Part shown: positions 1 through 64,000 of the stretch, one piece after another
Layout of the letters: every line of letters starts with the position of its first letter
How positions within the stretch are numbered: position 1 is the stretch's first letter
Source of the DNA: Spirochaetota bacterium
Lineage (GTDB): Bacteria; Spirochaetota; Spirochaetia; Treponematales; UBA12059
DNA: 64,000 nt
Direction of reading: 5' to 3'
NCBI GenBank assembly: GCA_018262985.1
Contig: JADFDI010000002.1
Coordinates: forward strand, 124,001-188,000
The notes under the pieces: generated by a model
What the model saw: only the letters and a program-made list of their open reading frames with translations
Told to the model about the DNA's origin: nothing
Database searches by the model: none
Program-made: the position numbers and the translations under genes

Positions 1-786
1 CCCCAGGGCATCGGTTCGGCCGAGGACCTCGCGGTGGCCAGCGCGCCCGCTTTCCGCGTCCTGAAGGCGAACCCCCGCGCCGCCGCCGCCTTCGCGGGCT
101 TGAAGCTTTTCGCGTCGATGCCGCCAGAGGATCGCGCCGCCTGCTCTGGGGTCAAGCTCTTCCTCGACGGGGCCATCGGCGCGCGCACAGCGGCCATCGA
201 ATCGGGCTGGATCGGCGAAGGCGCGCCCCTCATGACCTACGACGACGCGGCCCTGCTCGGCGAACTCGCCGCCGCCGCCTCCTACGGCGCGGGCCTCGCC
301 GTCCACGCCATCGGCCCACTCGCCATCGAGCAGGCACTCCGCTGCCTCGAGGCCGCGCGGAGGGAAGGGCTTTCCTTCCCCCTCGTCCGGCTCGAGCACG
401 TCCAGTTCATCTCGAGGGACCAGGCCTTCCGGGCCCGCACCCTCGGAATCGTCCTCTCGATACAGCCCAATTTCACGAGCGACACGGTGGACTACCTCGA
501 CCGCCTCGACGCGGCTACGCTCGAGCGCAACAACCCCTTCCGCATGCTGATCGACGAGGCGGGCTTCGTGCCCGGAAAGGACCTGCTCTTCGGATCGGAC
601 GGGATGCCGCACGGCATCGCCCATCCCGCCGCTTGCTCCCTTTTCCCGCCGGTTCCGGGACAGCGGCTTTCGCTCGAAGAGCTCGTCGCTGGCTACGGTC
701 CGGCGCGCGGCATCGAAGGGACGGTCACGCTCGAAATCGACGAGGCGCGTCGCGAAGTCCGGGTCGCCGGGACGCGCCTCGGGTAG
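1..786 (+). CDS. Amidohydrolase family 3 (YtcJ-like), 5'-truncated
   Basis: C-terminal part of a metal-dependent amidohydrolase; the reading frame is open from base 1, so the true start lies before the window. A GTG at 34 is internal and is not a credible start. Visible motifs are those of the YtcJ-like branch: VKLFLDGAIGARTAA, AVHAIGPLAIEQAL (with the metal-binding His), RLEHVQ, and near the end LFGSDGMPHG, where the Asp is the expected catalytic/metal residue. The family hydrolyses C-N bonds of amides, formamides or cyclic ureas; the substrate cannot be told from sequence. It ends at TAG 784-786, converging on the carboxyltransferase gene downstream. Confident in the family, not in the substrate. 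Confidence 0.85.
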   Translation, partial: PQGIGSAEDLAVASAPAFRVLKANPRAAAAFAGLKLFASMPPEDRAACSGVKLFLDGAIGARTAAIESGWIGEGAPLMTYDDAALLGELAAAASYGAGLAVHAIGPLAIEQALRCLEAARREGLSFPLVRLEHVQFISRDQAFRARTLGIVLSIQPNFTSDTVDYLDRLDAATLERNNPFRMLIDEAGFVPGKDLLFGSDGMPHGIAHPAACSLFPPVPGQRLSLEELVAGYGPARGIEGTVTLEIDEARREVRVAGTRLG

Positions 787-815
787 GCTCCCGCCGCCCT
801 CTGGCGCGTAAGGCC

Positions 816-848
816 AAAAAAACGGGCCGCCCGTCGTGGGCGGCCCGT
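816..848 (-). terminator. Rho-independent terminator for the OadA-like gene
   Basis: Perfect 11-bp inverted repeat (822-832 with 838-848, loop GTCGT), flanked on the low-coordinate side by seven A (816-822). Read on the minus strand this is a GC-rich hairpin followed by a T-run, just past the stop of the gene at 874-2544. It may also stop leftward-converging transcription of the amidohydrolase. Confidence 0.85.
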
Positions 849-873
849 GCATTCCGGGATGCGCGAAGGCGGC

Positions 874-2544
874 TCAGGCTTCGATCGCGGCCTGCAGTTC
901 CTCTTCCCAGAATTTCGGCGGGAAGCGGCGGCCTTCGTCCGGATCGGGCTCGGGCGGCAGGGCCGCGAGCTTCGCCTTCCATTCCTTCTCGCGCTCGGCG
1001 CGCAGGAACTTGTCGGCCACGCTCGGGAAAAGCTCGAGCAGGAGTTCTTCCTTCGCGTCGAGGGCCAGGCGGACCCCGCCGAACTCCGGGATCTCCGGAT
1101 TGGGCTGGACCTTGTACTTCGAGGTGTCGTAGGGCGTCTCCTCGCGCACGCCCGCGATCTTCTCCCGGAAGGCCGGCTCGATCGGCCACGGCGTGCGCCC
1201 GTAGGAGCCCTTCACGAGCTCGATGAAGTTCTTCGAGACGTTGGTGTACCAGGGCTTCCCCTGGGTCTTGTCGATGACGCAGTTGACGGCCTGGACGCCC
1301 ACGATCTGGCTGGTCGGCGTGACGAGCGGCGGGACGCCCGCGTCGAGCCGCACGAGGGGCACCGAGCGGAGCACTTCCTCCATGTGCTGCTCGAGCTTCG
1401 CCTCCTTGAGCTGCGCCAGCATGTTGGTGTACATGCCGCCAGGGATCTGCGCGCGCTTCACGATGGCATCGGGTTCGGGGTAGTTGAACCACTTCTCGAT
1501 GTCCTGGCAGACGCCGAGCACGGCCTCGATCTTCCCGGCCTTCGCCGCGGCTACCGCGTCTTCGACGAGACCCTCGAGGGAAGCCGGAACGACGCCGGAG
1601 GCGATGTCGAAGACCGGCGGAAGGCGCTTCATCTGGTCGAATTTGTCGAGTTCGGCGCGAATCGAGCGTAGCTCGGCGTCGAGCGCCGAGACGGCTTCGA
1701 GGTCGACGCCCGTCTCGAGTCCGAGGCGGGCGGCGAAGAGCTGGACTATCTCGAAGGCCGGGGCCGCGGGGCCGCCCGAGAAGCCGAGCACCACCGAATC
1801 CACGATGTCGACGCCCGAGGCCATGGCCATGAGGACGCTGGCCACACCGAAGCCCGGCGTGCAATGGGTGTGGAAGTCGAGGGGGAGGGGTACCGCGTCC
1901 TTGATGGCCTTGACGAGGTCCGCCGCCGCTGCCGGCTCCACGAGGCCCGCCATGTCCTTGATGGAGATCATGTCGGCGCCGCGTCGCGCGAGCTCCTTCG
2001 CCTTGTCGACGAAGTACTTGGTGGTGAAGATGGCTTTCGGCAGGCGCTTGCCCTTGAGGAAGGCCGCGAGCCGTTCGCCCCGCGTGAACTGCGGGTCGGT
2101 GGTGTAGCAGACCGCGCAGTCGGCCTGGCCGCCCGCCTTCTTCACGGCGTCGATGGAGCTGGTCATGTTGTCGATGTCGTTGAGCGCGTCGAAGATGCGC
2201 ATGACGTCGACGCCGCTGTGGACCGCGTTGGTACAGAAACCCTCGATGACGGAATCGGGGTAGGGGTTGTAGCCGAAGAGATTGCGTCCGCGGGAAAGGG
2301 CGGTCAGTTTCGAGGCGCCCGCCACGCCGTCGCGGATCTTCTCGAGGCGGGTCCAGGGGCTCTCTCCGAGGTATCGCATGACCGAGTCGGGCACCGCGCC
2401 GCCCCAGACTTCCATGCCCCAGAAACCGGCCTTGGCGTAGTGGGGGAGGGTGCGGTCGACCTGCGACTGGTTCATGCGGGTGGCGAATTGTGACTGCTGG
2501 CCGTCGCGGAGGGTCAGGTCCCGGACGAGGAGCTTGCGCGGCAT
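874..2544 (-). CDS. oadA: Biotin-dependent carboxyltransferase subunit (OadA / pyruvate carboxylase B type) without biotin domain
   Basis: A 556-residue carboxyltransferase of the HMGL/PYC-OADA family, which moves CO2 between biotin and pyruvate/oxaloacetate. Motifs: RDLTLRDGQQS near residues 8-18 (metal Asp14), SIKDMAG with the Lys196 expected to be carbamoylated, and DFHTHC (His225, His227, metal ligands). The conserved PYC/OADA domain follows. The protein ends in a charged, Pro-rich tail and has no EAMKMEN-type biotin site, so it needs a separate carrier; one is encoded at 11258-11641. The ATG at 2544 is chosen because AGGAGG lies 10 bases upstream; a longer in-frame extension to 2685 would run over the promoter. 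Could serve as a decarboxylase alpha subunit, a transcarboxylase 5S-like subunit or PycB. Confidence 0.88.
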   Translation of the reverse strand: MPRKLLVRDLTLRDGQQSQFATRMNQSQVDRTLPHYAKAGFWGMEVWGGAVPDSVMRYLGESPWTRLEKIRDGVAGASKLTALSRGRNLFGYNPYPDSVIEGFCTNAVHSGVDVMRIFDALNDIDNMTSSIDAVKKAGGQADCAVCYTTDPQFTRGERLAAFLKGKRLPKAIFTTKYFVDKAKELARRGADMISIKDMAGLVEPAAAADLVKAIKDAVPLPLDFHTHCTPGFGVASVLMAMASGVDIVDSVVLGFSGGPAAPAFEIVQLFAARLGLETGVDLEAVSALDAELRSIRAELDKFDQMKRLPPVFDIASGVVPASLEGLVEDAVAAAKAGKIEAVLGVCQDIEKWFNYPEPDAIVKRAQIPGGMYTNMLAQLKEAKLEQHMEEVLRSVPLVRLDAGVPPLVTPTSQIVGVQAVNCVIDKTQGKPWYTNVSKNFIELVKGSYGRTPWPIEPAFREKIAGVREETPYDTSKYKVQPNPEIPEFGGVRLALDAKEELLLELFPSVADKFLRAEREKEWKAKLAALPPEPDPDEGRRFPPKFWEEELQAAIEA

Positions 2545-2595
2545 GTAAAGGCCTCCTGGGATGTCGACGCGCCGCCTCGGCGCGGCGTTGGAAGG

Positions 2596-2624
2596 AGTAT
2601 ACCGCCCTTCGTCCGGACTGTGAA
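2596..2624 (-). promoter_or_regulatory. Sigma70-type promoter for oadA-like gene
   Basis: On the minus strand TTCACA (2619-2624) and TATACT (2596-2601) are separated by 17 bp; each box matches five of six consensus positions. Predicted transcription start near 2589, giving a leader of about 45 nt that carries the AGGAGG site of the gene starting at 2544. Confidence 0.6.
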
Positions 2625-2753
2625 CCGGAGACGGTGCGCGCGGAACTCCGCGCGCCGCGGCACGCTCCGGGCGCCGCATCGTCATGCCGTCAAGATGTAT
2701 AATTATGAAAAGGAGTTAGACGAGATCAGGCTGACGCGCCAACGCTTTCCGGC

Positions 2754-2782
2754 TTTACAGTCCGAAATTCCTCGAGTACACT
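2754..2782 (+). promoter_or_regulatory. Sigma70-type promoter for the korDABC-mcm-mmd operon
   Basis: TTTACA (2754-2759) and TACACT (2777-2782) with a 17-bp spacer, about 120 nt before korD. A second perfect -10 hexamer, TATAAT, lies at 2698-2703 but has no recognisable -35. The rest of 2545-2909 holds no credible gene, only leader sequence and these two divergent promoters. Confidence 0.5.
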
Positions 2783-2909
2783 GGCCGCACGCATCATGCA
2801 GACGAAGGCCGCGATCCAGGTCGGAATCCCCCGGGGAAGTCCGTATCCCGGTCCGGCGCGTCGCGGACCGCTCCGACCGGGGCGGCGCCGATCCCAATGA
2901 GAGAGCGCC

Positions 2910-3182
2910 ATGAGCGACAAGAAGTTCTACCGTCACCTGATCAGGGAAAGGTACTGCAAGGGATGCAACATCTGCGTCGCCTACTGTCCGAAGAAGGTGC
3001 TTGAGCTGAAGGACGGGAAGGTCTTCGCCGCCCGTCCGGACGACTGCATCGGCTGCCTCATGTGCGAGCTCCGCTGCCCGGATTTCGCCATCGAGGTCAA
3101 GCCGCGCGACGCCGCCGCCTCCGACGGCGCGGACGAGCGCGTCGTCGACCTGCAGGTTCCCCCGGAGGCGCACGATGCCTAA
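2910..3182 (+). CDS. korD: 2-oxoacid:ferredoxin oxidoreductase, delta (ferredoxin) subunit
   Basis: A 90-residue protein with two ferredoxin-type cysteine motifs, CKGCNICVAYCP and CIGCLMCELRCP, each fit to bind one [4Fe-4S] cluster. It is the electron-transfer subunit of a four-subunit 2-oxoacid:ferredoxin oxidoreductase, passing electrons from the thiamine-diphosphate centre of KorB to free ferredoxin. First gene of the operon, preceded by a weak GAGAG ribosome site; it overlaps korA by 8 bp, which suggests coupled translation. The D-A-B-C order is that of 2-oxoglutarate and 2-oxoisovalerate oxidoreductases. The symbol reflects the preferred 2-oxoglutarate reading; vorD is the alternative. 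Confidence 0.85.
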   Translation: MSDKKFYRHLIRERYCKGCNICVAYCPKKVLELKDGKVFAARPDDCIGCLMCELRCPDFAIEVKPRDAAASDGADERVVDLQVPPEAHDA

Positions 3183-4311
3183 GACCGTCAAGCTCATGCA
3201 GGGCAACGAAGCCTGCACGGTCGGCGCCCTCGCGGCCGGCCTCGAATTCTACGCGGGCTACCCGATCACGCCGAGCACGGAGATCGCCGAGCTCTGCGCG
3301 GAGGAGCTCCCGAAGGTCGGCGGCTCCTTCATCCAGATGGAGGACGAGATCGCGAGCGCGGCCGCCATCATCGGCGCCTCGCTGACCGGCAGGAAGTCCA
3401 TGACCGCCACGAGCGGCCCGGGCTTCTCGCTGATGCAGGAACTGCTCGGCTACGCCTCGCTCTGCGAGGTGCCCGTCGTGTTCGTCAACGTGCAGCGCGT
3501 CGGCCCTTCCACCGGCATGCCCACGAGCCCCGCGCAGGGCGACGTGATGCAGGCGCGCTGGGGCACCCACGGCGACCATCCGGTCATCGTCCTCTCGCCC
3601 GGCAACGTCAAGGAATGCTTCGAGCTCACGGTGCGCGCCTTCAACCTGTCCGAGCGCTACCGCGTGCCGGCCATCGTCCTCATGGACGAGGTCATCGGCC
3701 ACATGCGCGAGAAGGTCGAGCTGCCCGACGCGTCGGAGCTCGTCATCGAGAACCGCCCGGCGCCGAAGTCCCGCGTCGGCTACAAACCCTACGAGGCGGC
3801 CGCCGACGGCGGCGTGCCCCCGATGGCGCCCTTCGGCGAAGGCTACCGCTGGCACGTCACGGGCCTCTTCCACGACGAGACGGGCTTTCCCTCCAACAAG
3901 CCCGAGGTCGCGGACCGCCTGATGCGACGCCTCGCCGCCAAGATCGACCGCAACGAGGCGGCGATCCGCGACTACGTCACCGAGAGCCTCGACGACTGCG
4001 AGATCGCGGTCCTCTCCTTCGGCTCCTCGGCCATGAGCGCCCTCTCCGCGGTGCGCAAGGCGCGCGCCGCCGGCGTCAAGGCCGGCATGATCCGGCTCCG
4101 GACCATCTGGCCCTTCCCGGACGAGGCCATCCGCGAGCTCTCATCCCGGGTCAAGGCCATCGTCGTTCCCGAGATGAACCTCGGCCAGGTGGCCCTCGAG
4201 GTCGAGCGGGCCTCGCGCTGCACCGCCAGGGTGGCGCGCGTCTCCAAGGTCAACGGCGAGCTGTTCAGGCCCGAGGAGATCCTCGCTGCGATCATGGAGG
4301 CGGCGAAATGA
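3175..4311 (+). CDS. korA: 2-oxoacid:ferredoxin oxidoreductase, alpha subunit
   Basis: A 378-residue alpha subunit. The start (QGNEACTVGALAAG, then YPITPSTEIAE) is the usual opening of the pyrimidine-binding domain; SGPGFSLMQE and the VQRVGPSTGMPT stretch around residue 105 are conserved family segments. The C-terminal part (about 270-378) is the transketolase-C-like domain II. Together with KorB it binds thiamine diphosphate and oxidatively decarboxylates a 2-oxoacid to an acyl-CoA. It lacks the fused gamma domain, so it is the stand-alone Kor/Vor type and not a single-chain pyruvate oxidoreductase. Stop overlaps the korB start as ATGA. Confidence 0.92.
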   Translation: MPKTVKLMQGNEACTVGALAAGLEFYAGYPITPSTEIAELCAEELPKVGGSFIQMEDEIASAAAIIGASLTGRKSMTATSGPGFSLMQELLGYASLCEVPVVFVNVQRVGPSTGMPTSPAQGDVMQARWGTHGDHPVIVLSPGNVKECFELTVRAFNLSERYRVPAIVLMDEVIGHMREKVELPDASELVIENRPAPKSRVGYKPYEAAADGGVPPMAPFGEGYRWHVTGLFHDETGFPSNKPEVADRLMRRLAAKIDRNEAAIRDYVTESLDDCEIAVLSFGSSAMSALSAVRKARAAGVKAGMIRLRTIWPFPDEAIRELSSRVKAIVVPEMNLGQVALEVERASRCTARVARVSKVNGELFRPEEILAAIMEAAK

Positions 4312-5168
4312 GCGAAACCCTCTCGTACTTCCGCCAGGACCGCCTGCCGCACATCTGGTGCCCCGGCTGCGGCCACGGCACCATCACCGGCGCGCTCGTG
4401 CGCGCCATCGACCGCCTCGGGCTCGACAAGAACAAGATCATGCTCGTGTCGGGCATCGGCTGCTCGAGCCGCGCGGTCGGCTACCTCGACTTCGACACCC
4501 TGCACACGGCGCACGGCCGCGCGCTCGCCTTCGCCACGGGCCTCAAGGTCGCGCGCCCCGACCTCAAGGTCATCGTCATGACCGGCGACGGCGACTGCAC
4601 CGCGATCGGCGGCAACCATTTCATACACGCGGCGCGCCGCAACATCGACATCACCACCATCGTCATGAACAACAACATCTACGGCATGACGAGCGGCCAG
4701 TACTCGCCGATGACGCCCAAGGGCATGCTCGCCACGACCGCGCCCTACGGCAACTCCGAGCGCGACTTCGACCTGGCCGAGCTGGCAAAGGCCGCCGGCG
4801 CCACGTACGTGGCGCGCGGCACGAGCTTCCACGTGCCCATGCTGATCGAGCTCCTCGAGCAGGCCCTGCAGAACAAGGGCTTCTCGGTGGTCGAGGCCCT
4901 GAGCCAGTGCCCCACCTACATGGGACGGAAGAACAAGATCGGCTCGGCCGTGGACATGCTCGAGTGGATCAAGGGGCGCACGGTCAACGCCAAGGCCGCC
5001 GCCGCCCTGCCGCCGGAGAAGGTGCAGGGCAAGCTCCTCATCGGCGAGCTCCACAAGTCGTCCCAGCCCGAGTACTGCGACGAGTACCTCAAGGCCACCG
5101 CGAAGGTGCGCCGCGCCTGGAAGAACATCGACGGAGGGCTTCGCGGATGCGAACAGAATTCCGACTGA
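4308..5168 (+). CDS. korB: 2-oxoacid:ferredoxin oxidoreductase, beta subunit (TPP-binding)
   Basis: A 286-residue beta subunit. It shows WCPGCGHG (residues about 15-22) and GIGCSS, giving cysteines for the [4Fe-4S] cluster, and the thiamine-diphosphate/Mg motif [12 protein letters not shown] followed by [12 protein letters not shown]. It carries out the oxidative decarboxylation with KorA and hands electrons to KorD. The ATG at 4308 overlaps the korA stop (ATGA). The 2-oxoacid cannot be read from the sequence; size and the adjoining methylmalonyl-CoA mutase favour 2-oxoglutarate to succinyl-CoA, with a branched-chain 2-oxoacid as alternative. Confidence 0.92.
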
Positions 5169-5680
5169 GCGGCTCGGGCGGGCAGGGCCTCCTCCTGGCG
5201 GGGATCGTGCTCGCCGAGGCCGCCATCCTCGAGGGGAAGAACGCGGTCCAGACGCAGAGCTACGGGCCCGAGGCCCGCGGCGGCGCCTCGAAGGCCGAGG
5301 TGGTGGTGTCGGAGGACGACATCGACTACCCGAAGGCGACCGACCCGGACTTCCTGCTCGCCCTCACCGGCGAAGCCTACCACACCTACGGCAAGGCGAT
5401 GGGGAAGGGCCTCGTGATCGTCGACTCGAGCGTGGGCGAATCCGCCGAGGTCACGGCGCGCACGGTCCGCGTGCCCATCCTCGCGACCGCCGCCGAGGAG
5501 CTCGGCAAGAAGGTGGTGGCGAACATCGTGGCGCTCGGCGTCCTCGGCCGGGTTTCCGGCGTGGTCGACCTTCCCACCCTCGAGTCCGCCGTCAAGAACC
5601 GCGTGCCGAAGGGCACCGAGGACCTCAACCTGAAGGCGCTCCGCCGCGGCTGGGAAATAGCCGCCGCGGCCGCGTCCTGA
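5147..5680 (+). CDS. korC: 2-oxoacid:ferredoxin oxidoreductase, gamma subunit
   Basis: A 177-residue gamma subunit with the signature [17 protein letters not shown] near the N-terminus and [19 protein letters not shown], typical of the domain that helps bind coenzyme A. ATG 5147 lies inside the end of korB (22-bp overlap) with GGAGG at 5132-5136, a well-placed ribosome site. Fourth and last subunit of the complex. The next gene, methylmalonyl-CoA mutase, starts only 26 bp after its stop, so the two enzymes are probably made together. Confidence 0.9.
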
Positions 5681-5706
5681 AGCCACCCGTCGAAGCGGAG
5701 GAAGCG

Positions 5707-7374
<1,668 letters not shown>

Positions 7375-7386
7375 CGGGAGATGGAC

Positions 7387-7782
7387 ATGGAACGAACCAT
7401 ACGCGTGCTGGTCGCGAAGCCCGGCCTCGACGGACACGACCGAGGCGCCAAGGTCATCGCCCGCGCCCTCCGCGACGCCGGCATGGAAGTGGTGTACACG
7501 GGGCTCCGCCAGACGCCCGAGCAGATCGTGCAGGCGGCCGTCCAGGAGGACGTCGACGTCATCGCCATGAGCATCCTGTCGGGCGCCCACAACCACCTCT
7601 TCCCCCGCGTCACCGAGCTGCTCGCGGAGAAGAAGGTGGACGACGTGCTGGTCATCGGCGGCGGCGTGATCCCGGAAGGGGACTACGAATTCCTCAAGTC
7701 CAAGGGCATCGCCGCCATCTTCGGTCCCGGCACCCCGACGGCGACCACGGTGGAGTTCATCCGGACTCACCTCAAGCGCTGA
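7387..7782 (+). CDS. mcmB: Methylmalonyl-CoA mutase, small (cobalamin-binding) subunit
   Basis: A 131-residue B12-binding domain. It has LDGHDRGAK with the His that becomes the lower cobalt ligand, the following SILSGAH serine segment and a GGG nucleotide-loop region near [11 protein letters not shown]. It assembles with the large subunit encoded just upstream to form active mutase. Two in-frame ATGs exist, at 7381 and 7387; 7387 is preferred because GGGAG at 7376-7380 then sits 6 bases away, whereas it would abut the ATG at 7381. Length and motifs match stand-alone mutase C-terminal subunits. Confidence 0.93.
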
Positions 7783-7788
7783 AAGTCC

Positions 7789-8907
7789 ATGGGTGATCGT
7801 GGCGCGCCCGATCCCGAAGGCGTCGTCGACCTGATCAGGGCCGGCGACGCCCGGACCATCGCGCGCGCCATCACCCGCGCGGAGTCCGGCGATCCCGGCG
7901 TCGAGGCAGCGCTGCGCCTGCTCCACCGACATACGGGCAAGGCCCACGTCGTCGGCGTGACGGGCCCGCCCGGGTCCGGGAAGAGCACCCTCGTCGACAA
8001 GCTGGTCAAGACCTACCGCGAGCGCGGCCTCTCCGTCGGCGTGGTCGCGGTCGACCCCTCGAGCCCCTTCACGGGCGGGGCCGTGCTCGGCGACCGGATC
8101 CGCATGCAGGGCCGCGCCCTCGACGAGGGCGTCTTCATCCGTTCCCTCGCCACGCGCGGATCGCTCGGTGGCCTCTCGAAGGCCTGCGCGGAAACCGTGC
8201 GCATCCTCGACGCGGCGGGCTACGAACGCGTGATCATCGAGACGGTGGGCGTCGGCCAGTCCGAGGTGGACATCGTCAAGCTCGCGGACTCGGTTCTCCT
8301 CGTGTCGGTGCCGGGCCTCGGCGACGACATCCAGGCCATCAAGGCCGGCGTCATGGAGATCGGCGACGTCTTCGTCGTCAACAAGGCCGACCGCGACGGC
8401 GCCGACCGCGTGGTGCGCGAAATCCGCGCCATGCTCGAGACCGCCTGGGTCAACACGGGAGCGGGCGGGCGCCTCATCGCTTCGGGCGGGGCCCACCACG
8501 CCGCGTCGCCGTCCAACACCGCCGCGGGCGTCGCGGACGAGGATCCCCACGCCTTCCTCGCGAAGCTCCCGCCCGTCCTCAAGACCGTCGCCGAGACGGG
8601 CGAGGGCGTCGGGGCCCTCGTCGAGGCCGTCGAGGCCCACCGGGCGAAGCTGGTCGAATCGGGACTCCTCGAGGAGCGCAGGAAGGCGAACGCCGCCGCC
8701 GAGCTCAAGGCGGCGCTGGCCGCCCGCGTGCTCGCGCGCCTCGAAGCGGGCCCGGCCGGCGCCGAGCTCCTCAGGCTGGCCGGAGAGCTTGCCACGCGCG
8801 AACGCGATCTCTATGATGCCCTCGAGACGCTCGAAGGCATCCTGTCAGCCTCCGGATCCCCGCTCGCGGGACGATCCGGAACAAACCCTGGACAAGCGGG
8901 AGACTGA
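7789..8907 (+). CDS. meaB: MeaB/ArgK-family G3E GTPase, mutase chaperone
   Basis: A 372-residue P-loop GTPase that loads and protects adenosylcobalamin on methylmalonyl-CoA mutase. Seen: Walker A GPPGSGKST (residues 59-67), VAVDPSSPFTGGA and GDRIRM switch regions, ETVGVGQSE, and the guanine motif NKAD (about residue 200). Between the guanine motif and the conserved KTVAETGEG segment there is an insertion of roughly 40 residues rich in Gly, Ala, Ser and His that I do not expect in the family. The C-terminal helical dimerisation segment follows. It lies between the mutase subunits and the epimerase, the classic context for MeaB. Confidence 0.93.
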   Translation: MGDRGAPDPEGVVDLIRAGDARTIARAITRAESGDPGVEAALRLLHRHTGKAHVVGVTGPPGSGKSTLVDKLVKTYRERGLSVGVVAVDPSSPFTGGAVLGDRIRMQGRALDEGVFIRSLATRGSLGGLSKACAETVRILDAAGYERVIIETVGVGQSEVDIVKLADSVLLVSVPGLGDDIQAIKAGVMEIGDVFVVNKADRDGADRVVREIRAMLETAWVNTGAGGRLIASGGAHHAASPSNTAAGVADEDPHAFLAKLPPVLKTVAETGEGVGALVEAVEAHRAKLVESGLLEERRKANAAAELKAALAARVLARLEAGPAGAELLRLAGELATRERDLYDALETLEGILSASGSPLAGRSGTNPGQAGD

Positions 8908-8911
8908 AAGC

Positions 8912-9319
8912 ATGGTACTCAAGGTAGACCACATCGGCATCGCCGTGGCGAATCTCGAAGAGACCCTCAAGATCTACACCGACCTGCTCGGCCTCGAGCT
9001 CGCCGGCACCGAGACCGTCGAGGAGCAGAAGGTGAAGACCGCCTTCCTGCCCGTCGGCGACACGGAGGTCGAGCTCCTCGAGTCGACCGCGCCCGACGGC
9101 CCGATCGCGAAGCACATCGAGGCGCGCGGCGCGGGCGTCCAGCACATCGCCTTCCGCGTCGACGACCTGGAGAAGACCCTCGCCGAACTCAAGGCCAAGG
9201 GCGTCCGGCTCATCGACGAGAAGCCGCGCTACGGCGCGGGCGGCGCGAAGATAGCGTTCCTCCATCCCAAGGCGACCAACGGCGTCCTCGTCGAGCTCTG
9301 CCAGCGCGACGAGGCGTAA
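8912..9319 (+). CDS. mce: Methylmalonyl-CoA epimerase
   Basis: A 135-residue single-domain protein of the vicinal-oxygen-chelate fold that interconverts (R)- and (S)-methylmalonyl-CoA. VDHIGIAVANLEETL at the N-terminus contains the first metal His; GVQHIAFRVDD holds the second; the final Glu is in VLVELCQ. The ATG at 8912 is preceded by GGGAG and starts right at the fold; an in-frame upstream extension would overlap meaB and adds no homologous sequence. It would supply the (S)-isomer used by the biotin-dependent decarboxylase encoded next. Confidence 0.94.
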   Translation: MVLKVDHIGIAVANLEETLKIYTDLLGLELAGTETVEEQKVKTAFLPVGDTEVELLESTAPDGPIAKHIEARGAGVQHIAFRVDDLEKTLAELKAKGVRLIDEKPRYGAGGAKIAFLHPKATNGVLVELCQRDEA

Positions 9320-9333
9320 CAACGGAGTTACAC

Positions 9334-10875
9334 ATGGAAGAGAAGATCAAGCGGCTCGAGGAAGCGCGGGCGAAGATAGTCGCCGGCGGCGGACCGAAGC
9401 GCGTCGAGGCCCAGCACCAGAAGGGCAAGAAGACCGCGCGCGAACGCATCGAGGCCCTCATGGACCCGGGCAGCTTCGTCGAGGTGGACGCCTTCGTGGA
9501 GCACCGCGCCGTCGAGCTCGGCATGGACGAGGTGGACGCGCCCGGCGAAGGCGTCGTGGTGGGCTACGGACTCGTGGACGGCCGCCAGGTCGCCGTGTTC
9601 GCGCAGGACTTCACCGTCATCGGCGGCTCGCTCGGCGAGATGCACGCGGCCAAGATCTGCAAGGTCATGGACCTGGCGGTGAAGGTGGGCATCCCCCTGG
9701 TCGGCATCAACGACTCGGGCGGCGCCCGCATCCAGGAGGGCGTCGACGCCCTCTCAGGCTACGGCGACATCTTCTACCGCAACACCCTGGCCTCCGGCGT
9801 CATCCCGCAGATCTCCGTCATCATGGGACCCTGCGCGGGCGGCGCGGTCTACTCGCCGGCGCTCACCGACTTCGTCCTCATGACCGACAAGTCGTCCAAC
9901 ATGTTCATCACCGGGCCGCAGGTCATCAAGGCCGTGACCGGCGAGGACGTGTCCGCCGAGGACCTGGGCGGCTCGCACGTGCACTGCGAGAAGTCGGGCG
10001 TGGCGCACCTCCGCTTCGAGAACGAGGACGCGACCCTCGCGGCCATCCGCCGCCTGCTCTCGTTCCTGCCGCAGAACAACCTCGAGGACGCCCCCCTCGC
10101 GGCCGTCTCCGAACCGCCCGTCGACCCCGCGGCCCTCGCCGACATCATCCCCGACCAGCCGAACAAGCCCTACGACGTGCGCCGCATCATCGAGGGCCTC
10201 GTCGACTCGGGCGACTTCATGGAGGTGATGGCCGACTACGCGAAGAACATCGTCATCGGCTACGCCCGCCTCGGCGGCCGCTCCGTCGGCGTGATCGCGA
10301 ACCAGCCGGCGGTCATGGCCGGCGTGCTCGACATCAACGCCTCCGACAAGGCCAGCCGCTTCATCCGCACCTGCGACGCCTTCAACGTCCCCCTCCTGAC
10401 CCTCTCCGACACCGCCGGCTACCTGCCCGGCGTCGGCCAGGAGCACGGCGGCGTCATTCGCCACGGCGCGAAGCTCCTCTACGCGTACAGCGAGGCCACG
10501 GTGCCCAAGCTGACCGTCATCGTGCGCAAGGCCTACGGCGGCGCCTACATCGCCATGTGCTCCAAGCACCTCGGGGCGGACCAGGTCTTCGCCTGGCCGA
10601 GCGCCGAGATCGCGGTCATGGGCCCCGACGGGGCGGCCAACATCATCTTCAAGAAGGAGATCGAGGAAGCCGCCGACCCCGCCGCCGCGCGCAAGGAGAA
10701 GATCGAGGAGTACAAGCGCTCCTTCGCGAATCCCTACAAGGCCGCCGCGCGCGGCTACGTCGACGACGTCATCGAGCCCGCCGCGACGCGGAGCAGGCTC
10801 CTCGCCGCCCTGGCCCTGCTCGCGGGCAAGCGCGAAACCCGGCCGAGCCGCAAGCACGGCAACTTCCCGGTCTAG
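9334..10875 (+). CDS. mmdA: Methylmalonyl-CoA decarboxylase alpha / propionyl-CoA carboxylase beta (carboxyltransferase)
   Basis: A 513-residue acyl-CoA carboxyltransferase with two crotonase-like halves. GINDSGGARIQEGVDAL and GPCAGGAVYSPALTDF form the N-terminal CoA/oxyanion site; DTAGYLPGVGQEHGG, KAYGGAYIAM and FAWPSAEIAVMGPDGA form the C-terminal site. It transfers the carboxyl group of (S)-methylmalonyl-CoA to carrier biotin. The same family includes the propionyl-CoA carboxylase beta subunit and the transcarboxylase 12S subunit, but the three genes that follow encode the small anchor, biotin carrier and membrane pump of the sodium-translocating decarboxylase, and no biotin carboxylase gene is present, so decarboxylase is the better call. 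Confidence 0.92.
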   Translation: MEEKIKRLEEARAKIVAGGGPKRVEAQHQKGKKTARERIEALMDPGSFVEVDAFVEHRAVELGMDEVDAPGEGVVVGYGLVDGRQVAVFAQDFTVIGGSLGEMHAAKICKVMDLAVKVGIPLVGINDSGGARIQEGVDALSGYGDIFYRNTLASGVIPQISVIMGPCAGGAVYSPALTDFVLMTDKSSNMFITGPQVIKAVTGEDVSAEDLGGSHVHCEKSGVAHLRFENEDATLAAIRRLLSFLPQNNLEDAPLAAVSEPPVDPAALADIIPDQPNKPYDVRRIIEGLVDSGDFMEVMADYAKNIVIGYARLGGRSVGVIANQPAVMAGVLDINASDKASRFIRTCDAFNVPLLTLSDTAGYLPGVGQEHGGVIRHGAKLLYAYSEATVPKLTVIVRKAYGGAYIAMCSKHLGADQVFAWPSAEIAVMGPDGAANIIFKKEIEEAADPAAARKEKIEEYKRSFANPYKAAARGYVDDVIEPAATRSRLLAALALLAGKRETRPSRKHGNFPV

Positions 10876-10884
10876 GAGGACGCC

Positions 10885-11247
10885 ATGAACGACTGGTTCA
10901 TCGTCGCCCTCGGGATGGGCACCGTATTCGTCTCGCTGATCGGCCTCGCCTATGTCCTCGAGCTGTTCAAGCTCGTGTTCGTTGGCCGGAAGAAGCCCGA
11001 CCACGTGCCGTCCGTCGCGCCCGCGAACGTCATCATGCCGGCCGCCCAGCCCTCCGCGTCCGACGACGGCGAACTGCTCGCGGTCATCGCCGCCGCGGTT
11101 TCGGCCGCGAGCGGCATGAGCCCGGGCGGCTTCCGGGTCGCTTCCGTTTCCCCGGTCGCCGGCGCCGCCGCCGGCGTCAACGTCCCCGCCTGGGGCTTCG
11201 CAGAGAGAATCGCGCGAGCCGTCGCAGCCGGCCGCCGCCACGCCTAA
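10885..11247 (+). CDS. mmdD: OadG-like small membrane subunit of the sodium-pumping decarboxylase
   Basis: A 120-residue protein with a single N-terminal hydrophobic segment (about residues 3-32, WFIVALGMGTVFVSLIGL) followed by a soluble Ala/Pro/Gly-rich tail. This is the layout of the OadG/MmdD subunit, which anchors and assembles the soluble carboxyltransferase on the membrane pump. Sequence conservation in this family is low, so the call rests mainly on topology, size and its position between mmdA and the biotin carrier. AGGAGG precedes ATG 10885. Confidence 0.82.
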   Translation: MNDWFIVALGMGTVFVSLIGLAYVLELFKLVFVGRKKPDHVPSVAPANVIMPAAQPSASDDGELLAVIAAAVSAASGMSPGGFRVASVSPVAGAAAGVNVPAWGFAERIARAVAAGRRHA

Positions 11248-11257
11248 GGAGACTCGA

Positions 11258-11641
11258 ATGAAGCAGTACCGCATCACCGTCAACGGCAAGACCTACGACG
11301 TGGCCGTCGAGGAGCTCGGCGCCCGCGCCGTTTCCGCCCCCGCCGCTTCCCCCGCCCCGGCCGCCGCCCCCGCGCCAGCGGCTGCCCCGGCTCCCGCCGC
11401 CGCGCCCTCCGCGCCCTCCGTGGCCGGAGCGCAGGCGGTCAAGTCGCCGATGCCCGGCACGGTCACCGCCCTCAAGGCGGTCGCGGGCCAGGCCGTCAAG
11501 CGCGGCGACGTGCTCCTCATCCTCGAGGCGATGAAGATGGAGAACGAGATCGTCGCCCCCGCCGACGGCGTCATCGCGGCCTTCCGCGTGCAGGCCGGCG
11601 CCTCCGTCAACACCGGCGACACCCTCGTCGAACTTTCGTAA
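11258..11641 (+). CDS. mmdC: Biotin carboxyl carrier subunit
   Basis: A 127-residue biotin carrier. Residues 1-20 form a short N-terminal beta segment ([16 protein letters not shown]), then a Pro-Ala repeat linker of about 35 residues, then a C-terminal biotinyl/lipoyl domain with EAMKMEN, the central Lys being biotinylated. It shuttles the carboxyl group from MmdA to the membrane subunit encoded next. It is the only biotin carrier in the window, so it may also serve the OadA-like carboxyltransferase at 874-2544. AAGGAG precedes the start. Confidence 0.94.
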
Positions 11642-11658
11642 GGGGAGGGGGTCCTCCC

Positions 11659-12801
11659 ATGTGGGACAGCGTACTGGAATTCCTGGGAACGACCGGCTTC
11701 GCCGTGATGGGCTGGAAGGACATCGTGATGATCACGGTGTCCTGCGTCCTCCTCTACCTCGGCATCGTCAAGAAGTTCGAACCCCTGCTCCTCGTGCCCA
11801 TCGCCTTCGGCATGCTCCTCTCGAACCTGCCGCTCGGCGGCATCATGACCGAGCACGCGGTCGTTGACGGCAAGGTCGTGCCCGGCGGGCTCGTGTACTA
11901 CCTTTACCAGGGCGTCAAGCTCGGAATCTACCCGCCGCTCATCTTCATGGGCGTCGGCGCCATGACCGATTTCGGGCCCCTCATCGCCAATCCCAAGAGC
12001 CTGCTCCTCGGCGCGGCCGCGCAGCTCGGCATCTTCCTGACCTACCTCGGCGCGCGCGCCCTCGACTTCGATCCGCAGGCCGCGGGCTCCATCGGCATCA
12101 TCGGCGGCGCGGACGGCCCGACCGCCATCTACCTGACCAGCAAGCTCAAGCCCGAGCTGCTGCCCGCCATCGCCATCGCCGCGTACTCGTACATGGCGCT
12201 CGTGCCGATCATCCAGCCGCCCATCATGCGGCTGCTGACCACGAAGAAGGAGCGGGCCATCGTCATGGACCAGCTCCGCGAGGTGTCGAAGACCGAGAAG
12301 GTCGTCTTCCCCATCACCGTCACCATCCTCGTCGGCCTGCTCCTGCCCTCGGCCGTGCCGCTCGTGGGCTCGCTCATGCTCGGCAACCTCTTCCGCGAGA
12401 CCGGCGTGACCGGCCGGCTCTCGGATACCGCCCAGCACGCGCTCATCAACATCCTGACGATCTTCCTGGGGGTCTCGGTCGGCGCGACCGCGAGCGCGGA
12501 CAAGTTCCTCACGGCCCAGACGCTCATGATCATCGGACTCGGGCTCGCGGCGTTCGCGGTGGGCACCGCGGGCGGCGTGCTGCTCGGCAAGCTCATGAAC
12601 GTGATCTCCGGCGGCAAGATCAACCCGCTCATCGGCTCCGCCGGCGTTTCGGCCGTGCCGATGGCGGCGCGCGTCTCGCAGGTCGAGGGGCAGCGGGAGA
12701 ATCCGAACAACTACCTGCTCATGCATGCCATGGGACCGAACGTCGCGGGCGTCATCGGCTCCGCGATCGCCGCTGGCGTCCTCCTGGCGGTGCTCGGCTG
12801 A
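11659..12801 (+). CDS. mmdB: Sodium-pumping decarboxylase beta subunit (OadB/MmdB)
   Basis: A 380-residue, many-pass membrane protein of the OadB/GcdB/MmdB family, which decarboxylates carboxybiotin and exports Na+ across the cytoplasmic membrane. The signature [15 protein letters not shown] (residues about 150-164) carries the Asp essential for Na+ coupling; [16 protein letters not shown] and the C-terminal stretch with [30 protein letters not shown] are conserved in the family. Last gene of the operon that begins at korD; a terminator follows at 12868-12906. OadB of oxaloacetate decarboxylase is nearly indistinguishable, so the substrate is inferred from the neighbouring mutase and epimerase. 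Confidence 0.93.
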
Positions 12802-12867
12802 CCCGGTTTTTCGGCGCCTCTGTCCGGAAACTACCGGTCGGCCCGGCGCTCGCTCCCTGAAAACCGC

Positions 12868-12906
12868 AAAGGCCCGGCTCCCTTCGGGGCGCCGGGCCTT
12901 TGTTTT
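12868..12906. terminator. Bidirectional terminator between mmdB and lacI-type gene
   Basis: Inverted repeat AAAGGCCCGGC (12868-12878) with GCCGGGCCTTT (12891-12901), followed by GTTTT. The A-run on the left arm gives a T-run on the minus strand as well, so it can end both converging units. Confidence 0.85.
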
Positions 12907-12918
12907 CCAACCTTGAAC

Positions 12919-13989
12919 TCAGGGCGTCCGCCGGACGCCTCGGCTCGCGGCCGGACTTCCTTCGGGTAGAAAGTCGGGAGCCCCCCCGGGGGCGGCGCAC
13001 GAGCGACGGACGACCAGGCGAGGCGCGACGAGGATTTCCTCTCGCCGCGACCCGGAATCGAGCTCGTCGAGCACCGCGTCGAGGGCTGCCTGCCCGATGC
13101 CCAGCGTGTCCTGGGCCACGGTCGTGAGCGCGGGCCCCACGAGGTCCGCGTTCGGAATGTCGTCGAAGCCGACGATCGAGACGTCCTCGGGTACCCGCAC
13201 GCCCAGCCGCTCGAAGCCCCTGATGAGGCCGATGGCCATCAGGTCGCTCGCCGCGAAGATCGCGGTCGGCATGTCCTTCATCGACGCGAAGGCCGCGGCG
13301 GCGGCCATGCCCGATTCCGGAGTGAAGTCGCCGTCGCGGATGTAATCGTCCCGGTAGCGGCCGCGCGCCGCGGCGAATTCCGCCCAAGCTTCGTACCTGA
13401 GCCGTCCCGGATAGGAGAACGGCGCGCGGAGCGTCGCGACTTTTTCGTGGCCGAGAAAAGCCAGGTGCTCCAGCGCGAGGGCGGCCCCGGCCTTGTTGTC
13501 GGAACTGACGAAGGTGGCCGTTCCCCCGGACACTTCGGTGTCGATGAGGGCGACCGGAATCGGCGCGTTCAGCACGTCCTCGAGGTAGCGGTCGTCGCCG
13601 CGCAGGCCGACAATGATGGCGGCGTCGACGCGCCTGCTTCGGCAGATGTCGATGTAGGACCGCTCGTACCGGGTATCGTCGGTGTTGGAAAACAGTACTA
13701 GATCGTAATCGCGCGCGGCCGCGCCGCGCAGGATGCCGTCCAGGAATAGCCAGCCGAAATTGCGGCGGACGCCGAAGCCCTGGCGGTCGAGCATGAAGAC
13801 GCCGAGCGTGCGGCTCCGCTTAGTGACGAGCCGTCGCGCGATCGGGTCCGGCTCGTAGCGCAGCTCTCGGGCCGTGTCGATGATTCGCGCGCGCAGCTCG
13901 TCGCCCACGTCGTCCCGGCCATTCAGCGCCTTCGAAACGGTGCCGACCGACACGCCGAGCGTCCGGGCGATATCCTTGATCGTTACCAT
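12919..13989 (-). CDS. LacI-family transcriptional regulator
   Basis: A 356-residue LacI/GalR regulator. Residues 1-50 are the helix-turn-helix and hinge region (TIKDIARTLGVSVGTVSKALNGR), followed by a periplasmic-binding-protein-like effector domain (SRTLGVFMLD, AAIIVGLRGDDRYL, SSDNKAGAALALEHL, TAIFAASDLMAIGLIRG, VSIVGFDDIPNADL). A sugar is the usual effector, but no sugar uptake or catabolic gene is adjacent. A perfect palindrome of the LacI type lies at 14001-14016 between its own promoter and start, so it probably represses itself. The C-terminal tail after VVRRSC is about 25 residues longer than the usual end and Pro/Ser-rich. Confidence 0.93.
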   Translation of the reverse strand: MVTIKDIARTLGVSVGTVSKALNGRDDVGDELRARIIDTARELRYEPDPIARRLVTKRSRTLGVFMLDRQGFGVRRNFGWLFLDGILRGAAARDYDLVLFSNTDDTRYERSYIDICRSRRVDAAIIVGLRGDDRYLEDVLNAPIPVALIDTEVSGGTATFVSSDNKAGAALALEHLAFLGHEKVATLRAPFSYPGRLRYEAWAEFAAARGRYRDDYIRDGDFTPESGMAAAAAFASMKDMPTAIFAASDLMAIGLIRGFERLGVRVPEDVSIVGFDDIPNADLVGPALTTVAQDTLGIGQAALDAVLDELDSGSRREEILVAPRLVVRRSCAAPGGAPDFLPEGSPAASRGVRRTP

Positions 13990-14000
13990 TGCCCTCTCTG

Positions 14001-14016
14001 TCGAAAACGTTTTCGA
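14001..14016. promoter_or_regulatory. LacI-family operator palindrome
   Basis: TCGAAAACGTTTTCGA is a perfect 16-bp palindrome with the central CG step typical of LacI/GalR operators. It lies 12 bp before the lacI-type start codon and overlaps the predicted transcription start of that gene, suggesting negative autoregulation; the divergent gene at 14129 starts 113 bp to the right. Confidence 0.8.
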
Positions 14017-14020
14017 TTCC

Positions 14021-14050
14021 AGCTTAACGAAGAAGGCTCGATCGAGTCAA
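14021..14050 (-). promoter_or_regulatory. Promoter of the LacI-type regulator
   Basis: On the minus strand TTGACT (14045-14050) and TAAGCT (14021-14026) with an 18-bp spacer. The predicted start, near 14014-14016, falls at the edge of the operator palindrome. Confidence 0.6.
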
Positions 14051-14128
14051 GCGAATATCGGTTCGGCCGCGCCCCCTGTCGCGCGCGTTTCGCCGATACT
14101 CTATACTGGTCGAGGGAGCGGAGGACGG

Positions 14129-16492
14129 ATGGGAAAGAAGGGCTTGCTCCAGAAGGCAAAGGCGCTGCAGAAAATCTCCGCGGGTACGCTCGCGAATCCG
14201 CAGGGCAACCTGGATTCCGGAATGCTCGAAGCGGCGCGCGCCGCCGGCATTTCGGGCGAGGACGGCGAGGACATCCTCAAGCGGATCGACGCCATCGCAG
14301 TGGAGAACCGCATCGCCGCACCCGAGGAAGCGCGGATTCCCGCCCTCCGCAGGGGCGTTTTCGTGCCCGCCTTGGTAAACGCCCTCGCCGTGGTGGGCAT
14401 GGCGGTCGCCTTCCTGCTGCTCGCCGCTTTCTTCCGCGAGCGCGAGGCGGATATCGCGAACAACTCCGCGGTGGTGCTCAGCGCCGAGGGTCGCCTCATA
14501 CGCGAGCTCAGGGCCGAGTCCGAAACCTTGATCCGCGAGAAGGACGTCCAGCTCGACGAGATCCGCGATCGCCTCGAATCGCTCGAGAAGGACAGCCTGG
14601 AGCTCGCCAGGAGCTTCGAGGCGCGCTTGCTCGAACGCGAGGGCGAACTCAAGTCCCGCCTCGAGTCCGAGATCGAGGCCGAGCGCGCCCGCTTGCGGGC
14701 CGAAGGTTACGCGGAGGCGGAGATCGAAGCCCGCATAAAGGAATTCGAAACACGAAAGACGGCGGAATACCAGACCGCGCTCGCCTCGTTCCGACTGGCG
14801 CTCGATTCCGAACGGGAAGCGTCCGACGCCAGGATAGCGGCCGCGAAGGCTGAGTACGAGCGCAACCTGGCCGCGGTGGCGGCCGAACGTCGGCGCATCC
14901 AGGACGAGGCGGCGGCGCGGGAAGCCGAGCTGCGCTCCACCCTCGACGCCCGCGTGAAAACGCTGGAAACCGAGCGGGCGCAGGCCAGCGCCGGGCTCGA
15001 AGCCGCCCGAGCCGAACTCGCCGCGTTGCAGGCGAGGCAAGCGAAGGACAAGGCCGCTGAAGAACGGATCGTCGGACTCTACCGTACCGTCCGCCTCGCC
15101 GTCTCGGACCGCCGCTACGAGGACGCCTACGCTGGCGTTTCCGCCCTGTCCGCCTTCCTCGCGGATCCGGAAATCGCCGCTTCCGCCAGCCTCGCCGCCC
15201 GCCGCGAGGCCGACACCTTCATCGCCCAGGCGCTAGCCTCGCTGGTCAAGGCCGAAATAGACCGCGCCAGCGCCGACGCGGCGGGACTCGTGAGGCAGGC
15301 CGAACTCTACGCCCGGGCGCGGGCGGCCGGCGCCCGCGGCGACGAGGCCCTCGCGCGCGGGGATCGCGCCGCCGCCGAGGCCGCGTACCGCGAAGCGGTA
15401 TCGGTCGCTCCCGAGCTCGTTTCCGCCTTCGAATTCGCCTGGAACGACCGCTCCATGGATGCGGCGGTGAACGCGGCCGGCGCCGCGCTCGCCTTCGACC
15501 GCGCGGAAATCGCCTATAAAGCCGGAGACTTCGTGGCCGCCTCGACGTCCTACGTCGAGGCTCTGTCCGCCATGGGTGCGCCCCCGTCCGCGAGCGCGGT
15601 GGCCGCCGCCGCCCTCGAAGGAACTCCCCGCGCCGCGGCGGAGCTTCCCGCCCCCTCTCCCGCGTCCGCGACCGAGCTCGCGGCGGCGAACCGCCTGCTG
15701 GACCGCGGAGCCTGGACCGAAGCGGCCGAAAGCTACATCCGCGTACTGGCGCTCTCCCCCGGCGCGGAGACCGCGACACAGGCGGCGCGCGGCGCGCGGC
15801 GCGCCCTCGAAGGCTGGACCGCGGCCGAGAAGGCGCGCGTCGAGGCCGACCGCTCCCGGATCGCCGAGCTGTCAGCGCGCGCCACCAGGCTCGAGACCGA
15901 GCTCGCCGCCGCCGTCCTTTCGGCCAGCGAGCGGGAGGCGACCATAGCCGAATCGAAGCGCCTGATCGCCTCGCTCGAGGAGGAGCGCGACCGCCTGAAA
16001 CGCGAGAACGCCGAGCTTGCCAGCCGACCGTCGACCGCTCCCGCCCCGTCCCAGACGGCCGCCTCGGGGCCGACGAAGGAAGAATTCGACGCGCTCACGG
16101 CGGAGCGGGACGCCCTCGCCGTGCTCGCCAGACGCATGGACGAACTCGCCGCCGCCTTCAAGGAGTACGCCGTTCGGGAGGACTCGGCCCTCGCGGGATC
16201 GCCGGGCCAGGCTGGCCTTCTCGCCGCGCGGACCGAGCTCGACTCCTTCCTCGGCTCCGGGCTGGTCAGGTCGGCCATGCCCGACCTCCGCGAGCGCGTC
16301 GCCGCCTACGAGGCCGCCTGGCTCGAAGCGGGCCAGAAGGAAGTGGTTTACAACGCCATCGACATCCTGGAAGGCTCGCGCCGCTTCACGGATCCCGTCC
16401 GCCGCAACGCCTGGCTCGACGAGCAGCTCGCCCGTTACGCGGGCAACCAGGCGCTCAAGGACTTCATCGAGACGGTGCGCGCGCTCCGGTAG
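14129..16492 (+). CDS. Membrane-anchored coiled-coil protein with repeat-like C-terminal half, function unknown
   Basis: A 787-residue protein. Residues 1-78 look cytoplasmic, 79-101 form one hydrophobic helix (ALVNALAVVGMAVAFLLLAAFF), and about 105-325 are a long, very charged coiled coil rich in Arg, Glu and Ala. From about 330 the sequence becomes helical repeats resembling tetratricopeptide units (RAAEAAYREAVSVAPELVSAF; WTEAAESYIRVLALSPG), then a second coiled coil (about 585-640), a Ser/Pro/Ala linker and a conserved-looking C-terminal helical domain. No catalytic motif is visible. ATG 14129 is chosen for GGAGGA just upstream; an in-frame extension to 13874 would cross the operator region. 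A weak -10 (TATACT, 14102-14107) precedes it. Probably an envelope scaffold. Confidence 0.8.
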   Translation: MGKKGLLQKAKALQKISAGTLANPQGNLDSGMLEAARAAGISGEDGEDILKRIDAIAVENRIAAPEEARIPALRRGVFVPALVNALAVVGMAVAFLLLAAFFREREADIANNSAVVLSAEGRLIRELRAESETLIREKDVQLDEIRDRLESLEKDSLELARSFEARLLEREGELKSRLESEIEAERARLRAEGYAEAEIEARIKEFETRKTAEYQTALASFRLALDSEREASDARIAAAKAEYERNLAAVAAERRRIQDEAAAREAELRSTLDARVKTLETERAQASAGLEAARAELAALQARQAKDKAAEERIVGLYRTVRLAVSDRRYEDAYAGVSALSAFLADPEIAASASLAARREADTFIAQALASLVKAEIDRASADAAGLVRQAELYARARAAGARGDEALARGDRAAAEAAYREAVSVAPELVSAFEFAWNDRSMDAAVNAAGAALAFDRAEIAYKAGDFVAASTSYVEALSAMGAPPSASAVAAAALEGTPRAAAELPAPSPASATELAAANRLLDRGAWTEAAESYIRVLALSPGAETATQAARGARRALEGWTAAEKARVEADRSRIAELSARATRLETELAAAVLSASEREATIAESKRLIASLEEERDRLKRENAELASRPSTAPAPSQTAASGPTKEEFDALTAERDALAVLARRMDELAAAFKEYAVREDSALAGSPGQAGLLAARTELDSFLGSGLVRSAMPDLRERVAAYEAAWLEAGQKEVVYNAIDILEGSRRFTDPVRRNAWLDEQLARYAGNQALKDFIETVRALR

Positions 16493-16514
16493 CCGACGAC
16501 AAGGCGGAAAATAC

Positions 16515-16540
16515 GAAGGGCGGCCCGTCGGCCGCCCTTC
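16515..16540. terminator. Hairpin between converging genes (terminator)
   Basis: Perfect 11-bp stem GAAGGGCGGCC (16515-16525) with GGCCGCCCTTC (16530-16540) and loop CGTC, lying between the coiled-coil gene and the converging lipoprotein gene. The T-tracts on either side are short and interrupted, so efficiency is uncertain. Confidence 0.6.
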
Positions 16541-16568
16541 TTCACTCTTTGACGGATACTCGCTTGGC

Positions 16569-17693
16569 TCAGTTCCCGAGCTTCTCCGCGGCGAAGGCGA
16601 GCAGGTCCGCGGTGGGAACGCCTTCCACCTGGGCGAAGGCCAGATTGCCAATATCGTCCTTGTTGTCGGTCAGCACCATGAAGCGCGAGAAGACCGAGAT
16701 CCAGGTGGAATCGGTCGTATCCCAGTACTCGAAGGCGAAGCGCCAGCTGCCGGTCGGGAGCCAGCCAAGGTAGGCGCCGGAACCCGAGTATAGATCGGTG
16801 TAGGACCTGCCCGCAGCGAGGAACACCGGCTTGTCAACGGCGTCGTGCACCATCCCGGTAGCCGGCGCTTTCAAGTCGACGATCTTCGATGCCGTGGCGG
16901 CCCCGGGCGCCTGTGCGCGCCAGAGGCTCGGGTCGGGAAGGTTCGGGCTGACGAAATAGGTGCTCGTTGCCAGGTCATAAGCGGCGAAGCCCGGTCCCGT
17001 TGGCGTTACAGGGAACTGATCGATGGGATCGTTGAGGGCAGGTTCGATGTCGCTGTCGATTGTGAACGAGCTGGTGGAAATGCTTCCCCTTCTCGCGTAC
17101 GCGTCGCCGGACTCGCCCATGAGGATTTCCACGAACCTGGTCTGCCCGCCCGGGTCGATGGACGGATCCGACCAGGTGCCGAGGGCGAGCAGGCGCCGGC
17201 TATCCGAGGGATCCGTCAGCGCCGAGCCGAGCAGGGGGTTCACCGAACCTCCATAGATCACCAAGCTTTCAAGCCCTTTCAGGGGATCGCGGTAGACGAA
17301 GACCGTTTCGGATGAACCGGGCATCGGCCCGACGACGGCCGCCTTGCCGAGGGGATTCCCGTCGCCCCAGACCTTCCCTGTTTCCCAAGCGGATTCGCCC
17401 ATGAGTATCGTGGCTATCCTCATGTATCCGTCACCGGGCGTCACCACGTAGCCACCCGGAGTGGCGGGCATGCGGAAGGGCAGGAAATAGGAGAATCCGT
17501 CGTCGGAATCCCCGGCCAGGGCGATGGTGTACGATTTCCTCCACTCCGCGCGGCCATGGTCACCGAAAATGGCGTCCATCCACGTCGATACGCTCAGGGC
17601 CGGGTCGAAGGAAGGCATCCAGCATGAAGCGGACAGCGAAACCAACGCGAGGATGCAAGCGGAAAGGGCGGCGCGGCGCGCGTTAGCTCTCAT
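16569..17693 (-). CDS. Putative lipoprotein, last gene of the cyclase cassette
   Basis: A 374-residue exported protein I do not recognise. The N-terminus has a basic start, a hydrophobic core (LSACILALVSL) and SASC, a relaxed lipobox of the kind accepted in spirochaetes, so Cys24 is the probable lipid-modified residue. The mature part is rich in aromatic residues, Gly and Asp with several WxSD/GxWSD-like elements, suggesting an extracytoplasmic beta-rich fold. Its ATG overlaps the stop of the preceding barrel gene (ATGA), so translation is probably coupled. It pairs with that barrel as the lipoprotein at 18904 pairs with the barrel at 19935. Confidence 0.7.
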   Translation of the reverse strand: MRANARRAALSACILALVSLSASCWMPSFDPALSVSTWMDAIFGDHGRAEWRKSYTIALAGDSDDGFSYFLPFRMPATPGGYVVTPGDGYMRIATILMGESAWETGKVWGDGNPLGKAAVVGPMPGSSETVFVYRDPLKGLESLVIYGGSVNPLLGSALTDPSDSRRLLALGTWSDPSIDPGGQTRFVEILMGESGDAYARRGSISTSSFTIDSDIEPALNDPIDQFPVTPTGPGFAAYDLATSTYFVSPNLPDPSLWRAQAPGAATASKIVDLKAPATGMVHDAVDKPVFLAAGRSYTDLYSGSGAYLGWLPTGSWRFAFEYWDTTDSTWISVFSRFMVLTDNKDDIGNLAFAQVEGVPTADLLAFAAEKLGN

Positions 17694-18907
17694 GGCGCGA
17701 ACCTCACTCCGAAGCGCACGTGGGGAATTTCGATCGCCGTGTATCCTTTCACGAAGAACACGTTGCCCGGGTTCGAGGCGGCGACCAGGTAGCCGTTCGG
17801 TCCGAAGTACCAGTGCATGGCCGCCTCCGCCCAGACGACGAGCTTCCGCGAGGTGCCGTACTCGACGCCGATGGCGGGCGAGAGGCCGAAGGGCGCGATG
17901 GGGTCGAGCATGAACAGGCGGAATCCGGGGAAGCTGAAGCGTGCGAAGGCGCCCGTCGAAACGTACGGCCTGAACGCGGCGTCGGCCGGCGCGAGGCGGG
18001 CGCCGAGGCGGAAGCCTGGCTGGACGAGCGGCAGGAACACGAAGATCGAAGGACCGCCCTCCGGGGGCGGGTCGCGGGGCAGCAGGATGCCCGGGGAGTA
18101 GCTTACCAGCTCGATGCCGGCAAAGGCCCGGTCGGAGAAGAAGCGCCGTTCGTAGCGGAGCACCGGGAACTGCCCCATGAGGAGGCCCACGTCGAAAGAC
18201 CAGCGCGGAAGGGCTTCGTCCGGCAGTTCGAGCGTGCTGCCTTCCGTACCGAAGAAGGCGAAGACGCCGCCCGCGGGATACGAGCCCGGCACCGTGGCTC
18301 GCCAGCGGTAGGTGCTCGGCGCATCCGCTACGATCTCGAGCTCGCCGGATTCGGGGACGATGAGGGGTTTGGGCGAGAAGCCGGAAACCTCGCTGCCGGG
18401 CTTTCCCTTGAGCGTGAAGGCGGTGTAGCGCACCCGCGAGACGGCGGCGGGCAGGGCGGCGACCACTTCGTCCCAGAAGAAACCGGAAAGGTCGCGCTCC
18501 GTGGGCTCGGGAGCCTCGTAGGCGCCCTCGGCGAGGACGTCGCGGGAGAGGGCGTCGAGGTAGCGCCATTCGACCCGCCTGGATCCGGAAGCGCCGGCGG
18601 CCGCGATCTCGAGCACCAGCGCGCAATCCTGCCTGTTGGCTTCGTCGAAGTAGGCGCTCTCGTCGCGGGCGCGGAGCACGCCGGAGACGCCCGGCTCGCG
18701 GGCGAGCGCGAGCGCGAGGCCGCGCAGCCAGCTTTCGCGGTCGGCCGTTCCGCGCGCGAGCGCGACGAGGACGCGGACCTGGCGCGTGGGCGTCGAAACC
18801 GGATCGGCGGAAGGAGCGCCGGCTCCACCGGAGACCGGGTCCTGCGCGACGAGCGTAGCGCAGCCGAGCGCGGCGAGAAGGCCGAGCGCGAACGCGTATC
18901 GCCTCAT
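17690..18907 (-). CDS. Exported protein with N-terminal alpha/beta domain and putative outer-membrane beta-barrel, paralogue 2
   Basis: A 405-residue exported protein (signal MRRYAFALGLLAALGCATLVAQ). The first ~150 mature residues form an alpha/beta-looking domain (QVRVLVALARGTADRESWLRGL; QDCALVLEIAAAG), then a short beta-rich linker, then about 190 residues of alternating hydrophobic/aromatic strands with Gly turns (WSFDVGLLMGQFPVLRYERRFF; FGLSPAIGVEYG), ending in VRFGVRFAP. This is the pattern of a small outer-membrane barrel. The gene at 19935-21185 has the same domain order. ATG 18907 is chosen because it opens a clean signal peptide and sits at the stop of the preceding gene; in-frame codons further upstream would overlap that gene. 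Confidence 0.68.
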   Translation of the reverse strand: MRRYAFALGLLAALGCATLVAQDPVSGGAGAPSADPVSTPTRQVRVLVALARGTADRESWLRGLALALAREPGVSGVLRARDESAYFDEANRQDCALVLEIAAAGASGSRRVEWRYLDALSRDVLAEGAYEAPEPTERDLSGFFWDEVVAALPAAVSRVRYTAFTLKGKPGSEVSGFSPKPLIVPESGELEIVADAPSTYRWRATVPGSYPAGGVFAFFGTEGSTLELPDEALPRWSFDVGLLMGQFPVLRYERRFFSDRAFAGIELVSYSPGILLPRDPPPEGGPSIFVFLPLVQPGFRLGARLAPADAAFRPYVSTGAFARFSFPGFRLFMLDPIAPFGLSPAIGVEYGTSRKLVVWAEAAMHWYFGPNGYLVAASNPGNVFFVKGYTAIEIPHVRFGVRFAP

Positions 18908-19947
18908 TCGGACCACCAAGTGTCGAGCAGGTAGAGGCGGCCGTGCCAACGGTCGAAGACGTACCAGTGCTTCCCGTCGGGGTCGAAGAAGAAGCTCAGG
19001 TCCTCGGTATCCTCGAGTACGTACGAATCGAGCGGGTCGGCGGATGCATCGAGTGACAGCCGTTGCAGGGATTTATTGTAACTGGCGTCCTCCGCGAGCA
19101 TGACGAGACCATCGGCGGTAAGCCAACAGGCGCGGTTGTCCTTCGGCGGTGGGTACGACATGACCAAGGGGCCGGAGTCGACGCTCGGGGCGGAAAGCAG
19201 CGCGGCAAGGTTTTCGAAGCGGTAGACTCCAGCGTTCGCGGAGGTCGAATAGTCGATCCGCAAGTTCACGAACAGCGCGGTGCCCGTCGGGGTCGACAAT
19301 TGCTCGATGTCGAGGACAGCCCCGGGCTCGCCGGTCGACGCGAACAGGACGCTGCTTGGCGTGGATGGCATCGCATAGCCCGCCAGCGCGCTGGCTTCGA
19401 ATAGGTTCAGCAGCGTCGGTTCCGGCCGAAGCACCCGGTACCAAGCGCCGTCGAAGGAGCCGAAGCCGCCGAGCGGTTCATATATGTCCGGATCGGGTGG
19501 CGTGCCGGGAAAAAACCGGACCGTGCAGCCCACCGTCGTGGCTTTGAGTCCGGTGTCGATCCTCGTCTGCCCGACGATGACGGCGCCGTCGGCGTCCTGG
19601 AACATGATCTCGCTCAGCCCCCCGCCGAACCAGGCGAGGGGTTCCAGGCCCGACCCGTCCAGGACGAAAACCGCGCGGCCGCGGTCGCTTTCGGCGAGCA
19701 CGAAGACCCGTTCCTGCCCCGCCTGGGAAAAGCGCTCGACCATGAGGACGTCGGCCTTGGTGGCGTCGAGATTTTCCGCCATGGCCTCCCGGACATCGAA
19801 ACCCGACCGGACAAGGCCGAGCCATTCGGGACCGTAGGAGACGAACCACCAGTCCACCGTGCAGGTGCCCGCGGAGAGCGCGGCCAGGGCGAGGGCGACG
19901 AGGCGAAGGCGCCGGGCGAAGCCGGACCCGCCTTTCAATACTTCCAT
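18904..19947 (-). CDS. Putative lipoprotein of the cyclase cassette
   Basis: A 347-residue exported protein with no family I can name. The signal region (RRLRLVALALAALSAGTC) ends in AGTC, a relaxed spirochaetal lipobox; Cys32 would carry the lipid. The mature part starts with Trp-rich sequence (VDWWFVSYGPEWLGL) and continues as beta-strand-like repeats with ESDRGRAVFVLDGSGLEPLAWFGG and similar blocks, compatible with a propeller-like fold. The ATG at 19947 overlaps the upstream barrel gene by 13 bp; the stop overlaps the next barrel gene. It looks like the functional partner of its neighbours rather than an independent gene. Confidence 0.7.
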   Translation of the reverse strand: MEVLKGGSGFARRLRLVALALAALSAGTCTVDWWFVSYGPEWLGLVRSGFDVREAMAENLDATKADVLMVERFSQAGQERVFVLAESDRGRAVFVLDGSGLEPLAWFGGGLSEIMFQDADGAVIVGQTRIDTGLKATTVGCTVRFFPGTPPDPDIYEPLGGFGSFDGAWYRVLRPEPTLLNLFEASALAGYAMPSTPSSVLFASTGEPGAVLDIEQLSTPTGTALFVNLRIDYSTSANAGVYRFENLAALLSAPSVDSGPLVMSYPPPKDNRACWLTADGLVMLAEDASYNKSLQRLSLDASADPLDSYVLEDTEDLSFFFDPDGKHWYVFDRWHGRLYLLDTWWSE

Positions 19948-21185
19948 GCGACGCTCCCGAGGAGGAGGGGACCGTCCCGGTCCATCCATCCCTGACTGAC
20001 GACGCCCGAGGCCAGGCCGAACGAGTAGGGAATCCGTGTCTCGATGCCGAAGGCGTAGGAACCCGTATGGTATTCGAGGAGCAGCGAAAAGGCGTCGAAG
20101 GCGAGATCGAAGTAGGGCTTTCCGTCAGCTACGAAGGTGAGCATGGACGCGAGCCCGGTGGCCGCTCCGAGCCGGAAGGACCAGCCGGGTGGGGTGAGGT
20201 AGAGGCCCGCTCCCGCGCGGACTTCCCAGATCCATGGGGCTCCGCCGAGGCCGTAGCTCGCGAGCGTGAAGAGCGCGTTGTCGAGCCTGAAGAACGCGAA
20301 GTCGGGTATGAGGGCGGGGCGGTATTCGAAACCGAGGCCGAAAAGCCGGCCCCGTCCGGCACTGAGGACGAGCGAGCCGCGGCTGCGCGGCACCAGGCGG
20401 GGCAGGGCGACGCCCTTCCCGTCGTCACGGGGGCGCACCGTCAGGTGCGCAGGGTAGGAACCTTCCCGTTCGACGGTGAAGTCGGCGCGCTCGCCGACGC
20501 GGAGGGGCAGGTAGGGCGCGACGAGTAGGCCTCCCTCGATGACGCCGAGCGGGAGCGAGGCACCCGCGCTTCCGCCGCCCAGCGAGACGCTCGCGCCTTC
20601 GTCCTTCGAGCGGAACGTCAGCGGCTCGGACAGGCGGGGCGGCGGCAGTCCGGCTTCGAGCGCGCGCGCCAGCTCGGCGGCGCCGGAGGCGGCCGAGTCC
20701 TCGATCAACTTGAGCGCGGAAAGGCCCGCGTAGGCCGACCAAGCGTCGCCGCCGAGCATGGCTCCGTCGCGGGCGTCGTAGACGGCGATGCGCCAGGCGA
20801 CCCGGTTTCCTTCGAGGCGCGCGTCCACGAGCGCCACGACGAAGCACCCGGCTTCGCGGGCGAAGAGCGCGGCGCGCGTAGGCTCGTGGCTCCCCCCTTC
20901 GATGCCGGCGGGCGCGGCGGCGAGGGTCGAGGCGATGCCGCGCGCGGAAAGTTCCGCGACGAAGGCGGTGGACAGGGAGGACAGGAAGTTCCCCGCGTCC
21001 CCCTCGCGCGCGAGCGCGGGCGCCACCAGCACGGTCTCGTCGAGCTTGCCCGCGGCGCGGAGGACGGGCGCGGTTTCGCCCGGGACCTCCCCGGCGGACG
21101 CGTCCTGCCCGTGGATCCGCGAGAATGCCGCGAGCGACAGGAGGAGCGACGCGAGCGCGAAGCGGCGCGGCCGGAACGGTTTCAT
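19935..21185 (-). CDS. Exported protein with N-terminal alpha/beta domain and putative outer-membrane beta-barrel, paralogue 1
   Basis: A 416-residue exported protein: signal peptide (RRFALASLLLSLAAFSRIHGQ), an N-terminal alpha/beta domain of about 150 residues (ETVLVAPALAREGDAGNFLSS; GCFVVALVDARLEGNRVAWRI) that recalls CsgG/LpoB- or TolB-N-like folds, a beta-rich linker, then a C-terminal region of amphipathic strands (LFGLGFEYRPALIPDFAFFRL; DAFSLLLEYHTGSYAFGIET) ending with WKY, the aromatic terminus common in outer-membrane barrels. The start at 21185 overlaps the cyclase stop (ATGA). Paralogous in layout to 17690-18907. Function unknown; the fold comparison is by eye only. Confidence 0.7.
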   Translation of the reverse strand: MKPFRPRRFALASLLLSLAAFSRIHGQDASAGEVPGETAPVLRAAGKLDETVLVAPALAREGDAGNFLSSLSTAFVAELSARGIASTLAAAPAGIEGGSHEPTRAALFAREAGCFVVALVDARLEGNRVAWRIAVYDARDGAMLGGDAWSAYAGLSALKLIEDSAASGAAELARALEAGLPPPRLSEPLTFRSKDEGASVSLGGGSAGASLPLGVIEGGLLVAPYLPLRVGERADFTVEREGSYPAHLTVRPRDDGKGVALPRLVPRSRGSLVLSAGRGRLFGLGFEYRPALIPDFAFFRLDNALFTLASYGLGGAPWIWEVRAGAGLYLTPPGWSFRLGAATGLASMLTFVADGKPYFDLAFDAFSLLLEYHTGSYAFGIETRIPYSFGLASGVVSQGWMDRDGPLLLGSVAWKY

Positions 21186-22843
21186 TTGTGGGTGAGGACC
21201 TCGACCCCGTCCCAGTCAGGCGGCGGCGGATTCCGGGCGTAGCCCTCGGCGCGCCGGAGCAGTTCCGCGGCGGGGAAGTCGTCCGGGCCGAGCAGTCGGA
21301 CCGCCTCCCGGAAGCCGTCCGCCGCTTCCCGGAAGCGCATCGACCAATAGTGGTCGCAGGCTTCGGCGTGCGCCTTCCAGCCTTCCTCCTCCAGCTCGTC
21401 CAGCTCCTTGCGGACCGTGTAGATCCGCACGCCCTGCTTCTTGCCCTTGACGGCCACCTTGTCGAGCAGGCGGCAGGGCAGGAGGTCCTTGACCTTGTAG
21501 TGGACCGATTCGGAGATGAGTAGCGGTTGCTTGTATTCCTTGGTCTGGCCCTCGAGCCGGCTCGCGAGGTTGACGTTGTCGCCGATGACCGTGTAGTTCA
21601 TCTTCTTGTCGCAGCCGATGTTGCCGACGGTCACGACGCCGTACGCTATGCCGACGCCGATATGGAATTCCGGCTGGCCGTCCCGTCGCTGCAGCTCGTT
21701 GAAGCGGTCGAGGGCCTCGGTCATCTCGAGGCCGGCGAGGACCGACTGGTAGGCGTCGTCGTCCCGCTTCACCGGCGCGCCCCAGAAGGCCATGATCGCG
21801 TCGCCTATGTACTTGTCGACGATGCCGTTCCGCGCGGCGATCACGTCGACCATGATCTCGAAATAGCGGTTGAGCGAGGTGACGAGGTCGTAGGGGGCCA
21901 TGGCCTCGCTGATGGACGTGAAGCCGCGGATGTCCGAGAAGAGAATCGCGACCACGCGGTCGTCGCCAACCAGCGCCTCTTCCGGGTTCGCGAAGACCTG
22001 GTCGATGACCTCCTTCGGCACGTAGAGCTGGAAGAGGTTGCGGATCTTCGTTTCCTTCTTCTGGGCCAGGACCGCCTCGAAGGCGTAGCGCTTGATGCGC
22101 CCGTAGGCCTGGTCGAGCGCGCCGAGCATCAGGTTGAAGGTGTGGGAAAGATGGCCGATCTCGTCGTCGTACGCCACGACCACCCGGCCAGAGAGCTCGT
22201 TCGACGCGATGATGCGCTTCATGGCGCCCACCACCGACTCGAGCGGCTTGACGAGGTAGCCTACGAAAAGAAGGAGGAGGAGCGCGGCGACGACCACGCT
22301 GCCGGCCAGGATGATCACCGACTGGCGGGCGATCGCGTTGACGTCCGAATAGAACGCGTCGCGCCGTTCGCTGGCTACGACGAACCATCCGAAGGGACCG
22401 AAGGGAAAGCCGGCGCCGACCCGCTCGGCGCCCTCCAGCGTGAAGTCGGTGAAGGATCGCTTCCCGGCTTCCGCGAGGGCGGCCAAGGCGCGCCGCTCGG
22501 CCTCGGACGGCAGGACGGGGCCGCTCCTCATGACGGGCGTCCCGGAGCGGTCGACGGCGAACACGAGCTCGGTCTCCGAGCGGACCACCGAGGTCGCGAA
22601 GGACTCGACCGCCGCCTTCGCGGCGTCCACCATCTCGGGCCGCGACGCGGCGTCGTTCTCGACGAGCAGGTTCCACTGGCTTTCGGCGTACTTCTCGATC
22701 TCGTAGGCCTTGAAGCCGAGGAAGTCCGTCGCGAGGCGGGTGACGGCGCTCGAGGCGGAGAAGAAGCTCGAGGCGCCGCCGATCAGGATGGCGGCGACGA
22801 GGATCGGGAGGACGACGAGGAGTATCTTGAGGCGTATGCTCAT
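21182..22843 (-). CDS. Membrane-bound class III adenylate/guanylate cyclase with HAMP domain
   Basis: A 553-residue receptor cyclase. Transmembrane helix 1 is at residues 7-29, an extracytoplasmic sensor of about 140 residues follows, helix 2 is at about 174-198, then a HAMP linker. The cyclase domain (about 295-465) has FSDIRGFTSISEAM and DKYIGDAIMAFWGAP, giving both metal-binding Asp residues, and YTVIGDNVNLASRLE near the end. The final ~85 residues are helical and TPR-like. It makes cAMP (or cGMP) in response to an external signal. It is the first gene of a five-gene minus-strand unit, overlapping the following barrel gene, so sensor and envelope proteins are probably co-produced. No cyclic-nucleotide receptor is in the window. 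Confidence 0.9.
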   Translation of the reverse strand: MSIRLKILLVVLPILVAAILIGGASSFFSASSAVTRLATDFLGFKAYEIEKYAESQWNLLVENDAASRPEMVDAAKAAVESFATSVVRSETELVFAVDRSGTPVMRSGPVLPSEAERRALAALAEAGKRSFTDFTLEGAERVGAGFPFGPFGWFVVASERRDAFYSDVNAIARQSVIILAGSVVVAALLLLLFVGYLVKPLESVVGAMKRIIASNELSGRVVVAYDDEIGHLSHTFNLMLGALDQAYGRIKRYAFEAVLAQKKETKIRNLFQLYVPKEVIDQVFANPEEALVGDDRVVAILFSDIRGFTSISEAMAPYDLVTSLNRYFEIMVDVIAARNGIVDKYIGDAIMAFWGAPVKRDDDAYQSVLAGLEMTEALDRFNELQRRDGQPEFHIGVGIAYGVVTVGNIGCDKKMNYTVIGDNVNLASRLEGQTKEYKQPLLISESVHYKVKDLLPCRLLDKVAVKGKKQGVRIYTVRKELDELEEEGWKAHAEACDHYWSMRFREAADGFREAVRLLGPDDFPAAELLRRAEGYARNPPPPDWDGVEVLTHK

Positions 22844-22852
22844 TGACCGCTA

Positions 22853-22881
22853 GTGTAGTGCAGTCGGAGGCCATCCTCAAG
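22853..22881 (-). promoter_or_regulatory. Promoter of the cyclase cassette, predicted leaderless
   Basis: On the minus strand TTGAGG (22876-22881) and TACACT (22853-22858) with a 17-bp spacer. The ATG at 22843 begins only 9 bases after the -10 box, so the mRNA is expected to start within about three bases of the start codon; no ribosome site fits in between. Confidence 0.6.
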
Positions 22882-22914
22882 CTCGCGCTGGGCTGGCGGC
22901 GAGCCGGCTGGACG

Positions 22915-22944
22915 AAAAGGGCCGCCCGCGCGAGCGGACGGCCC
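22915..22944 (-). terminator. Terminator of hflKC
   Basis: Minus-strand hairpin: 11-bp stem (22934-22944 with 22919-22929, one G-U pair) with a 4-nt loop, followed by TTTT (22918-22915). It lies just past the hflC stop. Confidence 0.75.
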
Positions 22945-22962
22945 CGGGGGACGGAGCGGACC

Positions 22963-23943
22963 CTAGCGGCCCGACGGCCCGTACAGGAACTGGAAGTAGT
23001 CGAGCTCGGTCGACATGGTCTTCGAGAAGCTCGGCATGGTCTGCTTGTACGACTCGAGGGCGCGCCAGAACGAGTAGAAGCCCGGGTCGCGGCCGTAGCT
23101 CCGCGCGTAGATGGCGCTGGCCTGCGCGTCCGCCGCGCCCTTCAAGGTCTCGGCCTTCTCGTAGGCGGCCGACAGGATGGTGCGCTGCTCGTTCTCGAGC
23201 TTGCCGAGCCACTCCGCCTTCTTGCCCTCGCCGAGGCTCCGGAACGCCTGCGCGATCTGGTTGCGCTCCTTGATCATGCGGCTGTAGACGCTCTCGGTCA
23301 GCTCCTCCGAATACTTGATCTGGCGCGGCACTACGTCGATCACCTCGATGCCGTACTCGGGCACGAGGCGCGCGACTTCGACGAGCATCTCGTTCGAGAG
23401 CTTCTCGCGGCCTTTCGAGATAAGCTCGAAGCTCGACTCGGTCTGCGTGAGCTGCCTGAGGCTGTCGGAGTCGGCCGCGTCCCCGGTCTCGAAGGTTTCG
23501 ACGTTCGTCGATTCCATGATCACGTTGGAGTTGCGGACCGCCTCGCGGAGGAAGTTCTGGCTGATGATGGTCCGGACCGCGCTGTCGATGACGTCGTCGA
23601 GGCGGCCGTAGGCGTCGTTGAGCGTGCTGACCGACTCGTAGAACTTGACCGGGTCGGCTATTCGCCAGCGGGCGGTCATGTCCACGAAGATGAACTGGTT
23701 CTCCTTGGTCGGGATGCGCTGCGGCTCCCCGTCCCAGGGCAGGATCTTCTTCGTGTAGACGACGACGTTGTCGAGGAAGGGGCTCTTGAACTTGAGGCCC
23801 GCCTCGGTGTGGGTGGCGACGATCTGGCCGAGCCGGACCACGACCGCCTGCTGCCCCTCGTAGAGCACGAAGAAGGGACCGATGACGAGGAACACGACGA
23901 GCAGCACGGCGATGGCCACGAGCGCGATGATGAGCTTCTTCAT
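22963..23943 (-). CDS. hflC: HflC, SPFH/prohibitin-family membrane protease modulator
   Basis: A 326-residue band-7 protein: one N-terminal transmembrane helix (residues 3-26, LIIALVAIAVLLVVFLVIGPFFV), then an SPFH domain beginning EGQQAVVVRLGQI and a long helical C-terminal region with EVIDVVPRQIKYSEELTESVYSRM and ERNQIAQAFRSLGEGKKAEW. With HflK it forms the large periplasmic cage around FtsH and moderates degradation of membrane proteins. Its start overlaps the hflK stop (ATGA). The region after the SPFH domain includes an Asp/Ser/Glu-rich insertion near residue 150. A terminator follows at 22915-22944. Confidence 0.93.
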   Translation of the reverse strand: MKKLIIALVAIAVLLVVFLVIGPFFVLYEGQQAVVVRLGQIVATHTEAGLKFKSPFLDNVVVYTKKILPWDGEPQRIPTKENQFIFVDMTARWRIADPVKFYESVSTLNDAYGRLDDVIDSAVRTIISQNFLREAVRNSNVIMESTNVETFETGDAADSDSLRQLTQTESSFELISKGREKLSNEMLVEVARLVPEYGIEVIDVVPRQIKYSEELTESVYSRMIKERNQIAQAFRSLGEGKKAEWLGKLENEQRTILSAAYEKAETLKGAADAQASAIYARSYGRDPGFYSFWRALESYKQTMPSFSKTMSTELDYFQFLYGPSGR

Positions 23944-24911
23944 CGGGTGCCTCCGGTCGTGCCGAGGTTCTTGATCGGCAGGAAGCTGCCGAGCTCGCTG
24001 TCGATGAGGTCGACGTCGGAATCGGGCCCGAAGACCTGCTCCATCATCTCGTAGTAGAGCCGCTCGCGGGTGACCGCGGGCGCCTTGACGTACTCGGCCA
24101 GCACGGCGTCGAAGCGAGCGACGTCTCCGCGCGCCTTGTTGACGCGCTCGGTCGCGTAGCCCTGCGCCACCTGGATGATCCGGTCGGCCTCGCCGCGGGC
24201 CCGCGGAATCTCGGTGTTGTAGGCTTCCTTGCCCTCGTTGATCAGGCGGTTCATGTCCTGGATGGCCTTGTTGACGTCTTCGAAGGCGGCCTGCACGCCG
24301 GCTGGCGGCACGATGTTCTGGAGCTTCACCGCGATGACCTTGATGCCCATGCCGTAGCGGGCGAAGGTCTCGTTCATGAGCGCGAGGCCCTGGAACTCGA
24401 TGTTGAGCCGCTCGGAGCCGATGACGTCGAGGATGGTGCGGTCGCCGACCAGCTTGTTGATGACCGACTGCGAGATGTCGCGGATGGTCCGGTGGCGCTC
24501 CTCGACGTTGAACTGCCAGGCGCGCGCGTCCTCGATGCGGTACTGGATGATCCATTCGACGTCGACGATGTTGAGGTCGCCGGTCAGCATCGTGGATTCC
24601 TCGGGGAACGTGGCGGACGAGTAGGTGGTCTGCGCGCCGGACTGCTCGGTCCGGAACCCGAACTGCTCGGTCTGGACGACCTTGGTCTTGATGTTGTAGT
24701 TGCGCTGGATGCCGAAGGGCGCCTTCCAGTGCAGCCCCGGTTCCGCGATCCGGGTGAATTTGCCGAGGGTCGTGACGACCGCCTGCTCGGTCTGGTCCAC
24801 CACGAAGACGCTGGTTCCGAGGAACCCGAGCGCCGCGAGGGCTACCAGCACGAGGACGATGGTCCCGGCCTTGATCGGCAAGCGCGGCGGCGTGACGTTG
24901 CGTTCCGCCAT
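23940..24911 (-). CDS. hflK: HflK, SPFH/prohibitin-family membrane protease modulator
   Basis: A 323-residue band-7 protein with a short cytoplasmic start, a transmembrane helix at about residues 17-36 (TIVLVLVALAALGFLGTSVFV) and the SPFH domain from VVDQTEQAVVTTLGKF. NKARGDVARFDAVLAEY and VTRERLYYEMMEQVF are typical HflK C-terminal helices. The Gly-rich cytoplasmic extension seen in proteobacterial HflK is missing, as in other compact forms. AAAGGAGG lies 5 bases before ATG 24911. First of two coupled genes with hflC. Confidence 0.93.
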   Translation of the reverse strand: MAERNVTPPRLPIKAGTIVLVLVALAALGFLGTSVFVVDQTEQAVVTTLGKFTRIAEPGLHWKAPFGIQRNYNIKTKVVQTEQFGFRTEQSGAQTTYSSATFPEESTMLTGDLNIVDVEWIIQYRIEDARAWQFNVEERHRTIRDISQSVINKLVGDRTILDVIGSERLNIEFQGLALMNETFARYGMGIKVIAVKLQNIVPPAGVQAAFEDVNKAIQDMNRLINEGKEAYNTEIPRARGEADRIIQVAQGYATERVNKARGDVARFDAVLAEYVKAPAVTRERLYYEMMEQVFGPDSDVDLIDSELGSFLPIKNLGTTGGTR

Positions 24912-24942
24912 TCGTGCCTCCTTTCTCGATAGAGCAAGCGCA

Positions 24943-24972
24943 AAGATACGTCCGGCCGGCGCGCTCGATCAA
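24943..24972 (-). promoter_or_regulatory. Promoter of hflKC
   Basis: On the minus strand TTGATC (24967-24972) and TATCTT (24943-24948) with an 18-bp spacer, about 25 nt before the AAAGGAGG ribosome site of hflK. It separates hflKC from the pseudouridine synthase gene upstream. Confidence 0.6.
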
Positions 24973-25007
24973 GCGCACGGGCGGGCGTGCGCGGGAATTC
25001 GGGCGAA

Positions 25008-25964
25008 TCAAAGGAGGAAGGCGGCGAGCGCGGCCTCGCCGAAGCGGGCGACCAGCCTGGCGCGCGCGTCCGCGGGCAGGGGCGCGCGTACGGAGGCGGG
25101 TGCTTCGCAGCCTGAATCCTCGGGGAACTCGAGCTCCCAGGCGTGGAGGACGTATCCGCCGGGGAACGGCTTTCCTCCATATTTCAGGTCGCCGGCGAGC
25201 GGATGGCCCGCGAACGCCGCGTGGGCCCGGATCTGGTGCGTGAAGCCCGTGCCGATGGAAACGCGCGCCAAGGTGAGGCCGCCCGACGAGGCCAGCGGCT
25301 CCGCGAAGGTCTCCGCCGCCAGGCCCGAGTGGTCGGACGGTTCGCGGACGAGCGTGGTACGGCTGCAGGAATCGCGCGTCAGGTAGGCGCTCCAGTCCTC
25401 GCGGCCCTCGATCCGGCCCTCCACGAGGGCCAGGTAGCGCTTCACGATCCGCCCGCCGCGGAGGGCTTCGGAGAAAGCCCGGGCTCCCGCGATGCTGGCC
25501 GATATCGCCACGACGCCCGTCGTGTTCCTGTCGAGTCGGTGGAGCGGGGCGGGGCGGAAGGCCAGCGAGACCTCCGGGAGCGGGCCGACCAAGGCCGCCG
25601 CGAGTTCGTCGAGCCCTCCGGCGCCATGGCTGAGCATGCCCCGCGGCTTCGAGACGAAGACCAGGTCACGGGTCCTGGCCAGCACGGGGGGGAGCTCCGT
25701 AGCGTGCGCGCCGGCTGCCGCATCGCCGTCGGAGGCGGCGCGCACGCTCCCGGCGAAGCGTCCGGAGACGCGGATCTCGTCGCCCGGAACGAGGCGCGCG
25801 TCGTTCCGGGCGCGCCGGCCGTTGAGCCGTATGTCGCCCGTGCGGAGGCCGCGGAACACCGCGGAAAGCGGCACCGAGCCGAGCAAGACCCGGGCGACGC
25901 GGTCGAGCCGCTTGCCTCCGTCATCCGGACCGGCGACGAGGATGATGGGATCGCGTTTCTCCAT
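25008..25964 (-). CDS. RluA-family pseudouridine synthase
   Basis: A 318-residue RNA pseudouridine synthase. Residues about 12-75 form an S4-like RNA-binding domain (KRLDRVARVLLG; DIRLNGRRA), followed by the RluA catalytic domain with HRLDRNTTGVVAIS, whose Asp is the catalytic residue, and the later RYLALVEGRI, TGFTHQIRAHAA and HPLAGDLKYGG blocks. It isomerises uridine in rRNA or tRNA; which one cannot be told. ATG 25964 is used; an in-frame GTG at 25970 is almost exactly at the predicted transcription start and may be the true, leaderless start. Divergent from the gene at 26056. Confidence 0.9.
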   Translation of the reverse strand: MEKRDPIILVAGPDDGGKRLDRVARVLLGSVPLSAVFRGLRTGDIRLNGRRARNDARLVPGDEIRVSGRFAGSVRAASDGDAAAGAHATELPPVLARTRDLVFVSKPRGMLSHGAGGLDELAAALVGPLPEVSLAFRPAPLHRLDRNTTGVVAISASIAGARAFSEALRGGRIVKRYLALVEGRIEGREDWSAYLTRDSCSRTTLVREPSDHSGLAAETFAEPLASSGGLTLARVSIGTGFTHQIRAHAAFAGHPLAGDLKYGGKPFPGGYVLHAWELEFPEDSGCEAPASVRAPLPADARARLVARFGEAALAAFLL

Positions 25965-25975
25965 AAGCACTTATC

Positions 25976-26005
25976 AAGCTATGACGAGGCGGGGGAGGAG
26001 GTCAA
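25976..26005 (-). promoter_or_regulatory. Promoter of the pseudouridine synthase gene, short-leader or leaderless
   Basis: On the minus strand TTGACC (26000-26005) and TAGCTT (25976-25981), spacer 18 bp. Predicted transcription start near 25969, within a base of the GTG at 25970 and 5 bases before the ATG at 25964. Confidence 0.45.
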
Positions 26006-26020
26006 GCGCGCCGGCGCATC

Positions 26021-26049
26021 TTGACAATCGACGCCTCCTGCGGGAAAGT
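26021..26049 (+). promoter_or_regulatory. Promoter of the divergent-PAP2 gene, predicted leaderless
   Basis: A perfect -35 TTGACA (26021-26026) with a weak -10 GAAAGT (26044-26049) after 17 bp. The ATG at 26056 lies 7 bases past the -10, at the expected transcription start; no ribosome site precedes it. Confidence 0.45.
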
Positions 26050-26055
26050 ACCGCG

Positions 26056-26544
26056 ATGCCCAACGACCAGAGCCTCTCCTTCGCAGGCCTGCGGGCCTTC
26101 CTGGCCAGCCCCATATTCCTCGCCGCCATCATGAGCATGTTCACCGCGCAGTTCATCAAGGCGGCGATCGCCGTGCTCAGGCGCAGGACGGGCTCGCTCA
26201 AGGACCTGATCGAAACCTTGCTCTGGCGGACGGGCGGCATGCCCTCGAGCCATTCCTCGCTCGCGGTCTCCATCACCACCTCAATAGCCTTCGAATCCGG
26301 CACCGATTCGCCGGTCTTCATGCTCTCGTTCTTCTTCGCCCTCGTGGTCATCCGCGACGCGATGGGCGTCCGGCGAGCGGCCGGGCTCCAGGCCAAGGCC
26401 TTCAACCAATTCGGCAAGGAAGTCCGCGAGCGTCTCGGCGTCTCCTTCCATCCCGTCAAGGAAGTCCACGGGCATACCTTTCCCCAGGTTCTCGTGGGAT
26501 CGATGCTCGGGTTCTTCATCGCCCTTGCCTTTTACCGCCTGTAG
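26056..26544 (+). CDS. Divergent PAP2 family protein (DUF212)
   Basis: A 162-residue integral membrane protein of the family related to acid phosphatase/vanadium haloperoxidase. Three or four hydrophobic helices are visible (IFLAAIMSMFTAQFIKAAI; SPVFMLSFFFALVVIRDAMGV; VLVGSMLGFFIALAFY). The conserved family motif GGMPSSHSSLAVS (residues about 60-72) and the late EVHGHTFPQVLVG, with a His, are both present, so lipid-phosphate phosphatase activity is plausible but unproven for this family. It is divergent from the pseudouridine synthase gene and starts the plus-strand run leading into the rnf genes, 6 bp before the next start. Confidence 0.88.
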   Translation: MPNDQSLSFAGLRAFLASPIFLAAIMSMFTAQFIKAAIAVLRRRTGSLKDLIETLLWRTGGMPSSHSSLAVSITTSIAFESGTDSPVFMLSFFFALVVIRDAMGVRRAAGLQAKAFNQFGKEVRERLGVSFHPVKEVHGHTFPQVLVGSMLGFFIALAFYRL

Positions 26545-26550
26545 GCGCCC

Positions 26551-28125
26551 ATGGGCACGAGGGCGAGGGAGGGAAGGGGGTTCAGGCTCGCGGTCGCGGC
26601 CATGGCGGCCATGGCGGCCGTGATAGCCGGCTGCGCGCTGGCTCCCCGCACGTCGGGCGCCGAGTCCCCATGGCCCGGCCGGGTCATGGTGCTGGTCGCC
26701 GATTCCGGCGATTCATCCGCCTCAGCGGTCCTGTCGCCCGCGCTCGAAGCGCTGCGGGCGGCGGGCATCGGCGACCCGATCTCGGCGCTCAGCCAGGACG
26801 TGGCCCTTGCCGATTTCGAACGCGTCGCGTCGGTTCCCTACCTCGAGGCCGTCGAACGCCTCGTGCCCGGCGATCCGCGACGGGATCCCTGGATCGAAGG
26901 GCTCGATCGGTATTTCACCGCCAGGTCCGGCGGCAAGTCCTGGCGGATCATCTATGCGTCCGCCTCGCCGAACGCGGCGCGGAAGGCCCTGGAAAAGGCG
27001 CTCGGGCCGGAGGACGAGCGGACCTGGATGCTCGCCGAGCGCGGATCCTCCCGCGCGCGTTTCCTGTGGATCCTTCCGGCCGCCTTCGCGCTCCTGGCGA
27101 CCTTCCATACGCGCCATCGCCGGATCGAGCGGCTCCTCGGCTCGCTGGCGTGGGCTCCGCTCTGGTGGATGGGAGGAGCTCCGGCCGCCGCCGTCTCCCT
27201 GCTGGCCACTTTCGCCGGCGCGCGGGCCAGCGCCCTGCTCCCCCGTCAGCGGACCGCGGCTCTCCGGAGCGGTTCAGCCGAGGCGGCCGAACGCCTGCTC
27301 CGCGCGCTACGCGCCGTCGGCGGCCCGGTTCTGGCCGCGAGCCTCCTCCTGGCCATCGTCGAACCCCGGCTCATACCCGCGGCCTTGCTCTGCGCCCTCG
27401 GCCAGACCGCCATCCTCGAGGCCGTATCCGGCCTCAGGGCCATGACCCGCACCCGCGAGGGCCGGAAGTCCTTCCTGCCCGTGCCGATCGTCCCGCCCTT
27501 CCGACGGAAGGCGCCCGATTCCTTCGCGCGGCTCTCTCCGCTGTTGGCCTTGCTCGCCCTGGCCGCCTTGCCTCTCTCCTTCCTCGGGAAATCCGGCGCG
27601 GGCGTCGCCGTCCCGTCGGGAATACTCGTACCCGTGCCCGCGGGTTCCTCCGCCGGGGCCCGGGAGGAGCAGCCGCTCAGATCCGCCCTCTCGGGCGATT
27701 CCTCCGACGCGCGGCTTCCGGACCTCGCCGACGCCGCCGCCCACGTCGCGTTCCAGCGCGGAGTGCTCCTGGAACGGCTCGGCGAGGCGGTATACGGCTC
27801 GGGCGAGCCGATCGTTCTCCAAGGTTTCAGGAGGGGAGCCGGAGGACTCCTGGAAGCCGCTTCCGCGGCGCTCGTCCCCGTTTCCGATCCTTCCGACTCG
27901 GGATACTCCGCGAGGTCGATAGAAGCGCTTCTCGCCGGGGCGGGCGGCAACGCCGTCGTCAGGCTCGAGTCCATGGACGGCCCCGGCGCTCCGCGCCGCC
28001 TTGCTTTCTTCGAAATTCTCGTCTATATACTCGCCTTCGCCCCCTTCGCCGCCGCTCGCGGCGCGAACCTGTTGGCGAGAGCCGTCGCCGAGGCGACGGC
28101 GGGAAAGGTCCGGGAAGCAGCATGA
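26551..28125 (+). CDS. Unknown multi-pass membrane protein leading the rnf operon
   Basis: A 524-residue protein without a family I recognise. Residues 1-28 look like a signal/lipobox (AAVIAGC); about 40-165 would be an extracytoplasmic domain; about 165-345 contain three or four hydrophobic stretches (FLWILPAAFALLATF; LAWAPLWWMGGAPAAAVSLLATF; LIPAALLCALGQTAILEAVSGL; LLALLALAALPLSFL); a second soluble segment of about 140 residues follows; and the C-terminus has one more helix (FFEILVYILAFAPFAAARG). Its stop overlaps the rnfC start (ATGA), so it is translationally tied to the Rnf complex. ATG 26551 lacks a clear ribosome site; a later start is possible but would lose the signal. Confidence 0.7.
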   Translation: MGTRAREGRGFRLAVAAMAAMAAVIAGCALAPRTSGAESPWPGRVMVLVADSGDSSASAVLSPALEALRAAGIGDPISALSQDVALADFERVASVPYLEAVERLVPGDPRRDPWIEGLDRYFTARSGGKSWRIIYASASPNAARKALEKALGPEDERTWMLAERGSSRARFLWILPAAFALLATFHTRHRRIERLLGSLAWAPLWWMGGAPAAAVSLLATFAGARASALLPRQRTAALRSGSAEAAERLLRALRAVGGPVLAASLLLAIVEPRLIPAALLCALGQTAILEAVSGLRAMTRTREGRKSFLPVPIVPPFRRKAPDSFARLSPLLALLALAALPLSFLGKSGAGVAVPSGILVPVPAGSSAGAREEQPLRSALSGDSSDARLPDLADAAAHVAFQRGVLLERLGEAVYGSGEPIVLQGFRRGAGGLLEAASAALVPVSDPSDSGYSARSIEALLAGAGGNAVVRLESMDGPGAPRRLAFFEILVYILAFAPFAAARGANLLARAVAEATAGKVREAA

Positions 28126-29432
28126 AACGACTCAGGAATTTCCGGACCGGCGGTCTAGCTATCGCCGGAGCCCCGGTCCGCTTGGCGGAAGAGGCGAGAA
28201 ACGCCTATCTCCCGGCCATCGCGACGATCCCCCTTCGCCAGCACCTCGGCCCGGCCGCGCGCTGCGTGGTCAAGTCGGGCGATCGAGTCGAGGAGGGACA
28301 GGCGATAGGCCGCGCCGAGGGCCGAGATTCGGCCGACGTCCACTCTCCCGTCCCAGGCGTGGTCCGCAGGGTTTCCCGCGTACGCCTCGCCGGGGGCCTC
28401 GAATGCGAAGCGGTCGAGATCGCCCTTTCCGGCGCCTTCACGCGGCTGGGCAAGCCGAAGCGGCTCAGTCCCTGGCGATCGATGCCGCGCCATGAAATCG
28501 TCCGGACGATCCGCGAGCGCGGGCTCGTGCGGGCCTCCGACGGAAGACCGCTCGCCGACGCGCTGTCCGTCTTCGAGGACGAAGGACCCTGCGAGCTGGT
28601 CGTCATCACCGCGGTGACGGGCGAACCCAGGAATCCCATCGAGGCCCTGACGCTCTCGCGCCGTCGGGAAGCCGTCATCGAAGGCTTCGAGATGCTCTGC
28701 CGCGTGCTTAGTCCCCTGTCGGCCCTGGCCGTTTTCGACGCGGAAGACCTCGGGCTCGCCGCTTCCTGGGATGGAGCCAAGGGCGCCGAGGGCCCCCCGA
28801 TCCAGGCGTACTCGGTTCCCCGACGTTATCCGCAGCACCTTCCGGGCCAGCTCGCCGCCGCTTTGGCCGAAGCCAAGGTGACCGCGGCCGCCACCCGGAC
28901 CTTCTTCATACAGCCTTCGCTGCTCGCCGAGGTTTACGAGGCGGTGGCGGAAGGGAAACCCTCGCTCGAACGCTGCGTGCTCGTCGCGGGCGGAGCGGTC
29001 AAGACCCCGTCCGTCCTCAAGGTCCGGATCGGCACGTCCATCGGCGCTCTCTTCGAGGAGTGCGGCGGCTTCAGGATCCCGCCGCAGCGCGTCGTCCTGA
29101 ACGGGGCGCTCGACGGTCTTGCCTGCGCCGATCTCGACGTGCCCGTCACCAAGACGACGGACATGGTTCTCGCGCTGACCGCGGAGGAAACCAGGACGAG
29201 GCCCGAGCGCGCCTGCATACGCTGCGGCGCGTGCGTCGACGCCTGCCCGGAAGGACTGGACCCGATGCGCCTCCACAAGCTCTACGGAAGCCGCCGTCTC
29301 TCGGAGATGCCCGCCGCGGGCCTCTCCGACTGCACGCTCTGCGGAGCCTGCGCCTACGCCTGCCCCTCCCGGATCCCGCTCGCGCAGAGCTTCTCGATCG
29401 CGAGGGCGCGGTCGCCGGAGGCTTCGCGATGA
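28122..29432 (+). CDS. rnfC: Rnf electron-transport complex subunit RnfC
   Basis: A 436-residue peripheral subunit that accepts or delivers electrons on the NADH side of the Rnf complex. The N-terminal barrel-sandwich segment contains VKSGDRVEEGQAIG and VHSPVPGVV; the central part is the SLBB/Complex1-51K region (VLVAGGAVKTPSVLKVRIGT); the C-terminus has two [4Fe-4S] motifs, CIRCGACVDACP and CTLCGACAYACP. The NADH/FMN-binding consensus in the 51K region looks weak by eye. Its start overlaps the preceding gene and its stop overlaps rnfD (ATGA), part of a six-gene chain of overlaps. Confidence 0.93.
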   Translation: MKRLRNFRTGGLAIAGAPVRLAEEARNAYLPAIATIPLRQHLGPAARCVVKSGDRVEEGQAIGRAEGRDSADVHSPVPGVVRRVSRVRLAGGLECEAVEIALSGAFTRLGKPKRLSPWRSMPRHEIVRTIRERGLVRASDGRPLADALSVFEDEGPCELVVITAVTGEPRNPIEALTLSRRREAVIEGFEMLCRVLSPLSALAVFDAEDLGLAASWDGAKGAEGPPIQAYSVPRRYPQHLPGQLAAALAEAKVTAAATRTFFIQPSLLAEVYEAVAEGKPSLERCVLVAGGAVKTPSVLKVRIGTSIGALFEECGGFRIPPQRVVLNGALDGLACADLDVPVTKTTDMVLALTAEETRTRPERACIRCGACVDACPEGLDPMRLHKLYGSRRLSEMPAAGLSDCTLCGACAYACPSRIPLAQSFSIARARSPEASR

Positions 29433-30520
29433 GGCGCCATGGCTACCCCATCGTGTCCGCGGCTCCCTTCGCCCACGCGGCGCGATCCACCGCCTCGCTC
29501 TGCTTCGCCGCGGCCGCGGCCCTCGCGCCGGCGTTCGCCTGGAGCGCCTGGATTTTCGGCCCCCGGGTGATGCTGGTGGCGATCGTATCCATCGGCTCGG
29601 CGCTGGCCTCGGAAGGCCTCGCGAACCTCCTGGTGCGCCGCTTCACCCTCGGGGACGGCAGCGCCCTGCTGTCGGGGCTCATCGTGGCCGCCGCGATGCC
29701 GCCCGGAGTGGCCTTGCACGTTCCGTTCCTGTCGTCCGCCTTCGCCATGCTCGCGGTGAAATGGACCTTCGGGGGACTCGGAGGGAACTGGATGAACCCG
29801 GCGCTCGCCGGCATCGCCTTCGCCCAGGTGAACTGGCGGGGCGAGCTGCTCGGAGGCTGGACCATGCCGCGGATCCTGTCCGGCGTCGACGGCCTCAGCG
29901 CCTCGACCCCGCTCGGATACCTCGCCGACGCCACCGGCGGTTCGCGCGTCGCCATGCCCCTGGAAGTCCTCAAGAAGGCGGGTTATCCGGTTTCCGCCTT
30001 CGACGGCAAGGTCACGTCCTTCCTCAACGACCATGTCTTCGGCCCGCTCGGCGCCGAGCTTCCCGGCGGCTATGTCGACCTGGCCCTGGGTTTCCGGCCC
30101 GGGGCAATCGGTGAAGTCGCGGGGATATTGCTCCTGGCTGCGTCGGTCTTCCTCATCGCGAGGAAGGTGCTCCGCTGGGAAGCCCCGTTCGCGGCCTTCC
30201 TCGTGTTCGGCCTCGCGTCCAGGCTTTCCGGGGGGACGGACGGTGAGCTCCTGTCAGGCGACGCCCTTTTCGCCGTATTCTCGGGCGGCTTCATCATGAC
30301 TGCCTTTTTCGCGCTCGGCGATCCGGTCACCACGCCGGTCTCGCGCCCGGCCCTCGCCCTGTTCGGCGCGGGGACCGGCGCCCTCGCCTTCGTCTTCCGA
30401 CGCTGGGGCGCCCAGCCTGACGGCGTCGCCTTCGCGGTTCTGATGATGAACGCCCTCGTCCCCTTGCTGGACAAGGCTTTCCCGCCGGCGGGCCGGGCAC
30501 GCGAAGGAAGGACCCGATGA
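29429..30520 (+). CDS. rnfD: Rnf complex membrane subunit RnfD
   Basis: A 363-residue, eight-to-ten-helix membrane subunit related to NqrB. GGNWMNPALAGIAFAQ and ALGDPVTTPVSRPALALFG are conserved segments. The segment GLSASTPLGY contains Thr160, placed where RnfD/NqrB carry covalently bound FMN (usual form S-G-A-T-P/A-L), so flavinylation is likely here although the Gly of the motif is replaced. Coupled by ATGA overlaps to rnfC and rnfG. Confidence 0.9.
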   Translation: MRRHGYPIVSAAPFAHAARSTASLCFAAAAALAPAFAWSAWIFGPRVMLVAIVSIGSALASEGLANLLVRRFTLGDGSALLSGLIVAAAMPPGVALHVPFLSSAFAMLAVKWTFGGLGGNWMNPALAGIAFAQVNWRGELLGGWTMPRILSGVDGLSASTPLGYLADATGGSRVAMPLEVLKKAGYPVSAFDGKVTSFLNDHVFGPLGAELPGGYVDLALGFRPGAIGEVAGILLLAASVFLIARKVLRWEAPFAAFLVFGLASRLSGGTDGELLSGDALFAVFSGGFIMTAFFALGDPVTTPVSRPALALFGAGTGALAFVFRRWGAQPDGVAFAVLMMNALVPLLDKAFPPAGRAREGRTR

Positions 30521-31068
30521 ACGAATCGGTGAGGGCGCGCCTGCGCATATCCCTCGCTTTCGCTGGCGCGGTAGCGGCTTTCCTGCTACCCGCCGGCGCG
30601 CTGGGCTGGCTCTCCGCCTCGGCCGAGTCGCTCCACCACCGCGCCGGGATTTCGGCGATGCTTTCGGACTCGGGAAGCTCGCTCGGATCGCCCGGAGCCG
30701 AAATCCGGGTCGCCCGCGACGAAGCCATCCTCGCGCTATACCCCGTCGTCGGTTCGCGCGGGCGTTCCGCCGGAGCGCTGGCGGCGGGCGTCGTCCTCGC
30801 CCGGCTAGGGGAGGGCGCGTTCCCGATCGAACTCGCCATCGGCCCCGGCGGAAGCGCCCTGATCGCCAGGGTTCCGTACGGGACGCCCGCCTACGCGGCG
30901 AACGCCCTCGAGGCGGCGATCGCCGCGCGGACCGACGGAAAACCCGGAACGGGAATCGCGGAATCGCTCCTCGGTCCGGGCGCCGCCTCGCGCGCCGTCG
31001 AAGAGGCCATCGAGGTCTTCGTTCGCGCCTGCGCGGACGCGGGCCTCGTCGAACTGGAGGACTCGTGA
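30517..31068 (+). CDS. rnfG: RnfG-like subunit with degenerate flavinylation motif
   Basis: A 183-residue protein with one N-terminal membrane helix (residues 12-33) and an extracytoplasmic domain, in the usual rnfG position between rnfD and rnfE. Normal RnfG carries S-G-A-T-x-[ST] whose Thr receives FMN through a phosphodiester bond. Here the only segment that aligns, before the conserved SRAVEEAIEVF, is LGPGAA at residues 152-157: the Thr position is Gly155. The domain is also short and lacks the ETPGLG-type block. Either the subunit works without bound flavin or it has diverged to a structural role. Called RnfG on position, size, topology and the C-terminal SRAV-x-EAI match. Confidence 0.75.
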   Translation: MNESVRARLRISLAFAGAVAAFLLPAGALGWLSASAESLHHRAGISAMLSDSGSSLGSPGAEIRVARDEAILALYPVVGSRGRSAGALAAGVVLARLGEGAFPIELAIGPGGSALIARVPYGTPAYAANALEAAIAARTDGKPGTGIAESLLGPGAASRAVEEAIEVFVRACADAGLVELEDS

Positions 31069-31673
31069 AGCCCGCACCCCGCCCATCGCGAAAGGATCCG
31101 GTTTTCCTCACGGCCATCGGACTGGCCCCCGTGGCGATCGGTTCGGTATGCCTGGTCGATTCCGTCGTCCTCGGCGGCGCCGTGGCCTTCTCGGCGCTCG
31201 CCGCCGCCGCCGCCGCTCCGTTCGCCCGTCGCCTCGTCGAACGACCGCTCCAGCGGCTCGCAACGATACTCGTCGTGGCCGCCGCCGCTTCGTTATGGTC
31301 CTTGGGAGTCAGGGCCGTCGCGCCGGAACTCTGGGGCCGGCTCCATTTCTGGCTTTCTCTCGCCGGGGCCAACTGCATGGCCCTTTCGGCCGCCGGCGTA
31401 TCGAGCGAGGACGAGGATTTGGCGCGCCTGCCGGGACGCCTCGTTACCTCCCTCCTGTATTTCCTCTCGGCCTTGGCGATAGGCGCCGCGCGCGAAATCC
31501 TCTCGACCGCCGCCATAGCGCCGTTCTTCCTCGCCTCCGGGATCCGGGCAGGGGAATCCGCCGCCCGGCCGTTCCTGCGGATATTCGCCCTGCCGTCGGG
31601 AGGGTTCATCGTGCTCGGCGTCGGCATCGCGCTCGCCCGGTACCTGAAGCGTAACGTTGGGAGGAAGGCATGA
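31065..31673 (+). CDS. rnfE: Rnf complex membrane subunit RnfE
   Basis: A 202-residue, six-helix membrane subunit of the RnfA/RnfE (NqrD/NqrE) family. LAPVAIGSVCLVDSVVLGG has the first conserved Cys, and LSLAGANCMALSAAG the second; in related complexes four such Cys from RnfA and RnfE bind an intramembrane [2Fe-2S] cluster. GTG start, overlapping the rnfG stop as GTGA. More divergent than typical RnfE (Ala-rich, shorter loops), but the cysteine pattern and position support the call. Confidence 0.82.
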   Translation: MKPAPRPSRKDPVFLTAIGLAPVAIGSVCLVDSVVLGGAVAFSALAAAAAAPFARRLVERPLQRLATILVVAAAASLWSLGVRAVAPELWGRLHFWLSLAGANCMALSAAGVSSEDEDLARLPGRLVTSLLYFLSALAIGAAREILSTAAIAPFFLASGIRAGESAARPFLRIFALPSGGFIVLGVGIALARYLKRNVGRKA

Positions 31674-32263
31674 GCGTGGTCGGCATCGCCTTCTTGTCGG
31701 TGTTCGGCGTCAACGCGCTGCTCCGATACGGTTCGGGGACCTGTTCCGAATGCCGGGGAACGCACGCTCCCCGCGGCCTGGCCGGAAGCCTGGCCTTCCT
31801 GGCCTCGGCGCTCGCCGCCGGCACCCTCCACGGGCTCCTCATGCGCTTCGCGCTGCGGCCGCTCGGGCTCGAGACGCTCGATCCCTTCGTTTTCGCGCTG
31901 GTATCCTCGGCCAGCGGCTTCGCCCTGGCTTTGGGAGCTTCCAGGCTGAAGGGCGACTTCGCCGACCGACTCGCCAAGTCGCTCGACAGGCTCACCCCGA
32001 GCTGCGCCATCTACGGCATCGCCCTCGCGGCCTCCGGTCTGGCCCGGAGCGGTTCCGCCATCCTCGTCGCCTCGTTTTTCGGCGCCCTTGGCTACCTCGC
32101 CGCTTCCGCCATTCTCGACGCCATCCGCGAGAGGCTCGAGCTCGAGAACCTGCCTGACGCCTTCAAGGGGGCTCCCGCCTACTTCATCTCCGCGGGCCTG
32201 CTCGCGCTGGCCTTCCACGGCCTCGAGTCGATGCTCGGTCCGATGTTCGGGAGCCTCAGGTGA
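31670..32263 (+). CDS. rnfA: Rnf complex membrane subunit RnfA
   Basis: A 197-residue, six-helix membrane subunit paired with RnfE. FGVNALLRYGSGTCSECRG replaces the usual G-x-C-P-F-x-G segment but keeps the Cys; LTPSCAIYGIAL keeps the second Cys. The C-terminal half (LDAIRERLELENLPDAFKGAP, YFISAGLLALAFHGLESML) closely follows RnfA. Coupled to rnfE (ATGA) and rnfB (GTGA). An extra Cys in the first loop (SEC) is unusual and could affect cluster ligation. Confidence 0.85.
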   Translation: MSVVGIAFLSVFGVNALLRYGSGTCSECRGTHAPRGLAGSLAFLASALAAGTLHGLLMRFALRPLGLETLDPFVFALVSSASGFALALGASRLKGDFADRLAKSLDRLTPSCAIYGIALAASGLARSGSAILVASFFGALGYLAASAILDAIRERLELENLPDAFKGAPAYFISAGLLALAFHGLESMLGPMFGSLR

Positions 32264-33117
32264 TCTGGCTCCGCGTTTTCGCCGCCCTGATCGCCCTGTC
32301 CGCGGCCGCGTTCTCGGCGGCCGCGGCGGCCTCCTTCGCGACCCTCCGCGGATCCCGCGGCGAGGCCCGCCGAAGGCTGCGCGCCGCCTTGCCGGGCTGG
32401 GACTGCGGCGCCTGCGGATCTCCCGACTGCGCGGGCTTCGCGGATCGCCTGAAAAGCGGCGACGCCCGCCCGGCGCAGTGCGAGGCCCTCGACCGCGAAT
32501 CCGCGGAGCGCCTGGACGCCCTGCTCGGCCGGGCAAGCACGGACGCATCCGTCGCCGTCATCGCCTGCGCGGGCGTCCGCGGGCTCACCCGTCCCCGGTT
32601 CAGCTATGACGGCCTGAAGGACTGCCGCGCGGCCGCGTCCTTTTACGGAGGCGACCGCGTCTGCGCCTCCGCCTGCCTCGGCTACGGCGACTGCGTCGCG
32701 TCCTGCCCGGTCGGCGCCATTTCCGTCCGGGAGGGCCTCGCCCGGATCGACCCGGGCCGCTGCGACGGCTGCGGGGATTGCGTCGCCTCGTGCCCCAACG
32801 GCGTGATCCGCATGGTCCGCGACCGGGACTCCTGGTACGTGGCGTGCAACTCGACGGAACGCGCCGATGCCAAGGCGCCGGGCTGCGACGCCGCCTGCGA
32901 CGCCTGCCGGATCTGCGAGCGCCTCTCGGGGAACGGCGAGTTCAGGGTGAGCGACAACCTGGCGCGGGCCGTGGACGTCTCCACCGGCACGCACGACGAG
33001 ATCGCCGCGGCCTGTCCGAGGGCCTGCATCCGGCAGCCCGGCAAGGCCGGACCGGAAGAGTCGACCCTCCATGAAGAGGAATTACGCGCTTCGCCCTACC
33101 GGAAGCCCCGTCGCTAG
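32260..33117 (+). CDS. rnfB: Rnf complex ferredoxin-type subunit RnfB
   Basis: A 285-residue subunit that takes electrons from ferredoxin. It has an N-terminal membrane anchor (residues 3-27), an RnfB-type cluster motif (CGACGSPDC then PAQC at about 49-75), and two ferredoxin motifs: CASACLGYGDCVASCP and CDGCGDCVASCP. Further cysteines (CNSTE, CDAACDACRIC, CPRAC) follow in the C-terminal part, more than in the simplest RnfB. GTG start overlapping rnfA. Last gene of the rnf chain; I see no strong terminator after it. Confidence 0.92.
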   Translation: MIWLRVFAALIALSAAAFSAAAAASFATLRGSRGEARRRLRAALPGWDCGACGSPDCAGFADRLKSGDARPAQCEALDRESAERLDALLGRASTDASVAVIACAGVRGLTRPRFSYDGLKDCRAAASFYGGDRVCASACLGYGDCVASCPVGAISVREGLARIDPGRCDGCGDCVASCPNGVIRMVRDRDSWYVACNSTERADAKAPGCDAACDACRICERLSGNGEFRVSDNLARAVDVSTGTHDEIAAACPRACIRQPGKAGPEESTLHEEELRASPYRKPRR

Positions 33118-33157
33118 TCTATAATCCAGCGCACGACCGAAAGGGATCGACCGCCGC

Positions 33158-35167
33158 ATGAAGAAAATCCAGCTGCTCGTGGGTTCGTACAACCACCTTC
33201 CTCCCGGTACCTCGGAAACCGCGCTCGAATCGACGTACCAGAAGGGCTACCGGCCCTTCCTGTCGGTGCTGTACCGGTTCCCCGAGCTGCAGGCGACGCT
33301 CCACTACGGCGGCGGCCTGCTCGCCTGGCTGGAGCGTCGACATCCCGAGTTCATCATGCTGCTGGCCGAGATGGCCGCCCGCAAGCAGGTGGAGCTGCTC
33401 GGCGGCGCCTATTTCGAACCCATCCTGCCCTGGGTGCCCGGTCCCGACCGCATCGGCCAGGTCGAGGCCCTCACCGTCCTTATCCGCAAGAGCTTCGGCC
33501 GTAGACCCCGCGGCTGCTGGCTTAGCGAGTACGCCTGGGAACCTTCGCTGGCGAGTTCGCTCAAGACGAGCGGCATGGACTACACCTTCCTCCTGGACCG
33601 CTCGTTCCGCTCCGCCGGCCTTTCCGGCGAGATCTACCAGGGACCCGTCACCACCGAGGACCAGGGGCGCGACATCGTCGTCTTCCCCGTCCACGACTGC
33701 GCCGCTTCCTTCGCCTCGGCGGGCGGCTACATCGAAGCCCTCGAGGACCTGCGGCCGAAGCATCCCGACGCCTCGTTCCTGGGCCTCATGTTGCCCGGCG
33801 AGCGGGCCGAGGGACTCTGGTTGGAGTCGGGCCTCGAATCGCCGGACGTGTACTTCGAACGCACTTTCTCCGCGATGGCGCGCATGGCCCCGGAGCTGGA
33901 GACGGTCCTGCCCGGACGCTACCTCAGGTCGCAGGGACAGCTCCAGAGGGCCTATTTCCCCAGTTCCGCCAGCGACGGATTCCTCGACTCCGGCGCGTCG
34001 GCGGCGCTGCTCTCCGAGCTGGAGGCCATGCGCAAGCGGCTCGGAGGCTCGGCGAACGGCTTCCCGCGGCCTGGCAGCATCCGGCAGGCCCTGATCCGGA
34101 CCGAGGAAGCGTCCCTGCTCTACGCGCGCATGCAATACGTCCATCTGCTGGTATCCCAGCTGAGGGGCGACAAGGCGCGCAAGAAGGCCGCGCAGGAGGA
34201 GCTCTGGAGTTCCCAATGCGCCGAGGCCTACTGGGCCGCGCCTTCCGGCGGCATCGCCGACCCGGCCATACGAGGGGCGGCCTACGCGTCCCTCCTCGAG
34301 GCCGAGCAGATCACGCGGCAGAAGGGAAGCTTCCGGCCGGGGATCATCCAGGCGGACATCGACTGCGACCGCGCCAAGGAGACCCTCTTCCAGGGCCAGT
34401 ACTACAACGCCTACGTGCACGCGCGAGGCGGCGTGCTCTTCGAGCTCGACCACTTCAAGACGGGGCGGAACCTGGCGTCGGGCTACGGAGGGACCTCGAC
34501 GGAGAAGGCCGCGCTCAGGCGCCGCTGCTTCGTCGACGCGCTTCCCGCGGAGCCCGTCCTGCCGGAAGACCTCGCCTCGGGTCGCGTCAGGGATCCCTCG
34601 GGCCTTTCCTCCGCGTGGTACTCGATCCTCGAGCCCAAGCGACCCAACCACGAGGCCGGCTTCCTGGTCGAATCCGGCGTGCCGGGACAGGGCGGGCCGC
34701 ACGCCGTCTCGCTCGAGAAGACCTTCGTCTTCAAGAAGAATCAGCTCACGGTCAGGTACCTCCTCCGGAACCTATCGGGATCGACGCTCGAGCGAGGGTT
34801 CCTTTCGGCCTTCCACTTCGTACCTTCGTACGGAAAGGACGGGCACGTCCTCACGGCGTTGGCGAAGGATGCCGACGGTACCGAGCGCGAACACGCGATA
34901 GGCGCCGACGAGCAGCGGGCCTTGTCCGACGCGCTCAAGGCGACGCTGGCGGGGCCGGACCTGTCCGAGCCGCTCACGCTGGCGTCCGACAAACCGTTCC
35001 GGCTCCTCGCCGCGCCTTACGAGGATCGCAGTCCCGGCGAGACCCGCCGGCAGGGCGTGGCGCTCGCCCTCGAGTGGCAGCTCAAGCTTCCTCCGGGTTC
35101 CGAGTGGAAGGCGTCGGTCAGCCTTTCCTTCCGGGACGAGAAACCCCAGGAAGGCGCCGCGCGTTGA
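33158..35167 (+). CDS. Glycoside hydrolase family 57 protein (alpha-amylase / 4-alpha-glucanotransferase type)
   Basis: A 669-residue protein with a GH57 catalytic domain in the first ~300 residues: YNHLPPGTSE near the start (the HQPxG-like block), GGAYFEPILPWVPGPDRIGQ, and GCWLSEYAWEPSLA, whose Glu (about residue 127) is the expected nucleophile. The remaining ~370 residues match the alpha-amylase/4-alpha-glucanotransferase accessory domains in layout (YYNAYVHARGGVLFELDHF and later beta-sandwich sequence). It would cut or transfer alpha-1,4-glucan segments, likely in glycogen handling. A perfect -10 (TATAAT, 33120-33125) precedes it without a clear -35. Usual catalytic Asp not pinned down by eye. 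Confidence 0.85.
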   Translation: MKKIQLLVGSYNHLPPGTSETALESTYQKGYRPFLSVLYRFPELQATLHYGGGLLAWLERRHPEFIMLLAEMAARKQVELLGGAYFEPILPWVPGPDRIGQVEALTVLIRKSFGRRPRGCWLSEYAWEPSLASSLKTSGMDYTFLLDRSFRSAGLSGEIYQGPVTTEDQGRDIVVFPVHDCAASFASAGGYIEALEDLRPKHPDASFLGLMLPGERAEGLWLESGLESPDVYFERTFSAMARMAPELETVLPGRYLRSQGQLQRAYFPSSASDGFLDSGASAALLSELEAMRKRLGGSANGFPRPGSIRQALIRTEEASLLYARMQYVHLLVSQLRGDKARKKAAQEELWSSQCAEAYWAAPSGGIADPAIRGAAYASLLEAEQITRQKGSFRPGIIQADIDCDRAKETLFQGQYYNAYVHARGGVLFELDHFKTGRNLASGYGGTSTEKAALRRRCFVDALPAEPVLPEDLASGRVRDPSGLSSAWYSILEPKRPNHEAGFLVESGVPGQGGPHAVSLEKTFVFKKNQLTVRYLLRNLSGSTLERGFLSAFHFVPSYGKDGHVLTALAKDADGTEREHAIGADEQRALSDALKATLAGPDLSEPLTLASDKPFRLLAAPYEDRSPGETRRQGVALALEWQLKLPPGSEWKASVSLSFRDEKPQEGAAR

Positions 35168-35190
35168 CCGGCCGGCCCGCCGCCGGTATC

Positions 35191-36675
35191 ATGCGGGGCA
35201 TGTCGCGACCAACGCTTCCCGCGGAGCTCCGCGGACTCCGCATCCACTTGGTCGGCGCGAAGGGCACGGGCATGGCCGCCTTCGCCGAGATCCTCTCGAG
35301 CCGCGGCGCCGTCCTTTCCGGCTCCGACGTCGCCGAGGCCTTCTTCACCGACGAGATCCTCGCGCGGATCGGCCTCCCGTGCCGCGAATTCGCCGCGGCC
35401 AACGTCCGGCCCGAGCACGAGTTCGTAATCCACTCTTCCGCGTACCGCCGCGATACGCATCCGGAACTCGTGGAAGCCGATCGGCTCGGCCTTCCGGTCC
35501 TGCTCTACACCGAGGCCCTCGGCGATTTCTCGAGGCAGCGCGACAGCTCCGGCGTGGCCGGCGTCCACGGCAAGACGACGACCACCGCGCTCGCGGGCGT
35601 CGCGGCCACGGCCCTCGACCTGCCGGCGACGGTCCTTGCAGGATCGGTGGTCGGCAGCTTCGGCGACCGTGCGACGTTGATCGGCGGCGACCGCTTCTTC
35701 ATCGCGGAAACCTGCGAGTACCGTCGGCACTTCCTCTCGTTCTCGCCGCGCCGCATCGTGCTGACCAGCGTCGAGAGCGACCACCAGGATTACTATCCGA
35801 CCTACGAATCCATCCGGGACGCCTTCGTCGAGTACGCGCTATCGCTGCCCGAGGGAGGCGTCCTCGTCTACTGCGCCGACGATCCCGGAGCAACCGAGGT
35901 CGCCGCCCTCGCAGCCGCGAGGCGTGCCGACCTCGTCCTCGTTCCCTACGGGTTCTCGGCCGAGGGCTCCTGGCGCATCGGGTCCTACCGCGCGGCCGAC
36001 GAGCGCGCCTGCTTCACGATCGCGGCCTTCGACGGCGAATTCGCGCTGCGCGTGCCGGGGCGCCACCTGGCGCTTGACGCCTGCGCCGCCGTGGCGCTCG
36101 CCGCGCTCGTCAGGGCCGATCTCGACGGGCTACCGCCATCCGAAGCCCCGCGCGCCGCGCGAGCCTTCCTGCCCGCGCTCAAGGCCGGCCTCGAGGGCTT
36201 TTCCGGCTCGCGCAGGCGCTCGGAGATCCTCGGCGAGGCGGGCGGGGTCGTCTTCATGGACGACTACGGCCACCACCCCACGGCCATCCGGACCACGCTT
36301 CGCGGGCTCAAGGAATTCTATCCGCGGCGCCGCCTCGTGGTCGACTTCATGTCGCACACCTATTCGCGCACCAAGGCCCTGCTCGACGAGTTCGCCGCGA
36401 GCCTCGCGGACGCCGACGCGGTGTGGCTCCACCGGATCTTCGCGAGCGCCCGCGAGGTCCCCGACGGCACGGTGGACGGCAGGACCCTGTACGAACGGAC
36501 GGCGGCCCTGAGGCCGGAAGTCCGCTACGTCGAGGAGCCCCTCGACGCGGTCGACGACATCGCGGCCTCGCTCCGGCCGGGAGACTTGTTCATCACCATG
36601 GGAGCGGGCGACAACTATCTCGCGGGACGCGCGGTATTCGAGCGGTTCAAGGCGAGGAAAGGCGGGAAGGCATGA
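35191..36675 (+). CDS. murC: UDP-N-acetylmuramate--L-alanine ligase (MurC family)
   Basis: A 494-residue Mur ligase that adds the first peptide residue to UDP-MurNAc in the cytoplasm. Seen: N-terminal IHLVGAKGTGMAAFAEIL (nucleotide-sugar domain), GVHGKTTTTALAG (ATP P-loop), ETCEYRRHFLSF and VESDHQDYYPT (conserved ligase blocks), and FMDDYGHHPTAIRTTL in the C-terminal domain. Mpl, which attaches whole tripeptides, is related; MurC is preferred by length and the HxDYYP block. Two starts are possible, ATG 35191 or 35200; neither has a good ribosome site. It is away from any division-gene cluster and its stop overlaps yicC (ATGA). Confidence 0.88.
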   Translation: MRGMSRPTLPAELRGLRIHLVGAKGTGMAAFAEILSSRGAVLSGSDVAEAFFTDEILARIGLPCREFAAANVRPEHEFVIHSSAYRRDTHPELVEADRLGLPVLLYTEALGDFSRQRDSSGVAGVHGKTTTTALAGVAATALDLPATVLAGSVVGSFGDRATLIGGDRFFIAETCEYRRHFLSFSPRRIVLTSVESDHQDYYPTYESIRDAFVEYALSLPEGGVLVYCADDPGATEVAALAAARRADLVLVPYGFSAEGSWRIGSYRAADERACFTIAAFDGEFALRVPGRHLALDACAAVALAALVRADLDGLPPSEAPRAARAFLPALKAGLEGFSGSRRRSEILGEAGGVVFMDDYGHHPTAIRTTLRGLKEFYPRRRLVVDFMSHTYSRTKALLDEFAASLADADAVWLHRIFASAREVPDGTVDGRTLYERTAALRPEVRYVEEPLDAVDDIAASLRPGDLFITMGAGDNYLAGRAVFERFKARKGGKA

Positions 36676-37535
36676 AGAGCATGACGGGCTTCGCCCGGCG
36701 GGAAATCGCGGCGCCCGGGCTTCGGGCGAGCGCCGCCATCAAGAGCTACAACAACCGCTACCTCGACCTCCAGGTGCTGATGCCGCCCTACCTGGGCGCC
36801 CTCGAACCGAAGATCCGCGCCCTCGTCTCCGGCACCGTGGTCCACGGCAAGGTCGAGCTTTCGATCAGGGTGCGCGAGCTTTCCGCGCCGCCGTCGGTGT
36901 CGGTGGACGCTTCCGCCGCGGCGGCCGCGGCCGACGCTCTCCGCGCCCTCGCGCGCGCCGCCGGCATCGAAGAGGAGCCGCGCCTCTCGGCCCTGGTCGG
37001 CTTCGAGGGCGTCCTCGCCTTCGAGCGCGACCTCGACTCCGACGCGCTCTGGACCGCGCTCGAGCCCGAGCTGACCGCCCTGCTCGCCGACTACGACCGC
37101 GAGCGCCTCCGCGAGGGCGAGGCCACGCGCGCGGACATGGAACGGCAACTCTCGCGCATGGAGGCCGCCGTCCTCGTGGTCGAGCGCGAGGCGCCTTCCA
37201 TCGAGGCGGGCACCCGCGAGAACCTCGTGCGCAAGTTCCGCGAGGTGATGGGCGACCTGGTGGACGAGAACCGCGTGCTCGCGGAAACGGCCGTATACCT
37301 GGCCAAGCACACCGTCAACGAGGAGCTCGTGCGCCTGCGCTCCCACGTCGCGGCCTTCCGCGCCGCCATGGTCGAGAAGGCCTCCGGCAAGAAGCTCGAC
37401 TTCCTCTGCCAGGAGATGAACCGCGAGGCGAACACCGTCGGCTCGAAGAACGCCGTCGCCGCGGTCGGGGCGGCGGTCGTGGAGCTCAAGGACGCCATCG
37501 AGAACATCCGCGAGCAGACGCGGAACGTGGAGTGA
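36672..37535 (+). CDS. yicC: YicC family endoribonuclease-like protein
   Basis: A 287-residue YicC/YloC-family protein, recognised by the opening MKSMTGFARRE, SYNNRYLDLQVLMP, HGKVELSIRV and the C-terminal EKASGKKLDFLCQEMNREANT with GSKN. Members have been reported as RNases acting on small RNAs; the catalytic role here is inferred from family. Start overlaps the murC stop (ATGA). The adjacency yicC then nucleotide-kinase gene recalls the yicC-gmk pairing of other bacteria, but the kinase that follows here is of the cytidylate type. Confidence 0.93.
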   Translation: MKSMTGFARREIAAPGLRASAAIKSYNNRYLDLQVLMPPYLGALEPKIRALVSGTVVHGKVELSIRVRELSAPPSVSVDASAAAAAADALRALARAAGIEEEPRLSALVGFEGVLAFERDLDSDALWTALEPELTALLADYDRERLREGEATRADMERQLSRMEAAVLVVEREAPSIEAGTRENLVRKFREVMGDLVDENRVLAETAVYLAKHTVNEELVRLRSHVAAFRAAMVEKASGKKLDFLCQEMNREANTVGSKNAVAAVGAAVVELKDAIENIREQTRNVE

Positions 37536-37540
37536 GCGCC

Positions 37541-38101
37541 ATGGCGGCCGAGCCCTTCATCATCGCGATTTCCGGCAAGTCCGGTTGCGGCAACTCCACC
37601 GTGAGCCGCCTGCTGGCAGAGCGCCTCGGCTTCCGGCTGGTGAACTACACGCTCCGCAACATGGCCCGCGAGCGCTTCCCCGAGCTGCCCGAGACCGAGG
37701 CGCTCGCGAAGGTGCTGGAACTGGCCAAGACCGACGACAGCTGGGACCGTTCGCTCGACGCGAGGCAGGCCGAGCTCGCCCGCGAGGGCGATTCGGTCGT
37801 CGGCTCGCGGCTCGCCGCCTGGGTGGTGCCGGAGGCCGACCTCAAGGTCTACCTGTCAGGTTCGGTGGAGGCGCGGGCCGGCCGCATCCACTTCCGCGAG
37901 GGCGGCAGTCCGGCGGAGAAGCTCGCGTTCACGGCCGAGCGCGATTCCAGCGACCACGCGCGCTACCTCGAGCTCTACGGCATCGACAACGACGACTACC
38001 GTTTCTGCGACCTCGTCATCAACACCGAGCGCTTCGGCGCCGAGGAGGAGGTCGAGCTCATCGTGGCCGCGGCCCGGCTCAAGCGGGCGCGGCGGGACTA
38101 G
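37541..38101 (+). CDS. Cytidylate kinase-like protein with altered P-loop
   Basis: A 186-residue P-loop kinase-like protein (IIAISGKSGCGNSTVSRLLAERLG at residues 7-30). In the Walker A segment GKSGCGNST the usual Lys before Ser/Thr is Asn18; a Lys occurs five residues earlier. VVGSRLAAWVVPEADLKVYL and the RxxRIHFREGG lid-like arginines resemble (d)CMP kinase, which phosphorylates CMP/dCMP. I recall similar Asn-containing loops in spirochaetal relatives, so this may be a lineage trait. ATG 37541 is chosen since GGAG at 37529-37532 fits it; a GTG at 37532 overlapping the yicC stop is the alternative. Confidence 0.8.
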   Translation: MAAEPFIIAISGKSGCGNSTVSRLLAERLGFRLVNYTLRNMARERFPELPETEALAKVLELAKTDDSWDRSLDARQAELAREGDSVVGSRLAAWVVPEADLKVYLSGSVEARAGRIHFREGGSPAEKLAFTAERDSSDHARYLELYGIDNDDYRFCDLVINTERFGAEEEVELIVAAARLKRARRD

Positions 38102-38124
38102 CGCCGAGCTGGTACCGGTCCGCG

Positions 38125-38162
38125 AAAAAAAACGGGCGGGAGGCTTGTTGCTTCCCGCCCGT
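38125..38162 (-). terminator. Rho-independent terminator for the small lipoprotein gene
   Basis: Minus-strand hairpin with stem AACGGGCGGGA (38131-38141) pairing with TCCCGCCCGTT (38152-38162), followed on the minus strand by eight T (complement of A 38125-38132). It lies 21 bp past the lipoprotein stop and also faces the end of the kinase-like gene. Confidence 0.85.
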
Positions 38163-38182
38163 TAGTCGGGTCTCTCGCGCGA

Positions 38183-38551
38183 TCAGAACCCGTCGTCTTC
38201 CGTGTTCCAGCCGGCCGCCGAAACCCAGATGTTACCGGGCGTGTAGCCGGACCCCGCCCCGATGTTGATGTACACCGTCCCGTACGCCATCTGACCGACC
38301 GACAGGTCCAGGTACGGGGTATCGGCGGAGTAAATGGTGCCGAGGTCCGTCTGCACGTTCACCCGGATGAAGGTGTCGTACAGGTCATCGTACCCGATGT
38401 TGTCGAGGGTGTACTCGACGACAGCGTAGTCGCCCGACTGGTACGAACCAGTGATTTCCCACGAAAGCTGGTAGCTCGGCAACACGCAGCCCGCGAACAG
38501 CGCGGCCGCGAGAGCCAGCAGGGCGAGGGGGATCAGGTACCTCTTGCTCAT
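38183..38551 (-). CDS. Small lipoprotein with predicted beta-sandwich
   Basis: A 122-residue lipoprotein: signal peptide MSKRYLIPLALLALAAALFAGC with a classical lipobox (FAGC, Cys22). The mature ~100 residues have regular beta strands (YAVVEYTLDNIGYDDLYDTFI; VGQMAYGTVYINI) like a CARDB/immunoglobulin-type domain with a conserved-looking Asn-x-Gly turn, and end in an acidic EDDGF tail. Function unknown; probably anchored at the cell surface or periplasm. GGAGG lies 6 bases before ATG 38551. A weak promoter (TTTCAG/AGCATA region 38589-38616, minus strand) may serve it alone. Confidence 0.8.
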   Translation of the reverse strand: MSKRYLIPLALLALAAALFAGCVLPSYQLSWEITGSYQSGDYAVVEYTLDNIGYDDLYDTFIRVNVQTDLGTIYSADTPYLDLSVGQMAYGTVYINIGAGSGYTPGNIWVSAAGWNTEDDGF

Positions 38552-38652
38552 GGCATCCTCCGTCGGATCGCTCGACCCGACGCAAGGAAGCATAGCGCGG
38601 ATCGCGCGCTTTTCAGGAATCGGGGAAAAAGGTTCGATAGCTGAACCGGCGT

Positions 38653-39207
38653 TCAGCGGGCGCCGAGGGCGGCGGCCGCGGCCCGGGCCTCGGCGAGGGT
38701 GAAGAACACGAGGTCGATGCGCGCGGGAAGCACATTGTCTCGGGCGAACGCCCGGCATTCCCGGAGCGCGACGGCGAGCGCCCCGTCGACCGGGTAGCCG
38801 TAGACGCCCGTCGAGACGGCTGGAATGGCGAGGGATTCGAGCCCCTCGTCGCGAGCCAGGGCGAGGCTCTCCCGGTAGCACGAGGCGAGCAGCTCCGGTT
38901 CGCCGTGGGTACCTCCCCGCCAGACCGGGCCGACCGTGTGGATGACGCGACGAACCTGAAGGCGTCCCGCGCCGGTCGCGACGGCCTTGCCCGGCGGGAG
39001 CCCGTCGCGGAGGGGTCCCGCCCGCAGCGCGCGACACGCGTCGGAAAGCGCCTCCCCGGCCGCGCGGTGGATGGCCCCGTCGACGCCGCCTCCGCCGAGC
39101 AGCCCGGAGTTGGCCGCGTTGACGATGCCGTCGCCCGAATATTCCGTGATGTCCCCCGCGAGGATTCCGACGCGCCCCGTCGCGTCGCGCGCGACTTCCA
39201 CGATCAT
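38653..39207 (-). CDS. Macrodomain protein (O-acetyl-ADP-ribose deacetylase type)
   Basis: A 184-residue stand-alone macrodomain that binds ADP-ribose. Signature elements: [30 protein letters not shown] (conserved Asn and the Gly-rich loop), VIHTVGPVW, and [13 protein letters not shown] in the second phosphate loop. This is the YmdB/MacroD class, which removes ADP-ribose from proteins or deacetylates O-acetyl-ADP-ribose. It starts 13 bp after thiQ with AAGGAG before the ATG and so is likely the last gene of the thiamine-transport operon, an unexpected partner. Confidence 0.94.
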
Positions 39208-39219
39208 GATGTCGCTCCT

Positions 39220-40296
39220 TCAGCCGCCGCCCCGCTCCGGCACGAGCAGGCAGGCCTCGGGCTCCGCGGCGAAGGCGAGCGTTTCGCCGGGCGACGCTCC
39301 ACGGCCCTTCAGTTCCGCCCTGAAGCGTACGCCGCCTGCCGTCTCCAGTTCCAGCCTGGTGAGCGAGCCCGCGAAGTCGGAGCGGACGACGCGGCTCCGC
39401 AGGACGGCGCTTCCGTCGGCGGTCGCGGCGGAGGAAACGGGAACGGGTACGAGCGCGTCCGCCGCGAGAAGGACGGCGTACGGAACCCCGACGATTCCCG
39501 CCGGCGGTTCACGGCACGTAAGCGCGCCGAGCGCCGTCCGGGCGACGACGAGTCCCGCCGGAGCGGGTTCGAAGGCCAGCACCGGCAGCACCGTCCCCCT
39601 TCCCAGGAAGCGCGCCACGCCCGCGTCCGCCGGCGCGAGCCAGAGCGTTTCGGGGCCGCCGAGCTGCACGACGCGGCCTCCGTCCATGAGCGCGACCTCG
39701 TCGCCGAGCAGGAAGGCCTCTTCGATGTCGTGCGTGACCGCCAGCATGGTGAAACCCTCGCGGCGCTGCAGGTCGCGGAGCTCGGAGCGCAGGCGCTTCC
39801 GGAGCTCGGGGTCCAGGCTCGAGAGCGGCTCGTCGAGCAGCACCGCGGCGGGATCGATGGCCAGCGCCCGGGCGAGCGCGACCCGCTGCCGTTCGCCTCC
39901 CGAGAGCGAGGCGACATCGCGCCGCCCGAAGCCCCCGAGCCCGAGGCGCTCGAGGAGGTTCGCCGCCTTGGCCCTCCGTTCCGCGCGGGAGAGCCCGCGG
40001 ACGGCCAGACCGTACGCCACGTTGTCGATCACCGACAGGTGGGAGAAGAGGGCGAAATCCTGGAACACGACGCCGAGACCACGTTCCCGCGCCGGCTTTT
40101 CCGTCGCGTCCGCTCCGCCGAGGATGAGCCGCCCCGAGTCGGGGCGCTCGAGGCCCGCCACCAGGCGCAGGGCCGTGCTCTTGCCGCACCCGGAAGGTCC
40201 GAGTATGGCGAGGCTCCGGCCGTCCTCGACGGCGGCGTCGAAGACCACGGAGAGCGTTGGCCAGTCCTTTCGGAGCGAACGCGCCTCACAGCGCAT
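39220..40296 (-). CDS. thiQ: Thiamine ABC transporter, ATP-binding subunit
   Basis: A 358-residue ABC ATPase: Walker A GPSGCGKST (about residues 33-41), Q-loop VVFQDFALF, signature LSGGERQR, Walker B VLLDEPLSSLD and switch His in VTHDIEEAF. The last ~110 residues form a TOBE-like domain (VVRSDFAGSLTRLELETAGG), which makes it longer than E. coli ThiQ and more like FbpC/PotA. It powers uptake by the permease ThiP with binding protein ThiB. Substrate assigned from the TPP riboswitch at the head of the operon, not from the ATPase itself. Overlaps thiP by 11 bp. Confidence 0.9.
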   Translation of the reverse strand: MRCEARSLRKDWPTLSVVFDAAVEDGRSLAILGPSGCGKSTALRLVAGLERPDSGRLILGGADATEKPARERGLGVVFQDFALFSHLSVIDNVAYGLAVRGLSRAERRAKAANLLERLGLGGFGRRDVASLSGGERQRVALARALAIDPAAVLLDEPLSSLDPELRKRLRSELRDLQRREGFTMLAVTHDIEEAFLLGDEVALMDGGRVVQLGGPETLWLAPADAGVARFLGRGTVLPVLAFEPAPAGLVVARTALGALTCREPPAGIVGVPYAVLLAADALVPVPVSSAATADGSAVLRSRVVRSDFAGSLTRLELETAGGVRFRAELKGRGASPGETLAFAAEPEACLLVPERGGG

Positions 40297-41920
40297 CGGC
40301 AGCCTCCTCGCGGACGGCGAAGGCGAGCGAGCCGAGCAACGCCATGAGCACCCCGGCGGCGCAGGCCTCGTTGAAGCGGTACGAGCCGGCCAGACGGTAC
40401 ATGAGCAGGGCGAGCGGCGGCACGCCGCCGGGCGAGGCGAGGATGAGGCTCCCGGCGTCCCCTACCGAGAGGGCGAAGGCGAAGGCGGCGCCGCTCGCGA
40501 TTCCGCGCGCCGCGAGCGGAATGTCCACCCTGCGCGCCCGGTCCGCGGTCGAGGAGCCGAGCGTAGCGGCGGCGGCGCGCACGTTCCCCTGGATTTTCGC
40601 GAAGGCCGCGTGCGCCGAGCGCCACGCGAGAGGCCAGGCTCCCGCGGCCTGGACGAGGGCGACCGCCAGGAGGGACGCGCCGCCTCGCCCCGGAACGATT
40701 CGGGTCCAGCCGAGCGCGATGACGGCGGGCGAAACCGCGAGCGGCAGATAGGCGAAGGCGAGCGCCGGGCCGCGAACGCCCAGGGCGCGGAGGCCCCAGG
40801 CGGCGGCCGTGCCGGTGGCGGACGCGATGAAGGCGGTCATGAGGGCGAGCGCCAGGGTCGCGCCGAGCGAGCCGAGGGCGCCTAACTCGAAGAGCCTCAA
40901 GTAGTTGCCGAAACCGAGCCTGAAGGCGCCCGAGAAGCCGCGCCGCTCGATGAAGGACGCGACGAGCACGGAGAGGGCGGGGCCGCCGACGAGTACCGCG
41001 ACGACGAGGCCGTAGGCCGCGGCGGCGGAGCGCTCGAGGCGGCCGCGGAGCGGCTTGCGTTGATTCCGGAGTCCCGGCGCCTGGCCAGCCCGGGCGTGGC
41101 GGGCCTCGATCGCGGCGTAGGCGCCGACGAGCAGCAAGACCGCCGCCGTGCCGACCAGGGCGAGCGAGGCGGCCCTGCCCGGGTCGACCTCGATGCGCGC
41201 CGCGCGGTAGATCTCCACCTCGACCGTCGAGCCGGCCATCGCGCCGAACACGAGGACGATGACGAAGCTCGAGAACGAGTAGAGGAACACGAGGCTCGCG
41301 GCCGAGGCGAGAGCGGGGGCGAGCTGCGGCAGCGTGACGCCGAGGAGGATGCGGCCTTCGCCGGCCCCGAGCGAACGGGCGGCGTCAGCCTGCGCGTCGG
41401 GGAGCCGGGCCCAGAGGTCGCCGGCCAAGCGCATGACGATGGGGAAGTTGTACACCGCGTGCGCCAGCACGACGCCATGGAAGGAGTACAGGAAGCCGAG
41501 CGGCGGCTCGTCGAGGTCGAAGACTCGGACGAGCGACGCGTTGACCGCGCCCGAGCGTCCCCAGAACATGACGAAGCCGAGCGCGACGAGGAGAGGCGGC
41601 ACCGCGAAGGGCACCGAAGCGAGCGAAGAAAGGAGCCTGCGCCCGCGGAATTCCCGTCGCGCCACGAGCCAGGCCGCCGGCAGCCCGAGCGCGAGGGCGA
41701 GGCCCGAGCTCGCGAGCGACTCGAGCAGGGCGAAGCGGAGGCTCGACCAGGTGCGCGCGTCGTCCAGGGTCCGGGCCAGGTCGTTCCCGTCCGCCCCGAA
41801 GAGCGGACCGAAGGCGCCCGGCAGGGGGACGAGGAAAAGGGCGAGCGCGAGCGCCGCCGCCAGGATGCCGCCCGTCGCGAGGAGGACGTCGGCAGGGCGG
41901 GGCGCCCGCGGAGCGTCCAT
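40286..41920 (-). CDS. thiP: Thiamine ABC transporter, permease subunit
   Basis: A 544-residue permease with two fused membrane halves, about twelve hydrophobic segments in all. Each half carries an EAA-type loop contacting the ATPase: DAARSLGAGEGRILLGVTLP (near 200) and AAAATLGSSTADRARRVDIP (near 480). Length and duplication fit ThiP/FbpB-type permeases. The start ATG 41920 overlaps the thiB stop (ATGA). Between the halves lies a basic linker (HARAGQAPGLRNQRKPLRGR). Confidence 0.9.
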   Translation of the reverse strand: MDAPRAPRPADVLLATGGILAAALALALFLVPLPGAFGPLFGADGNDLARTLDDARTWSSLRFALLESLASSGLALALGLPAAWLVARREFRGRRLLSSLASVPFAVPPLLVALGFVMFWGRSGAVNASLVRVFDLDEPPLGFLYSFHGVVLAHAVYNFPIVMRLAGDLWARLPDAQADAARSLGAGEGRILLGVTLPQLAPALASAASLVFLYSFSSFVIVLVFGAMAGSTVEVEIYRAARIEVDPGRAASLALVGTAAVLLLVGAYAAIEARHARAGQAPGLRNQRKPLRGRLERSAAAAYGLVVAVLVGGPALSVLVASFIERRGFSGAFRLGFGNYLRLFELGALGSLGATLALALMTAFIASATGTAAAWGLRALGVRGPALAFAYLPLAVSPAVIALGWTRIVPGRGGASLLAVALVQAAGAWPLAWRSAHAAFAKIQGNVRAAAATLGSSTADRARRVDIPLAARGIASGAAFAFALSVGDAGSLILASPGGVPPLALLMYRLAGSYRFNEACAAGVLMALLGSLAFAVREEAADAL

Positions 41921-42993
41921 CAGGACGCGAGCTCCGCCGCTATGGTATCGAGGGCCCGTTCGAGGACCCCGGGCTCGACCGCGGGCGAGCGGCCCGGCTT
42001 CGGCGCGGCCTCGAAGCTGGCCGGGAGCGGCGTGTCCGGAACGACCGGGTACATCCACTGCGTGGTCGGAATCAGGGCCTGGAACTCGGGATCGAGCAGG
42101 AGCTCGATGAACTCGCGCGCCGCGGCGGGCCTCCGCGTTCCCTTCGCGATGCCCGCTCCTTCGATCTGCCATGGGTGGCCTTCGGGGAAGACGAGGGCCT
42201 TGTAGCGCGCGGTGCCCTCGTATTCGACGTGGTAGGCCGGGCTCGTGGTATAGGAGAGCACCAGGGGCGCCTCTCCCGCGGTGAACAGGCCGTAGCCGAG
42301 ATCCCAGCCTGACGCCACCGTGAGGACGGAGCCTTTCAGGTCGCGCCAGTATCCGGCCAAACCCTCCTCCCCGTAGACGCCGAGCGTCCAGGCGGCGAAG
42401 CCCAGCCCCGGCGTGCTCGTGCGCGCGTCCATGAGGATGAGCTTCTTGCGGAACTCCGGCGCCGCGAGCTCGGCCAGCGAGGCGGGCGGGACGGCGAGCC
42501 TTTCCGAATCCCAGATGACGGCGAAAGCTCCCCAGTCGTAGGGCGTCAGGCGCCACTCCGCGTCCATGACGAGCTCTGCCGGCACTCGGGCCGAACCGTC
42601 GGGCCTGAAGGGCTCGAGCACGCCGGCCGCGAAGGCCCTCGGCGCCAGCCTGTCGTCGATGCCGAGGTAGACGTCCGCCGCGGGCGCCCCCTTCTCGAGC
42701 AGCGCCGCCGCGAGCACCTGGCCCGCGTCGCCCTTGGACACGAGCTCGAGCTTGCGGCCGGTGCGCTTCTCGTAGAGCGCGGCGAGGGCAGGCCCCGGAC
42801 CCCACTCCGCGGTGAAGCTGTCGTAGGCGTAGACGACGAGCGGACCGTCCGCGTCACCGTCCGTCCGCGGGGCTTCCGGCGCCCTCGAGCAGGACGCCGC
42901 GAGCAGTACGAGGGACGCGAGCGCGATGGAAAGCCGGAACGCGCGGGAAAGCGGCTCGAGGCCGCTCCCCGCCCTGTAAAGGTGGGTACGCAT
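41920..42993 (-). CDS. thiB: Thiamine ABC transporter, substrate-binding lipoprotein
   Basis: A 357-residue binding protein with a signal sequence ending in LLAASC (lipobox, Cys34). The mature part follows ThiB: LVVYAYDSFTAEWGPG at the start, VSKGDAGQVLAA, DVYLGIDDRL, TPYDWGAFAVIWD, STPGLGFAAWTLG, PLVLSYTTSPAYHVEYE and PTTQWMYPVV. It captures thiamine or its phosphates outside the cytoplasmic membrane for ThiPQ. ATG 42993 lies just after the TPP riboswitch, whose 3' end includes the likely ribosome site GGAGGGAG. An in-frame longer reading to 43122 would run through the riboswitch and is rejected. Confidence 0.94.
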   Translation of the reverse strand: MRTHLYRAGSGLEPLSRAFRLSIALASLVLLAASCSRAPEAPRTDGDADGPLVVYAYDSFTAEWGPGPALAALYEKRTGRKLELVSKGDAGQVLAAALLEKGAPAADVYLGIDDRLAPRAFAAGVLEPFRPDGSARVPAELVMDAEWRLTPYDWGAFAVIWDSERLAVPPASLAELAAPEFRKKLILMDARTSTPGLGFAAWTLGVYGEEGLAGYWRDLKGSVLTVASGWDLGYGLFTAGEAPLVLSYTTSPAYHVEYEGTARYKALVFPEGHPWQIEGAGIAKGTRRPAAAREFIELLLDPEFQALIPTTQWMYPVVPDTPLPASFEAAPKPGRSPAVEPGVLERALDTIAAELAS

Positions 42994-42999
42994 GGTACT

Positions 43000-43084
43000 C
43001 CCTCCGCCGGTATGAACCGGATCAGGTTCTTCGGGTATGATCTCAGCCGCGCGGCCCCGACGGGAAACGCGCGACACCCCGGAC
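43000..43084 (-). ncRNA. TPP (THI-element) riboswitch controlling thiBPQ
   Basis: Read on the minus strand, the segment has the conserved blocks of the thiamine pyrophosphate aptamer in order: CCGGGGTG, then GGCTGAGA, then ACCCGAAGAACCTGATC, then GGTTCATACC followed by GGCGGAGGGA. It lies between the promoter at 43093-43122 and the thiB ATG at 42993. The GGAGG that should bind the ribosome is part of the 3' aptamer strand, so ligand binding probably blocks translation. Unusually compact: there is almost no separate expression platform. Confidence 0.95.
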
Positions 43085-43092
43085 TCTTGAAG

Positions 43093-43122
43093 AGGATAAA
43101 GAGCGGCGCGGCGGAGGGTCAA
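43093..43122 (-). promoter_or_regulatory. Promoter of the thiBPQ operon
   Basis: On the minus strand TTGACC (43117-43122) and TATCCT (43093-43098) with an 18-bp spacer; the predicted transcript would begin near 43086, right at the 5' edge of the TPP aptamer. Confidence 0.55.
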
Positions 43123-43219
43123 GGGGAATCGGACGGCTTGGCGCGGCTTCGGGATGCCGGACGAGGAGCCGCGCCGGAATCCGCGGGGCGTTCGGCTTCC
43201 CCGCGCCGCCGGGGACCGC

Positions 43220-44461
43220 TCAGGTCAGCGCGAGCCAGGCCGTCCCGATGGCGAGCGTGATGAGGGTGAGGGGAAAGCCGACGCTCAGGTAGCGGCCGAA
43301 TCCGAGCTTGATGCCGAAAGGTTTGGCGCCCTCCGCCACGATCAGGTTGGCCACGCTGCCGAGCAAGGTCAGGTTGCCGGCAAAGGTGCTCGACATGGCC
43401 AGGCTCAGCCAGGCCTTCTCGGGATCCGGGAAGGCGGGCGCGAGCGGTTTGAGCAGCATCACGGCGGGCACGTTCGAGACCAGGTTCGAAAGCAGGGCCG
43501 AGAAGCCCGCGAAGACCGCGGGCGACGCCGTGGCGCCGGGCAGCGCCGCCCGGGCGAGCGCCTGGAAGGCGAGCGTGTTCTCGACGGCGCGGGTCACGGC
43601 GAAGAGTCCCGCGAAGAACACGAGGAGGCCGAAGTCGACCTCGCGGAGCACTGTCTCGGCCGCGGTCCGCCGCGTCACGAGGAGGAGCGACGCTGCGCCG
43701 AGCGCGGCGAGGGCCACCGGCACCCCGGCCAGGAAGAGCGCGAGCATGAGCGCGGCCGTGGCGAGGCTCTTGACGAGCAGGCGGCGGTCGATCGTCACGG
43801 GTCCGGCGGGCGGCGGATCGAGCCGCCCGCCGCGGCCGAATTCCTTCGGGAAGGCGAGGACGACGAGGATCCAGCAGGCGGCGAGGCCCAGCAGGGCCGG
43901 CGGCGCCAGGCGGTACGCGAAGCGCGCGAAGGAGATGCCGCTCGCCTCGCCGATCAGCATGTTCTGCGGATTCCCGATGATCGTGGCCGCGGAGCCCACG
44001 TTGGCCGCCGTGGCGACCGCGATCAGGTAGGGCACCGCGTCGCGGCGGGCCGCCAGCGCGATGCCCGCCACGAGGGGCGTGAGCATGAGGCACATGGTGT
44101 CGTTCAGGAAGAGCGCGGAGAGGACGCCCGATACGAGCACCACGGCGGCGAGCAGGGACCGGGGCGTGCGGGCCGCCGCGAGCGCGCGCGCACCGGCCAG
44201 CTCGAAGAAGCCCGAGAGCCGGAGGTTCGCCACGAGCACCATCATGGCGAAGAGGAGGACGAGCGTCCCCCCGTCGACCGCGGCGAGCGCCTCCTCGAAC
44301 GAGATGGCGCCCGCGGCCACGAGCGCCGCCGCCGCGGCGACGGCCATGGTGGGGCGGTTCATGCGGAGCCTGGGCAACCTGCCCGCGGCGATGCCCGCGA
44401 TGGCGACGACGATGAGAAGGTCCGCGCCCAGTTCGCGCGCGGCTCCGGCGAGGGTGTCCAT
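43220..44461 (-). CDS. SLC13/ArsB-type anion permease
   Basis: A 413-residue transporter with about eleven hydrophobic segments. It belongs to the ion-transporter superfamily by two related motifs, one per half: TAANVGSAATIIGNPQNMLIG (about residues 152-172) and MSSTFAGNLTLLGSVANLIVAE near 370, plus LNDTMCLMLTPLV and LVSNVPAVMLL. The N-P-Q-N and S-x-x-N-L-I pattern fits ArsB/YbiR-like anion permeases; arsenite, citrate-like or other anions are possible, and no arsenic gene is nearby. ATG 44461 is 8 bases after a possible minus-strand -10 (TAGAGT, 44470-44475). Confidence 0.85.
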   Translation of the reverse strand: MDTLAGAARELGADLLIVVAIAGIAAGRLPRLRMNRPTMAVAAAAALVAAGAISFEEALAAVDGGTLVLLFAMMVLVANLRLSGFFELAGARALAAARTPRSLLAAVVLVSGVLSALFLNDTMCLMLTPLVAGIALAARRDAVPYLIAVATAANVGSAATIIGNPQNMLIGEASGISFARFAYRLAPPALLGLAACWILVVLAFPKEFGRGGRLDPPPAGPVTIDRRLLVKSLATAALMLALFLAGVPVALAALGAASLLLVTRRTAAETVLREVDFGLLVFFAGLFAVTRAVENTLAFQALARAALPGATASPAVFAGFSALLSNLVSNVPAVMLLKPLAPAFPDPEKAWLSLAMSSTFAGNLTLLGSVANLIVAEGAKPFGIKLGFGRYLSVGFPLTLITLAIGTAWLALT

Positions 44462-44492
44462 GGCGTCCGACTCTAGCGCGCGCCGACACGGT

Positions 44493-44522
44493 TTGAACAG
44501 GCGGGCCGCCCGCTGTTATAGT
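44493..44522 (+). promoter_or_regulatory. Promoter of the DEAH helicase gene, predicted leaderless
   Basis: TTGAAC (44493-44498) and TATAGT (44517-44522), spacer 18 bp. The ATG at 44530 begins 7 bases after the -10, where transcription should start. The -35 lies in the short space shared with the divergent permease gene. Confidence 0.6.
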
Positions 44523-44529
44523 GGAGCCA

Positions 44530-47094
44530 ATGAACCCCCACGATTTGCCCGTCTACCAGCAGCGCGAGCGCATCCTCGAAGTCCTCGCCAGGCACCAGGT
44601 CGTCGTAGTCGAGAGCCCCACGGGCTCGGGCAAGACCACCCAGCTGCCGGTCATACTCCACGAGGCCGGCTACTCGCGCAATGGCGTCATCGGCGTCACC
44701 CAGCCGCGCCGCATCGCCGCCATCAGCGTCAGCGAGTTCATTGCGAAGCAGCTCGGCGTCTCGATGCCGGGCCTCGTCGGCTACAAGATGCGCTTCGAGG
44801 ACCGCACCGAGGCGGGCACCGCCATCAAGATCATGACGGACGGCATCCTCCTCCAGGAGATGAAGCTCGATCCCTCGCTTTCGCGCTACGGCGTCATCAT
44901 GGTGGACGAGGCCCACGAGCGGAGCCTCAACATCGACTTCATCCTCGGGCTCCTGAAGCGCGTGCTCGAGGCGCGGCCCGAGTTCAAGGTGGTCGTGTCG
45001 AGCGCCACCATCAACGCCGAGGTGTTCAGCGCCTACTTCGGCGACTGCCCCATCGTCAAGATCGAGACGCCCGTCTTTCCCGTCACCTTGGTCTACGACG
45101 CGCCGCCCGTGGACGCCGACATGGAAGCCATCCTCGTCAAGATCGAGCAGATCGTCGAGCGCGTCGTGTCCGAGGGGAGGGAAGGCGACATCCTCGTCTT
45201 CCTGCCCGGCGAGAAGGCCATCAAGGACTGCATGCAGAAGCTCGCCTTCGGGGCCGTCCGCCAGAAGCTCCACCCGATCCCGCTCTACGGCCGGCTCGGC
45301 AAGGACGAGCAGGAGCGCTGCTTCGAACCCGCCCCCGAGGGGAAGGTCAAGGTGGTCGTCTCCACCAACATCGCCGAGACCTCCGTCACCATCGACGGCG
45401 TCACGAGCGTCATCGACACGGGCCTCGCCAAGCTCAACTTCTACAACCCGAAGACCTTCACCGCGAGCCTGGTCGAGGTGCCGATCTCGAAGGCCTCGTG
45501 CAACCAGCGCAAGGGCAGGGCGGGCCGCACCCGGCCCGGCTACTGCTACCGGCTCTTCACCCGCGACGACTTCGAGAGCCGCCAGCTCTTCACCATGGAG
45601 GAGATCTACCGCACCGACCTCACGGAGGTGGTGCTCCGCATGGCCGAGCTCGGCATCAGCGACTTCGAGCGCTTCGACTTCATCTCGAAGCCGCCGCGCT
45701 CCGGCATCGTCGGCGCGGTGGAGGCGCTCGAGCTCCTCGACGCGCTCAACTCCGACCGGAGCCTGACGCGCGTCGGCGAGCTCATGTGCAAGTTCCCCCT
45801 GCTGCCGCGCCATTCGCGCATGATCGTCGAGGGCATCCTCGCGTACCCGAACGTGCTCGAGGAAACCCTGATCGCCGCCGCCTTCCTCTCGACCCAGACG
45901 CCCTTCGTCCTGCCCCCGGGCGAGGAGATGGAGGCGCGCAGGGCCCACCACGCGTTCCGCGACCCGGCCGGCGACTTCGTCTCGTACCTCCGCATCTTCC
46001 GCCAGTTCCGCGAGGCGAAGAGCCAGGCGAAGTTCTGCGAGCGGAGCTACCTCGACGAGCGCACCATGCACGAGATCGTGCGCGTCAAGGAGCAGATCGA
46101 GCTGATCGTCGCGGAGCTCGGCGTGCCTGTGCTCTCCGGCGGCCCGACCGACGACTACCTCTGCGCCGTCAGCCGCGGCCTCATCCAATTCGTCTGCGCC
46201 CAGGCCGGCCGCGGCATGTACAGCTCGCTCACCGCCGAGCGCATCATGATCCACCCCGGCTCGGTCATGTTCCGCGAGGATCCGCCCTTCATCGTCGCGG
46301 GCGAGATAGTCCGGACGACGCGCACCTACGCCATGAGCGTCTCGCCGCTCGGCAGGCACCTCCTCCAGCGCATCAGCCCCCGCGTCGCGTCGGGCCTCCT
46401 CGGCGGCAAGGGCCGCGAGCGGGGCGGCGCGGAGGAAGCGGCGCGCGACCTGGTCAGGGCCGCCCGCGGCGGCGCCCGCGCCGCGGCGGCGGGGGAGCGC
46501 GAGGAAGGCGGGGAAGGCGGGCGCAAGGCGCAGCGCGACTTCACCAACCGCGTGCGCATCGGCTCGGGCGTCTTCCCCGTAGAGCTCGACAAGAAGAAAA
46601 AGAAGATCGCCGTTCTCGAGTGGGAGGCGCTCCGCGAGGCCATGGGCTCGATCTCCGCGGACGACCTCTCCGCCTTCCGCGGCATGCGGGGCAGGGTGAA
46701 GGACAGGCACCGCGTCCTGCTCGACGGCGAAAAGCTCGACGTCATACTTCGCGTGGCCGCCTGGATCGACCCGGAACGGGATCTCGACCGCAAGTGGCCG
46801 CGCGGCCGGACCTTCGTCGTCGCCGACGAGGCGCGCTCGCTCGTGGACGCGCTCGCGCACGTGCTCAAGGTCTCGGAGTGGAAGAAGGGCAACCCCGAGC
46901 TCGGCTTCGTGGGGCTCTTCAACGACGGCGCGGGCTCGTACTGGTTCAGGGTTTCGCGCGGCGTGTTGACCGCCATCAACGAAAGCCTCGCGAGCCTCGA
47001 AGCCCTCGTGGACGACCTCGGCGAGTCTGCCGAGTCGGAGGCGAAGGAGAAGGTGGGAGTCCTCTACCGGAGGCTCAGGGCCTTCTTCGACTGA
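44530..47094 (+). CDS. DEAH-box ATP-dependent RNA helicase (HrpA/HrpB-like)
   Basis: An 854-residue superfamily 2 helicase. Motifs in order: ESPTGSGKTTQLP (Walker A, about residues 28-40), TQPRRIAA (Ia), DEAHERS (II), SSATI (III), VSTNIAETSVTIDGV (V) and QRKGRAGRTRPG (VI). A helicase-associated HA2 domain follows (LGISDFERFDFI, LTRVGELMCKFPL), then an OB-fold region (FVCAQAGRGMYSSLTAERIMIHPGS). After about residue 645 come a low-complexity Arg/Glu/Ala/Gly linker and a ~170-residue C-terminal domain I cannot assign. Probably acts in RNA metabolism; HrpA is the nearest bacterial name, but it is shorter than HrpA. An upstream in-frame GTG at 44521 lies inside the -10 box and is rejected. Confidence 0.9.
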   Translation: MNPHDLPVYQQRERILEVLARHQVVVVESPTGSGKTTQLPVILHEAGYSRNGVIGVTQPRRIAAISVSEFIAKQLGVSMPGLVGYKMRFEDRTEAGTAIKIMTDGILLQEMKLDPSLSRYGVIMVDEAHERSLNIDFILGLLKRVLEARPEFKVVVSSATINAEVFSAYFGDCPIVKIETPVFPVTLVYDAPPVDADMEAILVKIEQIVERVVSEGREGDILVFLPGEKAIKDCMQKLAFGAVRQKLHPIPLYGRLGKDEQERCFEPAPEGKVKVVVSTNIAETSVTIDGVTSVIDTGLAKLNFYNPKTFTASLVEVPISKASCNQRKGRAGRTRPGYCYRLFTRDDFESRQLFTMEEIYRTDLTEVVLRMAELGISDFERFDFISKPPRSGIVGAVEALELLDALNSDRSLTRVGELMCKFPLLPRHSRMIVEGILAYPNVLEETLIAAAFLSTQTPFVLPPGEEMEARRAHHAFRDPAGDFVSYLRIFRQFREAKSQAKFCERSYLDERTMHEIVRVKEQIELIVAELGVPVLSGGPTDDYLCAVSRGLIQFVCAQAGRGMYSSLTAERIMIHPGSVMFREDPPFIVAGEIVRTTRTYAMSVSPLGRHLLQRISPRVASGLLGGKGRERGGAEEAARDLVRAARGGARAAAAGEREEGGEGGRKAQRDFTNRVRIGSGVFPVELDKKKKKIAVLEWEALREAMGSISADDLSAFRGMRGRVKDRHRVLLDGEKLDVILRVAAWIDPERDLDRKWPRGRTFVVADEARSLVDALAHVLKVSEWKKGNPELGFVGLFNDGAGSYWFRVSRGVLTAINESLASLEALVDDLGESAESEAKEKVGVLYRRLRAFFD

Positions 47095-47142
47095 GCGGCG
47101 ACGACCCAGGTCGCCGCGTCCGGGCGGATGCGCGGATCGGCC

Positions 47143-48309
47143 TCACTCCCGGGTCAGGCTGGCGCGGGAGAGAAGGCCGTAGCCGGCCAGGGTGCAGCGG
47201 TTCCGGCCGGTCTCTTTCGAGGTGTAGAGGGCGCGGTCAGCCAGTTCCATGCCGCGCTCGGGGCCACGCCCGCGCGCGGGATCGAGCCAGGAGCAGCCGA
47301 CTGAGACGGTGACCGAGAGCTCGCGCCCGTTCCACGGGATGGGCTCTGACTTCACCGCCTCGCGGATGCGTTCCGCGAGCGCCATCAGGGCCTCCTCCTG
47401 CATCTGCCCGAGGTCCACCGCGAGCACGCAGAATTCCTCGCCGCCGAAGCGCGCCACGATGTCCTCCGAACGGACCGCGCCGCGCACCGCCGACGCGACC
47501 CGGATCAGCGCCGCGTCGCCCGCCTGGTGGCCCCAGGTGTCGTTGAAGCGCTTGAAGTGGTCTATGTCGATCATGATCAGCCCGGCCCGGCCGGGACGCC
47601 GGAGCAGTCGCGCGGATTCGCCCTCGAGCCTGCGCATGAAGTAGTCGTGGGTGAACAGGCCCGTCTTGCCGTCGGTGATCATGCTCTCGTAGTGGAGCCG
47701 GTTCTGGATGCCGCCGGAAAGGAAGCGCACGAGGCGGTCGACGTAGATGGCCTCGGGCGCGGAGTACTCGCCGCCGGAGAGCTTGGAGGCGAGCAGCACG
47801 ATGCCGTAGGGTCCGTCGGGGCCGAGGAGCGGCGCGGCCAGGCGCGAGCCGAAGGCTTCCGCCTCGGACGGCATGATGACGACCGAGGACGCGAGCTCGT
47901 CGCCGACCAGCACCCGCGGCGATTGCGCGAAAGGCTCGAGGAGAGTCTCGAAGGTTTCCTCGTCGAAGCGCTCTTCGACCTCGTCCATCAGGCGCCAGAA
48001 GCGCATGACGGGAGATCCGCCGCGGGGCGGCCGGTAGAGCATCGCGGTGCGCACCGGGGCGAAGCGCTCGCGGAGGCGCTCGGAGGCGTAGTCCGCGAGC
48101 TCCTCGACGTGCTCCTTCGACAGGAGCACCGAGGCGTCGTTGACCAGCATCTCCAGCTCGCGGTTCTCGCGCCGCAAGGTAGCCAGGTCGTCGAGGGCGC
48201 CGCTCTTCGAGAGGGCTTCGAAATTCTTGAGGAAGGACGCGTCCACGCGCTCGTCCCTCCGCACGACTCCGTCAGCGCTCACGGGCGGATCCTCCCGGCC
48301 TTTACGCAT
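47143..48309 (-). CDS. Diguanylate cyclase (GGDEF) with N-terminal GAF-like domain
   Basis: A 388-residue cytoplasmic protein. Residues 1-50 end in a short coiled coil (LATLRRENRELEMLVNDASV), about 60-215 look like a GAF-type sensor, and about 225-388 form the GGDEF domain: TDGKTGLFTHDYF, MIDIDHFKRFNDTWGHQAGD and active-site RFGGEEF. RSED lies five residues before GGEEF, so the product-inhibition I-site (RxxD) is intact. It should make cyclic di-GMP and be feedback-regulated. It follows trmB by 10 bp at the end of the hisS unit. A ComFB-family protein, a possible c-di-GMP receptor, is encoded at 56768-57064. Confidence 0.93.
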   Translation of the reverse strand: MRKGREDPPVSADGVVRRDERVDASFLKNFEALSKSGALDDLATLRRENRELEMLVNDASVLLSKEHVEELADYASERLRERFAPVRTAMLYRPPRGGSPVMRFWRLMDEVEERFDEETFETLLEPFAQSPRVLVGDELASSVVIMPSEAEAFGSRLAAPLLGPDGPYGIVLLASKLSGGEYSAPEAIYVDRLVRFLSGGIQNRLHYESMITDGKTGLFTHDYFMRRLEGESARLLRRPGRAGLIMIDIDHFKRFNDTWGHQAGDAALIRVASAVRGAVRSEDIVARFGGEEFCVLAVDLGQMQEEALMALAERIREAVKSEPIPWNGRELSVTVSVGCSWLDPARGRGPERGMELADRALYTSKETGRNRCTLAGYGLLSRASLTRE

Positions 48310-48319
48310 GCGTCCGTCT

Positions 48320-49018
48320 TCATGCCTTTCGGAACTCCAGCTCCCGTACGGTCCTGCCCGCCGCCGCGGCCTTGCGCTCGAATTTCGTCACCGGCCGCCA
48401 GTCGGGACGGGGCGCCCAGGAGAGCGGATGCGCGTTCAAGAGCCCCGGCGTCGCGTCGAGCTCGGCGCGGGCCCACTCGGCGTACTCCTCCCAGTCGGTG
48501 ACGAAGTGGATGTATCCCCCCGGCGCGAGCCGCGAGGCCATGAGGTCTGTGAACGGCCGCGTGACGAGGCGTCGCTTGTGGTGGCGCTTCTTCGGCCACG
48601 GGTCGGGGAAGAAGACGTGGAAGCCCGCCAGGCTTCCCGGGGCGATGGCCTTCTCGAGCACCTCGACCGCGTCGTGGCGCACGGTCCGGACGTTTTCCAG
48701 CCGTCGCTTCCCCAACTCCGAGAGCAGCTTCCCGACGCCGGGAGCGTGGACCTCGATGCCGAGGAAGCCCAGGTCCGGCCTCAACGCCGCGATTTCCACC
48801 GTCGCGTCGCCCATGCCGAAGCCGATTTCGGCCACGACCGGCCGGCCGCCGAAGATATCGTCGAGGTCGAAGGGGCGCGCCGCGTCGAATTCGAGCCCGT
48901 ACACGCCCTCGAGCGTCTCGAGGCCGTGGCGCTGGGCGTCGGTCATCCGGCCCGCCCGGAGGACGTAGCTGCGGATGCCGCTCTTCGCGGGCATCAAGGA
49001 TTCGTTCTCACCGGCCAT
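48320..49018 (-). CDS. trmB: tRNA (guanine-N7-)-methyltransferase
   Basis: A 232-residue class I methyltransferase that makes m7G46 in tRNA. VAEIGFGMGDATVEIA is the S-adenosylmethionine motif, FLGIEVHAPGVGKLL and FFPDPWPKKRHHKRRLV are TrmB signatures, and VTDWEEYAEWA follows. Starts at 49018 (GGAG upstream) or 48994 are possible; the first overlaps the end of the lipoprotein gene by 25 bp, the second by one base (TGATG). 49018 is used because of its better ribosome site. Confidence 0.93.
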   Translation of the reverse strand: MAGENESLMPAKSGIRSYVLRAGRMTDAQRHGLETLEGVYGLEFDAARPFDLDDIFGGRPVVAEIGFGMGDATVEIAALRPDLGFLGIEVHAPGVGKLLSELGKRRLENVRTVRHDAVEVLEKAIAPGSLAGFHVFFPDPWPKKRHHKRRLVTRPFTDLMASRLAPGGYIHFVTDWEEYAEWARAELDATPGLLNAHPLSWAPRPDWRPVTKFERKAAAAGRTVRELEFRKA

Positions 49019-49659
49019 GACCAGGCTCCGAAGTCGCGTTGCGGGTCGAAGGCGCGCACCGCGACGGCTGCGGCCCGCTCGCGCCACTCGCGCGAGCCGT
49101 AGAGGGCGTCCAGGTCGTTGTCGCCGGTCTTGCAGGGCACCAGCTTGACGAGGGCGTCCGTACCGTCGAGGAAGGCGACGGAAACCTGGGGCCAGGCGGA
49201 AGCCACGACCAGAATGGCGCCGGAGAGCTTCGCGGTCGGCACCGGATAGCCGGAGCTCGGGGCCGCGCTCACCGTGAACTCGCGTTCCGCGCGTTCGCCG
49301 CCCGAATCGAGCAGGACGACGCGCCAACGGCCGCGCGGGATGGGGCCGTCGTCCTCGAGCGCCAGGTCGTTCGCACCCAGCCAGACGTCGGACCCCTCCT
49401 CGCGCAGTATCCAGTCGTCGCGGGTCAAGGACCAGAAACGCTCCGAAGCGTCATGGATGACGTGCAGGCGGTCGAGGTCGTCGCGGCCGTCCTCGTCGCC
49501 GGCCGCGACGAAGACCGAGAGGCGCTCGACGGCTCCGCCCTTCTCCAGGGCGTGGAGCTCGACGCGGGCGCGGAGGCCGACGATCTCGGGCGGCTTAGCC
49601 GAGCAGCCCAAGGCCGCGAGCGCGACGAGGACCGCGGGCAACGCGGCGGAGCGCCTCAT
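48994..49659 (-). CDS. Putative lipoprotein between hisS and trmB
   Basis: A 221-residue exported protein of unknown function. Signal MRRSAALPAVLVALAALGC has a clear lipobox (ALGC, Cys19). The mature sequence is beta-rich with Asp-rich turns (VAAGDEDGRDDLDRLHVIHD), SLTRDDWIL and RGRWRVVLLDSGGERAEREF, resembling an extracytoplasmic Ig-like or carbohydrate-binding fold; no family named. ATG 49659 overlaps the hisS stop (ATGA), so it is translated with a housekeeping synthetase. One Cys pair is not evident. Confidence 0.8.
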   Translation of the reverse strand: MRRSAALPAVLVALAALGCSAKPPEIVGLRARVELHALEKGGAVERLSVFVAAGDEDGRDDLDRLHVIHDASERFWSLTRDDWILREEGSDVWLGANDLALEDDGPIPRGRWRVVLLDSGGERAEREFTVSAAPSSGYPVPTAKLSGAILVVASAWPQVSVAFLDGTDALVKLVPCKTGDNDLDALYGSREWRERAAAVAVRAFDPQRDFGAWSWPVRTNP

Positions 49660-50975
49660 CTGGCGGAACCTTCCGTTCGCGCCAGTAGCGCCTCCGCCAG
49701 CGATTCGATGGATTGGTACTCGGCCTGGGAGCGTCCGGCGAGGTCCTTGAGCACCATGACGCCGCGTTCGGCCTCCGCCTGCCCGAGTATGACCGCCATG
49801 CCGATGCCCTTGCGCTCGGCGTACGCGAACTGCTGTCCGAGCTTCTTGCGCTCGGGATAGATCTCGGTCGCGACGCCGGCGGCCCGGAGCCGCGCGGCGA
49901 GCGCGGCGTAGCGGCCGAGGAAGCCGTCCTCGACGTTGAGCACGAGCGCGCGCGTCCAGCTCGAGCCGCGCCGCGCCTTTCCCATGGCCTCGAGGGCGGC
50001 GAGGAGGCGGTCCATGCCCACCGAGGCCCCGACGCCAGGCAGCTTCTGCTTGGTGTAGAGGCTCGCGAGGTCGTTGTAGCGGCCGCCCGAACAGACCGAG
50101 CCGATCTCGGGAAGCCCGTCGAGCGTGGTCTCGAAGACCACGCCGGTGTAGTAGTCGAGCCCGCGCGTGATGGACGGGTCGAGGACGAGGGAGTCGGCGA
50201 AGCCCGCGCCGCGGGCGGCGGCGAAAAGCTCCGAGAGGCGCTCCGAATCGGGGTTCGGGCCTCCCGCGAGCGCGGTCATTCTCCCGAGGTCGGCTTCGAA
50301 GTCGCCGCCCGCCGTCACGTATTCCATCACCTTGCGCGCCGCCGACTCGCCGGCGAGGGCGGAAAGCTGCCCCAAGGTCTCCTCCGCGCCGATCTTTTCC
50401 AGCTTGTCGACTATCCTGAGGATCTCGACGGACCTTCCGGACAGGTCGAGGGCTTCGAGGAAGCGGTTGAACACTCCCCGGTGGTTGACGCGGATGCGGA
50501 AGCCGCCCGCGCCGAGGGCGGAGACGGCCGCGTGGATGGTCTGGAGCACGTCGAAGTCGGCGCCCGCGCAGTCGACGCCGACCACGTCGAAGTCGCACTG
50601 GACGAACTCGCGGTAACGCCCGCGCTGGGTGTTCTCGCCCCGCCAGACCTTGGCCACGTGGTAGCGCTTGAACGGCAGGTAGAGCTCGGCAGCGTGCTCG
50701 GCCATGAAGCGGGCGAAGGGTACGGTCAGGTCGAAGCGCATGGCCACGTCCCGTCCGCCGTGATCCGTGAAACGGTAGACCTGCTTCTCGGTCTCGCCGC
50801 CGGCCTTGCCGAGCAGCACCTCGGCGTATTCGAGCACCGGGGTGTCGATCGGGACGAAGCCCGAGAGCCTGAAGATGCGCTCGAGGATCTCCACGAGCTC
50901 CGCGCGTTCCATCTCGGCCGCGGGAAGGAAGTCGCGGAAGCCCTTGAGGACGCGGGGCTGGATGATGTCTGCCAT
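49656..50975 (-). CDS. hisS: Histidyl-tRNA synthetase
   Basis: A 439-residue class II aminoacyl-tRNA synthetase charging tRNA-His. Seen: PRVLKGFRDFLPAA at the N-terminus, motif 2 VWRGENTQRGRYREFVQCDFDVVG, histidine-specific TRGLDYYTGVVFE and CSGGRYNDL, motif 3 GVGASVGMDRLLAAL, and a C-terminal anticodon-binding domain from about 345 (VLNVEDGFLGRYAALAARLR). ATG 50975 is the first sensible start; an in-frame extension of 66 residues upstream overlaps the divergent coaX promoter and is basic, unlike the family. Heads a four-gene minus-strand unit with the lipoprotein, trmB and GGDEF genes. Confidence 0.96.
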   Translation of the reverse strand: MADIIQPRVLKGFRDFLPAAEMERAELVEILERIFRLSGFVPIDTPVLEYAEVLLGKAGGETEKQVYRFTDHGGRDVAMRFDLTVPFARFMAEHAAELYLPFKRYHVAKVWRGENTQRGRYREFVQCDFDVVGVDCAGADFDVLQTIHAAVSALGAGGFRIRVNHRGVFNRFLEALDLSGRSVEILRIVDKLEKIGAEETLGQLSALAGESAARKVMEYVTAGGDFEADLGRMTALAGGPNPDSERLSELFAAARGAGFADSLVLDPSITRGLDYYTGVVFETTLDGLPEIGSVCSGGRYNDLASLYTKQKLPGVGASVGMDRLLAALEAMGKARRGSSWTRALVLNVEDGFLGRYAALAARLRAAGVATEIYPERKKLGQQFAYAERKGIGMAVILGQAEAERGVMVLKDLAGRSQAEYQSIESLAEALLARTEGSAR

Positions 50976-51089
50976 GGATGCTCCGTGCGGTCGCCGGCCT
51001 CTCGGCCTGCGCGCGTGATTATCGAATTGTGCCCGAAAAGGCCGCGCCTGCGCAAGCGACCGCCGGGCGCGGGGCGTTCCCGCCCGCGC

Positions 51090-51119
51090 TTGACAGCCTC
51101 GCGCGGACGGGCCGATAGT
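51090..51119 (+). promoter_or_regulatory. Promoter of coaX, predicted leaderless
   Basis: Perfect -35 TTGACA (51090-51095) and GATAGT (51114-51119), spacer 18 bp. The ATG at 51127 lies 7 bases after the -10; there is no room for a ribosome binding site. Confidence 0.6.
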
Positions 51120-51126
51120 GCTCTCC

Positions 51127-51915
51127 ATGCTGCTTTGCATCGACGCCGGGAACACGAACATCGTCGTAGGCATCTACCAGGACGTTCCGGAGGCCGGAGC
51201 GACGCCCCGGACGCTCGGCGAGTTCCGACTTCGGACCGTTCCCTCGAAGACCGAGGACGAGTACGCCACCCAGTTCAAGGCCATGCTCGCCGATTCCGGA
51301 GTGGAATGCGCCGCGGTCCGGACCGTGGTGGTCAGCTCGGTCGTCCCGCCCCTGACCAAGGCTCTCCTCGCCATGGGCGAGCGGCTTTTCGGCGTCGAGC
51401 CCCTGCTGGTCGGCCCCGGCCTCTATCCGAAGCTGCCCGTCAAGGTTGTCGCCGCCGACGAGATCGGCACCGACCTGGTGGCCGACGCGGTCGCGGCCAG
51501 GGCCAGGGCCCCGGGAGCGTCCATCGTCGTCGACTTCGGAACCGCCCTGACCTTCACGGCGATCTCGGCCGACGGCCTCATCGAGGGCGTGGCCATAGCG
51601 CCGGGACTGGGCACCGCCATCAACGCGTTGACGAATTCGACCGCGCAGCTGCCCTCGGTGCCGCTCGTCGCGCCGCCCTCGGCGCTGGGACGCAACACGG
51701 TGCAGGCCATCCAGTCGGGCGTGGTATTCGGCTACGCGGGACTCGTGGAGTCGGTGGTCCGCCGGATGAAGTCCGAGCTCGGCGGTTCGGCGACGGTCAT
51801 CGCCACCGGGGGCCTCCACCGGGTGGTGGCGCCGCTCGTCGGCATCTTCGACGCCGTCGAGCCGACCTTGACCCTCGACGGACTCGCCCTCATCGCGCGC
51901 GCGGTCGGACCGTAG
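51127..51915 (+). CDS. coaX: Type III pantothenate kinase
   Basis: A 262-residue ASKHA-fold kinase that phosphorylates pantothenate in the first step of coenzyme A synthesis. LLCIDAGNTNIVVGIYQ (phosphate-1 loop), DEIGTDLVADAVAA, VVDFGTALTFTAIS (phosphate-2) and VIATGGLHRVVAP (adenosine region) are all present. Type III enzymes need a monovalent cation and are not feedback-inhibited by CoA. ATG 51127 is chosen over an in-frame GTG at 51118, which lies inside the -10 box. Monocistronic, facing a converging hypothetical gene. Confidence 0.95.
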   Translation: MLLCIDAGNTNIVVGIYQDVPEAGATPRTLGEFRLRTVPSKTEDEYATQFKAMLADSGVECAAVRTVVVSSVVPPLTKALLAMGERLFGVEPLLVGPGLYPKLPVKVVAADEIGTDLVADAVAARARAPGASIVVDFGTALTFTAISADGLIEGVAIAPGLGTAINALTNSTAQLPSVPLVAPPSALGRNTVQAIQSGVVFGYAGLVESVVRRMKSELGGSATVIATGGLHRVVAPLVGIFDAVEPTLTLDGLALIARAVGP

Positions 51916-51954
51916 GCGCGGGACGCCTTACAGCCAGCGCGCGCCGTACGCGCC

Positions 51955-52422
51955 CTACGTGGAGTCGCCGTCGCCCGCCGGGTTCCTGAGAAGCTCCGAA
52001 AGCTCGTCCCCGGACACCACCTCGACGTCGGCCTGGCCGTCGTCGAAGCTCGCCCGTACCAGGTCGCGGAGTTCCGTCACCCAGGCGCGCTGGTCCTTGG
52101 CGCACCGGGCCAGCTCGTCGCGGCCGAAGCGCAGCGCCTCGCCAAGCGGTCCGGAGCCCGCCGACAGGTCGCTCGCGGCCTCCGATAGCGAAAGCATGGC
52201 CTTCCCGAGCAGCTTCATGAGCTCCGGTCGCTCCACGAGGCGCGGATTCTCGACCAGGAGCCCGGCCATCCTGCGCGTCTCCCGGTCGGCCCATTTCAGG
52301 TCGTCGAACAGCTTGTCGGCGTACAGGTCCGGGTCGAGGTCTATCTTCACGGCGTCCGCGATGCCCGCGACGACGCGGGAAAGGTAGTAGATGTCGTCCT
52401 GGAAATGGATGCGCTGCGCCAT
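51955..52422 (-). CDS. Conserved-looking hypothetical cytoplasmic protein
   Basis: A 155-residue, acidic, mostly helical protein without a signal or membrane segment and with no motif I can name. Helices include FQDDIYYLSRVVAGIADAV, YADKLFDDLKWADRETRRMAGLL and ELMKLLGKAMLSLSEAA, so it may be a small helical bundle. It is divergent from the rpsF operon (248-bp gap) and converges with coaX. A possible -10 (TACACT on the minus strand, 52437-52442) lies 14 bases before ATG 52422. Codon use and composition resemble those of its neighbours, which supports a real gene. Confidence 0.7.
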   Translation of the reverse strand: MAQRIHFQDDIYYLSRVVAGIADAVKIDLDPDLYADKLFDDLKWADRETRRMAGLLVENPRLVERPELMKLLGKAMLSLSEAASDLSAGSGPLGEALRFGRDELARCAKDQRAWVTELRDLVRASFDDGQADVEVVSGDELSELLRNPAGDGDST

Positions 52423-52560
52423 GGTGCCCCTCGTCAAGTGTATCGGCCTGGAAGCGTCGCGGATTGAGCCTCGGAACGCGGTCGACGCCTTCCGCGGCGA
52501 GGGTTCGGACGCCGCGGCGGGAAATCGGCGTCCCCCGTCGCGATGGCTGGACCGGACTCC

Positions 52561-52589
52561 TTGATGGAAGCGGCCGTTTCTGGTAAGCT
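52561..52589 (+). promoter_or_regulatory. Promoter of the rpsF operon
   Basis: TTGATG (52561-52566) and TAAGCT (52584-52589), spacer 17 bp, with TG at 52581-52582 forming an extended -10. Predicted transcription start near 52596, about 75 nt before rpsF. Confidence 0.55.
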
Positions 52590-52595
52590 CCGTTG

Positions 52596-52670
52596 CCTCT
52601 TTATCCGTCCCGTCGGGACGGATCGAGGGCTCGCCCCGTAGGGGCGGACCTGAGTCCACAGGGAGGAACC
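52596..52670 (+). promoter_or_regulatory. rpsF leader: Structured rpsF leader, possible S6:S18 autoregulatory element
   Basis: Three hairpins in tandem: a perfect 9-bp stem (52603-52611 with 52615-52623, loop GTC), a 6-bp stem (52632-52637 with 52641-52646, loop GTA) and a 4-bp stem (52646-52649 with 52654-52657), then GGGAGGA before the ATG. In many bacteria the rpsF leader RNA binds the S6:S18 complex to repress the operon; a match to that motif is suggested by position only. Confidence 0.45.
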
Positions 52671-52952
52671 ATGAGGTCCTACGAACTGATCACCATCTTT
52701 CCCGCCGAGGAAGAGCTCTTCCGCGCGGGGAAGGAGACGGTCCTCGCCGAGCTCGCGAAGCACGGCGCCGAGATCGTCAAGGAAGAGGACATGGGTGAGC
52801 GCCAGCTCGCCTACGCCATCAACAAGCGCCCGCGCGGGCACTACGTCCTGTTCAACGTGAAGCTCGGCACCGACAAGATCGCCCCGGCCGAGCGCGCGTT
52901 CATGCTCAACCCCAACGTGATGAAGCACATCTTCGTCAGGGTCGACGAGTAA
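52671..52952 (+). CDS. rpsF: 30S ribosomal protein S6
   Basis: A 93-residue S6, identified by MRSYELITIFPAEEE, AYAINKRPRGHYVLFNV and the end NPNVMKHIFVRVDE. It binds 16S rRNA with S18, encoded two genes on. ATG 52671 has GGGAGGA 4 bases upstream; in-frame codons further upstream fall inside the structured leader. First gene of rpsF-ssb-rpsR-(membrane protein)-rplI-dnaB. Confidence 0.96.
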   Translation: MRSYELITIFPAEEELFRAGKETVLAELAKHGAEIVKEEDMGERQLAYAINKRPRGHYVLFNVKLGTDKIAPAERAFMLNPNVMKHIFVRVDE

Positions 52953-52965
52953 GGGACGCCCGGAT

Positions 52966-53463
52966 ATGGCGGATATGAGCATCGCCGTCCTCATCGGGCG
53001 GCTCACGCGGGACGCCGAGCTCAAATACACGAACTCCGGCACCGCGATCTGCAAATTCGGCCTCGCCGTGAACGTCCGCCAGAAGAAGGGCGACCAGTGG
53101 GTCGACGAGCCGAATTACTACAACGTGGTCGTCTGGGGCAAGGACGGCGAACGCCTGAACCAGTACCTGACGAAGGGCAAGCTGGTCGCGGTCGAGGGCA
53201 ACCTCCGCCACGACAAGTGGGAACAGGACGGCGTCCAGCGGCTCGCCGTCGAGGTCTCGGCCAACAGCGTCAGCTTCGTCGGCGGACGCCAGGACGGCGG
53301 CTCTTCCGAAGGCGGCGAGGGCAGGCAGTACGGTTCCCAGGGTCCGGCCCAGAACCAGGGCCAGGGCGGCTACCGCGAGGAGCGCCCGGCGCAGGCCCGC
53401 CAGGGCCAGGCGCCCCGCCAGGCTCCCCCGCAGGACGATTTCCCCGACGACATCCCTTTCTGA
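52966..53463 (+). CDS. ssb: Single-stranded DNA-binding protein
   Basis: A 165-residue SSB: OB-fold in residues about 4-108 ([63 protein letters not shown]), a Gly/Gln/Ala-rich flexible linker, and the acidic tip DDFPDDIPF that recruits repair and replication partners. Placed between rpsF and rpsR as in many bacteria. ATG 52966 fits AAGGGA at 52951-52956; ATG 52975 is a second possible start. Confidence 0.96.
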
Positions 53464-53485
53464 CACCACTCCAAGGAGACACGCA

Positions 53486-53824
53486 ATGTCCGACATGAAG
53501 GATACCCGTGAAGACATGAGGCCCCCGCGCGAGATGCGCGAGGGTTCCGAGGGCGGCGATTCCCGCCGCGACGACGAGGGCCGGCCCTCCGGCGGCCCCC
53601 GCGGCGGTCGCAAGGGCTTCTTCCGCAAGAAGGTCTGCAAATTCTGCGCCCAGAAGCTGAAGATCGACTACAAGGATCCCGACACCCTCCGCCGCTTCAT
53701 CACCGAGCGCGGCAAGATCCTGCCCCGCCGCATCACCGGCTCCTGCGCCAAGCACCAGCGCCGGCTAGCCGTCGCGATCAAGCGCTCGCGCGCCATCGCC
53801 TTCCTGCCCTACGTGACGAAGTAA
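53486..53824 (+). CDS. rpsR: 30S ribosomal protein S18 with long N-terminal extension
   Basis: A 112-residue S18. The conserved core is residues about 44-112 ([57 protein letters not shown]). CxxC (51, 54) and CAKH may bind zinc. Ahead of it is a ~43-residue extension rich in Arg, Glu, Asp and Gly, not present in enteric S18. AAGGAG lies 8 bases before ATG 53486. Confidence 0.95.
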
Positions 53825-53835
53825 GGCGGGAACCC

Positions 53836-54813
53836 GTGTCCGAAGCCGTCGAGAGACGAAGCGGCGCCGTCAAGGCGCTCGTTTCCGGAGCGGTCTCCGG
53901 GGTCCTCTACGCGACCCTGGCGCTTTCGCCCGCCTTCCTGGCGCCCTTGCAGGCAGCCAAGCGGCGCGGCGGCTTCGGCGCGCTCCTCGTCTCGGGCGGC
54001 ATCGCGCTCGCGGCCTGCGCGGGCATCACCTTCGCCCGGCTGCGCGCCCTCGGGATTCCCTTCGAGGCGTTCGACGTCCTGTCGGGACTCCTCATGCCGC
54101 TTTCGCTCGTCGCCGGGCTCGTTCTCGTGAACGTACCGGCGCTGGGCTCCGTGGCTCTCGCGTACCGGCTTCTCCTGGGCGCCGGAATCGCGACCCTCGG
54201 CACCCTGCCGGCCCTCCTGCCCGTCGTGGCCGGCCCCGACGCGTCCGCCCATCTGGAGCGGATGTTCGGCGCGGTGGCGGAAGCCATGAGCGGCGGCGCG
54301 GAGGGGCTTGACGGCTTCGACGCCGCCGCCCTCGCGGCAGCTTTCCGCACGGCGATGACGAACGGTTTCACCGCCGCGCTGCTTTTCATACTGACGGCCG
54401 ACTACTGGATCGGCGAGCGCTTCGGCCGAAGGGCTGGCGAGGCGCCGGTGGCGGGCCTCGGGAGCTTCAGGGTTCCCGCCGGCCTGCTCTGGCCCTTCCT
54501 GGCCGCCTGGGCCGCCACCCTCGTCACGCGCGTCCTCGAGACCGGCGCCTTCGAGGCCCTGGCCTGGAACGCGTCGTTGCCGCTTTCCGTGCTCTACGGC
54601 TTCCAGGGCCTCTCGCTGCTCGGCCGCCTCGCGGCGCGCTGGATTCCCCGGCCGCTCCGCTTCGCGGCGGCGTTCACGTTCGTCGTCCTGGCCGTTTCCC
54701 CGGCGACCGGCCTCGCGGTCGCGATCGCCCTTCCGGTCCTCGGCCTGTCCGAGACCTGGATTCCCTACAGAACCACCAAGGAGATCACCGATGAAGGTCA
54801 TCCTGAACAATGA
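53836..54813 (+). CDS. Multi-pass membrane protein between rpsR and rplI (DUF2232/YybS-like)
   Basis: A 325-residue integral membrane protein with about eight hydrophobic segments (SGAVSGVLYATLALSPAFLAPL; LLVSGGIALAACAGITFA; LLMPLSLVAGLVLVNVPALG; LLWPFLAAWAATLVTRVLE; FAAAFTFVVLAVSPATGLAVA). Size, topology and position upstream of rplI match DUF2232/YybS proteins of other bacteria and the unnamed treponemal gene at this locus. Function unknown. GTG start at 53836, 11 bp after rpsR; its end overlaps rplI by 23 bp, so it is cotranslated with ribosomal proteins. Confidence 0.75.
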   Translation: MSEAVERRSGAVKALVSGAVSGVLYATLALSPAFLAPLQAAKRRGGFGALLVSGGIALAACAGITFARLRALGIPFEAFDVLSGLLMPLSLVAGLVLVNVPALGSVALAYRLLLGAGIATLGTLPALLPVVAGPDASAHLERMFGAVAEAMSGGAEGLDGFDAAALAAAFRTAMTNGFTAALLFILTADYWIGERFGRRAGEAPVAGLGSFRVPAGLLWPFLAAWAATLVTRVLETGAFEALAWNASLPLSVLYGFQGLSLLGRLAARWIPRPLRFAAAFTFVVLAVSPATGLAVAIALPVLGLSETWIPYRTTKEITDEGHPEQ

Positions 54814-55363
54814 CGTTCCCAACCTCGGCGAGCTCGGAGACGTCAAGGACGTCGCCCGCGGCTTCGCGAGGAACTACCTCCTCCCGCGCGGGCTCGCGTT
54901 CCCCTTCACCAAGAAGGCCGTGGAGCTCTTCGAGAAGCGCAAGGACGAGATCGCCAAGCGCAAGGAAGAGAAGCGCCTCGCCGCCGCCGGCCTCAAGGCC
55001 CGGCTCGAGGCCGAGGAGATCGCCATCTCCATGCCGGCCGGCCACAACGGCAAGCTCTACGGCGCGGTCACCAACCAGACCGTGGTCGACGAGCTCCTGA
55101 AGCGCGGCATCGAGGTCGACCGCAAGAAGGTCGAGGTCCCCGGCCGCGCCATCAAGAGCGTCGGCAACTACAAGGTCGCGGTTCACCTCTACGAGAAGGA
55201 GGAGGCCGTCGTCCGCGTGTCCGTGAAGGGCACCTCCGCCAAGGACGAGCACGCCGCCCGCGCCGAGGCGAAGCACGACCGCAAGCACGAGGCCAAGGTC
55301 GAGGCTCCCGCCGAGGCGCAGGCCGAGAGCGCCGCCGAGGAAACCGCCCAGACCGAAGAGTAA
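54791..55363 (+). CDS. rplI: 50S ribosomal protein L9 with C-terminal acidic/Ala extension
   Basis: A 190-residue L9. The N-terminal rRNA-binding domain (MKVILNNDVPNLGELGDVKDV, RGFARNYLLPRGLA), the connecting helix and the C-terminal domain (HNGKLYGAVTNQTVVDELL; IKSVGNYKVAVHLY) are all present by residue 148. A ~42-residue tail rich in Ala, Glu, Lys and His follows, which L9 of most bacteria lacks. AAGGAG precedes ATG 54791 within the end of the membrane protein gene. Confidence 0.95.
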   Translation: MKVILNNDVPNLGELGDVKDVARGFARNYLLPRGLAFPFTKKAVELFEKRKDEIAKRKEEKRLAAAGLKARLEAEEIAISMPAGHNGKLYGAVTNQTVVDELLKRGIEVDRKKVEVPGRAIKSVGNYKVAVHLYEKEEAVVRVSVKGTSAKDEHAARAEAKHDRKHEAKVEAPAEAQAESAAEETAQTEE

Positions 55364-55372
55364 GGAAGATCG

Positions 55373-56713
55373 ATGGCCCAGACGCCGCTCAAGGACAAGG
55401 TCCCGCCGCACGACGCCGAGGCCGAGCAGGCGGCGCTGGGCGCCATCCTCCTCGATCCGGACGCGGTCCCGCTCGTGCTGCGGTTCCTGCGTCCGGACGA
55501 CTTCTACGTCAACGCCAACCGTTCCTGTTTCGCGGCGATCGTCTCGCTGTACGAGAAGGGGCAGAAAGCGGACCTGATCACCCTGACCGACGAGCTCCGC
55601 CTCATGGGCGAGCTCGATCGCGTCGGCGGCCCCGCCTACGTGGCGCGCCTCACCGACGTGGTGCCTTCGAGCGCGAACGTCGAATACTACGCGCGCATCG
55701 TGCAGGAGCAATCGGTCCGGCGCGCCCTGCTCAAGCTGGCCCAGAAGGTCAGCGCCGAGGTCTTCGAGGATTCCGTGGAGAGCGTCTCCATCCTCGACTC
55801 GGCCCAGGGCCGCATCTTCGAGCTTTCCGAGCACCGGCAGACGGTCACCTACCGTTCGGTCAAGGAGCTCCTTCCGGAAACCATCAAGACCATCGAGCGA
55901 CTCGCGAAGAGCAAGACCGCCTACACCGGCGTACCGAGCGGCTTCGCGGATCTCGACGCCATGACGAGCGGCTTCCAGCCGAGCGAGTTCATCGTCATCG
56001 GAGCCCGCCCGAGCGTCGGCAAGACCGCCTTCGCCCTGACCCTCGCGTCGCGCGCGTCGATCGACCACAAGATCCCGACCGCCTTCTTCTCGCTCGAAAT
56101 GGCCGACATGGCCATCATGCAACGCCTCGTGTCGAGCGAGGCCCGCATCGCGAGCGAGAAGATCCGCACCGGCCTCATCAAGCCGAGCGACTTCCAGAGC
56201 CTGATGGACACGGCGGGCCGCATCTACGAGGCGCCGCTCTTCATCGTCGACATGCCGAACATGAAGCTGCTCGACCTCCGCACCATGGCGCGACGCCTGG
56301 CGACGGAAAAGGGCGTCAAGATCATCTTCGTCGACTACCTGACCCTGATCACCCACGAGAATTCCGACCTGCCCCGCTGGGAGCAGATCTCCAGCATTTC
56401 GCGCTCGCTCAAGGCCCTGGCCCGCGAGCTGCGCATCCCAATCGTCGCGCTCTCGCAGCTCAAGCGCGAAGCGGAGGGCAAGCAGCCGACCATGGCCGAC
56501 CTCCGCGAGTCGGGCTCCATCGAGCAGGACGCCGACCTCATCCTCTTCCTCCACCGCGACCGCGAGATCGACAAGAAAAAGGAAGACCGTTCGTCGGTCA
56601 TCGAAACCCAGCTGATCGTGGCCAAGCAGCGCAACGGCCCGGTCGGCATGGTGGACCTGGCCTTCCTGCCTTCGTACACCCGCTTCGAGGCGCTTGAAAA
56701 GCACGGACGCTGA
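55373..56713 (+). CDS. dnaB: Replicative DNA helicase
   Basis: A 446-residue hexameric 5'-3' helicase of the replication fork. N-terminal domain: PPHDAEAEQAALGAILLDPDA and PSSANVEYYARIVQ; C-terminal RecA-like domain: GFQPSEFIVIGARPSVGKTAF (Walker A), FFSLEMADMAIMQRLV, IIFVDYLTLI (Walker B) and LRESGSIEQDADLILFLHR. No intein interrupts the P-loop. Last gene of the rpsF unit, 9 bp after rplI. Its final codons contain the -35 of the comFB promoter. Confidence 0.97.
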   Translation: MAQTPLKDKVPPHDAEAEQAALGAILLDPDAVPLVLRFLRPDDFYVNANRSCFAAIVSLYEKGQKADLITLTDELRLMGELDRVGGPAYVARLTDVVPSSANVEYYARIVQEQSVRRALLKLAQKVSAEVFEDSVESVSILDSAQGRIFELSEHRQTVTYRSVKELLPETIKTIERLAKSKTAYTGVPSGFADLDAMTSGFQPSEFIVIGARPSVGKTAFALTLASRASIDHKIPTAFFSLEMADMAIMQRLVSSEARIASEKIRTGLIKPSDFQSLMDTAGRIYEAPLFIVDMPNMKLLDLRTMARRLATEKGVKIIFVDYLTLITHENSDLPRWEQISSISRSLKALARELRIPIVALSQLKREAEGKQPTMADLRESGSIEQDADLILFLHRDREIDKKKEDRSSVIETQLIVAKQRNGPVGMVDLAFLPSYTRFEALEKHGR

Positions 56714-56722
56714 GCCTATCCT
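56694..56722 (+). promoter_or_regulatory. Promoter of comFB overlapping the dnaB end
   Basis: TTGAAA (56694-56699) and TATCCT (56717-56722), spacer 17 bp; the -35 lies in the last codons of dnaB. Predicted transcription start near 56729, about 40 nt before the comFB ATG, which has its own ribosome site. Confidence 0.55.
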
Positions 56723-56767
56723 CAAGTCGGACCTAATGGCCTAACACGAAAAGAGGGGAGCGAGCGC

Positions 56768-57064
56768 ATGGACCTTCAGCGTGACTACGATTTCAGCGTC
56801 CTGGTGAACGAGGCCGAGCGCATGGTGCTGGACGAGCTCGGGCGCGAGCTCGACGGGGCCGAGGAGCGCGGCACCTGCGTCTGCCAGGATTGCGTCCTCG
56901 ACATGGCCGCCTACGCGCTCAACATGCTGAAGCCCCTCTACCGGGTGAGCCTGCTCGGCACCATGTACGCCCACGCCGCCGACGGAACCGCCTTCTCCGA
57001 CCAGGTCAAGGCCGCGGTCCGGGCGGCCGTCAAGAAAATCTCCTCGAATCCCGGTCACGACTGA
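56768..57064 (+). CDS. comFB: ComFB-family protein (possible c-di-GMP receptor)
   Basis: A 98-residue late-competence ComFB-family protein: VNEAERMVLDELGRELD at the N-terminus and CVCQDCVLDMAAYALNMLKPLYRVS, with Cys37, Cys39 and Cys42 and the conserved Asp. The family is named from the Bacillus comF operon; relatives in cyanobacteria have been reported to bind cyclic di-GMP. The usual PPRY after the helix is KPLY here. GAGGGGAG precedes ATG 56768. No other competence gene is nearby; a diguanylate cyclase is encoded at 47143-48309. Confidence 0.87.
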   Translation: MDLQRDYDFSVLVNEAERMVLDELGRELDGAEERGTCVCQDCVLDMAAYALNMLKPLYRVSLLGTMYAHAADGTAFSDQVKAAVRAAVKKISSNPGHD

Positions 57065-57086
57065 GGCGCCGGCGGCTTGCTCCGCT

Positions 57087-57110
57087 TAAAAGCCTTCCGA
57101 CTTCCGTCGG
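57087..57110 (-). terminator. Possible weak terminator for the rpsB-rseP-CpXC operon
   Basis: Minus-strand hairpin CCGAC/GTCGG (57106-57110 with 57097-57101) with a GGAA tetraloop, followed by AAGGCTTTT. The stem is only 5 bp, so this is tentative. It lies between the converging comFB and CpXC genes. Confidence 0.35.
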
Positions 57111-57123
57111 GCTGCGGACCGCC

Positions 57124-57738
57124 CTATTCCTCCTCGGCGAGCGCCTCGAGGGCGCGAACCGAGCGGTAGGGTCCCTTGAAGATATCCCGGAAAGTTTCCT
57201 CGCCCATCTTGCGCTTCTTGTCCGTCGCGATGCCGCGGAAGGTCTCCTCGGGTACCTTCAGCACGCCGGTCTCTCCTTCGCGCGCTCCGTAGAGGTGGTA
57301 CACGAGGCGGCCCGGTTCCTTCCCAGCGTAGAAGACCGAGAGCTCGGCCTCGGGGTTCGCCTCCTCGGCGCGGCCGAGCAGATAGAACTTCAGGATCTCG
57401 GCGGACTCGGGATCGATGCCGTCGCGAAGGAGCCTCGCCCGCTCGAAGAGCTCCGGGTAGCCGACCAGCACTTCGCAGGCCGCGGGAAGGTCGGCCTTGC
57501 CCGCGTAGAATTCGAGCCGCTCGAGCTCCGGCACTACCCACACGTCGCGCGGGAGCGCCGAGCCCTTCACCCTGACCGCGAACTCGGGCTTGAGCTTCGC
57601 GCCGCAGTGCGGACAGGTGAAGGCCATGAACTCGCCCTCGGAGAGGCGGACGAGCAGGCCGGGGTCCGCGTCGAGATCGACCGACTCGGGGACTTCCGCG
57701 TCGAAGGACTTGTCGCACAGGCAGGTGATGCTTCGCAC
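57124..57738 (-). CDS. CpXC-domain zinc-binding protein
   Basis: A 204-residue cytoplasmic protein. It opens with a CpXC-type domain: SITCLCDKSFDAEVPESVDLD and, some 30 residues on, FTCPHCGAKLKPEF, giving two Cys pairs fit to bind zinc. The rest is alpha/beta (ERLEFYAGKADLPAACEVLVG; AEILKFYLLGRAEE; RLVYHLYGAREGE). Function unknown. GTG start with AGGAG 6 bases upstream; it lies 32 bp after rseP and is likely the last gene of the rpsB-tsf-frr-uppS-cdsA-dxr-rseP unit. Confidence 0.85.
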   Translation of the reverse strand: MRSITCLCDKSFDAEVPESVDLDADPGLLVRLSEGEFMAFTCPHCGAKLKPEFAVRVKGSALPRDVWVVPELERLEFYAGKADLPAACEVLVGYPELFERARLLRDGIDPESAEILKFYLLGRAEEANPEAELSVFYAGKEPGRLVYHLYGAREGETGVLKVPEETFRGIATDKKRKMGEETFRDIFKGPYRSVRALEALAEEE

Positions 57739-57770
57739 GTCTCTCTCCTACTTTCTCTTGTTCCGGCGCC

Positions 57771-59129
57771 CTAGCGGCCGGCGAAGAACATGAAATCGGC
57801 GACCATGGCCAGCAGGAAGATCCCCAGCACGATGACCATTCCGACGCTCTGGTAGCGGAAGACGTGCTTCGGCCGCGGCGACTTGCCCCGGACGAGCTCC
57901 GCCAGGAAGAGCAGGATCCAGCCGCCGTCGAGGACGGGGATCGGGAGCAGGTTCATGACGCATAGGCCGATGGAGAGCATGGCGAGGAAGGAGAAGGCGA
58001 CCGAGAAGCCTTCGCCGAGGCCTTCCTGGAAACCTCGCGCGGCGGTCTCGCCGACCGTCACCGTGATGCGCATCGGGCCGGAGACGGCCTTGAGCGGATC
58101 CACGCCGGCGAAAAGCCCGGCGATTCCCCGAAGGGTTCCCGTGACGATGCGCGAGGTTTCGGCGGCGCCCATGGCTATCGCGTCCGCGAGCGACGCGGCC
58201 TGGACCCGCCAGTCGACGGTTCCCAGGGCGAAACCGAGCCCGGCTTGCCCGTCCTTGCCCCAACCCGGTATCAGGCGAAGCCGCATGGCGGAGCCGTCGC
58301 GCTCGACGAGCAGGTCCAGGGTCTCCGGCCTCGTCTGAAGGGCCGCCTGAAGGGACTGCACGTGGGCGAGCGGGATTCCGCCCGCCTCGACGATCCGGTC
58401 GCCGACCCGGAGTCCGGCCATATCGGCGGGACCGCCGGCCTCGAGCAGGGTGACGACGGGTTCCGCCATAGGATAGACGCCGAGCTTCCCGGCGCCGCTA
58501 GCCTTCTCGCGTTCGGGGCGCGCGAGGAGCTCGAGCTTCGCGCCGTCCCGTTCCACCTCCAACCGAATTTCGCGGCCGCCCGCCATGCTCACCGCTTCCT
58601 GGACCTGGGCGAAGTAAGCGACGCTCTCGCCGTCGATGGAGACGACGCGATCGCCGGAGCGGAGGCCGGCGAGCTCGGCCGGGTAGGGACCGGAGGCGCG
58701 GGGGCCGTCGACCTCGCTGGCGAGCAGTATCCTGCTCTCGTAGGTGGTGACGGTGTAGCCGGATCCATAGACCGCGATGAAGACGAGGAGCGCGAAGACC
58801 AGGTTGAAGAGGGGACCCGAGAGCGATACGACGATGCGCTTCCAGGCCGGCGCCCCGTAGTAACTCCCCTTTTCCTTAGGCACCTCGGCGGCGTTCAGCT
58901 CGAGGGCGGTCCTGAAAGCGTCCTCGCCCTTCATGCGGCAGTAGCCGCCGATGGGCAACGCCGAGAGGCGGTAGTCGGTGCCGCCGCGCTTGAATCCGAC
59001 GATGCGCGGCCCCCAGCCGAGGCTGAAGGCCTCCACCTCGATGCCGGACAGCTTGGCCGCGAGGAAGTGCCCGAGCTCGTGGACGAAAACGACGATGCCG
59101 AAACCAATGAGTCCGAGCAGGATGTTCAA
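57771..59129 (-). CDS. rseP: Site-2 intramembrane metalloprotease RseP
   Basis: A 452-residue zinc protease. HELGH (residues 17-21) lies in the first membrane helix, NLLPIPVLDGG near 395 supplies the third zinc ligand, and two PDZ domains lie between (ELAGLRSGDRVVSIDGE; DMAGLRVGDRIVEAGGI). Four membrane segments in all (N-terminal, about 95-115, about 375-400, C-terminal). It cleaves trimmed anti-sigma factors or signal peptide remnants in the membrane. Start overlaps the dxr stop (ATGA). The dxr-rseP order is widespread. Confidence 0.95.
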   Translation of the reverse strand: MNILLGLIGFGIVVFVHELGHFLAAKLSGIEVEAFSLGWGPRIVGFKRGGTDYRLSALPIGGYCRMKGEDAFRTALELNAAEVPKEKGSYYGAPAWKRIVVSLSGPLFNLVFALLVFIAVYGSGYTVTTYESRILLASEVDGPRASGPYPAELAGLRSGDRVVSIDGESVAYFAQVQEAVSMAGGREIRLEVERDGAKLELLARPEREKASGAGKLGVYPMAEPVVTLLEAGGPADMAGLRVGDRIVEAGGIPLAHVQSLQAALQTRPETLDLLVERDGSAMRLRLIPGWGKDGQAGLGFALGTVDWRVQAASLADAIAMGAAETSRIVTGTLRGIAGLFAGVDPLKAVSGPMRITVTVGETAARGFQEGLGEGFSVAFSFLAMLSIGLCVMNLLPIPVLDGGWILLFLAELVRGKSPRPKHVFRYQSVGMVIVLGIFLLAMVADFMFFAGR

Positions 59130-60268
59130 ACGTGGATTCCTTTCGCCGCGTTCCGCGCGGCCACGCGGGCCGCCGCGTCCGCGGCGAGCACTTCATCGAA
59201 GGTAGCGAGGCGGGCGGGCCAGCGTCCAGCGAGGACCGCCTCGACGACCCGCGCGATGCCGAGATAGGAGAGTCCGCCCGAGCGGAAGGCTTCGACGGCG
59301 ACCTCGTCGGCGGCGTTGTAGGCGACGCAGGCGCCCTCGCCGGAGCGGAGAGCCTCGTAGGCGAGCTCGAGCAGGGGATAACGCGCCTTTTCCGGTTCCG
59401 AGAACTCGAGCCGAGCGCCGGCCAGGTCGAGGCGACCGAAGGAGCAAGCCTCGAGCGTCGGCCAGGTGAGGGCGTTCTGGATGGGTACGCGCATGTCCGG
59501 CTCGGAAACCTGCGCGTAGAGGGTCCCGTCCGTCGTCCGCACGAGGGCGTGGACCCGGCTCTGCGGATGCACGAGCACCTTGACCCGCTCCGGCTCGACG
59601 CCGAAGAGCCGGACGGCCTCGATCACCTCGAGCCCCTTGTTGGCCATGGTCGCGGAGTCGATGGTGATCTTCGCGCCCATCGACCAGTTCGGGTGCCTCG
59701 TCGCCTCGGCGGCGGTGATCGAATCGAAGGTATCGATCGGACGCTCACGGAAGGCGCCTCCCGACGCCGTCAGGACCAGCTCGTCGACGGAGTCGGCGCC
59801 GAAACGTTCGTGCAGGGCGAAAACGGCCGCGTGCTCGGAATCCACGGGAATGACGCGGGTGCCGCGGCGGCGCGCCTCGTCCATGACGAGGGAGCCCGCC
59901 ATGACCATGGTTTCCTTGTTGGCCAGGGCGAGCCTGGCTCCGGAACGGATGGCGGCGACGCTCGGCATGAGGCCGGCCGCGCCCGCGACGCCGTTGACGA
60001 CGACGTCGGCGCCGCACGCTTCGACCATGCGCACGAGGCCCTCCGCGCCGGAATGCGCGACGCGCGCGTCCCGCGGCGACGCTCCGCTCAGGGCCAGCTC
60101 GGCGCCGGGCCAGGCCCGGGCCGCGGCGAGCAAGCCTTCCTCGTCCCTATGAGCGGACAAGGCGACGGCGACGGCGCGCTCCGGCCCGAGCGCGGAGAGG
60201 ACCTGGAGGGCTTGGGTTCCGATGGAGCCGGTCGCGCCGAGCACCGCGACCCTGGTCGGCGCGCCCAT
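59126..60268 (-). CDS. dxr: 1-deoxy-D-xylulose-5-phosphate reductoisomerase
   Basis: A 380-residue NADPH-dependent enzyme of the MEP isoprenoid pathway, converting DXP to MEP. VAVLGATGSIGTQALQVL binds NADPH; PVDSEHAAVF holds the metal-binding Asp and Glu; TASGGAFRE and HPNWSMGAKITIDSATMANKGLEVIEA form the active site and flexible loop; VHPQSRVHALV follows. It lies between cdsA and rseP, in one unit with uppS, which consumes MEP-pathway products. Confidence 0.97.
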   Translation of the reverse strand: MGAPTRVAVLGATGSIGTQALQVLSALGPERAVAVALSAHRDEEGLLAAARAWPGAELALSGASPRDARVAHSGAEGLVRMVEACGADVVVNGVAGAAGLMPSVAAIRSGARLALANKETMVMAGSLVMDEARRRGTRVIPVDSEHAAVFALHERFGADSVDELVLTASGGAFRERPIDTFDSITAAEATRHPNWSMGAKITIDSATMANKGLEVIEAVRLFGVEPERVKVLVHPQSRVHALVRTTDGTLYAQVSEPDMRVPIQNALTWPTLEACSFGRLDLAGARLEFSEPEKARYPLLELAYEALRSGEGACVAYNAADEVAVEAFRSGGLSYLGIARVVEAVLAGRWPARLATFDEVLAADAAARVAARNAAKGIHV

Positions 60269-60272
60269 CGGC

Positions 60273-61142
60273 CTACCTGAAGATGCCGAGGGCCTGGGAG
60301 GCCAGCAGGAAGGCGGGAGCCGCGAAGAGCAGGTTGTCGAAGGAATCGAGGAAGCCGCCGCGTCCAGGGACGATGCTGCCGGAATCCTTGACCCGGGCCG
60401 AGCGCTTCAGGGCGGACTCGAAGAGGTCGCCGAGTATGTCGAGCACGCCGACCGCGAGGCCCAGCGCGGCGAGCTCGAGCGCGCCGCCCTCCACCGTGCC
60501 GGGGAAGACGATGCCCGCGAGGAGGGCCATGAGCACCGAGCCGGCGAGTCCGCCGATGAAGCCCGCGAGGCTCTTGCCGGGGCTGACCGGCACGATGCCC
60601 CGCTTCCGGCCGAAGAGCATCCCGGTGGCCCAGGCCAGGCTGTCGTTGGCGAACGCCACCGCGACGAAGACGAGGATGCGCACGGTGGCCGGACCGGGCA
60701 GGCCGATCAGGAGCATGAGGGGGGCCGAGACGAGCCCGGGATAGAGCAGGGCGAAGGCGTAGCCCGATACGCGAGGTTCCACGCCGTCCATTTCCGCCTG
60801 ATTCCTGACGAAGGCGTAGCGCGAAAGGAGCAGCGCCGCGACGAGGGGCAGCAGCACCGCTGCGCCGTAGCCCAGGAGCTCGAAAGCCCGCTCCGGAGCG
60901 AAGGCCGCGGTCGCCCATACGGCCAACGGCGGGAGCGCCGCGAGCGCCGCGGTCACGGCGGGGCGGATCGGAACGCCGCGCGCGGCCCAGAGGCCCGCGA
61001 GCTCGACGCCGCAACCGGCGATGAAGGCGATGCCCACGAGCGCGAGCGCCGCGTGGCCGCACCAGGGAGCGAGCACGATGAGGGCGACCAGGGCGGGAAC
61101 GCCGACGAAGAACAGGAGAAGACGCTGGGTCAGGTTGCTCAT
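60273..61142 (-). CDS. cdsA: Phosphatidate cytidylyltransferase
   Basis: A 289-residue membrane enzyme that makes CDP-diacylglycerol from phosphatidate and CTP. About eight hydrophobic helices; the C-terminal CDS signature is present as SALKRSARVKDSGSIVPGRGGFLDSFDNLLF, including the metal-binding Asp pair, and FANDSLAWATGMLFGRKRG is a conserved mid-protein block. Start overlaps the uppS stop (ATGA). Confidence 0.95.
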   Translation of the reverse strand: MSNLTQRLLLFFVGVPALVALIVLAPWCGHAALALVGIAFIAGCGVELAGLWAARGVPIRPAVTAALAALPPLAVWATAAFAPERAFELLGYGAAVLLPLVAALLLSRYAFVRNQAEMDGVEPRVSGYAFALLYPGLVSAPLMLLIGLPGPATVRILVFVAVAFANDSLAWATGMLFGRKRGIVPVSPGKSLAGFIGGLAGSVLMALLAGIVFPGTVEGGALELAALGLAVGVLDILGDLFESALKRSARVKDSGSIVPGRGGFLDSFDNLLFAAPAFLLASQALGIFR

Positions 61143-61837
61143 GGGACTCCGCCGAAACGCCGTTCACGGCACATGTAATCATCGAGCGCCTGCTCGAGGT
61201 CGGCGCGATCCCAGTCGGGCCATAGCCGCGGCGAGAACCACAGCTCGGCGTAGGCCGCCTGCCAGATCATGAAGTTGGAGGTGCGCCGCTCGCCGCCGGT
61301 TCGGATGAGGAGGTCCAAATCCGGCAGCTCGGGGCGGTCGAGACGGTTCGCGAGGGCCGCCTCGGACAGTTCGGCGCCTTCGCGGACGGCCTTGCGGCAA
61401 GCCCGGACGATCTCGTCGCGTCCCCCGTAGTTGATGGCCAGGTTGACGGTCATCCGGTCGAAGCGGGCGGTATCCGCGACGACGGAAGCGATCTCGTCGC
61501 GAACCTCGTCCGGCAGGCCCGACGCGTCGCCCGAATGCACGACGCGGAGCTCGCGCTCGCGGTAGAAATCGAACTCGGCCCGGAGGTGGCCGCGGATGAG
61601 GGCCATGAGGAAGCTGACCTCCTCGGCGGCCCGCTTCCAGTTCTCGGTGCTGAAGGTGTAGAGGGACAGCCACTTGACGCCGAGGTCCTCGGCCGCGGCG
61701 ACGACGCGCTTGGCGGCCTTGAGCCCCTCGCGGTGCCCCTCGGTGCGCGGCAGGCCGCGGGCCTTCGCCCAGCGGCCGTTGCCGTCCATGATGACGCCGA
61801 CGTGCAGGTCGTCGGCGCAGGCCTGGTGGATGCCCAC
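61139..61837 (-). CDS. uppS: Undecaprenyl diphosphate synthase (isoprenyl transferase)
   Basis: A 232-residue cis-prenyltransferase making the C55 lipid carrier for cell-wall synthesis. VIMDGNGRWAKARGLPRTEGH is the catalytic P-loop (Asp for Mg2+), LSLYTFSTENWKR and INYGGRDEIVRA are family blocks, and LIRTGGERRTSNFMIWQAAYAELWF is near the end. The start is a GTG at 61837: GGAGG, formed by the last codons of frr, is spaced 7 bases from it, whereas no ATG suits. The usual substrate residue pattern S-N-F is kept. Confidence 0.95.
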   Translation of the reverse strand: MGIHQACADDLHVGVIMDGNGRWAKARGLPRTEGHREGLKAAKRVVAAAEDLGVKWLSLYTFSTENWKRAAEEVSFLMALIRGHLRAEFDFYRERELRVVHSGDASGLPDEVRDEIASVVADTARFDRMTVNLAINYGGRDEIVRACRKAVREGAELSEAALANRLDRPELPDLDLLIRTGGERRTSNFMIWQAAYAELWFSPRLWPDWDRADLEQALDDYMCRERRFGGVP

Positions 61838-61839
61838 GC

Positions 61840-62391
61840 CTAGACCTCCATGATTTCCTTTTCCTTCTCCTCGAGCGCCTTGCCCACCTGGGCGACGTAG
61901 GAGTCGGTCAGCTTCTGGAGTTCGTCCTCGGCCTTCTTGACCTGGTCCTCGGGAGCGCCGTCCTTGAGGCCCTTCTTGAGGTCCTCGAGGCCGTCGCGGC
62001 GTATGTTCCGCAGGGCCACGCGGGAATTCTCGGCGATCGCCTTGGCCTGCTTCGCCAGCTCCTTGCGCCGCTGCTCGGTGAGCGGCGGAATGGCTATGCG
62101 GATGACCTTGCCGTCGTTGGAGGGATTGAGCGCGAGCTCGGACTTCTGGATGGCCTTCTCGATCTCGCCGATCAGCGAGCGGTCCCAGGGCTGCACGACG
62201 ATGAGGCGCGCCTCGGGCACGGATACCGTGGCGACCTGCGAGAGGGGCGCCTTTTCGCCGTAGTAGTCGACCCTGATCCGGTCGAGCAGCGAGGGCGAAG
62301 CCCGCCCCGTGCGGATGCCGTTGAACTCGTCCTTGAGGGCGGCGAGGCTCTTCTTCATCTTCTCTTCGCAGGCGTGCTTGACTTCGTCCAT
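61840..62391 (-). CDS. frr: Ribosome recycling factor
   Basis: A 183-residue RRF that splits post-termination ribosomes with EF-G. Recognised by the N-terminal helix (ACEEKMKKSLAALKDEFNGIRTGRASPSLLD), PLSQVATVSVPEARLIVVQPWD, IRIAIPPLTEQRRKELAKQAK and DELQKLTDSYVAQV. Length is typical. Its last codons double as the ribosome site of uppS. Confidence 0.97.
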   Translation of the reverse strand: MDEVKHACEEKMKKSLAALKDEFNGIRTGRASPSLLDRIRVDYYGEKAPLSQVATVSVPEARLIVVQPWDRSLIGEIEKAIQKSELALNPSNDGKVIRIAIPPLTEQRRKELAKQAKAIAENSRVALRNIRRDGLEDLKKGLKDGAPEDQVKKAEDELQKLTDSYVAQVGKALEEKEKEIMEV

Positions 62392-62460
62392 TGTACCCTC
62401 CGGAAATCAGGTCCTCGCGATGCGCGCCGTCCCGATGGACGCGGCGCTCCGATGGCATGA

Positions 62461-62502
62461 CGCCCCGCGCCGTTCCGGAACCGCTCCGGTCGGCGCGGGG
62501 CG
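62461..62502. other. Long GC-rich hairpin between tsf and frr
   Basis: Perfect 12-bp inverted repeat (62461-62472 with 62491-62502) with an inner CCGGA/TCCGG pair at 62476-62490, giving one long hairpin. There is no T-run on either strand, so a simple terminator is unlikely; transcript processing, pausing or mRNA stabilisation are possible. Confidence 0.6.
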
Positions 62503-62520
62503 CGGAAGCCCGGGCTCCCC

Positions 62521-63372
62521 TTACTCCTGCCCGACGCGGAACGCGACGAAGCCGGAGATGGAAAGCTCGACGCCGGCGGCCTTGGCGACGTCCGCCATGA
62601 CCTTCGACACCTTCTGCTTCTCGTCCTTCACGAAGCCCTGGTCCATCAGGCAGATGTCCGCCATGAGCTTCTGGATCTTGCCCTTCACGATGCCTTCGAC
62701 GACGTTGGCGGGCTTGCCCTTCATCTTCTCGTCGCCCTCGATCTGCTTCTCGAAGATGCCCTTCTGCTCCGCGACGTAGTCGGCGGCGACCTGGGACTGG
62801 TCGAGGAACATCGGGCGGAAGGCGGCGATGTGCAGCGCCACGTCGTGGACGAAGCCGGTCACGGCCGCGTTCTTCCAGGCCTCGGCCTTGTCGGCCTTGG
62901 CGGTGACGACGACGCCGATCTTGCCCTCGCCGTGGACGTAGGAGTGGAGCCACTCGCCGCCCTTGGCCTTGACGAGCGCGACGCGGCGGAGGGTGATGTT
63001 CTCCTTGATGACGGACGCGATGTCCTTCACCATGCCCTCGAGCTTGTCGTTCGCGGCGTCGATGCCGCCGTCGAAGGCGACGTCGGCGACCTTCTGGCCG
63101 GCCTTGATGAAGTCGTCATTGCGGGCCACGAAATCGGTCTCGCAGGCGATCTCGACCATGGCGATCTTGGACTCGGTCTCCTTGAGGAAGACGCGGCCTT
63201 CGTTGGTGGCGCGCCCGGCGCGCTTCTCGACGCCGGCGAGTCCCCACTCCTTGAGGAGCTTCTCGGCGGCGACGGCGTCGCCGGCTGCCTCGGTCAGGGC
63301 CTTCTTGCAGTCCATCATGCCCGCGCCGGTCTTCTCGCGCAGGGTCTTGATGTCGTTGGCGTTTATGCTCAC
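62521..63372 (-). CDS. tsf: Elongation factor Ts
   Basis: A 283-residue EF-Ts, the nucleotide exchange factor of EF-Tu. N-terminal domain: IKTLREKTGAGMMDCKKALTEA with the conserved TGAGMMDCK, then EGRVFLKETESKIAMVEIACETDFVARND. The core and a C-terminal segment (QIEGDEKMKGKPANVVEGIVKGKIQK; QGFVKDEKQKVSKVMA) are full-length. Start ATG 63372 has AGGAGA upstream. Between rpsB and frr. Confidence 0.97.
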   Translation of the reverse strand: MSINANDIKTLREKTGAGMMDCKKALTEAAGDAVAAEKLLKEWGLAGVEKRAGRATNEGRVFLKETESKIAMVEIACETDFVARNDDFIKAGQKVADVAFDGGIDAANDKLEGMVKDIASVIKENITLRRVALVKAKGGEWLHSYVHGEGKIGVVVTAKADKAEAWKNAAVTGFVHDVALHIAAFRPMFLDQSQVAADYVAEQKGIFEKQIEGDEKMKGKPANVVEGIVKGKIQKLMADICLMDQGFVKDEKQKVSKVMADVAKAAGVELSISGFVAFRVGQE

Positions 63373-63439
63373 GGATATCTCCTTGGGAAAGCCGCGACTC
63401 GGGACGCGCCCGCGCGCGACGGGAATGTCGAAGGGGAAG

Positions 63440-63462
63440 GGGACGCCCTCAACGGGCGTCCC
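63440..63462. other. Hairpin between rpsB and tsf
   Basis: Perfect 9-bp inverted repeat GGGACGCCC (63440-63448) with GGGCGTCCC (63454-63462), loop TCAAC, 15 bp past the rpsB stop. No T-run follows on the minus strand. It may adjust the rpsB:tsf transcript ratio by partial termination or processing. Confidence 0.5.
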
Positions 63463-63476
63463 GGATCGGGTCTGCC

Positions 63477-64000
63477 CTAGCGGGCCTCGTAGAGCTTGTC
63501 CTCGTCGGCGACCACGGCCGGCGCGGGCTCCTCGACGACCGGGGCCTTGGGAGCGGCCTCGGGATTGTAGTTCTCGATGTCGACCTCGACCTCGTCCTCC
63601 TCGACGGAGCGGGCGTCGGTCTTGACTTCCTCGACCGCCTCGTCCTCGTCGCCGAGCCCCTCGATGATCTTGAGGCCGGTCTCGTTGTCGGCCTCGACCA
63701 CCGCGTTGGCGATGATCTGGGTGAAGAGGCTGATCGAGCGGATGGCGTCGTCGTTGCCGGGGATCGGGTAGGTGATGCCCTCGGGGTTGCAGTTGGTGTC
63801 GACGATGGCGACGATCGGGATGCCGAGGCGCTGGGCCTCGGTGACGGCGATCGCTTCCTTGCGGGTATCGATGACGAAGAGGGCGCCCGGGAGCTCCTTC
63901 ATGTCCTTGATGCCGCCGAGGTTCTTCTCGAGCTTGGTCTTTTCCTTGACGAGTCCGGCGATTTCCTTCTTGGTGAGGTTCTCGAAGGTGCCGTCGATCT
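63477..64000 (-). CDS. rpsB: 30S ribosomal protein S2, C-terminal part
   Basis: The 5' part is cut off by the window end; the frame stays open to base 64000. The visible ~173 residues contain [69 protein letters not shown], all typical of S2. After the conserved core there is an extension of about 60 residues rich in Glu, Asp, Ala and Pro ([21 protein letters not shown]), longer than in enteric S2. The ATG at 63902 is internal. First visible gene of the rpsB-tsf-frr-uppS-cdsA-dxr-rseP unit. Confidence 0.95.

Follow-up and report, generated by a model that had tools for sequence, protein, structure and literature searches.

A cyclase-barrel-lipoprotein operon and its coiled-coil partner in Spirochaetia: a candidate envelope-spanning receptor adenylate cyclase

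The window analysed here is a 64,000-nucleotide stretch of DNA (69% GC) from a 3.44 Mb Spirochaetota genome, whose closest named relative is the MAG Spirochaetales bacterium Zod_Metabat.547. It contains a cassette of five minus-strand open reading frames (ORFs) in the order cyc, b1, l1, b2 and l2, all inside positions 16569–22843, together with a convergent sixth gene, coil, and two hairpins that bracket the operon:

14129..16492, plus strand: coil, sixth gene, convergent to l2
16515..16540, minus strand: terminator-like hairpin between l2 and coil, just downstream of the operon (11 pairs, 9 GC)
16569..17693, minus strand: l2, 374 aa, lipoprotein with a conserved lipobox motif
17690..18907, minus strand: b2, 405 aa, b1 paralogue, predicted outer-membrane barrel
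18904..19947, minus strand: l1, 347 aa, lipoprotein, predicted beta-propeller
19935..21185, minus strand: b1, 416 aa, predicted outer-membrane barrel protein
21182..22843, minus strand: cyc, 553 aa, HAMP and class III cyclase
22922..22937, minus strand: terminator-like hairpin just upstream of the operon, setting hflC apart from the cassette

Adjacent genes overlap by 4 bp (ATGA) at the cyc-b1, l1-b2 and b2-l2 junctions and by 13 bp at b1-l1. In relatives, start codons that give a 4-bp overlap occur at 27 of 34 cyc-b1, 12 of 23 b1-l1, 15 of 21 l1-b2 and 18 of 20 b2-l2 junctions. Because the overlaps are conserved among relatives, they are not due to chance. The head-to-tail overlap of cyclase, barrel, lipoprotein, barrel and lipoprotein genes described in the first-pass annotation is thus confirmed by the ORF coordinates and the conserved junctions. 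Two Band_7 genes (hflK/hflC-like; 22963–24911) lie directly upstream, beyond the hairpin, an arrangement also seen in several relatives from families f1 and f4. The beta subunit of a Na+-transporting oxaloacetate decarboxylase is encoded nearby (11659–12801).

Of the five cassette proteins, cyc is the only one with Pfam support (Guanylate_cyc, 3.6e-25, 89 bits versus the Pfam cut-off of 21.9; HAMP, 2.9e-7), and b1, l1, b2 and l2 matched no Pfam family at E ≤ 1 and no NCBIfam family, so the present analysis characterises gene families that both collections leave blank. The cyclase has two transmembrane segments, a periplasmic sensor (residues ~30–175) that matched no Pfam family, a HAMP domain (193–244), a class III domain (298–476) and a conserved C-terminal tail. 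Catalysis by class III cyclases involves two metal Asp residues, a substrate Lys, and transition-state Asn and Arg residues. In the alignment of cyc with 35 relatives, D304, K344, D348, T418, N425 and R429 are invariant, and the K344/T418 pair, with T418 in the purine site, suggests ATP specificity and class IIIb. Judged by its catalytic domain and these residues, cyc is a receptor-type HAMP class III adenylate cyclase with cAMP as its predicted product. Fifteen cNMP-binding domains are encoded in the source genome.

The b1 protein starts with a signal peptide, and its AlphaFold2 model, built on 36 sequences (pLDDT 84.1), shows a TolB-N/FlgT/PelC-like domain (49–178), an Ig/PEGA-like segment (~190–250) and an OmpA-type barrel of eight strands (268–416). 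Its barrel matches OprF (Z 18.2) and OmpA (Z 16.8), and its N-domain matches FlgT (Z 12.2) and the TolB N-domain (Z 11.3); Foldseek and VIA-align rows were used just to name folds and not for family membership. Residues 190–250 had no PEGA (PF08308) match at E ≤ 1 and are PEGA-like only in position and strand pattern. The paralogue b2 has the same layout (hhalign b1-b2 probability 94.9, E 4.5e-8, 264 columns), and its only match in the PDB profile search was a weak one to OmpW (E 0.3). By the b1 model and the profile comparison, b1 and b2 are bipartite: each joins a predicted outer-membrane barrel to sizeable TolB-N-like and Ig/PEGA-like modules on the periplasmic side. The barrels proposed in the first-pass annotation thus hold as predictions, the b1 model giving a barrel and not a soluble globular domain. 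Its lipoproteins hold as well, the lipobox cysteines being conserved in both l1 (C29) and l2. The l1 model is a beta-propeller (pLDDT 85.1, pTM 0.81; Z 13.5 to NHL/WD40 propellers), and a WW pair near its C-terminus is invariant in 30 relatives. In every aligned l1 orthologue this pair stands at the end or within two residues of it (LRTWW-like ending; 18904–18918). In l2, the lipobox motif SASCW..FDP is conserved, and a PDB profile search for its fold gave no match. Comparison of l1 with l2 found no homology, and this candidate relationship was rejected.

The sixth gene encodes a protein with a cytosolic head (motif GISxEDxxEIL), one transmembrane segment (82–100), a periplasmic coiled coil (~105–310) that could be ~30 nm long if straight (~200 residues), a TPR-like region and a C-terminal domain (~655–787; hereafter, C-domain). 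In relatives, coil is conserved alongside the cassette as part of the same gene set. The five genes first proposed as the unit do exist, and the functional unit is larger, since it includes coil (14129–16492, plus strand). In a sample of 393 genomes of the phylum, 40 had both cyc and coil, 17 had cyc only and one had coil only, and within class Spirochaetia the cyc orthologue and coil were present in exactly the same 35 genomes (35/35), on one contig and at most about 7 kb apart in 25 of them. At loci that lack the cassette (L177–L181, L189, L190 and L196), cyc and coil are adjacent and often divergent; therefore, cyc and coil form the core, to which the barrel/lipoprotein operon was added. 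The pairing extends to other classes and predates this operon, which was itself already present early in the class. In cassette-free genomes, PEGA-plus-TPR proteins adjoin the cyc-coil pair (L178:6571–7710, L181:1360–2451, L183:5566–6879, L185:10207–11508). The coil head is a CheW-like domain that passes the Pfam cut-off at one outgroup-class locus (L184:3220–5457; PF01584, 25.8 bits versus 23.5), scores below the cut-off for CheW at L183 (17.1 bits) and is CheW-like in L185 too. These outgroup heads suggest a tie to chemotaxis arrays. No CheW domain was detectable by Pfam in the coil head of the window.

The order cyc-b1-l1-b2-l2, for which the first-pass annotation had proposed a search in Spirochaetota, is found again in nine Spirochaetia families, four in the order of the window (f1, f3, f4 and f5, the last probably Breznakiellaceae) and five in the class (f6, f8, f12, f18 and f22, with the f22 locus cut by a contig end). 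Within the window's own genus, each of the three genomes carries all or part of the cassette. The l2 gene of Spirochaeta thermophila, which we take to be the species of genomes G399 and G440, and the l1 gene of Salinispira pacifica were recognised by position and lipobox, not by profile. Cultured strains with the cassette include Treponema caldaria (G013, strain H1; PMC3739177) and S. pacifica (G569; PMC4511686). A maximum-likelihood tree built from 64 cyclases of the cassette type groups every lipoprotein-less cassette (cyc-b1-b2) in one clade (support 100/99) and every f5 cyclase that lacks the other four genes in a second (100/100). With a root that is not secure, both clades are nested among full cassettes, and a single loss is the simplest reading of the tree. 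The strict coupling first proposed is therefore borne out as an operon with conserved overlaps and is not absolute, one f5 clade having kept the cyclase and apparently lost all four partners. Cyclases without these genes, which had been named as a potential refutation, thus count in part against the first proposal; they come from order-level relatives in one derived clade, and their state looks like a derived loss.

A diverged barrel-lipoprotein quartet, followed by one more lipoprotein, was found at L120:7255–12060 in genome G031, in which neither cyc nor coil was detected. A second, diverged module (L138:8860–14184, L148:2032–7223 and L139) consists of a HAMP cyclase, a coil, a lipoprotein with an Ig domain and a protein that probably forms a barrel, and its coil has a detectable C-domain at two of the three loci. 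A link to Treponema pallidum was considered and rejected: the single cyclase of G014 (1,139,633 bp), a genome of the syphilis group, lies at 517 kb, belongs to a different cluster and is found without b1, b2, l1, l2 or coil.

The coil C-domain tracks the barrel genes. It is present in 40 of the 40 scored coils that were assigned to b1/b2 genes (by shared genome, not by neighbourhood, in relocated cases) and in none of the 24 coils unlinked to barrels. Genomes with two coils show the same division, with one coil that has the C-domain and one that lacks it in G477 (L113 and L196, respectively) and likewise in G028, G048, G052 and G063. Counted by genome within the class, a C-domain coil is present in 23 of the 24 genomes with barrel genes (exception: G071) and in none of the 11 without. 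The association has p-values of 4e-18 by locus and 3e-8 by genome, both of which ignore relatedness, and perhaps two or three independent events underlie the correlation. The natural reading is that the C-domain would meet the barrel proteins in the periplasm. The TPR region of coil was tried as a marker of the lipoproteins and rejected; the pattern looks clean within f5, but L113, L177 and L178 depart from it.

To our knowledge, little is known about how spirochaetes sense the state of their outer membrane, and this conserved gene block, carried by many spirochaetes, looks like a so far undescribed route for passing information on the state of the outer envelope into the cell. The best explanation, to which we assign a probability of roughly 0.5, is an envelope-spanning receptor adenylate cyclase. 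Its components and their association are given, by sequence or prediction, by gene order, folds, catalytic residues, co-occurrence and the tie of the C-domain to the barrels; we infer docking, the direction of signalling, the stimulus and the cAMP target. The cyclase would sit in the inner membrane, where HAMP would relay signals from its periplasmic sensor to a cAMP-producing class III catalytic dimer. The partner protein, coil, would be held by one transmembrane anchor, its head in the cytosol and its rod of sufficient length to span the periplasm. In the outer membrane, the eight-strand barrels of b1 and b2 would anchor these proteins so that their TolB-N-like and Ig/PEGA-like modules reach into the periplasm, and l2 and the beta-propeller l1 would join them. 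These outer-membrane parts would dock on the C-terminal region of coil, and occupancy or strain of the dock, set by the state of the outer membrane or an external ligand, would change cyclase activity via coil, with the cAMP read by some of the fifteen cNMP-binding domains. This model is supported because gene order is conserved, cyc and coil co-occur, the C-domain tracks the barrels and the catalytic residues are invariant; the cNMP-binding domains, the repeat of the theme in the second module and the PEGA proteins beside outgroup cyc and coil support it further. It is weakened by the small number of independent C-domain events, the same-genome assignment of coils and the fact that no C-domain coil was found in G071. 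The broader proposal of a phylum-old transenvelope machine, in which barrel/propeller complexes mechanically or allosterically control a cyclase through a coiled-coil rod in a way that no described system is wired, is put forward more tentatively.

The chief rival, which we consider somewhat unlikely, is that two modules share one locus, with cyc and coil forming a self-contained inner-membrane sensor and the quartet an outer-membrane structural or transport unit that operon coupling ties to them in expression, not in activity. Since a standalone f5 clade exists, the cyclase can act without barrels, and G031, which has the quartet but neither cyclase nor coil, shows that the quartet can act on its own. 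Both facts count against the envelope-spanning receptor and fit the two-module reading, as does the occurrence of cyc and coil without the quartet in outgroups, and the four quartet members may be no more than envelope proteins under common regulation. Against this rival stand the C-domain in 40/40 barrel-linked and 0/24 other coils, the association repeated in a diverged paralogous module and the gene order conserved class-wide.

Spirochaete flagella are located between the two membranes, and a reversed flow, in which the output of cyclase and coil drives an outer-envelope or motility machine and coil is the effector (periplasmic events being controlled by cAMP or by a CheW-like head such as that of outgroup coils), would fit the CheW-like heads of outgroup coils, the resemblance of the b1 N-domain to flagellar FlgT and the rapid change in motility caused by a photoactivated adenylate cyclase in Leptospira kobayashii (PMC9043183). 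We judge it improbable, because the fold behind the FlgT resemblance is shared widely, no flagellar gene was recognised at the locus and the coil head of the window has no detectable CheW domain. Even less probable is a system for taking up nutrients or ions through an OmpW-like channel under the control of a regulatory cyclase: although spirochaete eight-strand barrels have often been proposed as small-molecule channels (PMC8407342), an OmpA-type barrel is narrow, the two barrel proteins are paralogues that each carry large domains in the periplasm and no inner-membrane transporter was recognised in the conserved block. Nothing points to secretion, and the secretion apparatus suggested in the first-pass annotation was dropped.

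We found no description of the cassette in the open-access papers searched, in agreement with the earlier failure to match it to a described system. In YfiBNR (DgcN; Pseudomonas and E. coli), partners in the periplasm and an outer-membrane lipoprotein report envelope state and thereby set the activity of an inner-membrane HAMP cyclase. The envelope-spanning receptor would work alike, with an inner-membrane HAMP cyclase and envelope partners. However, YfiBNR has a GGDEF output, whereas here the HAMP protein carries a Guanylate_cyc domain (class III, cAMP-type), and barrels, a propeller lipoprotein and a coiled-coil protein as long as the periplasm is wide come in addition. A YfiR-family periplasmic protein had no Pfam or NCBIfam match among b1, l1, b2, l2 and coil, and the Pal/OmpA-like lipoprotein that marks YfiB had no OmpA-family match in l1 or l2 at E ≤ 1. 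As judged from these searches, the cassette is not a YfiBNR member, no tested defining feature being common to both.

Likeness to Tol-Pal lies in the two folds of TolB, TolB-N (the b1 N-domain) and the beta-propeller (l1). In TolB both are in one protein, whereas here TolB-N is fused to a barrel; membership fails because the N-domain and propeller are on separate proteins. Reading of gene calls recognised no tolQRA or pal in the conserved block, whose flanking genes were partly Pfam-searched. The eight-strand barrel of b1 (Z 16.8–18.2) resembles OmpA and OprF, but its periplasmic part is N-terminal and TolB-N/PEGA-like, its barrel is C-terminal and the OmpA peptidoglycan-binding domain had no Pfam match in b1. 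In RcsF-OmpA-IgaA, an outer-membrane barrel and a lipoprotein signal to an inner-membrane relay; no part is homologous to the cassette, and the output is a phosphorelay instead of a cyclase. LprA of L. kobayashii is, like cyc, a spirochaete adenylate cyclase, but it is light-responsive (photoactivated; PMC9043183), whereas cyc has a periplasmic sensor, HAMP and envelope partners. If the proposed model is correct, cyclases can be wired to outer-membrane barrels via a coiled-coil rod, and a defined gene set found in cultured strains such as T. caldaria makes outer-membrane-to-cAMP signalling directly testable.

A cyc-like sensor and HAMP (35% identity, residues 2–262) also occur with an HD output in place of the cyclase (HD_5, HD-GYP-like), both at L004:1489–2883 (plus strand) and in the source genome itself (C16:11526–12308). 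By this comparison, the cyc-type sensor is swapped between two predicted second-messenger outputs, cyclase and HD.

Follow-up and report, generated by a model that had tools for sequence, protein, structure and literature searches.

The window analyzed here is a 64,000-nucleotide stretch of genomic DNA from a member of the Spirochaetota, and it harbors an rnf operon headed by an additional gene. The order of the genes is DUF212, P, rnfC, rnfD, an RnfG-like gene, rnfE, rnfA, rnfB, a GH57-like gene and a gene for a Mur ligase, in which P denotes a membrane protein encoded by an open reading frame (ORF) that is present as listed for this DNA (Table 1). From P through rnfB, each adjacent pair of genes overlaps by four bases, as read from the coordinates. 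The products of rnfC, rnfE and rnfG all lack some cofactor site, and the degenerate state of RnfG, noted in the original prediction made from the letters of this DNA, is borne out by the lack of any family match and of an FMN motif. The genome also carries a second, ordinary rnfC, whose canonical operon lies on a different contig (C18; L097).

Table 1. Genes and protein parts of the P-linked rnf operon, in positions of the window
Feature	Position	Strand	Basis and remarks
DUF212 (divergent PAP2) protein, 162 aa	26056..26544	+	Pfam PF02681, E 7e-40
P, 524-residue membrane protein	26551..28125	+	ORF listing, translation, homologue family, model
P helix 1, residues 4-30, N-terminal anchor or signal	26560..26640	+	lipobox-like IAGC at 25-28; model
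P alpha/beta domain 1, residues 44-162	26680..27036	+	model, block pLDDT 74-96
P alpha/beta domain 2, residues 358-475	27622..27975	+	model, block pLDDT 62-93
ATGA overlap, P stop/rnfC start	28122..28125	+	-4 recurs across homologue loci
rnfC of P-linked operon	28122..29432	+	TIGR01945, E 9.1e-74; eight 4Fe-4S cysteines kept, GGAGFP...ECEP lost
rnfD	29429..30520	+	PF03116, E 3.3e-71; FMN-threonine-like DGLSASTPL kept
rnfG, degenerate	30517..31068	+	no Pfam/NCBIfam match, FMN-threonine motif absent
rnfE	31065..31673	+	PF02508, E 1e-14; one of two [2Fe-2S] cysteines replaced by Ala
rnfA	31670..32263	+	PF02508, E 3.1e-8; both [2Fe-2S] cysteines kept
rnfB, Fe-S protein	32260..33117	+	PF04060, E 4.3e-9; NCBIfam
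GH57 glycoside hydrolase-like gene	33158..35167	+	PF03065, E 2.4e-24

The P family and its predicted structure

P is a real gene, as had been proposed, since it has matches across many genomes and its dN/dS lies between 0.27 and 0.49 in seven genome pairs. With the single sequence as query, matches are found in 35 of the 96 genomes of a sample of relatives, and a 30-row profile, called A1, finds P in 287 of the 390 genomes of the order, the window's own genome being counted in both. The four-base overlap with rnfC is also present as originally described, in that the P stop codon (TGA, 28123-28125) runs into the rnfC ATG at 28122, and this ATGA probably reflects translational coupling of the two genes. 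An independent listing of homologue loci gives an offset of exactly -4 in 16 of 30, and among 57 P-rnfC pairs 47 overlap, 39 of them with the start at exactly -4, although in these latter counts the start codon nearest -4 was picked, a choice that favors -4.

The signal/lipobox originally noted for P stands in part. The IAGC motif is real in the genus of the window, but a lipobox-like motif is found in just seven of 57 members, the window included, so the lipobox does not define the family. The P copies of Borrelia, which fall outside this count, are also lipoprotein-like. In the 30-row alignment, the conserved residues are DPR (108-110) and F122 in the first alpha/beta domain and H398 and Q402 in the second, which is modeled in the order strand-helix-strand-strand-helix-strand. 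Both domains are probably periplasmic.

P has no cysteine motif, no FMN-threonine motif and no other recognizable cofactor motif in its sequence, and it has no Pfam or NCBIfam match at E <= 1. When 30 homologues were scanned singly against Pfam, the matches were scattered over single members (best E 0.1) and none was consistent; FMN_bind was matched by neither the window protein nor the 30 homologues. The checks first proposed for P, namely a remote-homology search and structure prediction, gave no significant family or PDB match, the best E of the family profile against the PDB being 0.25. Comparison of a 61-row P alignment with canonical RnfC, RnfD, RnfE, RnfA and RnfG profiles by hhalign, RnfB being left out, gave P-values of 0.18 to 0.8. 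By sequence, P thus does not appear to be a known Rnf subunit among those compared, in agreement with the first reading of this DNA. The family was previously unnamed, and has no Pfam or NCBIfam model; the portions of the open-licence PMC full text available to us yielded no description of P or of the loss of Rnf sites.

A 61-row profile (A2) finds P in 137 of the 392 genomes of a sample of the phylum, which is a lower bound, since in seven of ten Borrelia-type genomes A2 overlooked a P that is found when the loci are read. The 137 comprise 106 genomes, the window's own included, from the same order or closer, another 30 from the class, and a single doubtful one from outside it; this lone out-of-class match (G487, E 8e-5, inside a 1143-aa frame) is judged spurious. 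Coverage beyond the phylum consists of one scan of named genomes with the single sequence. A Chloroflexi match (L108) was rejected as a homologue, as it matches neither the enlarged P profile nor the RnfC profiles. As far as sampled, P therefore appears to be a protein of the Spirochaetia. Among the 20 genomes listed of the 103 negative with A1, 12 have a single, canonical rnfC and four more (G037, G048, G051 and G075) carry P according to A2. Among the 20 listed of the 255 negative with A2, the first four, which belong to the same order, are G032, G025, G030 and G033.

A few P sequences are broken or short. In one genome the P match (G172:C31:26644-28022) is interrupted by stops, with two TGA and one TAG in one piece, and may represent a decaying gene or an assembly error. 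Short P ORFs precede rnfC in G592 (L240, 1510-2200, 230 residues) and G636 (L258, 702-1344, 214 residues), and the rnfC beside them is intact in G592 and eroded, in the sense described below, in the other.

A first structure model of P, from 30 sequences, reached a pLDDT of 72.5, and a second (m789408f0b87e), from 61 sequences, reached 82.9 with a pTM of 0.80. The helices and two soluble parts originally read from the sequence are present in this second model. It runs from a helix (4-30) through an alpha/beta domain (44-162) and helices at 174-186, 191-207, 210-237, 242-270, 272-302 and 324-346 to a second alpha/beta domain (358-475) and a final helix (483-523). The parts follow an order like that of the resistance-nodulation-division (RND) proteins, with helix 1, a domain, helices 2-6, helix 7, a domain and helix 8, but without helices 9-12, so that P has about eight helices where the RND superfamily has twelve. 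With model 2, Foldseek returned nothing at E <= 0.001; its best match is MmpL3 (E 3.4e-3, probability 0.99, TM-score to query 0.27), and 44 of the 50 listed rows are RND-superfamily proteins by title. VIA-align scores against RND proteins are at most Z 6.4 for model 2 and 8.7 for the poorer model 1, near the range of unrelated models. An RND identity was not borne out by sequence: hhalign against 24 MMPL/RND proteins of relatives gave a P-value of 0.26. Because none of these scores is significant, the RND-like order of parts is noted here with no claim of kinship. RND pumps place their proton-relay Asp in helix 4, and the helix 4 of P (210-237) holds no Asp or Glu. Two other candidates were set aside: the Wzc chains that form the top VIA-align rows for model 2 (Z up to 9.1 over 122 residues) are taken as a match of helices, not kinship, and a likeness to the extracellular domain of FtsX, raised by the order of elements in domain 1, was dropped after PF18075 gave no match in 25 relatives.

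Two Rnf lineages and their redox sites

The rnfC gene (TIGR01945) is found in 382 of the 390 genomes of the order, usually twice. Two types of operon can be distinguished, one canonical and the other divergent, the latter here called eroded after the redox sites described below. Inspected singly, 28 genomes included 20 with a P match at E < 0.001, and each of these matches adjoins a divergent rnfC and none a canonical one. The 30 homologue loci first fetched all have P followed by an rnfC-like ORF, in one case (L029, cut short) by way of a longer copy (L099). The full locus set holds 61 eroded-type and 19 canonical loci, reduced to 59 eroded by leaving out L140 and L143, whose contigs end before rnfC. 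P lies upstream of rnfC in 57 of the 59 eroded loci and in none of the 19 canonical ones, counts that are not of independent events, since the loci are related by descent. The survey of co-occurrence with rnf that had been suggested as a check thus supports the association in these loci, but P was also found away from rnf twice (L180 and L190).

In an RnfC tree of 109 rows, a branch with an SH-aLRT of 93 separates all 36 P-less canonical rows from the other 73; P adjoins 71 of these, 63 of them eroded and eight intact. The eight intact P-linked rows adjoin the P-less rows, and the 65 eroded rows lie outside. Four changes are needed for the P labels on this tree against a mean of 39.4 when shuffled. 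The tree is a quick maximum-likelihood one, unrooted, in which 36 of 106 forks, many of them deep, are unsupported and L178, L181 and L189 form long branches; it leaves out the near-copies L131, L133 and L134 and the fusion genes of Borrelia, and includes the locus of G592 as intact by profile score, with which the motif reading agreed. In these sequences, P is associated with a single one of the two Rnf lineages of the class Spirochaetia, which accords with the original suggestion of an added, Rnf-associated protein.

The GxGGAxFP loop of RnfC is found in none of the 59 eroded loci and in all 19 canonical ones, and ECEP in one and 19, respectively; at these FMN/NADH signature columns, the window RnfC reads RA-SDGRP / TGEP. 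The eight 4Fe-4S cysteines of RnfC are all kept in the window and in 59/59 eroded loci. The four cysteines of RnfA and RnfE, present in 18/18 canonical loci, are complete in seven of 56 eroded loci, with three in two loci, two in two, one in 11 and none in 34; L096, L163 and L165 (eroded) and L114 (canonical) gave no full count. The window has three of the four, the cysteine replaced by Ala being in RnfE. A motif like that for the FMN-bearing threonine of RnfG is seen in 18/18 canonical loci against six of 56 eroded ones, and is absent from the window. The RnfD threonine is present in 18/18 canonical loci, the aligned column in 58 eroded loci holding Thr in 21 and Ser in 18; strings of the SGATPL kind at the FMN site are confined, among eroded loci, to families f1, f2 and f4, and the window RnfD keeps an FMN-threonine-like motif. 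In the eroded loci, no rnfB was found after rnfA in 33, one was found in 19, and seven were undecidable. The residues listed here bind FMN, NADH and [2Fe-2S] in the Rnf/Nqr/NuoF families. The window is thus an intermediate, in which the NADH signature, the RnfG motif and one RnfA/E cysteine have gone and the RnfD motif and RnfB are kept. The RnfG of the eroded group compares with canonical RnfG at an hhalign E of 1.8e-4 (probability 48%) in the N-terminal half, suggesting that the two are related, weakly, over that half. In several Treponema-type genomes (L111, L116, L120 and L122), the canonical RnfG is of double length, with around 390 residues and two regions like the FMN motif.

The eroded operons do not appear to be in decay. 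The dN/dS was below 0.65 for every gene measured, and 0.14-0.37 for RnfC (NG86, stop-to-stop frames, seven genome pairs), which indicates that in the tested pairs these are working genes under purifying selection.

At the class level, there are also seven loci (L175, L176, L183, L184, L185, L187 and L188) that have P ahead of an rnfC whose signature is complete. All of them have RnfB, an RnfG with the motif (S/T/A)GA(T/S)xT and both RnfE cysteines, and the six to which an RnfA was assigned have both of its cysteines too. P is therefore independent of erosion, as it also adjoins an intact Rnf with a normal RnfG. In the stretches read, no DUF212 gene was found upstream of P in six of the seven. 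In 12 of 42 genomes of the class, P lies beside an rnfC of E <= 1e-145 that in every case retains the glycine loop and ECEP; 11 of these genomes show no other rnfC match better than 1e-12, the exception being G628 with a divergent one at 1e-58. In 12 others, P is beside an rnfC of E >= 1e-99 and there is a separate rnfC of E <= 1e-133; the glycine loop is absent from the 11 that were read, G565 lying outside the motif reading. An eroded rnfC stands alone in G598 and in the ten Borrelia-type genomes, and five of the 42 have no P match. The gain of a second Rnf may, on this pattern, have released the P-linked one. The two genomes with P but no adjoining rnf (G504 at L180, G662 at L190) have canonical rnfC elsewhere; P follows DUF212 in both, and in G504 the order is DUF212-P-GH57. 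Conversely, eroded Rnf without P is found in two genomes, G032 (T. pallidum) and G025. Since these four genomes exist, together with the short P ORFs of G592 and G636, not every Rnf of the lineage depends on P.

Most P-linked rnf operons are bracketed by DUF212, which is lipid-phosphatase-like, and GH57 genes. In eroded operons with rnfC, DUF212 lies upstream in 59/59 loci, as against 0/19 canonical ones, and GH57 lies downstream in 51/59, seven of the remaining eight being on stretches that end early. GH57 is missing from the Borrelia loci, L166, L177 and L179.

The corresponding operons in Treponema pallidum and Borrelia

The D-lactate dehydrogenase of G032, the T. pallidum genome, is identical over its full length, except for the tag end, to PDB 7jp2, which we take to be TP0037. 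The only rnfC match in this genome (L087) is of the eroded type, and DUF212 is followed by 135 bases and then rnfC, with no P between; the P profiles find nothing anywhere in the genome. RnfC has kept its eight 4Fe-4S cysteines and lost the FMN/NADH signature, and the RnfD threonine, all four RnfA/E cysteines, the RnfG motif and an in-operon rnfB are all missing. The operon as such keeps DUF212, rnf and GH57. T. pallidum encodes two FMN_bind proteins away from rnf. At L170, away from rnf, lies a small lipoprotein-like FMN_bind ORF of 175 aa with the motif VTGATVSS, which could be a free-standing, RnfG-like flavin carrier. In the published work, the RNF of T. pallidum is called atypical and noncanonical, and flavodoxin is modeled as reducing NAD+ through it (PMC7512555). 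This model of energy metabolism rests on an Rnf that, judged by its sequence, has neither the FMN/NADH signature nor any of the transmembrane cofactor sites examined.

The Borrelia-type genomes (f7/g93) include G478, which is Borrelia anserina, its second contig matching a B. anserina plasmid at 100%, and G547, whose second contig partly resembles Borrelia plasmids. All ten have DUF212, P, an ORF of 769-781 residues and an RnfA-like gene (L171-L173 and L244-L250). The long ORF, found for example at L172:7899-10241, starts as an RnfC without the CxxCxxCxxxC motif in all ten, and ends as an RnfD by Pfam in the two genomes scanned, making it an RnfC-RnfD fusion; the 435-position rnfC model is matched by it no further than 356-360. 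RnfA follows the fusion with no gene in between. From the gene order, we take these genes to be bb0070-bb0073, and from the order and its label as a putative lipoprotein, bb0071 is presumably the P gene. Mutants of the putative lipoprotein bb0071 were reportedly present in the input library and were not recovered from larval ticks (PMC6516651, Table 2). Borrelia keeps a conserved RnfC-RnfD fusion together with P and, if bb0071 is P, the unrecovered mutants are mutants of P. As the Rnf of T. pallidum and that of Borrelia have lost nearly all of their electron sites, they probably no longer do the usual job of the complex.

Possible roles of P and comparison with known systems

P is linked to rnf by position and overlap, is restricted to one lineage, has no known cofactor motif and stands beside both intact and eroded Rnf. 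We give about an even chance to the reading that P serves one ancient Rnf lineage of the Spirochaetia as a dedicated membrane partner without a redox role, most likely as an accessory subunit. Its helices would lie beside the RnfD/E/A core, with P binding to RnfD, RnfE, RnfA or RnfC, and its alpha/beta domains would face the periplasm, so oriented that P could stabilize the core and couple it to something in the envelope. Intact P-linked Rnf would still transfer electrons. Where an ordinary P-less Rnf coexists, as here, the P-linked complex may have been relieved of ferredoxin:NAD+ work and retained for a task that depends on the membrane core, the 4Fe-4S clusters of RnfC and P. Such a task would use neither an NADH site nor, in many lineages, a transmembrane electron path; candidates are the movement of ions or solutes, or a role in the envelope alongside DUF212 and GH57. 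The redox sites of this Rnf have been lost stepwise, yet purifying selection still acts on the genes in the tested pairs. Somewhat short of even is the chance, taken as a whole, that P-linked Rnf is a redox-stripped machine repurposed for ions, solutes or the envelope and usually with P as a core part, that its D/E/A core does without flavins or a transmembrane Fe-S cluster in the Treponema-type and f5-type families, and that the C-D fusion of Borrelia works with RnfA but without the RnfC 4Fe-4S motifs. On that view, T. pallidum would have no flavodoxin:NAD+ pump in its noncanonical RNF.

Against a tie between P and Rnf stands the fact that DUF212 accompanies P in eroded operons as faithfully as rnf does. 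The main rival, which we regard as unlikely though well ahead of those that follow, places P in an envelope module of DUF212, P and GH57 into which rnf was merely inserted, with P serving lipid or glycan processing and making no contact with Rnf. The presence of DUF212 in all eroded loci and of GH57 in most, the DUF212-P-GH57 order of G504 that has no rnf, the Mur ligase gene downstream in the window, and the retention in T. pallidum of DUF212, rnf and GH57 but not P all fit such a module. It accounts poorly for the frequent overlap of P and rnfC by exactly four bases (16/30; 39/57), for the intact P-linked loci, six of seven of which have rnf but no DUF212 found upstream, and for the loci that lack GH57; nor would chance insertion be expected to leave the P-less Rnf on one side of a branch.

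The original prediction had P compensating for the degenerate RnfG as an added subunit or assembly factor, which could mean, for instance, carrying a flavin or serving a periplasmic electron step, and this now looks very improbable. The RnfG motif is indeed missing from 50/56 eroded loci, P is present in 57/59, and P is modeled with two soluble domains. However, P adjoins seven intact operons in which the RnfG motif is normal, and has itself no Cys motif, FMN-threonine motif or FMN_bind match. It also persists in Borrelia, where no gene stands between the fusion and RnfA, and the Borrelia and Treponema-type loci have lost most or all of the electron path; T. pallidum, whose RnfG is likewise degenerate, has no P. 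Scarcely more probable is that P is a truncated, energy-coupled transporter of the RND/SecDF kind with the P-linked Rnf as its ion-motive partner. The order of parts in the model, minus helices 9-12, and the preponderance of RND titles headed by MmpL3 among the listed Foldseek rows speak for this; the Foldseek, VIA-align and hhalign scores given above, and a helix 4 devoid of Asp and Glu, where RND pumps have their relay Asp, speak against it. A dedicated partner of Rnf remains the reading that we prefer for P.

Of greater weight than P is the lineage itself. By definition, Rnf is an ion pump driven by electrons, and here a lineage sheds its electron sites and yet keeps its proteins under selection, in a group that touches two major pathogens. 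Whether the Rnf core can function without electrons becomes a directly testable question.

Several known systems can be set beside the P-linked operon. Like the known Rnf complex (RnfABCDGE), a ferredoxin:NAD+ oxidoreductase, the window operon has RnfC, RnfD, RnfE, RnfA and RnfB along with a degenerate RnfG; unlike it, the eroded operons usually carry the additional P and are without the RnfC glycine loop in 59/59 loci. The RND superfamily, which includes MmpL3, SecDF, AcrB and Patched, shares with the P model an ordering of helices and extracytoplasmic alpha/beta domains, but has twelve helices to the eight of P, with scores that are not significant and no relation demonstrated by sequence. 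Finally, the noncanonical RNF of T. pallidum, as presented in PMC7512555, corresponds to a P-less form of the window-type operon, and is one without a visible path for the NAD+-reducing pump proposed there.
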